The notes under the pieces were generated by a model. It did not search any database and had not been told where the DNA came from. It saw only the letters and a list, made by a program, of their open reading frames with translations. A stretch of DNA of 36,561 nucleotides from assembly GCA_012837885.1 (NCBI GenBank), contig DUQI01000020.1, positions 1 to 36,561 of the forward strand, given 5' to 3'. The stretch is from Fastidiosipila sp. (GTDB lineage Bacteria; Bacillota; Clostridia; Saccharofermentanales; DTU023). Shown here in pieces: positions 1 through 36,561 of the stretch. The translations under genes were made by a program, and so were the position numbers. Within the stretch, counting starts at the first letter, position 1. Every line of letters begins with the position of its first letter.

Positions 1-40
1 GCGAATGCCGCCTCGTTTTATTTTCTTCATATCCAGTTCG

Positions 41-68
41 CCGACAGAGTGTAAAAAAGCTTTACAAT
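41..68 (+). promoter_or_regulatory. Promoter of the methyltransferase gene, possibly leaderless
   Basis: CCGACA (41-46) and TACAAT (63-68) are separated by 16 bases and match sigma-A hexamers 4/6 and 5/6. Only six bases lie between the -10 element and the ATG at 75, and they contain no Shine-Dalgarno sequence, so transcription would start at or next to the ATG. This is read from sequence only. Confidence 0.45.
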
Positions 69-74
69 AAAACG

Positions 75-836
75 ATGAAAGAACATGCCAGATATCAGGA
101 CATCAACGCGGAAACGATCGACGAATGGGTCAAAGACGGCTGGGAGTGGAGTATCCCGGTCGATCGCGAAACGTATGCTGCGGCCAAAGCCGGTGACTGG
201 AAGGTCAAGTTGACGCCGACAAAATACGTGCCGGCCGCATGGTTCGGAGACATAAGGGGGAAGAAAATTCTCGGTCTCGCCTCTGGCGGAGGCCAGCAGA
301 TGCCGATATTTCAAGCGCTCGGCGCGATCTGCACGGTGCTCGACTATTCTCCGCTGCAACTCGAACGAGAACATATAGTAGCTGCACGTGAAGGTTATGA
401 GATCGAGGTGATCCGGGCCGATATGACAGAGCCTCTGCCCTTTGAAGACGAGACGTTCGACCTGATCTTTCACCCCGTATCGAACTGTTACGTGGAAAAA
501 GTGGAACCCGTATTTCTCGAGTGCTACCGCGTCTTGAAACGAGGCGGCATCTTACTCGGCGGCTGTGACAACGGCATCAACTACATCGTCGACAACAAGG
601 AAGAGCGCATCATCCACAGCCTACCGTTTAATCCACTTAAAGATGAAGCCTTGCTTCGCGAACAGGTCGAAGTCGGTCTCGGCGTCCAGTTCTCACATAC
701 GATCGAAGAACAGATCGGCGGCCAGCTCAAAGCCGGATTTCGCCTGACCGATCTTTATGAAGACACGAACGGCGTGAATCGGCTGCACGAGATGCAGATT
801 CCGACGTTTCTCGCGACGCGTGCTGTAAAAGACTAG
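75..836 (+). CDS. Class I SAM-dependent methyltransferase
   Basis: This 253-residue soluble protein has a class I (Rossmann-fold) methyltransferase core. The glycine-rich motif I reads ILGLASGGGQQ at about residues 70-80. An acidic residue follows at the end of the next strand (TVLDYSPLQL), then the ADMTEPLPFEDETFDLIF segment typical of motifs II and III, then VLKRGGILLGG. The N-terminal part, with a tryptophan-rich stretch and KLTPTKYVP, resembles the uncharacterised group of bacterial methyltransferases whose motif I contains GGGQQ. The substrate cannot be told from sequence. The gene stands alone, convergent with the molybdenum operon. It starts seven bases after a -10-like TACAAT with no ribosome binding site, so it may be translated from a leaderless message. 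Confidence 0.85.
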   Translation: MKEHARYQDINAETIDEWVKDGWEWSIPVDRETYAAAKAGDWKVKLTPTKYVPAAWFGDIRGKKILGLASGGGQQMPIFQALGAICTVLDYSPLQLEREHIVAAREGYEIEVIRADMTEPLPFEDETFDLIFHPVSNCYVEKVEPVFLECYRVLKRGGILLGGCDNGINYIVDNKEERIIHSLPFNPLKDEALLREQVEVGLGVQFSHTIEEQIGGQLKAGFRLTDLYEDTNGVNRLHEMQIPTFLATRAVKD

Positions 837-854
837 GGATTATTGTAATCTAGT
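831..854 (-). terminator. Weak hairpin between convergent genes
   Basis: ACTAG-GATTA and TAATC-TAGT arms form a nine-pair AT-rich stem with a two-base bulge and a three-base loop. The hairpin spans the stop codons of both convergent genes. Read leftward it is followed by CTTTT, so it could be a weak intrinsic terminator for the molybdenum operon. The stem has only two G-C pairs. Confidence 0.3.
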
Positions 855-1347
855 GACCGCCGCCGGCCATCATCTTGAAGGCGTGCTCCAATTGATCGAC
901 GAAGGCATCGATGCTCTCCGCCACCGCTTTTGGACTTCCCGGCAGATTGATGATCAAGGAGTTTCCGCTTATACCGGCTATGCCGCGCGATAGCATCGCC
1001 CGTTTCGTGATCGCCATGCTGTGTGCGCGGATCGCCTCGGCGATGCCGGGCGCTTCTTTCTCGATCTCTTGCTTTGTCGCTTCCGGCGTCACGTCGCGCC
1101 CTGAAAAACCGGTACCGCCGCTCGTCAAAATCAGATCGACCTTGGCTTTCACCGCCTCGCCAATCGCTTTTCGAATCTTTGCCACTTCATCCGGTACGGT
1201 GTCGACGTATGATACGTCAAACGGATAGTCAAGAAGCTTCGCGCGGATCACATCGGCACAGAGGTCTTCTCTCTCGCCGCTGTACGCACGGTCGCTGACG
1301 ATAATGACCGCTACTTCATAGCGCTTATCAGTCGACATAGACGGCAT
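850..1347 (-). CDS. mog: MogA/MoaB-type molybdopterin adenylyltransferase
   Basis: MogA-family proteins adenylylate molybdopterin as the step before molybdate insertion by MoeA. The 165 residues cover one MoCF_biosynth domain. It begins with the beta strand AVIIVSDRAYSGE and continues with LILTSGGTGFSGRDVTPEAT (the molybdopterin-binding GGTG and RDVTPEAT motifs) and the late GNSLIINLPGSPKAV segment. MogA and MoaB homologues are hard to separate by eye. Because no other adenylyltransferase lies in the operon, it probably does the MogA job. The start codon lies inside the end of the MOSC gene (20-base overlap). A second ATG three codons later is equally possible. It is the last gene of the leftward molybdenum operon. 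Confidence 0.9.
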   Translation of the reverse strand: MPSMSTDKRYEVAVIIVSDRAYSGEREDLCADVIRAKLLDYPFDVSYVDTVPDEVAKIRKAIGEAVKAKVDLILTSGGTGFSGRDVTPEATKQEIEKEAPGIAEAIRAHSMAITKRAMLSRGIAGISGNSLIINLPGSPKAVAESIDAFVDQLEHAFKMMAGGGH

Positions 1348-1762
1348 CGCCTCTTTTTACCGAGCCACCCTCCAACACCTTCGCGAACACGCCTTCACGC
1401 GGCATGATGCAGTCGCCGACCGTGTTATAGATGCGGCAGCGGGTGTGGCACTCCTTGCCGATCTGCGTGATCTCGAGCAACGATTCGCCGATTCTCACCT
1501 TCGTACCGACGACGAGTGACACGGGATCGATGCCGGTGACCAGAATGTTCTCACCGAACGCGCCGTTATCGACATCGATGCCGGTTTTGCGGAATCGCTC
1601 GACCTTGTCTTCGGATAACAGGCTCACCTGGCGATGCCAATCGCCGGCATGCGCGTCCCCTTGAATGCCGTGACCGGCGACGAGCAACGCCTCCGGCACT
1701 TCTTTTTTAGGTGTCCCTTTCGCTTCACTGATGCAGACGGCGTAAACTTTACCTTGCAACAT
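1328..1762 (-). CDS. MOSC-domain protein
   Basis: The 144-residue protein consists of a single MOSC domain (the fold shared by the C-terminus of Moco sulfurase and by YiiM/YuaD). The VAGHGIQGDAHAGDWHRQVSLLS segment, the GAFGENI motif and the conserved cysteine region GKECHTRC followed by IMPREGVFAKVLEGG are all present. Stand-alone MOSC proteins bind Moco or handle sulfur on it. The exact reaction here is unknown. The start was placed at 1762 because an AGGAGG lies just upstream at 1768-1773 (reverse strand); the frame stays open further upstream, but that part overlaps moaA. The gene sits between moaA and mog, a common clostridial arrangement that supports a role in cofactor maturation. Confidence 0.88.
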   Translation of the reverse strand: MLQGKVYAVCISEAKGTPKKEVPEALLVAGHGIQGDAHAGDWHRQVSLLSEDKVERFRKTGIDVDNGAFGENILVTGIDPVSLVVGTKVRIGESLLEITQIGKECHTRCRIYNTVGDCIMPREGVFAKVLEGGSVKRGDAVYVD

Positions 1763-1763
1763 G

Positions 1764-2750
1764 TCAGCCTCCTGTCTTATACATGCCTTTGGCGGCATCG
1801 ATTGTCGGCGCATCGACCTCACTGGCCAACACGCCTTGGTGTGCCTCCGGCTTAAAGGCAACGGCATGCGTAATCGCCGCTTCTATCTCTTCATCGCTCG
1901 AGCCGTCTCGGAGTTTTTCTTTCAACGGAATACCGACGTTATAGAACAGACACAGTTTCAGGTGACCAGTGGACGTCAAGCGCAGACGGTTGCAACGGTC
2001 GCAAAACTGGTGACTGATCGCTTCGATAAAGCCGAAGCGTCCCTTGCTGCCGGTCGCCTCGAACATCGCCGCCGGACCGCCCGAAGTATCGGCTTTTGCC
2101 GGCGTCAAGGCGCCATACATTTTCCTCAACGCGACCTTCACTTCCTCGACACGTCCTTCAGGTTTCTCCTCACCGGCCATCGGCATCCATTCGATGAAGC
2201 GCACATCGATTCCGTATCTGTCGGCGAGCGATGCGACGCCGAGCCAGTCGTCCTTCGTGCTATCCGGACTCAAGACGCAGTTTACTTTGACCTTCGTAAA
2301 GCCGACCGCCAGCGCTTCTTCGAGACCGGCCAAGGCCGCGTCAAGCGCATCTTTCCCGGTCAGCGCGGCAAACCGTGTCGGATCGAGCGTATCGATGCTG
2401 ATATTTACGGCGTCGAGGCCGCTTCGTTTCAGTTGCTCGGCCAGCTCGGGAAGCAGTAAACCGTTCGTCGTCATGGCGACATAGTCGATGCCGTCGATCG
2501 CCTTCAACGATTCGACAAGTTCCGGCATCCCTTTCCTGACGAGCGGCTCTCCCCCCGTCAGACGCACGCGATTGACACCGAGTCCGGCCATTATCCGGAC
2601 GAGACGGACGATCTCTTCATACCGCAGTATCTCATCGTGCGGAATAAACTCGACACCTTCCGCCGGCATGCAGTAGCTGCAGCGCAGATTGCAGCGGTCG
2701 GTCACCGAGACCCTGAGGTAGTGAATATGTCTACCGAGACTGTCTTTCAT
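1764..2750 (-). CDS. moaA: GTP 3',8-cyclase MoaA (radical SAM)
   Basis: MoaA with MoaC converts GTP to cyclic pyranopterin monophosphate, the first step of Moco synthesis. The radical SAM motif CNLRCSYC (CxxxCxxC) lies at about residues 20-27. A second Fe-S motif near the C-terminus reads FCDRCNRLRLTSTGHLKLC. The chain ends in the double glycine (YKTGG) that MoaA needs for GTP chemistry. From the start chosen (MKDSLGRHIHYLRVS) the length is 328 residues, normal for the family. An alternative start 15 codons upstream is less likely because homologues begin near this point. The start overlaps the end of moaC by 20 bases, and the stop is next to the start of the MOSC gene. Confidence 0.96.
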   Translation of the reverse strand: MKDSLGRHIHYLRVSVTDRCNLRCSYCMPAEGVEFIPHDEILRYEEIVRLVRIMAGLGVNRVRLTGGEPLVRKGMPELVESLKAIDGIDYVAMTTNGLLLPELAEQLKRSGLDAVNISIDTLDPTRFAALTGKDALDAALAGLEEALAVGFTKVKVNCVLSPDSTKDDWLGVASLADRYGIDVRFIEWMPMAGEEKPEGRVEEVKVALRKMYGALTPAKADTSGGPAAMFEATGSKGRFGFIEAISHQFCDRCNRLRLTSTGHLKLCLFYNVGIPLKEKLRDGSSDEEIEAAITHAVAFKPEAHQGVLASEVDAPTIDAAKGMYKTGG

Positions 2751-3234
2751 AATCACCGCTTTTGCCGCCGGCTTTGGAGACGACACGTACATCATAGATC
2801 TCCATGCTCCGGTCGATCGCCTTCGCCATGTCGTACACGGTCAGAAGGGCGACCGATACGCCGCACAGCGCTTCCATCTCGACCCCGGTTTTGCCGGACG
2901 TCTTCACTTCACACTGTGCATAGAGCACGTGATCTTCTTCGAAAGTAAACGTCACGGTTGCCTTTTCGATCAGGAGGCGGTGGCAAAGCGGAATCAGGTC
3001 CGGTGTGTTCTTCACCGCCATGATCCCGGCGATTCTGGCCGCCGCCAGGACGTCGCCTTTCTTCGCACTGCCTTCGGAAATAGCGCGAAACGCCGCTTCA
3101 TTCATGCGGATACGGCCTTCGGCTACAGCGACACGTGTCGTCTCGGCTTTGGCCGACACATCGACCATCACCGCTTCGCCTTCTTTATTAATATGTGTCA
3201 GAGGATCGCCCATGGGACTTTCACTTTCTATCAT
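2731..3234 (-). CDS. moaC: Cyclic pyranopterin monophosphate synthase MoaC
   Basis: MoaC completes the conversion begun by MoaA, giving cyclic pyranopterin monophosphate. The 167 residues carry the family motifs: LTHINKEGEAVMVDVS near the N-terminus, NTPDLIPLCHRL in the middle, and TGVEMEALCGVSVALLTVYDM followed by VSKAGGKSG at the end. The latter contains the aspartate and lysine known as catalytic in E. coli MoaC. The ATG at 3234 shares one base with the TGA of modC (TGATG), which implies translational coupling. A second in-frame ATG seven codons later matches the usual MoaC N-terminus better and could be the real start. Confidence 0.96.
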   Translation of the reverse strand: MIESESPMGDPLTHINKEGEAVMVDVSAKAETTRVAVAEGRIRMNEAAFRAISEGSAKKGDVLAAARIAGIMAVKNTPDLIPLCHRLLIEKATVTFTFEEDHVLYAQCEVKTSGKTGVEMEALCGVSVALLTVYDMAKAIDRSMEIYDVRVVSKAGGKSGDYERQSR

Positions 3235-4292
3235 CAGGTGGTGTTGTTTCCCCCGGTCAAAAGCAGCACATCTTCCGGTGCGACCGTAAGATACGCCGGT
3301 TTTTCAAACACCTGACTCTCTTTCGTTAACATCCACCAGATCGGTTCAGCACCTTGGCCTTTATCCGGTTGAATCAGTATATTCCATTCAAAAGGCGTTT
3401 CAATGGCGGAACGTATGTCGAATGTTACCATATTTATCACACTGTCTTCGTTCGTCGCTTTAAAAGCGTGTGCACGTACACCGATATGCGTCAGATCGTC
3501 CGGAACGGCATCGGCCGTCTTAAGCGTCAGATTCCAATCCTCGGCGAAAACGGTCAAGTCATCTTTTTTCGTCGCGCGGGAGAGGTTCTTGCACCCCGTC
3601 AAACGCGCCGCCGCGACCGTCCCCGGCTGTTTGAACAAGTCTGCCGTCAAACCGAAATTGTCGACCTGCCCGTGTTCGAGCAGCATCAGCGACGGGCAGA
3701 GTTTATAGACCTCTTCCCTGTCATGCGTCACCATCACGGCGTATCCGTCAAAATCTTCAAGCCGATTTTTCATATCGAGCTGCAGCGACTCTTTCAAGTA
3801 GGCATCGAGTGCGGAAAACGGCTCGTCCAGGAGCAGCACATCCGGTTCACTCGCCAACACTCTGGCTACGGCGACGCGCTGCTGCTGTCCACCCGACAAT
3901 TGAGACGGATACCGTTTGCCGAGACCGTCGAGTTCGAAACGGTGGAGCAACTGTTCAATGCGTGCACCTTTTTCCCGGTTCGGTCCGTCGAGCGCTTCCG
4001 CGATATTTTTTTCGACGGTCATATTCGGAAACAGCGCGTGGTTTTGCAACAGATACCCGACCCGCCTGACCTGCGGCCGCAGATTAATGCGCGCCTTGCT
4101 GTCGTAGAGGACGCGACCGTCCACCTCGATCCGGCCTTCATCCGGCGTGATGATACCGGCGATGCATTTCAAGGTCATGCTCTTGCCGCTGCCGGATGCG
4201 CCCAGAATGCCGAGCGGCATTTTCTCCATCTCAAACGAGACATCGAGGGTAAAGCCCGAATATCTTTTTTTAATATCGACAATCAGGCTCAT
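3234..4292 (-). CDS. modC: Molybdate ABC transporter ATP-binding protein ModC
   Basis: This ATPase of 352 residues would energise molybdate (or tungstate) import with ModA and ModB. It has Walker A GASGSGKS (31-38), Q-loop LLQNHALF, signature LSGGQ (132-136), Walker B DVLLLDEP (151-158), D-loop SALD and the switch histidine in MVTHDREEV. The C-terminal third contains HIGVRAHAF and weakly resembles the regulatory domain of clostridial ModC. It does not show a clear Mop/TOBE sequence, and a separate Mop protein is encoded upstream at 7012. The start overlaps the end of modB by four bases (ATGA). Confidence 0.94.
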   Translation of the reverse strand: MSLIVDIKKRYSGFTLDVSFEMEKMPLGILGASGSGKSMTLKCIAGIITPDEGRIEVDGRVLYDSKARINLRPQVRRVGYLLQNHALFPNMTVEKNIAEALDGPNREKGARIEQLLHRFELDGLGKRYPSQLSGGQQQRVAVARVLASEPDVLLLDEPFSALDAYLKESLQLDMKNRLEDFDGYAVMVTHDREEVYKLCPSLMLLEHGQVDNFGLTADLFKQPGTVAAARLTGCKNLSRATKKDDLTVFAEDWNLTLKTADAVPDDLTHIGVRAHAFKATNEDSVINMVTFDIRSAIETPFEWNILIQPDKGQGAEPIWWMLTKESQVFEKPAYLTVAPEDVLLLTGGNNTT

Positions 4293-4975
4293 TTTCGGTT
4301 CTTCGGGCGCACACCGCGCCGCTCCTTCGCCGTCAGCACATTCATACTGACGACAATGATAAACGAGATTCCGACGAGGATCGCCACGTAGGCGTAGGCG
4401 CCCTCCATGTCACCGCCGGCGACAGCCGAATAGACGGCGAGCGGTAATGTTCTCGTCTGTCCGGCGATATTGCCGGCGATCATGGCGGTCGCGCCGAACT
4501 CGCCGAGGCCTCTGCCGAACGCGAGAATGCCTCCCGAGGCGACGCCCGGTAAAGCCATCGGCATGATCACACGCCAGAAAATCCGCCATTCCGACATACC
4601 GATCGTGCGCGCCGCATAGATCAGGTCGGGATCGACCTGTTCAAAGGCGCCGCGTGCGCTCCTGTACATCAAGGGAAAGGAGATGACGACGGCGGCGATC
4701 ACGGTGGCGGTCCAGTTGAAGACGACTCTTATGCCGAACCACTCGATCAGCATCTTGCCGACCGGACGGTTGACTCCGAAGATGTATAGAAGGAAAAACC
4801 CGGCGACGGTCGGCGGCAATACCATCGGCAAGGTCAAAATGCCGTCGACGACGGCACGGACGCGTTCACGCCGCATGGAGACGACGCCCCATGCGGCGAG
4901 TACGCCCAGGAAGAAAGTAATTACGATCGACAGCACCGCCGTTCTTAACGAGATGAGGATCGCGGAAATATCCAT
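4289..4975 (-). CDS. modB: Molybdate ABC transporter permease ModB
   Basis: This integral membrane subunit of a molybdate importer has 228 residues, the usual ModB length, with about five hydrophobic segments. The N-terminus (MDISAILISLRTAVLSIVITF) is typical of ModB/CysT permeases. The cytoplasmic coupling loop is recognisable as ALPGVASGGILAFGRGLGEFGAT, the EAA-type motif that contacts the ATPase, followed by AGNIAGQTRTLPLAVY, which is characteristic for molybdate permeases. The ATG shares a base with the TAA of modA (TAATG), and the 3' end overlaps modC by four bases, so modABC is a tightly coupled unit. Confidence 0.95.
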   Translation of the reverse strand: MDISAILISLRTAVLSIVITFFLGVLAAWGVVSMRRERVRAVVDGILTLPMVLPPTVAGFFLLYIFGVNRPVGKMLIEWFGIRVVFNWTATVIAAVVISFPLMYRSARGAFEQVDPDLIYAARTIGMSEWRIFWRVIMPMALPGVASGGILAFGRGLGEFGATAMIAGNIAGQTRTLPLAVYSAVAGGDMEGAYAYVAILVGISFIIVVSMNVLTAKERRGVRPKNRK

Positions 4976-5793
4976 TAGGGCAGATTCGATTTAAAGCCGT
5001 TCTTTTCGAACACGGCGATCGCTTCCTTCGATTTCAGGAATTCAATGAACTTCTCGGCTGCCGCTTTTTGCGGTGCATCCTTGAGGATCGCGACCGGATA
5101 GATCACTTTGTTCAGGCTGCCTTCCGGCGCTGCCGTGATCACCTTCACCTTGTCGGGAATCTGCGCAGCATCCGTCGCATACACGACGCCGACTTCGGCA
5201 CTGCCTTCACCGACCTGGTTCAACACTTCCGTCACGTTCGTGCCGAGGCTCGCTTTGGCTTTCACGTCGTCCCAGTTGCCGAGATGCGTAAACACCTGCT
5301 CCGAATACTGACCGACAGGCACGTTGGCCGGATCACCGATCGCGATGGTCGCCGCTTCCGTGACGTTGTCAAATCCCGTCACCTTCGTGTTGGAGTTGAC
5401 GCCCGTGATCAAGACGAGTTGGTTTTCCAGCAGTTCGACGACATTCTCACGCTCGATCTTCCCCTGATCGACGAGGGCATTCATCTGTTTGACAGCCGCG
5501 CTCATGAAAACACTCGCTTCCATGCCTTCCTCGATCTGAGTCTGCAGTTTACCGGATGAATCGTACGTACCGTCCACCGTGATGTTCGGATTGTCCTTAA
5601 CGAACATCGGAATCAGTTCGTCTCTGAAGCTCGCTTCAAGACTCGCCGCAGCCGCCAGTAGCATAGTGGCTTTATCACCCGCCTCTGCCTCGCTGCCTCC
5701 GGTGTCCTTCGGTGCTTCAGTCTTCGGTCCGCATGCGCCAAGCAGCGAGACAGTCAGGAGCAACACCAGTATCAATATCAGTCCTTTTTTCAA
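4975..5793 (-). CDS. modA: Molybdate-binding lipoprotein ModA
   Basis: ModA is the substrate-binding component of the molybdate importer, here anchored to the outer face of the membrane. The best start is TTG at 5793, seven bases after a GAGGAG ribosome binding site. It gives 272 residues beginning MKKGLILILV, a short basic N-region, a hydrophobic core and a lipobox LLGAC, so the mature protein would start at that cysteine. The AAASLEASF motif that binds the oxyanion follows, and later segments (DSSGKLQTQIEEG, IAIGDPANVPVGQY, VGVVYATDA) are typical of ModA. A longer form from the TTG at 5814 is possible but has a worse signal peptide. The gene lies about 30 bases after the MoeA-like gene. Confidence 0.94.
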   Translation of the reverse strand: MKKGLILILVLLLTVSLLGACGPKTEAPKDTGGSEAEAGDKATMLLAAAASLEASFRDELIPMFVKDNPNITVDGTYDSSGKLQTQIEEGMEASVFMSAAVKQMNALVDQGKIERENVVELLENQLVLITGVNSNTKVTGFDNVTEAATIAIGDPANVPVGQYSEQVFTHLGNWDDVKAKASLGTNVTEVLNQVGEGSAEVGVVYATDAAQIPDKVKVITAAPEGSLNKVIYPVAILKDAPQKAAAEKFIEFLKSKEAIAVFEKNGFKSNLP

Positions 5794-5823
5794 TGTTTTA
5801 CTCCTCACTTTCAATCATTGTTT

Positions 5824-6849
5824 CTAAACCCCTGCGCCAAGTGCGCAATTGGGGAATATACATGTGTCGCAGTTAAGACAGAGCCCGCCGTGGCCGAGCG
5901 CTGCGATATCGTCCGAGGTGATCGGCAGATCGGCTAAAATGCGCGGCAAAATAATGTCGAAGATCGTGCGCCCGTGAAACATCACGCACCCGGGCAACCC
6001 GATCAGCGCCTGCCCTTCCTTGGCGTAGCCGAGCATGAACATCGCGCCCGGCAATACCGGCGCGCCGTAGCGCACGACGCGCTCGGCAACCGTCTTGATC
6101 GCGAGCGGTGTGCGATCGTCCGGATCGACACTCATACCGCCGGTACAGAGCACGATCTCGGCACCGTCCGCCAAAAAATCACGGATCGCCTGAACCGTCC
6201 GCTCCGGATCGTCACCGACCAGTCTATGCGGCACATCGTCTATGCCGTATTCTTTTAGCTTTGCCAACACGACCGGGGTAAATGTGTCCCGGATCAGGCC
6301 CTTGTCGACTTCACTGCCCGTCACTACGACGGCGGCCTTTCGCTGCCGATAAGGATGAATGCGTAAAAGCGGCACGTCGCCTGCGACTTGCCGCGCGCGC
6401 TCCATCTTTCCGCTCTCGATCACAAGCGGTATGACGCGTGTTCCGGCCAGTTTGTCGCCTTTTCGGACGGGGCTGTTCGTGTGCCTCGTCGCGATCATCA
6501 TCTCGCCCAGCCGGTTGACGGCTTTCAGGCGTTCGACATCGACCTGGAACAGTCCGTCTTCTGCCGCATATATATCGATTTTGCCTTCTTTGACTTCACT
6601 GCCGGTCATGTGTTCACCGGCCGAGATGTCATACAAAATCGCCGCCGCATCATTTTCATGCAGCATGCCCTCTTTCGCTTCGAAGACGTACAGACTCGCT
6701 TTACCAAGTTTTAGAAGCTCGGGAATGTCAGCCTCAGTGACCACATGCCCGCGGCGAAAGGCGACACCTTTCGTGTCGTCTTTGACGATGCGCGTGATGT
6801 CGTGACAAAGGACGTGACCGACCGCGTCTTCCGTGCGGATTGTTTTCAT
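5824..6849 (-). CDS. MoeA-like molybdopterin-binding protein with cysteine-rich tail
   Basis: The 341-residue protein starts with a domain resembling the linker/N-terminal part of MoeA (DAVGHVLCHDITRI). A MoCF_biosynth molybdopterin-binding domain follows at roughly residues 170-290, with VVVTGSEVDKG and the loop CTGGMSVDPDD. This looks like the clostridial family annotated simply as molybdopterin-binding protein. It is shorter than true MoeA (about 400 residues) and differs in domain order. The end carries CLNCDTCIFPNC, a C-x2-C-x2-C-x4-C pattern that could bind a metal or Fe-S cluster. As first gene of the operon, with a strong AGGAGG (6854-6859) before the ATG, it is the only candidate in the window for the metal-insertion step. 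That role is inference. Confidence 0.85.
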   Translation of the reverse strand: MKTIRTEDAVGHVLCHDITRIVKDDTKGVAFRRGHVVTEADIPELLKLGKASLYVFEAKEGMLHENDAAAILYDISAGEHMTGSEVKEGKIDIYAAEDGLFQVDVERLKAVNRLGEMMIATRHTNSPVRKGDKLAGTRVIPLVIESGKMERARQVAGDVPLLRIHPYRQRKAAVVVTGSEVDKGLIRDTFTPVVLAKLKEYGIDDVPHRLVGDDPERTVQAIRDFLADGAEIVLCTGGMSVDPDDRTPLAIKTVAERVVRYGAPVLPGAMFMLGYAKEGQALIGLPGCVMFHGRTIFDIILPRILADLPITSDDIAALGHGGLCLNCDTCIFPNCALGAGV

Positions 6850-6880
6850 GAAACCTCCTACTCAGGCTCGATACGTGCGA

Positions 6881-6886
6881 ATTGTA
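6881..6886 (-). promoter_or_regulatory. Candidate -10 element of the molybdenum operon
   Basis: Read leftward, TACAAT occupies 6886-6881, about 32 bases before the ATG of the MoeA-like gene, with an AGGAGG in between. No convincing -35 hexamer is visible at the right spacing, so activation by a regulator is possible. The same bases overlap a candidate -35 (TTGTAC, 6882-6887) for the divergent mop gene, so the two promoters could interfere. Confidence 0.35.
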
Positions 6887-6937
6887 CCGTAAAATAAGTC
6901 GGTTGTAGTATATAGTAGGTATAGTGAGAATTCAACA

Positions 6938-6987
6938 AGAGGGATCCCGCGCAAGTCACCCGCGACAAGGAGACGGCAGGACTCTCT
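6938..6987 (+). promoter_or_regulatory. Structured leader upstream of mop
   Basis: The arms AGAGGGATCC (6938-6947) and GGACTCTCT (6979-6987) form a nine-pair stem with one G-U pair and one bulged A. Inside it CGCG (6948-6951) can pair with CGCG (6961-6964). The structure ends about 10 bases before the AGGAGG (6998-7003) of mop, a position suited to translational control. I do not recognise it as a known riboswitch class. Confidence 0.35.
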
Positions 6988-7011
6988 TTACGACATCAGG
7001 AGGATATCTAG

Positions 7012-7224
7012 ATGAAACTGAGTGCGAGAAACCAACTCAAAGGCAAAGTCATAAAAATTGAAGAAGGTGCCGTCAACGGCATCGTCGTGCTTGAACTTGA
7101 AGGCGGCGAAAAAGTCGTCTCGACGATCACGATGAATGCGATCGCCGATCTGAAACTGGAAGTCGGCAAAACGGCCTACGCCGTGGTCAAAGCGTCAAAC
7201 GTCATGGTGGCCGTCGACGACTAA
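7012..7224 (+). CDS. mop: Molbindin (Mop) molybdate/molybdopterin-binding protein
   Basis: This is a 70-residue single Mop (TOBE-type) domain. MKLSARNQLKGKVIKIEEGAV matches the SARNQLKG opening of molbindins, followed by VVSTITMNAIADLKLEVGKTAYAVVKASNVMVA. Such proteins assemble into hexamers that store or buffer molybdate in the cytoplasm. A near-perfect AGGAGG ribosome binding site precedes the ATG by about eight bases. The gene is transcribed away from the molybdenum operon and ends before a strong terminator, so it is probably a monocistronic message with its own control by the structured leader. Confidence 0.95.
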   Translation: MKLSARNQLKGKVIKIEEGAVNGIVVLELEGGEKVVSTITMNAIADLKLEVGKTAYAVVKASNVMVAVDD

Positions 7225-7253
7225 GCGACTTAAGAACACTAACTTTACTTGCG

Positions 7254-7288
7254 ACCGATCGTTCATATGATATGGCGATCGGTTTTTT
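7254..7288 (+). terminator. Intrinsic terminator of mop
   Basis: ACCGATCG (7254-7261) and CGATCGGT (7276-7283) make a perfect eight-pair stem with a 14-base loop, directly followed by a run of six T (7283-7288). Confidence 0.85.
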
Positions 7289-7308
7289 GTTGGACAAACG
7301 TTAACTAC

Positions 7309-7869
7309 TTAGACATCAATAATCTCGGGCACCCGCCCGATCTCCGGCAACACTTTCTCCAACAGATCGCGTGTGGCGAGCGTCAGGTAGCCGGTATTCG
7401 TGCCGTCCGTACAGCCGTAGTCCGTAGTCGTCAAAATGGCCCGATCGAGGGCGAGACGAACCTTTGCCGCCGCATCGTGCAGAAGGCAAAAGACCGACGT
7501 GTCGCCGATCTCGGTCCCTAACAACGAATGCAAGTCTTCGGCAGAGGCAAACGACAAACGGGAAACGCCGAGCGCTTTTGACACGATCGACGTGCGAAAC
7601 GGTTTGTCTCCCGGTGTGACAAACAAGACGTAGGACGATTTATTTCGGTTACAAAGAAACAGCGTCTTGACGATCTTTGTGTCGAGTGCCCGATCGATCG
7701 CCAGGCAGTCATCCATCGTGACCGCCACATCCGTATCGACCCGCCGATAGGAAACGGCGAGCCGTTCGAGCAACCGGTACGTCTTTGCCTGCAGGCATGA
7801 TTTGTACGTCACCGGAGGCGTCGTAAAGATCCGGCTTACCCGGATCGTGTTATGTAGTGAGTCGGTCAT
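7309..7869 (-). CDS. YbaK/ProX-type prolyl-tRNA editing deacylase
   Basis: The 186-residue protein has a YbaK/aminoacyl-tRNA deacylase domain like the stand-alone editing factors ProX/PrdX, which hydrolyse Ala-tRNA(Pro) made by mistake. The signs are KTLFLCNRNKSSYVLFVTPGDKPFRT (with the substrate-binding lysines), SKALGVSRLSFASAEDLHSLLGTEIGD and the late GCTDGTNTGYLTLATRDLLEKVLP segment. The last matches the GTTTGY-type motif of this family. Specificity for proline tRNA is inferred from family resemblance. The ATG abuts the TAA of the CofE-like gene directly (TAAATG), so the two are co-transcribed, and it is the last gene of the AddAB operon. Confidence 0.85.
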   Translation of the reverse strand: MTDSLHNTIRVSRIFTTPPVTYKSCLQAKTYRLLERLAVSYRRVDTDVAVTMDDCLAIDRALDTKIVKTLFLCNRNKSSYVLFVTPGDKPFRTSIVSKALGVSRLSFASAEDLHSLLGTEIGDTSVFCLLHDAAAKVRLALDRAILTTTDYGCTDGTNTGYLTLATRDLLEKVLPEIGRVPEIIDV

Positions 7870-9072
7870 TTAGTCGGCGTTAAACCCACTGGCCAATGAA
7901 TCAAAATAGCCCTGGATCAAGACGACGGGGGTGCCCTTGTCACCACTTCCCGAAACCAGATCGGCGAGTGAGCCGAGCAGGTCGGTCAAGCGGCGCGGCG
8001 TCGTACCGAGCGCATCGCCTTCTTTCGCTTCATGTGAATCTTTCTCTCGAATATAGTCGACCATGGCACGCTGCAGTTCGTCGCCTGAAAGATCGGCAAA
8101 CAAGGTGTCGGCCAGGTATTTCAGCTTCACCTCCGAAGGTACCCCTTCGAGCCCCTCTGTATAGGCCGGTGAGACGACCGGATCGGCGAGTTCCCAGATC
8201 TTACCGGCCGGATCTTTAAAGGCACCGTCGCCGTAGATCATGACTTCAATCGCTTTGCCCGTCGCCTCTTTCAGGCTGGCCTGCACTTCGCGTACGACTT
8301 TATGCGGCTCACGCGGAAAGAGTTTCACGCGTTCGGCATCGGCCGTATTCGATCCGAGCAGACCGAACGCTTCGTTCCAGCCGCTGCCATCGACCGGAGC
8401 GACCAAGAGGTCGGCCAGAGACAGCGCGATCTCGGCGCCGCCTTTTTTCAGAGCGCGCAGCGTTTTCTCACGCGTATGCACGTCGCAGGCGAGTACCTCT
8501 TTCGTGTACTTCAGCACCTCTTTCGGATCGTTGCCGAACCAGATATCGATCTCACAGCCTTCGGCCGTGACGAGTTCCCGGTAATAGCGGATATAGTCGA
8601 CACCGGTGAACGGGTGAAGATTCTCACCAAACGTCTCGTAAAATGCCGCTTCGCTCAGGACGTCGGTATATGGGTTGACACCTGAACCGTCGAAGCGCTC
8701 CGGTTCAACGATCGCATTGCCGACTTCATCGGTCGGATAGCTGAGCAAAAGCGTAATCTTCGAAAGGCCTCTGGCGATCCCCTTCAACACCATGGCAAAC
8801 CGGTTGCGGCTGGTGATCGGGAAAACGAGGCCGACATGCCCGGAGGGAAACTTTCGACCGGCTTCCGTTGCGATCTGATCGACACTCGCATAATTGCCCT
8901 GAGCCCGCGCCACGATCGCCTCTGTGATGGCGACGATATCGCGGTCGGCAAACGTCAATTGATCGTATTTGGCGGTCTCGAGCAGACTGTCGACGATCAG
9001 CGCGGCGAGATCATCGCCCTCACGAATAATCGGCATGCGAATGCCCCTTGCCACCGTCCCCGAATGTCTCAT
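7870..9072 (-). CDS. CofE-like protein (F420-0:glutamate ligase family)
   Basis: The 400-residue protein opens with SGTVARGIRMPIIREGDDLAALIVDSL, the N-terminal signature of the CofE / F420_ligase family (COG1478), followed by DRDIVAITEAIVARAQGNY. True CofE adds glutamates to coenzyme F420, but this protein is about 150 residues longer. It matches the long version found in Firmicutes that are not known to make F420. KAIEVMIYGDGAFKDPAGKIWELADPVVSPAYTEGL is a conserved feature of that version. The substrate is therefore unknown; a gamma-glutamyl ligase acting on another small molecule is a reasonable guess. A good AAGGAGAG ribosome binding site precedes the ATG, 21 bases after the addA stop. Confidence 0.85.
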   Translation of the reverse strand: MRHSGTVARGIRMPIIREGDDLAALIVDSLLETAKYDQLTFADRDIVAITEAIVARAQGNYASVDQIATEAGRKFPSGHVGLVFPITSRNRFAMVLKGIARGLSKITLLLSYPTDEVGNAIVEPERFDGSGVNPYTDVLSEAAFYETFGENLHPFTGVDYIRYYRELVTAEGCEIDIWFGNDPKEVLKYTKEVLACDVHTREKTLRALKKGGAEIALSLADLLVAPVDGSGWNEAFGLLGSNTADAERVKLFPREPHKVVREVQASLKEATGKAIEVMIYGDGAFKDPAGKIWELADPVVSPAYTEGLEGVPSEVKLKYLADTLFADLSGDELQRAMVDYIREKDSHEAKEGDALGTTPRRLTDLLGSLADLVSGSGDKGTPVVLIQGYFDSLASGFNAD

Positions 9073-9093
9073 GATTCTCTCCTTAAAAAGCGC

Positions 9094-12000
9094 TCAATCG
9101 AGCGTCAGCTGGACGCCTTGACGGATCGCCCAGATCTGTTTCCAGTGTACATCGTTTCCGATCGCCTTTTCAATTGCCGCCGCATAATAGTCGAGCTGCA
9201 CGCCGTAGCGTTCGGCGTAGAGCGCGGTCAGTGCCTCGACGGTATCCGCCCGCAGCTGATCCGATTTAAAATCGACCAGACCGGCTTTTCCATCGGCCGT
9301 CTGATACCACAGATCGATGATCCCCTGCACCAAGGTGATCTCATCCGGCAAGCCTGGTGTCGGCACCGCGAGCGTAAACGGCATCTCGCGATAGATTCGC
9401 GTACCGTCTGCCAGCAGGCGGTCGGCCAGCTCCGATTCGGCATAGGCCAGTACCTCTTGATAAAACGGGCGGACGAGTGAGCGATCGTCGGCGCTCAATT
9501 GCCGGGATCCGACCATCTCGTCAAGCAGGCGATCGTACGTCCATTCCGTCGGCTGTTGCCTAAGCGCCTTCAGGTCGAGAAACTGAAAGACGGTGTGCAG
9601 CGCCGTACCGAGGTGTTTGGCTTCATCGCGTCTGAGGGCATCCGGCCGGTTCACCAAAAATGCCATATCGATCTGTTCCGTCGGCTGCTCGATCTCTTTG
9701 TCGAAGGCGGCTTCTTCCAGAAGAACACTGTCCATCTGCCTTTTTAATTCGGACACCGTCAACTTCGACGGCGCCACGGCCGAGGCCTCGTTCGGTACGG
9801 TCGGATCGAGCAGTGCGGCAATCCGTTCTACCTTTGCAGGATCGGGCTGCTCCAGAACGCGTTCCGGCGATGTCGGTAGGTCGTCCGTAGCGATCTCGAT
9901 CGGCTGCCCGACGGCCTGAACCAGATGGACGCTGCCTGCGGTAGCCTCTTTCTCACCAGCGAGCCATGCATCGACTGCTGACCTGTATTTTTGTCTCAGG
10001 GCACCGATCAGCAAGGTGGCGAACGTCGACGCACGTTGCTGTCGCTCGAAACTGACCGTGAACGGATCGAGGTCGGTGAAGAGCGCTTCGGCCTGGATTC
10101 TCACTTTTTCCAATTCCTGCGCACAGCCGAACATAAACAATTGATCCTTCGCTCTCGTCAGCGCTACGTAGAGGAGCCTCAGTTCCTCCTGCATCTGGCC
10201 CGCCAGATGGTCCTCAATATGATAGTGGTGCCTCAGATTCTTGTAGGTCCGACCGCTCGCCTCGTCGACAAAATCGGTCGTAACGCCGTGCGACTCCGAG
10301 ATAGCGAAACGCTCGGAGCGACCGCGGTTCAGACGCTGACTCAAACCGACGACGAAGACGACCGGGAATTCGAGTCCTTTCGACGTATGCATCGTCATCA
10401 CGCGCACGGCATGTCGGTCCGGCGCATCCTGACCGAAATCATGCATCGTCGCTTTGCGCCGTTTCATCTCCCCGATCACGGACAAAAGCGCGCGCAGATC
10501 GGCCGGTTCGGCAGCGCGGAGCCAGGCTGAGAAACGGTCGAGGTAGGAGACGCGCGACGGTCCGAACGGCAGCGTCGCGACATACGTTCTAAGTCGGCTT
10601 TCATCTATTATCCGAAGTAAAAGATCGTGTACACTCAGCCGGTCGGCGAGGCGTCGCCAGCCTTCGATCTGATCGAGAAAGCGTTTCACTTTCTGACCGA
10701 GCCGATCGTCTAATTCTGCTCTCGCATACACGGATTCATGAAAGGTCAGCGACTCCTCGGCATCATTTCTGATACTGAGCAGTTCAGACTCGTCGAACGG
10801 CGTACCGGCCAGAGCCGAGAGCATGACCGAGGCCAGCGGTATATCCTGATTGCCGTTAATCAACAGTTCAAACAAACGCTCGAGTAGTGACAGTTCAGCT
10901 GTATTGAACAGCGCTTCGTTGTCGGCACCGAAGACCGGCACACCGGCCGCCTTCAGGGCGCGGAAATAGTGTGCGCAGATCGTGTGGTTGCGCGCCAGCA
11001 CGACGATGTCACCCGGCGCTCTGCCTGAAGCGATCAGCTGCCGGATCTGTCTTACAGCGGCAAACGCTTCGAAATCGAGCGCACTGAACTCTGCGCTCAG
11101 CGCGTCGGGATCGACGTCTTCTTCGCCGTCATCGACTGTGTTCTCCGGTGCATTACTGACGACGAGGGTGAAGGTCACGGCCTTATCTTCCGATTCATCC
11201 GTCCGTCCCGGATTCAACCAGTGTGTCGTGTCGTAGACGATCTCGCCGGCGGCGTCTTGCATCAGGACGGAGAACATGTCATTCACCGACTCCAGAACAG
11301 CGGCACGACTGCGGTAGTTCGTGTTCAAAAGCAACAGATCCCCGGTCTTCTCTGCCGTCAGCGGTTCATCCGGACGGACGAGACGATACTGGCCGGAGCG
11401 GGCCAGAAACAATCCCGGATTGGCGTGTCGGAAGCGATAGATGCTCTGCTTGACGTCGCCGACCATGAAGGTGCAGCCGAGCGCCAGTTTCTCGATCACG
11501 GCTTCCTGAATACTCGAGGTGTCCTGATATTCGTCGAGATAGACTTCCTTATAACGTACCGCGAGTGCCGAACAGACGTCGGGACGGCCGAGCAGACGCA
11601 GCGCATAATGCTCGAAATCGGAGAAATCGACACTGTTTTGCCGCAGTTTAAGCGCCCGGTAGCGGCGGTCGACGAGAAGCGCCGTCTCGAGGAGGCGTAA
11701 AAGGAGCGGACGCGCCTTCTCTTCATCGAGCATCTGATCGGCGCGCGTTCTGACAAACACGTATTCAAGACCTTGTCCGTACTCCCTGAGCAGGGTCGCG
11801 CCTTTAAACTTGCCGCCGATCAGATGCAGCAAAGGCACGATATGCGGTGTTACCAACTCGAAAAATGACTGTTGCAACGGACCGTTCTTCGCATCAAAGC
11901 GTCTCGTCGGCAGCGTCAGTTCGGTCAGTCGCTGACCGATCTCCAATACATCATCCCACCAGGCGTCGTTTGCCGGATCGAGTGCCGTCAGCAAATCGGG

Positions 12001-12927
12001 CAGGACGGCTGCCGCCCGTTCCAACGGTTCGACGATCGCCGCGACCGTCTTGGCCGCTTTCGGTTCGCGCGCGAGATCCATATACGGATGGTGCAAGACT
12101 TCGACGATATCGCGGACGGCGCCCGAGGCGAGCGCTTCGACCGTCTGACGAAGCGCCTTTATATGCGCTTGCTGGTTAAAGTCCGCGGTTGTCAATCGTT
12201 TCGAAAAAACGCCCCTCAGCCAGTTTTCATAATCGGGCAGACTGCGTAGCTGCGTGACAATGCCGCCCAAAATCTCAATCAGGCGATCATCACTGTAGCC
12301 CGGTGCATAGGCGGCCGTCATCTCGAGAAACGACTTCAGCCAGGATGCGCGGCTGACCGGTTCGGCGAGCGTGAAGAGCTCTGTCTCTGCCGTCACGTAA
12401 GGACATGAGGAAGGGACCGGTTTATCACTGTCTTCCAGGACTCCACGCGTCTGCATACTCGCCAGAATATAGAGATCTTCGAGTGTCTTGGTGGTCGCTT
12501 CGACCAGTATGCCGGCCGCCTGATCCGGATCGAGCACACGGTACCCCGGTTCCAGAAACAAGGCACCGTCATCGTCGACGAGATCACTGACAAATTCCGC
12601 GACGAGACGGTTACAAAAGGCGTGTATCGTCGAGATCGATGCGTCCGGCAAAGCATCGAGCAAAGACTGATAATGTGGCTTCTCCGCTTCCGGCGCCTCG
12701 GCGATCGAGCGGTTGAGCCTCTTTTCGATGCGTTCTTTCATCTGCGTAGCCGCTTTTTCCGAGAACGTCATGACCAAAAGTTCACTAGGGCTTACGAACC
12801 CTTCTCTCAAGCGTTCATAGATGCGCTCGGTCATCACGGTCGTCTTACCGGCGCCGGCTGTCGCCGAGACGAGCATATGCTTCGCGTCATGTCGGATCGT
12901 CAGGTGTTGTTCTTTCGAAAACTTCAT
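9094..12927 (-). CDS. addA: ATP-dependent helicase/nuclease subunit AddA
   Basis: AddA is the motor and one of two nucleases of the AddAB complex, which processes double-strand breaks for RecA loading. The start was set at 12927 (MKFSKEQHL) because this ATG overlaps the addB stop by four bases (ATGA) and gives 1277 residues, the family norm. Seen in order are Walker A SATAGAGKTT (21-30), the UvrD-type Walker B region YLDEYQDTSS at about 460 followed by MVGDVKQSIYRFRHANP, the late helicase motif VRVMTMHTSKGLEFPVVFVVG, LRLLYVALTRAKD, and a C-terminal PD-(D/E)XK nuclease with IDLWYQTADGKAGLVDFKSD at about 1210-1225. All catalytic motifs look intact. It is the third gene of its operon. Confidence 0.97.
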   Translation of the reverse strand: MKFSKEQHLTIRHDAKHMLVSATAGAGKTTVMTERIYERLREGFVSPSELLVMTFSEKAATQMKERIEKRLNRSIAEAPEAEKPHYQSLLDALPDASISTIHAFCNRLVAEFVSDLVDDDGALFLEPGYRVLDPDQAAGILVEATTKTLEDLYILASMQTRGVLEDSDKPVPSSCPYVTAETELFTLAEPVSRASWLKSFLEMTAAYAPGYSDDRLIEILGGIVTQLRSLPDYENWLRGVFSKRLTTADFNQQAHIKALRQTVEALASGAVRDIVEVLHHPYMDLAREPKAAKTVAAIVEPLERAAAVLPDLLTALDPANDAWWDDVLEIGQRLTELTLPTRRFDAKNGPLQQSFFELVTPHIVPLLHLIGGKFKGATLLREYGQGLEYVFVRTRADQMLDEEKARPLLLRLLETALLVDRRYRALKLRQNSVDFSDFEHYALRLLGRPDVCSALAVRYKEVYLDEYQDTSSIQEAVIEKLALGCTFMVGDVKQSIYRFRHANPGLFLARSGQYRLVRPDEPLTAEKTGDLLLLNTNYRSRAAVLESVNDMFSVLMQDAAGEIVYDTTHWLNPGRTDESEDKAVTFTLVVSNAPENTVDDGEEDVDPDALSAEFSALDFEAFAAVRQIRQLIASGRAPGDIVVLARNHTICAHYFRALKAAGVPVFGADNEALFNTAELSLLERLFELLINGNQDIPLASVMLSALAGTPFDESELLSIRNDAEESLTFHESVYARAELDDRLGQKVKRFLDQIEGWRRLADRLSVHDLLLRIIDESRLRTYVATLPFGPSRVSYLDRFSAWLRAAEPADLRALLSVIGEMKRRKATMHDFGQDAPDRHAVRVMTMHTSKGLEFPVVFVVGLSQRLNRGRSERFAISESHGVTTDFVDEASGRTYKNLRHHYHIEDHLAGQMQEELRLLYVALTRAKDQLFMFGCAQELEKVRIQAEALFTDLDPFTVSFERQQRASTFATLLIGALRQKYRSAVDAWLAGEKEATAGSVHLVQAVGQPIEIATDDLPTSPERVLEQPDPAKVERIAALLDPTVPNEASAVAPSKLTVSELKRQMDSVLLEEAAFDKEIEQPTEQIDMAFLVNRPDALRRDEAKHLGTALHTVFQFLDLKALRQQPTEWTYDRLLDEMVGSRQLSADDRSLVRPFYQEVLAYAESELADRLLADGTRIYREMPFTLAVPTPGLPDEITLVQGIIDLWYQTADGKAGLVDFKSDQLRADTVEALTALYAERYGVQLDYYAAAIEKAIGNDVHWKQIWAIRQGVQLTLD

Positions 12928-15900
12928 GGCTTTCCCTGCTCCATGGCACGCGCGATTCTGCCGGTCAGCGGATCGAGCCTGCAGGCAACGCGGTATGCAC
13001 AAAAGCGACAAGGCTCGCTATTATTGCGCGGCACATAAGGCATCGCTGACACCTCACCCGATTCGATCGCCTGAAGCGTTTCTGCGGCGATTTCGATCGC
13101 GCGCTCGGCCATCGCTTCGTCTCTTTGCATCTCCTTGGCGACATGTTTCAGATGCGCATCGGGATCCGAAACCGGCGGCGCAAAGCCGCTGTCTCGCTCG
13201 TAGGGTTGCAGCGTCTGATAGTAAAAGCCGCTGACCCGATGCGCCGGATCGAGCTTTTGCCAGGCGTTTTGATAGAAAGGCAACTGGATATCGACACCGG
13301 CTTCAAAGTCAGCCGGTCGGAACGCGTGCGTTCCGCGTTTGTAATCGATCAGGACGTCGCTGCCGTCGGGATAGCGGTCGATACGGTCGATCACCCCGCT
13401 GAAACGATACTCATGATCTCCGACGTTCACGCTGACGGCTTCCGGCGAGTCCTTCGTGAACCGGTATTCGAGCGCCACGGGGCGCGCGCCGTCTTCGACA
13501 TAGAGTGTCCTGATACGTTCCAAGTTTTCTCGGATGGCGGGCGACAAGCGCGAGACGACGCGTACATCATTTCCGGGAAATGCGAGCGAGCGCGCACGGC
13601 CTTCTACCATCATCTTCGCTTCGATCGCCTGCTGTCCGCCTCGTTCCAGCGCGTCCAGCCAGTCGTCTATGGCCTTGGCGCGTTTTTCTTCCGGCGTCGT
13701 CTCCAATATATTCAGCAACATCTCGACACTGGCGTGGAGGACATTATGCAAAAAACTGCCCTGCACGGCGGCGTCGGGAACGCCGATATCTCTTTCTTCA
13801 AGTCCGAGCAGAGCCGAGGCATAAAACTGGTACGGACAGCGGTTGAAAAGCTGCAGCAGGCTGACGCTCGCGACAAAACGTCTGGCCAAGGCTTTTTCCA
13901 GGATCTCGGGATCGAGTATGGCCGTTTCGGCCGCCGTGAAATGCGCCGTCATCGCTTCATCAGTGACCTCATGTCCCGCCGCTCGAAACGCCTGAAGCCA
14001 GAGTTTCACGGCAGCAGATTGGCGCGCCTCGGCCGTCAGCCGCGGCAGACGACGCCTGATCTCCTCCGGATGATTCCAGTGCATCCCCGGCACCTGCTCT
14101 TCGAGTACAAACGTCTGCCAGCCTTTCTCCTCGAGACCTGCCGGTAGCGGGGCATCCTTCCCTTCCGGGCAAATAAAGTAGAGGGAGAGTGACGGTAACG
14201 TGCGAACTTTCCGGTCGATCGCCGCTCCCGACAACCGATGATCGTCGCTGCCGTTTGGAAAACCGCTGACCAGATCGGCCAGATGCTTACGCTCTTCCAC
14301 GGTCAGGAAGGTCGCACCGGTATCTTTCAGCGGATACGTCCCCGCCACGACACCGGTGACAAACAACACACGACTCGGGTAATGCACGATCTGTCTGAGC
14401 GGCGCGACCCGCACCCTGTCGATACCGACCGGGATCTGCTTCACTTCCAACTGGAAAATCGACTCGCTCAGAAGGCTGCAAAAATGCGCCTGCGATATAC
14501 GCTCGTCACCGAGTATCTCGGCCGCCTCCGCAAGCTTTTCCTGCCATTCGTTGACCGACCTGGCCATCGCCGTCGCCTGCAACGTGTAATCATCGGCAAA
14601 GTCACGTGCGATGTCGGCTTCAATGCGATCGAAGAGGTCCGGTTGTCCGCGCAGAAATTCCTGCAGCAACATTACTTTCGCCGCACCGCTTCTCGCTTCA
14701 CGTAAAGCGGCACCGAGCGCATCGACGGCTCTAAGCAGCGGCAGACAAGCGGCGATGGCCGCCTGATCCCTCTCGTCGTCCGGTAGGCGCGTCGTATCGA
14801 GTAGCCCACTAAGCCGTTTGATACCGCGCGACAGACAGAAGTTTTCGACCCGGTCCGTCAGCGCCCGCTCAATGCCGGACAGCGGATTAGAAAGCAGGCG
14901 CATCACCTGATCGAGATCGTCCTGCCTCTGGCTGATCTTCAGTACGGCATCCATCAGGCGGGCAAATGGCGTCCATTTGACGGAGCTCGCTTCATCGATG
15001 AAGGCCGGTACATCGAAGGCCCGCAAGGTGTCGGCAAGAATCCGGCTCGATTCCGGATCGGCGAGTCCGACGGCGATATCGCGCCGCTTAAGATCGGTCT
15101 CGGTCAGGAGCCTTCGAATCTCACCGGCGACAAAGCGAGCCTCGTCTTCGACTGAAGAAGCGTATACGAGATACTTATGCTGCGGCGGCATGGGTGACGC
15201 CGTCCGAAGCGGCCTGATCTCGGCTGCGAGTTGACCCGCCAGACGCTCCAAGGAGCGCGCCGCATGTAGGTAGGAGGCGCCCTGTCCGGCCGGAAGCAGC
15301 ACGGTCAACTGCGCGACACGCGCGTTCAGCGCACTGAGAATCGATATTTCGGTCGCGGAAAACGGTGTCAGTTCACCGAATCCGGCGACATAAACGGATG
15401 TGTGTGAAAGGAAATCGAGATGTCGGTTCTGCTCGTTTTGCAAAAGCTCGATAAGACGTTGGCTGTCGGTCGCCGCATCGACGAATCCTTCGTTTCGCCT
15501 CGCGTCTTCGACCATCGTCCAGAGCGTCGCGAGATCTTCAAAGCGCGCCCTGGCTCTCGGTTCCTTCTCGCTTGCGGCGGCATCGAGCAACGCCTTTTCA
15601 TCGACCATGAAGCGGGAGAATTCTTCCCACAGCGCCGACAGTTGAAACGCGAATCCCGGTTTTTGGCGCAGCCGGTCGAAACGGTTGAAACGTGCTTTAC
15701 CGGTGAGCAACAGCCGGCCGATCAGGACGGCGCGGCCGGTCGCCGAGAGACGCTTCACACCGAGACCGCCGGCTTCGGCAAAAAGACGAAAGGCGAGGCG
15801 CTTAAATGACAGCACCTCGGCCATCAAAAGGCCGCCGGAAGCATCGCGCTCGAGATAACGGCGCTCGACATCGGCTTTCGACGATTCCGGTACGATCAAA

Positions 15901-16001
15901 AAGACGCGACGGTCAGGCCAGCGCTCAACACGCTCCGTGATCTCCGAGAGCGCGTGGTCGAGCAGTACCTGCTCCGATTCATGCGTTAAGATCGCGGCCA
16001 T
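12924..16001 (-). CDS. addB: AddB/RexB-type nuclease subunit
   Basis: This 1025-residue partner of AddA has the second PD-(D/E)XK nuclease (GVIDRIDRYPDGSDVLIDYKRG, near residues 870-890). The four cysteines of the Fe-S staple are present: one in FNRCPYQFY (C722) and three in CRFCAYRVAC (C998, C1001, C1007). The N-terminus reads MAAILTHESEQVLLDHAL, where Bacillus AddB has a GxxGxGKS P-loop. No P-loop is present, as in streptococcal RexB, so the subunit probably does not bind ATP. The central inactive helicase domain is otherwise recognisable (PLRQIVHYPSRVLFVTGVVAGTYP). The ATG shares one base with the TGA of the preceding oxidoreductase gene (TGATG), and the stop overlaps addA. Confidence 0.95.
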   Translation of the reverse strand: MAAILTHESEQVLLDHALSEITERVERWPDRRVFLIVPESSKADVERRYLERDASGGLLMAEVLSFKRLAFRLFAEAGGLGVKRLSATGRAVLIGRLLLTGKARFNRFDRLRQKPGFAFQLSALWEEFSRFMVDEKALLDAAASEKEPRARARFEDLATLWTMVEDARRNEGFVDAATDSQRLIELLQNEQNRHLDFLSHTSVYVAGFGELTPFSATEISILSALNARVAQLTVLLPAGQGASYLHAARSLERLAGQLAAEIRPLRTASPMPPQHKYLVYASSVEDEARFVAGEIRRLLTETDLKRRDIAVGLADPESSRILADTLRAFDVPAFIDEASSVKWTPFARLMDAVLKISQRQDDLDQVMRLLSNPLSGIERALTDRVENFCLSRGIKRLSGLLDTTRLPDDERDQAAIAACLPLLRAVDALGAALREARSGAAKVMLLQEFLRGQPDLFDRIEADIARDFADDYTLQATAMARSVNEWQEKLAEAAEILGDERISQAHFCSLLSESIFQLEVKQIPVGIDRVRVAPLRQIVHYPSRVLFVTGVVAGTYPLKDTGATFLTVEERKHLADLVSGFPNGSDDHRLSGAAIDRKVRTLPSLSLYFICPEGKDAPLPAGLEEKGWQTFVLEEQVPGMHWNHPEEIRRRLPRLTAEARQSAAVKLWLQAFRAAGHEVTDEAMTAHFTAAETAILDPEILEKALARRFVASVSLLQLFNRCPYQFYASALLGLEERDIGVPDAAVQGSFLHNVLHASVEMLLNILETTPEEKRAKAIDDWLDALERGGQQAIEAKMMVEGRARSLAFPGNDVRVVSRLSPAIRENLERIRTLYVEDGARPVALEYRFTKDSPEAVSVNVGDHEYRFSGVIDRIDRYPDGSDVLIDYKRGTHAFRPADFEAGVDIQLPFYQNAWQKLDPAHRVSGFYYQTLQPYERDSGFAPPVSDPDAHLKHVAKEMQRDEAMAERAIEIAAETLQAIESGEVSAMPYVPRNNSEPCRFCAYRVACRLDPLTGRIARAMEQGKP

Positions 16002-17533
16002 CAGTTCCTCGCTTCGTATTCATCCTCCGGCACCAGTTCATGGGTGACCCAGGCGGCCGCCTCGGACAACGCCGGATGGATGACGACGGAGCGGTCGATC
16101 GACTCGACCGTGCCCGGTTCGATCGTCATCTCTTTATAGCGGTCACGCTCTTTCTTCGTCAGTTCGGAACCGATATCGGCGTTATGCACTTCGCGTAGCG
16201 TCGTTCCGGCCTGCAGCATATAGGCGAACGGTTGGACGAGTAACGCCGCTTCATGGCCGGCGATGTGGACACCGAGAATGCGATCCGTATCGGCATCGGC
16301 GATCAGCTTGACGAAACCGTCGGCCGGCACGTCTTCTAATCCCATGGCAAACCCCTTGACCACATCGGCCATGGCAAGCCGTCCGATCTTGAGGCGTTTG
16401 CCGGTCTCTTTCGCCTGTTCCTCGGTCAGACCGACAGACGCGACCTGCGGATGACTGAAGATACAGGCCGGTATCGCCTCGTACTGCACCTGACGACGTG
16501 CCTCGTCCGGCTTTCTCTGAAACAGATTCCAGGTCAGCGTCTCAATCTCATAATTGGCCTTATGTCTGAACTGCGCGAGTCCGTTGATGTCACCAATCGC
16601 GTAGATATCCGGTTCACTCGTCTCGAGAAACTCGTTCGTCTTGATGTAGTCTTGCTCATCGAGCTCGATACCGGCGACGTCGGCGCCGAGGTCCAAGGCG
16701 TTGGACGACACACCGGTCGCCAGGAAGACCATGTCGGTCTCCTGCCGACTCTCCTTCCCCGTATTACGATCCTGCCAGATCACTTCGGTGCGTCCGTTTT
16801 CGAGTCGCTCCACGCGCTTCACATCAGAGCAAAGATGAACCTCGACGCCGTCTCTAATCAGACCGTCTTTCAGGGCACGCGACAGTTCTTTATCGAGGCC
16901 GGGCGCAAGCCTGACGTTTCGCTGCAGCAAGGTCACATGCGAACCGGTCGCGGCGAAGAAATGCGCGAATTCACAGCCGATCGCACCGCCGCCTATCAAG
17001 ACGACGTCTTTTACCGGTCCATCCGGGAAGGAGTCGCCGAAGAAGCGCTGCGGTGTCATCACATCGATCTCCTCGATGCCTTCCACCTGCGGCACCGTAA
17101 GGTGACCGCCGGCACCGATCACGATCGTCTTTGCCGTAAACGGCTCGCCCAGACTTCCGTCAGCGGCACGCGGTGCCACCTGCTTTTTCCCGACGAAAAC
17201 GACGTCCTCGAACATCGTCAGATTCTTTTCTTGTTCGTATTCTTCCCTGATATCGACATTTTCACTCGTCTTTTCGAGCACTCGCGCCTTTAAGACGGAA
17301 AAGTCGACGGTCGGTTTGCCGACCTGAAGGCCGATCTCAGGTGCTCTCTCCAAAAGCCGAATCTCATCCGCCACCGTAATGATGACCTTCGACGGAATGC
17401 AGCCGTAGTTGAGACACGTGCCGCCGTAATGGGCGCGCTCGGCGACGGCGCAGTCAAGCCCGAGATCGAGCGCCGCGTCCAATACCTGAAACGCCGCTCC
17501 CATGCCGATGACCAGAATATCGTATGTATGCAT
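16001..17533 (-). CDS. FAD-dependent disulfide oxidoreductase (Lpd / mycothione-reductase-like)
   Basis: This 510-residue protein belongs to class I pyridine-nucleotide disulfide oxidoreductases. It shows the redox pair in GGTCLNYGCIPSK (CxxxxC), the NAD(P)H site VVLIGGGAIGCEFAHFF, the second FAD motif EPDIYAIGD, and a C-terminal dimerisation domain ending with VVIHPALSEAA, which supplies the active-site histidine and glutamate. The FAD motif VIGMGAAF lacks the third glycine. The RHKANYE segment and the LVQPFAYMLQAG stretch resemble mycothione reductase and archaeal Lpd more than pyruvate-dehydrogenase Lpd. No lipoyl enzyme lies nearby, so the disulfide substrate is unknown. The start at 17533 follows AAAGGTGGA; the longer reading has no such site. 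It leads the operon with addB and addA. Confidence 0.88.
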   Translation of the reverse strand: MHTYDILVIGMGAAFQVLDAALDLGLDCAVAERAHYGGTCLNYGCIPSKVIITVADEIRLLERAPEIGLQVGKPTVDFSVLKARVLEKTSENVDIREEYEQEKNLTMFEDVVFVGKKQVAPRAADGSLGEPFTAKTIVIGAGGHLTVPQVEGIEEIDVMTPQRFFGDSFPDGPVKDVVLIGGGAIGCEFAHFFAATGSHVTLLQRNVRLAPGLDKELSRALKDGLIRDGVEVHLCSDVKRVERLENGRTEVIWQDRNTGKESRQETDMVFLATGVSSNALDLGADVAGIELDEQDYIKTNEFLETSEPDIYAIGDINGLAQFRHKANYEIETLTWNLFQRKPDEARRQVQYEAIPACIFSHPQVASVGLTEEQAKETGKRLKIGRLAMADVVKGFAMGLEDVPADGFVKLIADADTDRILGVHIAGHEAALLVQPFAYMLQAGTTLREVHNADIGSELTKKERDRYKEMTIEPGTVESIDRSVVIHPALSEAAAWVTHELVPEDEYEARN

Positions 17534-17560
17534 AAATCCACCTTTATCGTATCTTGCAGT

Positions 17561-17582
17561 CGCCGCACGACGAGGTGCGGCG
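17561..17582. repeat. Perfect inverted repeat in the leader of the oxidoreductase-addBA operon
   Basis: CGCCGCAC (17561-17568) and GTGCGGCG (17575-17582) form a perfect eight-pair GC-rich dyad with a six-base loop. It lies in the roughly 100-base leader between the leftward promoter and the oxidoreductase start. Neither side has a T run, so it is not a simple terminator. It could be an operator or a leader hairpin. Confidence 0.55.
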
Positions 17583-17642
17583 CCTCCTCCTTCCATCCTA
17601 TCAGGCGTAGAAAAAGGCGGCAATCGACCGTACCGACACTTC

Positions 17643-17672
17643 ACCATAACCGAACGCATGTTCCCTCGTCAA
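17643..17672 (-). promoter_or_regulatory. Promoter of the oxidoreductase-addB-addA operon
   Basis: Read leftward, TTGACG (17672-17667) is followed after 18 bases by TATGGT (17648-17643), 5/6 and 4/6 matches to sigma-A hexamers. Transcription would begin near 17636, leaving a leader of about 100 bases that contains the 17561-17582 dyad. Confidence 0.6.
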
Positions 17673-17676
17673 TCAT

Positions 17677-17706
17677 TTGCCGGGCCTCGCCACTCTTCGC
17701 TATGAT
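17677..17706 (+). promoter_or_regulatory. Promoter of the glycosyltransferase gene
   Basis: TTGCCG (17677-17682), 18 bases, then TATGAT (17701-17706). The -35 hexamer lies only four bases from that of the leftward promoter. The two ATG codons at 17702 and 17705 fall within or right after the -10 element and so would precede the transcript start. Confidence 0.55.
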
Positions 17707-18982
17707 GGAACAACCGGAGCGAGGCTACCGGACGTCAGATAAAGAGGTAAGCACCATAAAAGTCCTGCACTGTATTGCGCAGCTACCGACGAGGACGGGC
17801 AGCGGCATCTATTACCACAACCTACTCCGGCAGTTCGCTGCTGAAACCGACTGGGAACAAGGCGCTTTATATGCCCTGCCGGTCGGGGGCAAAGCGTCTA
17901 ATCTGATGGCCGATCGAAAGTTTCCGGTCTTCTTCGGCACACCGTCTCTGCCCTTTCCGATGCCCGGCATGAGCGACGAGATGCCGTATCCGTCGACCGT
18001 CTATCACCGTATGGACAAGGCACAGATCGCTGCCTGGAAATCGGTCTTTCGTGACAAACTCGTGGAGATAAAACGCGTATTCAATCCGGACGTCGTCATC
18101 TCCCATCACTTGTGGATGCTGACCGAACTCGTCCTCGATGTTTTCTCGGATCGCCCGATCATCGGTATCTCGCACGGTACCGACATCAGACAGGCCAAGC
18201 AACATCCGGACTTGTGTCAAACGGAAGTCGGAAGTCTGAGACAGCTGACCCGCGTATTGGCTTTATCGGCCGATCAGGTGGGGGACCTTCTCTCCTGCTT
18301 CGATCTTTCTTCCGAACAGATCGTGGTCACCGGCGGCGCAATCGACACCACTCTCTTCCGACCGACATTACCGCTCACCCACCGAGCGCCGGGCCAATCA
18401 GTGCGCCTCGTCTACGCCGGTAAGATGGTGGAGTCGAAGGGTACGTTCGAACTCGTCTCGGCTTTTCATCTGGCACTGAAAAGCGATCCATACCTGACGC
18501 TCGATCTGATCGGACGCGAGACGGACGCGCTCGACGACCATATCGATCGCCTGTTCGGTTCTGACGAACGCATCCGCTTGTACGATGTCGAATCGCAGTA
18601 TCAATTAGCCACGCATTTTCGGCGTTCCGACGTCTTCATGTTTCCGAGTTACTACGAAGGGCTCGGTCTGGTGGCACTCGAGGCTCTCGCCTCCGGTCTA
18701 TCGCTCGTCACGAACACACTCGTACCGCTTTCTAACCAGCTCGACCGCCTTGCTTCGTCAGCGGCGATCAGCTGGGTACCGATGCCGCGCTTGATCGGGC
18801 TCGACCGCATCGATCCAGACGCAAGGGCGGCCTATATTCCGCTGCTCGCCGAGGCGATTCTCGAGCAGGCAGCCTGCCGGCGCGATGCGTCATGTGTCGC
18901 TGAGCATCCGTATCAGGAGATGGCTTCCTTCTCCTGGGAAGCGCTCGCCCGCCGCGTCCGCCAACTGATTGGCGAACTGTAG
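17702..18982 (+). CDS. Family 4-type glycosyltransferase
   Basis: A GT-B fold retaining glycosyltransferase: the N-terminal Rossmann part begins IKVLHCIAQLPTRTGSGIYYHNLLRQF. The C-terminal donor-binding domain contains LVYAGKMVESKG and the EX7E motif in FPSYYEGLGLVALEALASG at about residue 318. A polysaccharide or glycolipid role is likely; no sugar or acceptor can be assigned. The start is uncertain. The ATGs at 17702 and 17705 lie on a -10 element, and the frame before them overlaps the oxidoreductase gene. An AGAGGT ribosome binding site (17743-17748) stands seven bases before ATA AAA GTC (17756), where homologues have ATG. Translation may therefore begin at ATA 17756 (409 residues). The longer reading is given here as a conventional-codon fallback. 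Confidence 0.83.
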   Translation: MMEQPERGYRTSDKEVSTIKVLHCIAQLPTRTGSGIYYHNLLRQFAAETDWEQGALYALPVGGKASNLMADRKFPVFFGTPSLPFPMPGMSDEMPYPSTVYHRMDKAQIAAWKSVFRDKLVEIKRVFNPDVVISHHLWMLTELVLDVFSDRPIIGISHGTDIRQAKQHPDLCQTEVGSLRQLTRVLALSADQVGDLLSCFDLSSEQIVVTGGAIDTTLFRPTLPLTHRAPGQSVRLVYAGKMVESKGTFELVSAFHLALKSDPYLTLDLIGRETDALDDHIDRLFGSDERIRLYDVESQYQLATHFRRSDVFMFPSYYEGLGLVALEALASGLSLVTNTLVPLSNQLDRLASSAAISWVPMPRLIGLDRIDPDARAAYIPLLAEAILEQAACRRDASCVAEHPYQEMASFSWEALARRVRQLIGEL

Positions 18983-19132
18983 TCGTTTACGGAACTTTAG
19001 CACCCGCTGACTTGTACCTTTTGACCGGGCACACCTTAAACCTTAGCGAACAAGGCCAATAAGACTTAGTGATCGGCAACGATATTCGTTAAAATAACAC
19101 GATTACGGTTCGCTCGAAAAAGACGTTCTACA

Positions 19133-19139
19133 TGCTAAA

Positions 19140-19141
<2 letters not shown>
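19133..19141 (+). promoter_or_regulatory. Possible extended -10 element of the MFS gene
   Basis: TGCTAAAAT (19133-19141) fits the extended -10 form TGnTANAAT and overlaps the first ATG (19140). Seven bases later there is a second in-frame ATG (19149). No -35 match is evident. A second TAAAAT at 19090-19095 is an alternative that would leave a normal leader. The spacer 18983-19132 shows nothing else I can support. Confidence 0.3.
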
Positions 19142-21927
<2,786 letters not shown>

Positions 21928-21947
21928 GAAGCGTATGACCGCATAAC

Positions 21948-21988
21948 AAAAAACGCGGGGTGACGACGCTGGTTGTCACCCCGTTTTT
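21948..21988 (+). terminator. Terminator of enolase, possibly bidirectional
   Basis: CGGGGTGAC (21956-21964) pairs perfectly with GTCACCCCG (21975-21983), with a run of five T after it and a run of six A before it, so it could act on both strands. Confidence 0.9.
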
Positions 21989-22013
21989 GAATGAATTTAA
22001 GGGGAATAATACG

Positions 22014-23783
22014 ATGGCGAACGACCTGCTGACAACATTACGTCATAACATGAAAGAGAAACACATCGACGCCCTGTATGTGCCGACGGCTGATCCGCAT
22101 CAGACGGAGTACGTCGGCGAGCATTACCAGACGCGCACCTTCCTCACCGGCTTCACGGGGTCGGCCGGCACGGCGGTCGTCACTGAAAATGATGCCCTGC
22201 TCTGGACCGACGGACGCTATTTCATACAGGCGGAGCGTGAGATCGAGCCGGCCGGTTTCAGCCTGATGAAGATGGCGACGCCAGGTTATCCGACCGTCAT
22301 CGAATGGCTCACGCAGCATATGCCGGAAGAAGCGACGCTGGCGTTCAACGGACAATTGCTGTCGCAGAGGCAGTACGAATCGCTCGAAACAGCGCTTAAA
22401 TCCAAAAAGATCAAGCTGGTCAGCGATGATTCGCTGCTCGAGTCGCTCTGGGCCGATCGCCCCGCGCTCCCGAAGAGCCGCGTCTTCACCCATGACATCG
22501 AGTTTGCCGGTCAGACCGTGAAAGAAAAACTCGATGCGCTGAGAGAGCGAATGAAGGATGTCGACGGCACCTTGCTTTCGAGTCTGAACAATATCGGCTG
22601 GCTGTTTAATTTCAGAGGCGGCGACCTGCAGCACGATCCGATCGCCTATGCCTATTCGTTGATCACGAAAGACAACGCAATCCTCTATCTCGATCCGGCG
22701 AAGTACGACAAGGCGTTTTCTACTGACCTGGAAGAAAACGGTGTCACCTTAAAACCGTATGAAGCGATCTGGGACGATGCGAAAAGCATAGAGGGCAAGA
22801 TGATTCTCGACAAGGCGACCACAAGTCGTGCGCTTTACGAAGCGTTCGGGCAGGTCGAGAAAGTCGACCGCCCGGAACCGGTCTTTTTACAAAAGGCCTC
22901 GCTCCTAGCGATCGAAGAAGAAAATACGAGAGATGCCTGGCTCGAAGACGGCGTGGCCCTCGTTCGTTTTTTCCGCTGGCTTGAAGCACATGTCAAAGAC
23001 GGTAAGGAGACCGAGATCACGGCGTCGGACGAACTATCTGAGCTTAGAAAAAAAGGCCGCCATTTCCTCAAAGACAGCTTCGATACGATCTCCGCTTACG
23101 CCGATAACGCCGCGATGATGCATTACAAAGCGGCTGAGGAGACAGCCAAAACATTGAAACCCGAGGGGCTGTACCTGATCGATTCCGGCGGACACTACTT
23201 GTCCGGTACCACGGATATCACGCGCACGGTCGCGCTCGGCAAGCCAACGGACAAAGAGAGACGCGACTACACGCTCGTGTTGAAATCACATATCAATCTG
23301 GCGACGGCCGTCTTCCTCCATGGCATGACGGGACACTACCTCGATGTTCTGGCCCGACAACCGCTTTGGAAACACCACATCGACTATAAGAGCGGCACCG
23401 GTCACGCGATCGGCTATCTCGGCGGCGTGCACGAAGGTCCGCAGAGAATCTCAACCGTCCATATTCCGGTCAAGCTGGAAGAGAACATGGTGATCACCAT
23501 AGAGCCCGGCATCTACCGTGAAGGCGAACACGGGATCCGCCTGGAGAACGTCTACATCGTCAAAGAGGACGGGAAAGCCGGCACGGACCGCTTTATGCGT
23601 TTCGACTGCTTAAGCTTTGTCCCGTTCGACCGCTCCCTGATCGACGTCTCGCTTTTGAGCGATGATGAATTGACCTGGCTCAACGAATACCATGCGGACG
23701 TCTACGCAAAGCTCTCCCCGCGTCTCAGCGAAGAAGAAACGGCATGGCTGAAAAAAGCGACCGAGGCACTCGGGAGGTCATGA
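22014..23783 (+). CDS. Xaa-Pro aminopeptidase (M24B family)
   Basis: Cytoplasmic aminopeptidase P removes N-terminal residues before proline. The 589 residues show the long three-domain form: two creatinase-type N-terminal domains, then the pita-bread M24 domain, then the short M24_C tail. The metal ligands appear in order: aspartates in LYLIDSGGHY and GTTDITRTVAL, the histidine in GTGHAIGYLGGVHEGP, and glutamates in VITIEPGIY and GIRLENVYIV. The start at 22014 (MANDLL) follows an AAGGGG site; the open frame upstream runs into the enolase terminator. No clear promoter is seen after that terminator. The TGA overlaps the following ATPase gene. Confidence 0.95.
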   Translation: MANDLLTTLRHNMKEKHIDALYVPTADPHQTEYVGEHYQTRTFLTGFTGSAGTAVVTENDALLWTDGRYFIQAEREIEPAGFSLMKMATPGYPTVIEWLTQHMPEEATLAFNGQLLSQRQYESLETALKSKKIKLVSDDSLLESLWADRPALPKSRVFTHDIEFAGQTVKEKLDALRERMKDVDGTLLSSLNNIGWLFNFRGGDLQHDPIAYAYSLITKDNAILYLDPAKYDKAFSTDLEENGVTLKPYEAIWDDAKSIEGKMILDKATTSRALYEAFGQVEKVDRPEPVFLQKASLLAIEEENTRDAWLEDGVALVRFFRWLEAHVKDGKETEITASDELSELRKKGRHFLKDSFDTISAYADNAAMMHYKAAEETAKTLKPEGLYLIDSGGHYLSGTTDITRTVALGKPTDKERRDYTLVLKSHINLATAVFLHGMTGHYLDVLARQPLWKHHIDYKSGTGHAIGYLGGVHEGPQRISTVHIPVKLEENMVITIEPGIYREGEHGIRLENVYIVKEDGKAGTDRFMRFDCLSFVPFDRSLIDVSLLSDDELTWLNEYHADVYAKLSPRLSEEETAWLKKATEALGRS

Positions 23784-24721
23784 TGCAGCTTGAACTAAAA
23801 GATATTCACAAATCGTTTGGCGACAAACATGTCCTGCGCGGCATGAGCTTCACCGTCAATACGGGACGGGCTTTCGGGCTACTCGGCCGCAACGGCTCCG
23901 GCAAGACGACGACGGCGCGCATTATTCTAGATGTATTCAGGCCGGATCAAGGCGAGGTGCTGCTCGACGGCAAACGTCTCGAGAGCGACCAATCGCGTTT
24001 CGGTTATCTGCCGGAAGAAAAAGGACTGTATCCGAAGCTGCCGATTGTCGACCAACTCATCTATTTCGGTCAACTACGCGGAATGACGAAGCGGGCTGCG
24101 ACCGAAGCGGCCAATCACTGGCTCGAGGTCGTCGAACTGTCGCATGAGAAGACGAGAAAACTCGAGACCTTGTCAAAGGGGAACCAGCAGAAAGTGCAGT
24201 TGATCTGCGCCCTGCTCACCGACCCGGATATCTTGATTCTGGACGAACCGTTCTCCGGTCTCGATCCGGTCAACGCGAGGCTCTTGAAGACGATCGTCAC
24301 CGAGGAGGTCGCCAAAGGCAAACTGGTCCTCTTCTCTTCGCATCAGATGGCGGAGGTCGAGACGTTTTGCGACGATATCGCGATCTTGCATGACGGCACG
24401 ATCGCCTTGTCGGGCAGGCTGAGTCAGATCAAGCGTTCCTATCCGCAGGACAAAGTCGAACTAAGGATCTTGCAAGACGGCCGGCTGGTGCCGCAGCCGG
24501 AGATGCTTCGTATCGTCTCCGATCTCGCCCCGGAGCGGGCACTGGCGGAAGCCGTCGGCGACGATCTCGTGTCGCTGAAGTTTCAAGGAGAAAGCGAGCG
24601 ACGGCCGTTTTTGACCACGCTCTTGAACGCCGGCTACGATGTCGATCTCTATGAGGTCACGGTACCATCGCTTGCCGAGATTTTCGTCGAGACGACGACG
24701 AAAGGAGCGTCCCATGGATAA
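23783..24721 (+). CDS. ABC transporter ATPase, NatA-like
   Basis: The 312-residue ATPase of an ABC-2 type exporter has Walker A GRNGSGKTT, Q-loop YLPEEKGLYPK, signature LSKGNQQKVQ, Walker B DILILDEPFSGLD and the switch histidine in FSSHQMAEVE. The ELSHEKTRKLETLSKGNQQK stretch and the C-terminal domain of about 90 residues resemble NatA, the ATPase of a sodium exporter. The substrate remains open. The start at 23783 was chosen because GGGAGG (23772-23777) is five bases upstream and the ATG shares a base with the TGA of the peptidase gene. It pairs with the permease that follows, which it overlaps by eight bases. Confidence 0.93.
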   Translation: MQLELKDIHKSFGDKHVLRGMSFTVNTGRAFGLLGRNGSGKTTTARIILDVFRPDQGEVLLDGKRLESDQSRFGYLPEEKGLYPKLPIVDQLIYFGQLRGMTKRAATEAANHWLEVVELSHEKTRKLETLSKGNQQKVQLICALLTDPDILILDEPFSGLDPVNARLLKTIVTEEVAKGKLVLFSSHQMAEVETFCDDIAILHDGTIALSGRLSQIKRSYPQDKVELRILQDGRLVPQPEMLRIVSDLAPERALAEAVGDDLVSLKFQGESERRPFLTTLLNAGYDVDLYEVTVPSLAEIFVETTTKGASHG

Positions 24722-25946
24722 ACGTGTTTTCACTGTCATCGCGTTTGAGTTCAACAATCTCGCCAAAAAACGCGTCTATATCGTCCTCACACTGCTACTG
24801 AGCCTGATCGTCTTCGGTATCTTCTTTATCCCCGGCCTGATCACCGGTAAAGATGACACACCAACGGAACCGGTCGACGGTCAAAAGACGATTTACGTCA
24901 TCGGCGAGATTAAAGATGAAGCGCTTTTGGTCGAAACGCTCGATTCATTCTTTCCGGAGTACACATTTTCAGCCGCTACCGGACAGTCCCGGGCTTCCTT
25001 GATCAAGGAAGTGACGGAACAGGGACAGACATACGGTGTGCTGACGCTCTCTGAAAACAATCAGGCGGAGCTCTCGGTCTACCAATCCGATATGTTCGGG
25101 ACGGTTACACCGCGCTTACAGGACGCGCTAAACCGTTACCAAGCGCTGGCGGCGCTCACGGCGGCCGGTATACCGGCGAACGAAGCGAACGAGACGCTCG
25201 TACCGGCAAACGTAAGTCTCCATGAAATCGTGCAGGACCTCGGCAAAAGTCAGGCGCAAAACTACGCATTCACCTATGCCGTCTTAATGCTCCTCTACAT
25301 GGCTGTCATGATCTACGGACAGATCGTGGCCGGCAGTGTGGCGGCCGAAAAAGGCAACCGCACGATGGAGCTCTTGATCACCTCGACGAAGCCGCTCAAT
25401 CTCTTGGTCGGTAAGGTGCTCGGGAACGGTCTGGCTGGACTGTTACAGCTGTTTCTTATCCTCGGCTCGGCACTCGCCGGTTATCTCCTGAATCAGGGGA
25501 ACATGAGCGCACTCGGCATGGGCGCTATCACGGCACCGATGGTATTGCGCAGCTTATTGTTCTTCGTCTTGGCCTATTTCACCTTCGCCTTTCTCTTCTC
25601 CGCACTCGGATCGTTGGTCAGCCGTACGGAAGAGGTGAATCAGGCGGTGACGACGGTGACCTTGCCGTTTGTCGCCGTCTTCCTGGTCGCCATGTCGGCG
25701 CTTTTCACGCCGATGTCGAGTTTTGTGAAGACGATGTCGTTTGTGCCGCTGTTTTCACCTTTTGTCATGTTCGTGCGCACCCAGATGACTGTCGTGCCAA
25801 CGGTTCAGGTACTGATCGCCGTGGTGATCAGCCTGCTGACGCTCGTCGCATCGGCCATGATCTCGGCGAAGATCTACCGTCTCGGCACCTTGCTCTACGG
25901 CAATCCGGTGAAGCTGACGGATCTGCCGAAACTGCTGCGCCGCTGA
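24714..25946 (+). CDS. ABC-2 type permease, NatB-like
   Basis: The 410-residue membrane subunit of an exporter has one N-terminal membrane segment (KRVYIVLTLLLSLIVFGIFF) and a large extracytoplasmic region of about 150 residues. A C-terminal bundle of about five or six helices follows, including GSVAAEKGNRTMELLITSTKP, the coupling motif typical of NatB/YhaP-type permeases. The start at 24714 follows AAAGGAG and overlaps the ATPase gene by eight bases. The stop codon is one base before mutM. Sodium export is suggested by similarity to NatB, but multidrug or peptide export is also possible. Confidence 0.92.
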   Translation: MDKRVFTVIAFEFNNLAKKRVYIVLTLLLSLIVFGIFFIPGLITGKDDTPTEPVDGQKTIYVIGEIKDEALLVETLDSFFPEYTFSAATGQSRASLIKEVTEQGQTYGVLTLSENNQAELSVYQSDMFGTVTPRLQDALNRYQALAALTAAGIPANEANETLVPANVSLHEIVQDLGKSQAQNYAFTYAVLMLLYMAVMIYGQIVAGSVAAEKGNRTMELLITSTKPLNLLVGKVLGNGLAGLLQLFLILGSALAGYLLNQGNMSALGMGAITAPMVLRSLLFFVLAYFTFAFLFSALGSLVSRTEEVNQAVTTVTLPFVAVFLVAMSALFTPMSSFVKTMSFVPLFSPFVMFVRTQMTVVPTVQVLIAVVISLLTLVASAMISAKIYRLGTLLYGNPVKLTDLPKLLRR

Positions 25947-25947
25947 T

Positions 25948-26781
25948 ATGCCTGAACTGCCGGAAGTCGAGACCGTCAGACGAAGTCTCACCGACACGCT
26001 GAGCGGAGCCACCATCGTCGCCATCGAGGAGCGCTTTCCCGGCGTCCTGATCGACGAGAGCGAAGGCTATACGCTGCCGCTAACGATCGAGCGCCTGCGC
26101 CGGCGCGGCAAGTATCTGCTCTTCGATCTCATTGACGTTGAAGGAAAAGCACTCATTCTGATCGCTCATTTTCGGATGACCGGTAAGTTCTACATCGAGC
26201 ACCATAACCATGTTCAGCCGCACACGCATGTGCGACTGAAGATCATAAAAGACGGCAATACGTTCCATCTCGATTACGTCGACGTGCGTCGCTTCGGCCG
26301 TCTCTGGCTCTACGACAGCCATGACGAGAACCGGCACAAGACAATCGCCGGACTCGGTCCCGAACCGCTTTCAGAGGCGTTTAGTGAGGAATCGCTTCGC
26401 TTCAGTCTGAAGCGGCGCCACGGATCGACGGTCAAGGCGACGCTTCTGAATCAGGAAGAGATCGCCGGCATCGGCAATATATACGCCGATGAGGCGTTGT
26501 TTCGCGCCGGCATCCGGCCGCAGCGAAGAAGCGGCCGCGTCACGAAAAAGGAGACAGCCAAGCTGCATCTTGCCCTGCGCGACGTTTTAGAGCTCGGCAT
26601 CGGGCATCGCGGTACGTCGTTTCGCGATTATGTCGACGGACTCGGTCGACCGGGATCATTCCAGCAGTTGCTAAACGTCTACGGCCGAAGCGGTGAGCCT
26701 TGTCATGTCTGCCAGACACCTCTCAAAACGATCCGCGTAGCCGGCCGAACGACCCGCTACTGTCCTCGCTGTCAACGTTGA
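25948..26781 (+). CDS. mutM: Formamidopyrimidine-DNA glycosylase
   Basis: MutM (Fpg) removes 8-oxoguanine and other oxidised bases and cuts the resulting abasic site. The 277 residues start MPELPEVETVRR, giving the catalytic proline after methionine removal and the glutamate next to it. The conserved lysine is in RGKYLLF, the helix-two-turn-helix in EIAGIGNIYADEALF, and the C-terminal zinc finger is complete (CHVCQ ... YCPRCQ). The ATG is one base after the permease stop and has no ribosome binding site of its own, so translation probably depends on re-initiation. Confidence 0.98.
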   Translation: MPELPEVETVRRSLTDTLSGATIVAIEERFPGVLIDESEGYTLPLTIERLRRRGKYLLFDLIDVEGKALILIAHFRMTGKFYIEHHNHVQPHTHVRLKIIKDGNTFHLDYVDVRRFGRLWLYDSHDENRHKTIAGLGPEPLSEAFSEESLRFSLKRRHGSTVKATLLNQEEIAGIGNIYADEALFRAGIRPQRRSGRVTKKETAKLHLALRDVLELGIGHRGTSFRDYVDGLGRPGSFQQLLNVYGRSGEPCHVCQTPLKTIRVAGRTTRYCPRCQR

Positions 26782-26796
26782 GCGGCCCCGGTGTGA

Positions 26797-26825
26797 CAGA
26801 CAAAAGCCGCTGTCATCTTTATACT
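26797..26825 (+). promoter_or_regulatory. Promoter of the HAD gene, possibly leaderless
   Basis: CAGACA (26797-26802), 17 bases, TATACT (26820-26825). The ATG comes eight bases after the -10 element and lacks a ribosome binding site. TGACAG/CTGTCA arms (26794-26799, 26810-26815) form a small dyad across the -35 and spacer, possibly an operator or a weak mutM terminator. Confidence 0.4.
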
Positions 26826-26833
26826 GTGCGGCA

Positions 26834-27631
26834 ATGAACGAGACTAAGAAGAAAAACACGATTGTCTATTTCGATATCGACGGAACCCTGCTCGATTCGT
26901 CGCGCGATCTGCCGTTATCGGACGCGACGATCGACGCGATCGGGCGACTGAAGGAAAACGGCATCATCGTCGCGATCAATACGGGGCGCGGCTACGGCTT
27001 CATCCCGCCGGAAGTGATGGCTCTCGAATGCGACGCCTACATCGCCGGCTGCGGCACCTATATCACGTATCACGGCGAGACGGTTTTGAATCGTCTTTTT
27101 TCCGAGGAAGAAGCGAGCCGCATCGTCGAAGCGTTTCGCGAGGCGCGCCTCGACATGATCATGGAGGGGCCGGAGCATGTCTATTTCGAGGAGGTCGGCT
27201 TCGATCCGGACGTCGTCGAAAGCTCGCGCCACCTGTTTAATCCGAACCACAGCCTGCGTACCCTGACACAGGAAGCCGTCCTGGCGAACAAGATCAGTTA
27301 TGTCGCTACGACGGAGGAAAAGGACATGTACGTCAGAGATGCCCTGGCCGATATCCTGACCTTTATTCTCTACCCGCATCAGGTGCGAGAAGGACTTCCC
27401 CACGGCTTTAATAAGGCGACCGGCATGGAAGCGCTGGAGCGTCTGATCGGTGACGCGTACACGTACGCCTTCGGCGACTCGATGAATGACATCGACATGC
27501 TGGAGCGCGCCGATGTCGGTATCGCCATGGCCTGCGGTCAGAGCGCCGCCAAAGAAGTAAGCGACAAAATCGCGCTTCCCCTGGCCGAAGACGGCACCGC
27601 GAAGATGCTGGCAACGCTCGGCCTGATTTAA
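26834..27631 (+). CDS. Cof-type HAD-IIB phosphatase
   Basis: The 265-residue HAD superfamily hydrolase has motif I YFDIDGTLLDSS with both catalytic aspartates. Motif II is in VAINTGRGYG, the lysine is in HGFNKATGMEALERL, and motif IV is YAFGDSMNDIDMLERADVGIAM. The cap domain type and overall length fit the Cof/YidA group, which dephosphorylates sugar phosphates, pyridoxal phosphate or flavin mononucleotide. Which of these applies cannot be told. The gene has its own promoter and no ribosome binding site, suggesting a leaderless transcript. The DUF3783-like gene follows 13 bases after the stop and is probably co-transcribed. Confidence 0.92.
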   Translation: MNETKKKNTIVYFDIDGTLLDSSRDLPLSDATIDAIGRLKENGIIVAINTGRGYGFIPPEVMALECDAYIAGCGTYITYHGETVLNRLFSEEEASRIVEAFREARLDMIMEGPEHVYFEEVGFDPDVVESSRHLFNPNHSLRTLTQEAVLANKISYVATTEEKDMYVRDALADILTFILYPHQVREGLPHGFNKATGMEALERLIGDAYTYAFGDSMNDIDMLERADVGIAMACGQSAAKEVSDKIALPLAEDGTAKMLATLGLI

Positions 27632-27644
27632 CGGAGGATTATTA

Positions 27645-28217
27645 ATGACCAAAGAACCTGCTGTCATACTCGTCTACGGAGCGACGGAAGACGACCGTCG
27701 CGTCATCTTCATGCGCGAAGGCGAATCGTACCTGAATTACCGTCTACGCCTCGTCGACAAAGGAGAAACCGATAAAACGATCGAGACGCTCGTCCACTCC
27801 CTGCCCGAAACGAAGGTAGCGGTTGATCCGGATGCCCCGGGTTTACTGCTCTTTTCCGGTATGGACGATCAGGTGATGCGACAGTTTCTCGGTGCCTTGA
27901 GAGACAATCAGGTGCGCTTTGAGCTAAAAGCGATGGTGACCGAGACGAACCGCACCTGGACGCTCGCCGCCCTGCTCGATGAATTAAAAGAAGAACATCA
28001 ACTGATGCAGGCCTGGCAGCAGCTGGCTGCCGTGACCGAAAAGGCGGATCTGCTCTTGATGGAGCCGGCGGTGCTCTTGGATAAAGGTGGATTCGAAGCA
28101 GACGTGGAAGCGACCAAAGCGTATCTTCGTCGCCAGAATATGGATGAGATCACGCTTGATAACTTAACCGAAAAGAGGAAAATTCTGGAGGCGCATTTGA
28201 CGCGTCTCGGTTATTAA
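27645..28217 (+). CDS. DUF3783-like protein of unknown function
   Basis: I do not know a function. The 190 residues contain a central segment, LLLFSGMDDQVMRQFLGALRDNQ then FELKAMVTETNRTWTLAALLDELKEEH, that matches my memory of DUF3783 proteins from clostridia. The C-terminal 60 residues are charged and helical. The first 25 residues (AVILVYGATEDDRRVIFMREG) look like a short alpha/beta start. There is no signal peptide or membrane segment. A CGGAGG ribosome binding site precedes the ATG. It is the last gene before the origin region, where many relatives instead have rpmH and rnpA in the opposite direction. Confidence 0.75.
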   Translation: MTKEPAVILVYGATEDDRRVIFMREGESYLNYRLRLVDKGETDKTIETLVHSLPETKVAVDPDAPGLLLFSGMDDQVMRQFLGALRDNQVRFELKAMVTETNRTWTLAALLDELKEEHQLMQAWQQLAAVTEKADLLLMEPAVLLDKGGFEADVEATKAYLRRQNMDEITLDNLTEKRKILEAHLTRLGY

Positions 28218-28439
28218 CGTCGAACATTTGTGCAGCGATTTGTCGATCACTTGCCGGCTCGACATTAGCGGAAGTTACTCACAAAGTTATTAACAATGTG
28301 GAAAGCTAAATTCACAGAATCCACCACAGTTAATTTGTTAATAACTCTGAAAACGTCGTGCTCTTAGGCATTTTGACCTTTCAACTTGAGCCGGTTTCTG
28401 TTAACATAACTCCTACCAAAAAGAAATGCGGTGAGATGT
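28218..28439. other. oriC: Origin-associated region upstream of dnaA
   Basis: This 222-base AT-rich spacer holds DnaA-box-like sequences. TTATTAACA occurs in both orientations as part of a 12-bp perfect inverted repeat. TTACTCACA (28276-28284) differs from TTATCCACA at two positions, as does CTTTCCACA read on the reverse strand (28298-28306). Upstream of dnaA such clusters usually serve both replication initiation and dnaA autoregulation. TTGACC (28373-28378) could be a -35 element, but no well-spaced -10 was found. Confidence 0.6.
28285..28346. repeat. 12-bp inverted repeat before dnaA
   Basis: AGTTATTAACAA (28285-28296) and its exact complement TTGTTAATAACT (28335-28346) face each other across 38 bases. 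Each arm contains TTATTAACA, two changes from the DnaA box. Confidence 0.7.
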
Positions 28440-29780
28440 ATGATGCCTACGCAGGCAAAGAGAATTTGGCAGCAGGCGTGCGACGAATATCTGCAGGGAC
28501 AGGTCAGCGCGCTCTCATTTAGTACCTGGTTTACCAAGGTTGAACCTTATCTGAAAGACGATGAAACGATCGCGCTTTCGGTTCCCGATGATATGATCCG
28601 CGAGCATATCGAAGATTATATGCCGCTCGTTCGAAAAGCGATTACCAGAGTCAGTCGTCAACCGTTCGACGTTGTGGTGGAAGTCGGTGTCGACGAGGTC
28701 GAAGAACGACGAAACGGCAAGTCGAAAACGGCGCCGGTGGCAGAAAGTGCACCGGGTGGAAGACGTTTATTGCTGAATCCGAACCTGACATTCGATAATT
28801 TCATCGTCGGTGGCGGCAATGAGCTCGCTTACACGGCCAGTCAATCGATGGCCAACCAACACGCACATCAGTTCTCCCCTCTTTATCTTTACGGCGGGTC
28901 CGGTGTCGGTAAGACGCATCTTTTGCATGCGATCGGTAACCATGTGCAAAAGATGATGCCGTCCAAGCTCGTGATCTACATCCCGACCGAGCAGTTTGTC
29001 AACGAATACATCGGCTGCATCAAGAGCAACCGGTTCGAAGAGTTCAGAAACAAGTACAGAAAGGCCGATTTTCTCCTGATCGACGACATCCAGTTTTTGG
29101 AGGGCAAGGAAAAAATGCAAGAAGAGTTCTTCCACACCTTCAATTCGGTGCATGAATCGGGCAAATACGTCGCCTTAACCTGTGATAAACCGCCGAAGAG
29201 TCTGACGACGCTCGAAGATAGGATCACGACGCGCCTTTCGAGCGGTTACACGATCGATATTCAACCGCCCGATTACGAGACGAGGGTGGCGATCCTGAAC
29301 AATCTTTCAGAAACACATCAGATCCATATGCCGTTGGATGTCATTGAATATATGGCGAAGAACATCTCGAGCAACGTGCGTGAACTGGAAGGCGCATTTA
29401 AGACATTGACCGCGATCTCTCAGCTCGGTGCACCGATTACACTTGAAGTCGCACAGAATGTACTGAAAAACATCGTGCAGCCAGGTGCCGTAAAAGTGAT
29501 CGACAGCCGTCACGTGATGGATATCGTCTCCAATTATTACGGCGTGACGATCGCCGATCTGATGTCGAAGCGACGCAGTCAGGATATCGTCCTGCCGCGT
29601 CAGATCGCGATGTACCTCTGCCGTCAAAAAACGAACATGACATTGGCGGAAATCGGCGATGCATTCGGGGGCAAAAACCACGCAACCGTCATACATGCCT
29701 ATGATAAAATCAAGGACGATTTGAAGAGCAACACTCATCTCCTGGAGCATGTGACGGCGATTGAGGCGAGGCTCGGTTAG
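28440..29780 (+). CDS. dnaA: Chromosomal replication initiator DnaA
   Basis: DnaA binds the origin and melts it. The 446 residues show domain I (KRIWQQACDEYLQGQVSALSFSTWF), a short variable domain II, and the AAA+ domain III with Walker A GGSGVGKT (153-160), Walker B LLIDDIQFL (about 211-219) and sensor DRITTRL. Domain IV has the DNA-binding signature FGGKNHATVIHAYDKI. The start at 28440 lies four bases after GGTGAG. A GTG at 28431 and an ATG at 28443 are other options. Box clusters occur on both sides, as in Bacillus subtilis. Confidence 0.98.
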   Translation: MMPTQAKRIWQQACDEYLQGQVSALSFSTWFTKVEPYLKDDETIALSVPDDMIREHIEDYMPLVRKAITRVSRQPFDVVVEVGVDEVEERRNGKSKTAPVAESAPGGRRLLLNPNLTFDNFIVGGGNELAYTASQSMANQHAHQFSPLYLYGGSGVGKTHLLHAIGNHVQKMMPSKLVIYIPTEQFVNEYIGCIKSNRFEEFRNKYRKADFLLIDDIQFLEGKEKMQEEFFHTFNSVHESGKYVALTCDKPPKSLTTLEDRITTRLSSGYTIDIQPPDYETRVAILNNLSETHQIHMPLDVIEYMAKNISSNVRELEGAFKTLTAISQLGAPITLEVAQNVLKNIVQPGAVKVIDSRHVMDIVSNYYGVTIADLMSKRRSQDIVLPRQIAMYLCRQKTNMTLAEIGDAFGGKNHATVIHAYDKIKDDLKSNTHLLEHVTAIEARLG

Positions 29781-30027
29781 TTCACAAATTCACACGCTTG
29801 TGCAAAAGACCGTGTGAATAGACGTGTGGAAACCGTGTGAAGAACAGGCATATGTGAGTCGTGTTGACAAAATGATCAGTCATTCACAAGAAAGCTGACG
29901 AACGATTCACATCGGAAAAGTAGAGACGGTCGGGTCAATTCCAGTTATTGACAGAATTGACAGACCATAACAATAAAGAAGGATAAAAGCTATAGAGATA
30001 GGCTGATGCCTACGCGGAGGAGACCTC
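29781..30027. other. oriC: Origin region between dnaA and dnaN
   Basis: About eight DnaA-box-like 9-mers are crowded into 131 bases. Those on the plus strand end at 29786, 29794, 29888 and 29911. Those on the minus strand start at 29813, 29825, 29836 and 29853. Most share the core TTCACA instead of TCCACA, while 29825-29833 (GTTTCCACA in reverse) has the canonical core. An AT-rich stretch (29941-30000, about two thirds A+T) follows and could be the unwinding element. The arrangement matches the dnaA-dnaN part of bipartite Firmicute origins. Confidence 0.75.
29948..29976 (+). promoter_or_regulatory. Candidate dnaN promoter with duplicated -35
   Basis: TTGACA occurs twice, at 29948-29953 and 29957-29962, as part of a nine-base direct repeat (TTGACAGAA, TTGACAGAC). 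The first is followed after 17 bases by CAATAA (29971-29976), a weak -10. The leader to dnaN would be about 45 bases. Confidence 0.35.
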
Positions 30028-31128
30028 ATGAAAGTCATATGTTCCAGAAGTTTGTTTGTCGATGCGATCAATACGGTACAAAAAGCCGTCGGTACTCATA
30101 CGACATTGAGTATCTTGGAAGGCATTTTGTTTGAAGCGAGCGACAGCGTAAAGCTGACCGGGTATGATTCGGAAACCGGTATTGAACATACGATGCCGGC
30201 AGAAGTACTGGTGCCAGGTCAAGTCGTTATCGCGGCGAGACTTCTCGGTGACGTCGTCAGAAAGTTGCCTGAAGATACGGTCAAGATTGAGGTCAATGAC
30301 AATTTGATGATCACGATCGAAAGCGGCAGCAGTGTCTTTCATCTGAGAGGACTCTCCGCTCTCGATTATCCGAAGATTCCGATTGTCGAAGAAGCAAGAC
30401 TGCTTAAAGTGCCGCAGAATAAACTGATCGAGATGATCCGTCAGACGGCGTTTTCGGCCAGCACCGACGACAGCCGACCGATATTGAACGGTGTGAACGT
30501 CGTGTTGGAAAACGGTGTTCTGACGCTGGTGGCGGTCGACGGCTTCCGCCTCGCTGTGCGACACGAAGAGGTCGAGGCGAAGGAGGAATCGGTATCCTTC
30601 ATCGTCCCCGCCAAAGCGATGAATGAGGTGGCCAGAGTGCTGCCGAACGTCGAAGGCGACATCTCTATTTACTATTCACATAATCATATTCTGTTCGATT
30701 CGGAAGAGACGCGTCTCGTCTCGCGCCTGATCCGTGGCGAATTTATGAACTACAAGGGATTGATTCCGAGTTCAGCTGAATCGAGCCTCGTGATCAACAC
30801 GAGTCACCTGTTGGCTGCCTGTGAGCGCGCCTCCTTGATCATCGAATCGGAGAGCAAACGCTTCCCGGTGACGTTTGTCAGCACATCGGACAGCGAACTG
30901 CAGGTATCGGCCAGAACCGACGTCGGTACGACAGAAGAAGATATTGAGGTGAAACTGACCGGCAAGCGTTTCGATATCGATTTCAATCCGAAGTACTTTA
31001 TCGACATCTTGAAAGTGGTACCGGATGAAGAGATAAAGATCGAGTTTTCCGGAAGCGTCGGACCGAGTGTGATCAAGCCGTTGGAAGGTGACCGCTACGC
31101 CTACATGATCTTGCCGCTACGCCGCTGA
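30028..31128 (+). CDS. dnaN: DNA polymerase III beta subunit (sliding clamp)
   Basis: DnaN encircles DNA as a dimer and tethers polymerase and repair enzymes. The 366 residues follow the three-domain clamp pattern: MKVICSRSLFVDAINTVQKAV at the start, FSASTDDSRPILNGVNVV and LVAVDGFRLAVRHEEV in domain II, and GDRYAYMILPLRR at the end, which forms part of the peptide-binding pocket. GGAGGAG stands before the ATG. The TGA shares one base with the recF ATG. Confidence 0.98.
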   Translation: MKVICSRSLFVDAINTVQKAVGTHTTLSILEGILFEASDSVKLTGYDSETGIEHTMPAEVLVPGQVVIAARLLGDVVRKLPEDTVKIEVNDNLMITIESGSSVFHLRGLSALDYPKIPIVEEARLLKVPQNKLIEMIRQTAFSASTDDSRPILNGVNVVLENGVLTLVAVDGFRLAVRHEEVEAKEESVSFIVPAKAMNEVARVLPNVEGDISIYYSHNHILFDSEETRLVSRLIRGEFMNYKGLIPSSAESSLVINTSHLLAACERASLIIESESKRFPVTFVSTSDSELQVSARTDVGTTEEDIEVKLTGKRFDIDFNPKYFIDILKVVPDEEIKIEFSGSVGPSVIKPLEGDRYAYMILPLRR

Positions 31129-32339
31129 TGCGTCTTTCCTCACTCGGGCTGGAGACATTTCGAAATTACGAGGCCGAACGATTAGCGTTTGAAAACGGCA
31201 TCGCGCTGTTTTATGGACAAAACGCGCAGGGCAAAACGAATATCCTGGAGGCGGTGTTTCTCTGCACCTGTGCCAGATCGCACCGCACCGGCAAGGACAG
31301 TGAGCTCGTTAAGAGCGGCCACAGCGCGTATCAGGTCGATATCGAATATGTGACAGACAGAGATGAAGATGAGTCGCTGACGATCCGCTACGATCAGGAA
31401 AAGCTAAAACGCACCATCACTTATAACGGCATACAGCTAAACCGTGTGGCCGACCTCATGGGTCTGTTTCATGCCGTGATCTTTGCACCGGAGGATCTCT
31501 CCATCGTCAAAGACGGTCCTGCTGAAAGACGACGTTTCCTCGATCTTCTGATCTCTCAGATACGCCCGCGTTATTTTCGCGAACTGTCCATTTATCAACA
31601 GACACTACATCAACGAAACAAGCTTTTAAAGCAGATCCGCGATCGGCAAATGGAAGATGACAACGATATGCTGCAACTCGACATCTGGGATGAGCAGTTG
31701 GCCAAAGCCGGTGCCTATGTAATGGCGACGCGGCAGTTTTTTGCCAAAGTGATTGAGACAAAAGCCAATGTCGCGCTATCCGACATAACAGGTGGCAAAG
31801 AAGCGCTCTCGCTTCGCTATCGCTCATTTGGCGCGAAGCTCGACGCCGAGGAGCAGATTGCCACGGAATACCTGGAACGCCTTAAAACGGCGCGCCGTGA
31901 CGATCTGTTGAGGGGCAGTACCTCCTACGGACCGCATCGCGACGATCTCGAGATCGCCCTCGACGATAAAGATGTACGCGCCTATGCATCTCAGGGGCAA
32001 CAACGCTCGATCACTCTGGCGCTGCGTATCGCCGAGCTCGGCATCCTGCACGAAGAGTCGGGCGAAGCACCCGTCCTGTTGTTGGACGACGTGATGAGCG
32101 AACTCGATGTCGATCGGCGGACGAATCTTCTGACAGCGATCGAGGGGTATCAGGTGTTGATGACCTGCACCGATCTTCACCAGGTCTTCTCGCCCGCGGT
32201 TGCCGATGCGATCTATGAGGAGACAACGAATCTGGAAGGCATAGATCTGGAAAAAAAGGATCGTCTGAGTCGTCTTGGCACGATTCATTTCTACAAAGTC
32301 GAAGCCGGTAACGTACACTTTCGAGGCACGCTCAATTAG
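31128..32339 (+). CDS. recF: Recombination mediator RecF
   Basis: RecF is an SMC-like ATPase that helps load RecA at gaps. The 403 residues contain Walker A GQNAQGKT (30-37), the ABC-type signature region YASQGQQRSITLALRIAELG, and Walker B VLLLDDVMSELD. LETFRNYEAERLAFENG at the N-terminus is typical. It is about 30 residues longer than most RecF proteins, with the extra length near the C-terminus (LEGIDLEKKDRLSRLG). The TGATG overlap with dnaN indicates coupled translation. Confidence 0.97.
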   Translation: MRLSSLGLETFRNYEAERLAFENGIALFYGQNAQGKTNILEAVFLCTCARSHRTGKDSELVKSGHSAYQVDIEYVTDRDEDESLTIRYDQEKLKRTITYNGIQLNRVADLMGLFHAVIFAPEDLSIVKDGPAERRRFLDLLISQIRPRYFRELSIYQQTLHQRNKLLKQIRDRQMEDDNDMLQLDIWDEQLAKAGAYVMATRQFFAKVIETKANVALSDITGGKEALSLRYRSFGAKLDAEEQIATEYLERLKTARRDDLLRGSTSYGPHRDDLEIALDDKDVRAYASQGQQRSITLALRIAELGILHEESGEAPVLLLDDVMSELDVDRRTNLLTAIEGYQVLMTCTDLHQVFSPAVADAIYEETTNLEGIDLEKKDRLSRLGTIHFYKVEAGNVHFRGTLN

Positions 32340-32395
32340 ACGGTCAAAAGCCCTGAAAATACGACGTTTTGTCTATTTCGACGAGAGGAAAAAAC

Positions 32396-32424
32396 TTTAA
32401 AAATCGCACAAAAAATGGTATAAT
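32396..32424 (+). promoter_or_regulatory. Strong promoter of remB-gyrB, leaderless
   Basis: TTTAAA (32396-32401), 17 bases, then the perfect TATAAT (32419-32424) preceded by TGG, an extended -10. The remB ATG is seven bases after the last T, where transcription would be expected to start, and no ribosome binding site fits between. Confidence 0.75.
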
Positions 32425-32430
32425 TTACAC

Positions 32431-34744
<2,314 letters not shown>

Positions 34745-34760
34745 TGTTTCACGTGAAACA
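34745..34760. promoter_or_regulatory. parS site 1
   Basis: TGTTTCACGTGAAACA, an exact match to the Bacillus parS consensus recognised by ParB, begins right after the gyrB stop codon. With one base on each side it is an 18-bp palindrome. The ParB gene is 0.9 kb downstream. Confidence 0.95.
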
Positions 34761-34815
34761 TGAGGAAGTAAAAAGAATAATACCTTAATACCTACAATCT
34801 GATTACACTTAATAA

Positions 34816-34847
34816 AGCCGCGATGTTTCACGTGAAACATCGCGGCT
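34816..34847 (+). terminator. 32-bp palindrome: probable gyrB terminator containing parS
   Basis: The sequence is a perfect palindrome centred between 34831 and 34832. Its outer arms are AGCCGCGA and TCGCGGCT and its core is a parS site. As RNA it would fold into a GC-rich stem followed by CTCTTTG, a modest U-containing tail. AAA upstream can pair with TTT beyond a bulged C. Confidence 0.6.
34824..34839. promoter_or_regulatory. parS site 2, inside the palindrome
   Basis: A second exact TGTTTCACGTGAAACA, 79 bases after the first. It ends 11 bases before the extended -10 element of parA. Confidence 0.95.
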
Positions 34848-34850
34848 CTT

Positions 34851-34859
34851 TGATACAAT
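34851..34859 (+). promoter_or_regulatory. Extended -10 element of parA
   Basis: TGATACAAT (34851-34859) fits TGnTACAAT. The -35 position (about 34831-34836) falls inside parS site 2 and is a poor match. Transcription would begin near 34866, leaving a leader of about 26 bases that includes an AGGAGG before parA. Confidence 0.5.
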
Positions 34860-34891
34860 GAATCGGAAGTCCACTTGACCTCAGGAGGCAT

Positions 34892-35674
34892 ATGGTACCG
34901 ATATTAGCGTTCGTGAATCAAAAGGGTGGCGTCGGCAAAACGACGTCATGCGTGAGCATTGCCGCTCTTTGCGGCAAGCGCGGTAAGAAGGTATTGCTGA
35001 TTGACAGCGATCCACAGGGTAATGCGACATCCGGTCTCGGTTACGATAAGAATCAAATCGAGATGACGACATATAACGTCCTGATTGACCATGTACCGAT
35101 GAAAGACATCATACGTCCGACGGCCGTGAGGAATCTATCATTGTGTCCGGCAAACATTAACCTAACCGGCGCTGAAGTCGAACTCGTTTCGATGGAAAAC
35201 AGAGAATCAGTATTGAAGCAGGCGATAGAGCAAGTGAAAGAGGAGTTCGATATCATTTTCATCGATTGCCCGCCGTCGCTTGGACTATTGACGCTAAATG
35301 GTCTCGTAGCCGCAGACGGACTGCTTATCCCGATACAAGCCGAATACTACGCACTCGAAGGGGTCGGCCAGTTGATGAGTACGTTCGAACTAGTGAGGCA
35401 AAGCCTAAATCCCGATTTAGTTATCGAAGGCGTCTTTCTTACGATGTTTGATAAGCGTACGCAGCTGGCACATCAAGTTGCGGAGGAAGTGAGAAACCAC
35501 TTCGCAGATCTTGTGTACCGAACGGTCATTCCGCGCAACGTAAGACTAAGCGAAGCACCGAGTCATGGCAAACCGATACATGAGTATGACAGACTATCAA
35601 GAGGAGCTCGTTCGTATGATGCACTGACGCGAGAGATACTGAGTCGGCTTAGAGCAAAAGGAGCAATGAAATAA
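34892..35674 (+). CDS. parA: Chromosome partitioning ATPase ParA (Soj)
   Basis: This MinD/ParA-type ATPase drives origin segregation with ParB and, in Bacillus, also controls DnaA. The 260 residues start with the deviant Walker A KGGVGKTT (11-18) and continue with LLIDSDPQGNATSGLG, FDIIFIDCPPSLGLLTLNGL (Walker B) and the late RNVRLSEAPSHGKPIHEYD. There is no N-terminal helix-turn-helix extension, so it is a chromosomal, Soj-type ParA. The CAGGAGG ribosome binding site is strong. The TAA shares a base with the parB ATG (TAATG). Confidence 0.97.
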   Translation: MVPILAFVNQKGGVGKTTSCVSIAALCGKRGKKVLLIDSDPQGNATSGLGYDKNQIEMTTYNVLIDHVPMKDIIRPTAVRNLSLCPANINLTGAEVELVSMENRESVLKQAIEQVKEEFDIIFIDCPPSLGLLTLNGLVAADGLLIPIQAEYYALEGVGQLMSTFELVRQSLNPDLVIEGVFLTMFDKRTQLAHQVAEEVRNHFADLVYRTVIPRNVRLSEAPSHGKPIHEYDRLSRGARSYDALTREILSRLRAKGAMK

Positions 35675-36558
35675 TGGCAAAAGCAAAACCAAGTAAAGGC
35701 CTCGGGAAGGGGTTGTCGGCGCTACTGACATCCTCGGTTGATACAAACGACGTTCAGAAAGATAAGCTGGAACAGATCAAATTGTCCGAGATCGTTCCGA
35801 ATGAAGAACAGCCGAGAAAGGCTTTTCCTGAAGAAAAGCTCGAAGGATTGGTCGAGTCGATTACGGAGAACGGGGTTATTCAACCATTGATCGTTCGTCA
35901 GGTGAGACCCGGTAAGTACGAAATTATCGCCGGTGAGCGACGTTGGCGCGCAGCCAAGCGTATCGGGTTGGAGACGGTGCCGGCCATTATCCGAGACGTC
36001 GACGAAGTCGAAAAGTTAAGGCAGGCACTGGTCGAGAATATTGTCAGGGAAGACTTGAACGCCATTGAGGAAGCCGATGCGATTAACGACTTAATCGAAT
36101 CACACGGTCTTTTGCAGGAAGAGGTAGCCAAAGTACTCGGGCGTAGCCGTTCGGCCATTACGAATACATTGCGCTTACGTCAATTAGATGATGAACTGAA
36201 AGAGATGGTGATCGATCAGAAATTGAGTGCCGGTCATGCCAGAACTCTGCTCTCCATTCCCGATAAAGGACTTCGCAAGACCGTCGCAGAGCAGGTGATC
36301 GCGAACGGCTTGAGTGTCCGGGCAACCGAAACGCTCGTATCGCGTTATCTGGAACCGCGTCCGATCAAGCGAGCGGTGAGTCAGGAGTCTCCGCATGAAG
36401 TCAGCATCAAGGATCTGGAGACGAGGCTGAAACGTCATTTCGGAACGAGGGTTTCGGTTCAGGATAAAAAAGGGAAGGGGAGAGTCGTCATCACTTATAC
36501 CTCTCTCGATGAATTGGATCGTCTGTTGGATCAGTGGGGGCTTGAAGGCAGCCGCTAA
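35674..36558 (+). CDS. parB: Chromosome partitioning protein ParB (Spo0J)
   Basis: ParB is a CTP-dependent clamp that loads at parS and spreads along DNA. The 294 residues show the N-terminal KGLGKGLSALL, which in relatives stimulates the ParA ATPase. The CTP-binding domain has NEEQPRKAF, NGVIQPLIVR and the GERRWRAAK box. The helix-turn-helix region follows, with LQEEVAKVLGRSRSAITNTLRLRQL and then LSAGHARTLLSI, and the C-terminal dimerisation helix is at about 240-290. It is complete at the window end, and its two binding sites lie just upstream of parA. Confidence 0.97.
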   Translation: MAKAKPSKGLGKGLSALLTSSVDTNDVQKDKLEQIKLSEIVPNEEQPRKAFPEEKLEGLVESITENGVIQPLIVRQVRPGKYEIIAGERRWRAAKRIGLETVPAIIRDVDEVEKLRQALVENIVREDLNAIEEADAINDLIESHGLLQEEVAKVLGRSRSAITNTLRLRQLDDELKEMVIDQKLSAGHARTLLSIPDKGLRKTVAEQVIANGLSVRATETLVSRYLEPRPIKRAVSQESPHEVSIKDLETRLKRHFGTRVSVQDKKGKGRVVITYTSLDELDRLLDQWGLEGSR

Positions 36559-36561
36559 TCC

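Follow-up and report, generated by a model that had tools for sequence, protein, structure and literature searches.

Variant DnaA boxes between dnaA and dnaN in a Fastidiosipila genome: a probable oriC2 and a proposed relaxation of recognition at box position 5

Introduction

Does a dense group of atypical DnaA boxes mark a replication origin and, if so, why do its boxes depart from the usual form at position 5? DnaA and the box it binds are commonly regarded as close to universal, TTATCCACA is the default of origin-finding programs, and the gap between dnaA and dnaN is the standard place of oriC2. The 36,561-nucleotide stretch of DNA analyzed here (the window) is one contig (C110) of a 1.93 Mb metagenome-assembled genome of a Fastidiosipila sp., which comprises 121 contigs. 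An initial annotation of this sequence described a cluster of 9-mers sharing TTCACA in the dnaA-dnaN gap and offered two readings: that the DnaA of this lineage prefers T at the fifth position of its box, or that the sites are weak and cooperative.

Results

A dense cluster of TTCACA-type boxes lies between dnaA and dnaN

The dnaA gene (28431..29780, + strand) was taken from the list of open reading frames; its product matches the Pfam families Bac_DnaA, Bac_DnaA_C and DnaA_N, and was aligned to chain A of 1J1V and chain A of 8BTG. The frame is listed from a GTG at 28431, with the ATG at 28440 being the likelier start. The right boundary of the putative oriC2 is formed by dnaN (30028..31128, + strand), a listed frame named from its sequence and gene order. 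In the 134 bp at 29778-29911, TTCACA occurs six times, where the remainder of the window predicts 0.048 (Poisson p = 1.6e-11), and TNCACA eight times, where it predicts 0.118 (p = 8e-13); no second 134-bp stretch in the 36.5 kb window equals this count. Elsewhere in the 1.93 Mb genome, the triple TGTGRA array found at 29813-29841 does not recur, and WTTCACA...TTCACA spanning no more than 30 bp recurs once. The early impression of about eight TTCACA-like 9-mers in 134 bases is borne out by this enrichment, and all five of the 9-mers first quoted are present.

The box positions of the cluster are conserved in the congener, G001 (locus L033), the sole genome of the same genus in our comparison set, whose DnaA is 87-88% identical to that of the window. 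From left to right, the cluster contains TAGTTCACA (29778..29786, +; CTTTTCACA in the congener), AAATTCACA (29786..29794, +; the same 9-mer in the congener), TTTTGCACA (29799..29807, -; TCGTCAACA), CTATTCACA (29813..29821, -; CAATTCACA), GTTTCCACA (29825..29833, -; TTGTTCACA), TTCTTCACA (29836..29844, -; TTATCCACA), a weak, off-core ninth site CGACTCACA (29853..29861, -; TATTTCACA), an A6-type box TTGTCAACA (29862..29870, -) that is not conserved in the congener, and the rightward boxes TCATTCACA (29880..29888, +; CGGTGCACA) and CGATTCACA (29903..29911, +; CCGTCAACA). The box at 29825 is the only TNCACA site of the cluster with C at position 5 (C5), in agreement with the single TCCACA box reported at first. 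Sites in the left half do point in mixed directions, as had been described, and they number seven (two rightward and five leftward) rather than four. The last two boxes point rightward to an AT-rich stretch, again as described. Few boxes of the cluster match TTA at positions 1-3, and for this reason their interpretation as weak, cooperative sites is plausible.

Boxes flank dnaA on both sides, next to DNA of low predicted stability

A second set of boxes, absent from the initial annotation, lies upstream of dnaA at 28275..28344 (putative oriC1) and comprises TTACTCACA (28275, +), TTATTAACA (28287, +), CTTTCCACA (28297, -), AAATTCACA (28308, +) and TTATTAACA (28336, -); both copies of TTATTAACA are perfect and TTAT-prefixed. 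In a nearest-neighbour stability profile of the region 27.0-31.2 kb, the least stable 80 bp (28273-28352) fall at oriC1, and the least stable 50 bp (29945..29994) lie directly to the right of the last rightward box, DUE-proximal CGATTCACA. The latter stretch is mostly conserved in the congener and is our candidate DNA-unwinding element (DUE). DnaA-box clusters are thus found on both sides of dnaA (28275-28344 and 29778-29911) with an AT-rich candidate unwinding element beside an oriC2 box, the arrangement expected of a bipartite oriC.

The gene order downstream of dnaN is recF, a RemA-like frame, gyrB, parA and parB, with names assigned from sequence and order; the recF product has Pfam support, and the Pfam match of the RemA-like frame is sub-threshold. 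Within the window, which belongs to a genome in 121 contigs, GC skew is positive from about 28 kb, near dnaA, and most genes before 17 kb are encoded on the minus strand. The dnaA-dnaN context, the oriC1 boxes and the adjacent candidate DUE together favor the original assignment of these sites as DnaA boxes at a replication origin. A scan of 28180-30060 for promoters and terminators gave matches no more numerous than in shuffled sequences. Immediately upstream of dnaA (26834-28217), the window carries an ORF for a HAD-like phosphatase and a DUF3783 ORF in place of rnpA-rpmH, the usual upstream neighbours of dnaA. Farther away, on the minus strand at 850-6849, ORF translations reveal an apparent cluster of genes for molybdopterin biosynthesis and a molybdate/tungstate ABC transporter.

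In the mechanism that we propose, domain IV of DnaA would bind the mixed-orientation boxes of oriC2 together with those of oriC1, and the rightward boxes at 29880 and 29903 would guide a DnaA oligomer toward the AT-rich DNA of 29945-29994, the putative site of duplex opening and helicase loading. The oriC2 boxes, mostly without TTA at positions 1-3, are probably low-affinity, 6-mer-like sites that DnaA would occupy cooperatively, starting from stronger boxes of the TTATTAACA type. A search for a DnaA-trio, taken as a run of [CT]T[AT] triplets some 16-25 bp to the 3' side of a box, gave no run of at least two near the window boxes in oriC1 or oriC2 and nothing above shuffles; very degenerate NAN triplets may occur. 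In the family of the window (f1), runs of this pattern do not exceed 4, and clostridia with D433 often have runs of 4-8. A DnaA-trio opening mechanism of the B. subtilis type is unsupported at oriC2, and the proposed opening step is therefore placed by position and AT content only. Clear runs of the trio (CTA/TTA repeats), which many other families in this class show, are largely missing from the dnaA-dnaN gaps of the order (families f1-f4).

The recognition helix of DnaA is altered

In E. coli DnaA, the helix spanning residues 434-451 reads TnCACA, and the T435M substitution is defective in box binding (PMC5742627); D433, H434 and T435 are described as conserved among Firmicutes in a study of C. 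difficile (PMC7561715). Alignment to the E. coli protein (1J1V) shows that the corresponding segment of the window DnaA reads GGKNHATVIHA against GGRDHTTVLHA, and hence carries R432K, D433N and T435A, with H434 and T436 unchanged. The canonical domain IV set of R399, D433, H434, T435 and H439 is accordingly incomplete: the basic-loop Arg, H434 and H439 are kept, and the specificity residues to which the initial annotation had pointed are changed at two positions, D433N and T435A. This is a property of the family, in which the helix reads KNHAT or RNHAT (KNHTT in one member) and not R432-D433-H434-T435-T436. We propose that the boxes look unusual because the recognition helix of the family has changed: D433N and T435A, usually with R432K, would relax the readout of box position 5, and base 5 would then drift, mostly to T.

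Base 5 is variable between congeners

Box-by-box alignment with the congener shows that most boxes are in place and that T4 and A7-C8-A9 are mostly unchanged. At roughly half of the sites the two genomes have a different base 5, often T in one and C in the other, as seen in the window/congener pairs TTCTTCACA/TTATCCACA, GTTTCCACA/TTGTTCACA, TCATTCACA/CGGTGCACA and CGATTCACA/CCGTCAACA, and further in TTTTGCACA/TCGTCAACA, AAATTCACA/AAATACACA and CTTTCCACA/CAATTCACA. It is therefore the boxes, rather than the TTCACA sequence itself, that are conserved.

Residue 433 covaries with base 5 among clostridial origins

We compared position 5 across the dnaA-dnaN gaps of about 170 genomes or loci, mostly from the same class, with Saccharibacteria and a few others. 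Among boxes with C at position 6 (C6), the T5:C5 counts, which are not independent within family f1, are 36:6 for DnaAs with KNHA (all from family f1), 19:123 for RDHT and 2:45 for RDHS. Within a matched GC bin the C6 counts are 23:10 for NHA and 11:97 for DHT/DHS, and below 30% GC they are 14:1 and 15:115. Background T/(T+C) is 0.62-0.76; family f1 lies near this composition, whereas D433 lineages hold C5 against it, which argues for relaxation rather than a new preference for T.

One reading of the T5 excess is that the DnaA of this family is a true specialist that requires T5 and a TTCAC core, as in Campylobacterota (Helicobacter, Arcobacter). In accord with this, six TNCACA boxes of oriC2 carry T5 in each congener, genus g3 of the family has 14 TTCACA and zero TCCACA, and K432, which Campylobacterota DnaA also has (PMC5043019), accompanies T5 in family f1, the R432 members of genus g5 being richer in C5; a role for K432 within the family is at most suggestive. 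However, homologous boxes swap T for C, G or A between the congeners, non-origin boxes of the genus (g1), located upstream of smpB, carry all four bases (A, C, G and T) at this position, the T:C ratio of the family is near base composition, and the helix has N433 and A435 where Campylobacterota have D433 and S/T435. We consider a strict requirement for T5 unlikely. What survives of the proposed T5 preference is a family-wide move off C5, as given by the 36:6 and 19:123 ratios.

Alternatively, any base may be tolerated at position 5 everywhere, the T excess reflecting intergenic C-to-T pressure and the helix changes being irrelevant. The E. coli consensus TTWTNCACA, in which base 5 is reported to be irrelevant to binding (PMC5043019), is consistent with this, as is the fact that N433 lineages outside family f1 mostly keep C5. 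Against it, D433 lineages keep C5 at matched GC (97/108) and below 30% GC (115/130), and base 5 is therefore normally constrained; nor is the G5 of K433 or T433 lineages predicted by AT pressure. Mutational drift with no part for the helix is, in our judgment, improbable.

Relaxation through the helix change is further examined by the statistics at the level of sequence clusters of domain IV, which we took as units for Mann-Whitney tests. The mean C5 fraction is 0.68 for D or H at residue 433 (47 clusters), 0.45 for N (10) and 0.05 for K or T (6), values in which the N433 data come mostly from one clade and the clusters are not fully independent; D/H differs from N (p = 0.006) and from K/T (p = 9e-5). 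Taken by itself, the T5 fraction shows no significant difference between clusters with N433 and those with D/H433 (p = 0.19). The K433 and T433 DnaAs belong nearly all to one genus of the sister family f2, in the same order, whose origin boxes are TTATGAACA, with G5 and A6 (loci L199-L208, L069, L129, L130 and L134); one T433 DnaA outside this genus (f165, G561) is likewise without C5. We found no report of TTATGAACA as a DnaA box in the open-access papers searched, and it may still be reported elsewhere. Residue 433 correlates with base 5 across this survey, with a small number of independent changes.

Three other hypotheses were rejected. N433/A435 alone does not force T5: in unrelated lineages outside family f1, DnaAs with this pair have boxes with mostly CA (f50) or CC (G280, f7) at positions 5 and 6, and those with N433 and T435 keep C5 (CC/CA in f191) or have C5/G5 (CC/GC in f163), so that these lineages mostly keep C5. 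The pair thus appears to permit drift to T5, and not to dictate it. K432 is not the sole determinant, with C5 kept in KDHT and KDHS DnaAs. Finally, a change from C6 to A6 caused by D433N through an Asn-adenine contact was discarded on the evidence of the many RDHT clostridia that use TTATCAACA or TTATTAACA; position 6 is often A in family f1, a feature common to many D433 clostridia and unlinked to the helix.

Box clusters outside the origin

Canonical TTATCCACA occurs four times in the genome, on four different contigs. One of these matches led to five same-strand boxes upstream of smpB and next to tsaD (G000:C12:2824-2925; L226:2824-2925; L070), namely TTCTGCACA, TTATCCACA, TTATACACA, TTTTGCACA and TCGTTCACA. 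The tandem group is kept in the congener, with base 5 changed again. Among the genera of the family, g1, g2, g5 and g6 have multi-box groups at this place, and g3 and g4 mostly lack them. These boxes support TTATN(C/A)ACA as the motif likely to be recognized, the oriC2 sites being apparently weaker in their 5' third. Clusters of DnaA boxes are known outside origins, such as datA and DARS of E. coli and those of B. subtilis, and the smpB-upstream cluster, which resembles these titration or regulatory sites, is a candidate for a site of this kind; to our knowledge, its place is not among their known locations. A separate group of three boxes in 30 bp (TTTTGCACA, TTATTAACA and TTATCCACA) was observed at G000:C48:3145-3174 (L227), upstream of rpiB-like and upp-like ORFs.

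That the cluster in the dnaA-dnaN gap is instead a set of operators, through which DnaA or another repressor would act on dnaN or dnaA, with replication starting elsewhere, for example at the smpB-upstream cluster on contig C12 with its apparently stronger boxes and retention in several genera of the family, is very improbable given the standard oriC2 place, the boxes flanking dnaA, the adjoining least stable DNA of the region, the window's change to positive skew near dnaA, and the lack of the smpB cluster in most members of g3 and g4. Nor were canonical TTATCCACA clusters found at a skew switch elsewhere, the observation that was expected to overturn the first interpretation: the smpB-upstream cluster contains TTATCCACA and shows no GC-skew switch.

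Discussion

Taken together, these results suggest that the locus is an ordinary origin, and that what sets it apart is a lineage-specific relaxation of DnaA-box recognition. We consider it likely, from comparative sequence evidence, that the cluster is the oriC2 of a bipartite origin flanking dnaA, and that recognition of its boxes has been relaxed through the change in the recognition helix.

The arrangement resembles the bipartite oriC of Firmicutes, including B. subtilis and the oriC1/oriC2 of Clostridioides difficile (PMC7561715), in its mixed-orientation boxes on both sides of dnaA, its AT-rich stretch in the dnaA-dnaN gap and the recF-gyrB order downstream. It differs in having mainly T5 boxes, no clear DnaA-trio, a DUF3783 gene upstream rather than rpmH, and a helix reading KNHAT rather than RDHTT. 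The prevalent TTCACA, degenerate first three positions, bipartite layout and K432 recall the TTCAC-core origins of Campylobacterota (Epsilonproteobacteria; PMC5043019). In contrast to these, T5 is not present in every box, with C5, G5 and A5 found across the window origin, the congener and the smpB cluster, and the window DnaA has N433, A435 and H439 in place of D433, S/T435 and a frequent K439; the phylum is unrelated, and the resemblance would be convergent. A6 boxes are shared with mollicutes, in which TTWTCAACA (PMC3322544) and TTATTAACA (PMC2751442) are used, the exact TTATTAACA occurring here upstream of dnaA, although here A6 boxes are mixed with C6 boxes.

A broader interpretation, to which we give about even chances, is that residue 433 switches the specificity of DnaA at position 5 of the box, with D or H specifying C5, K or T specifying G5 (TTATGAACA), and N with A435 giving relaxed recognition that drifts to T5. 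One clostridial order would then have rewired the recognition between initiator and origin in several directions, with origins and the smpB-upstream cluster co-evolving. Helix and box have shifted together in this family, and to G5 in its sister family, providing a natural mutational series for how an initiator and its dozen-odd sites change specificity. Origins of these lineages will be overlooked or scored too low by box searches that default to TTATCCACA.
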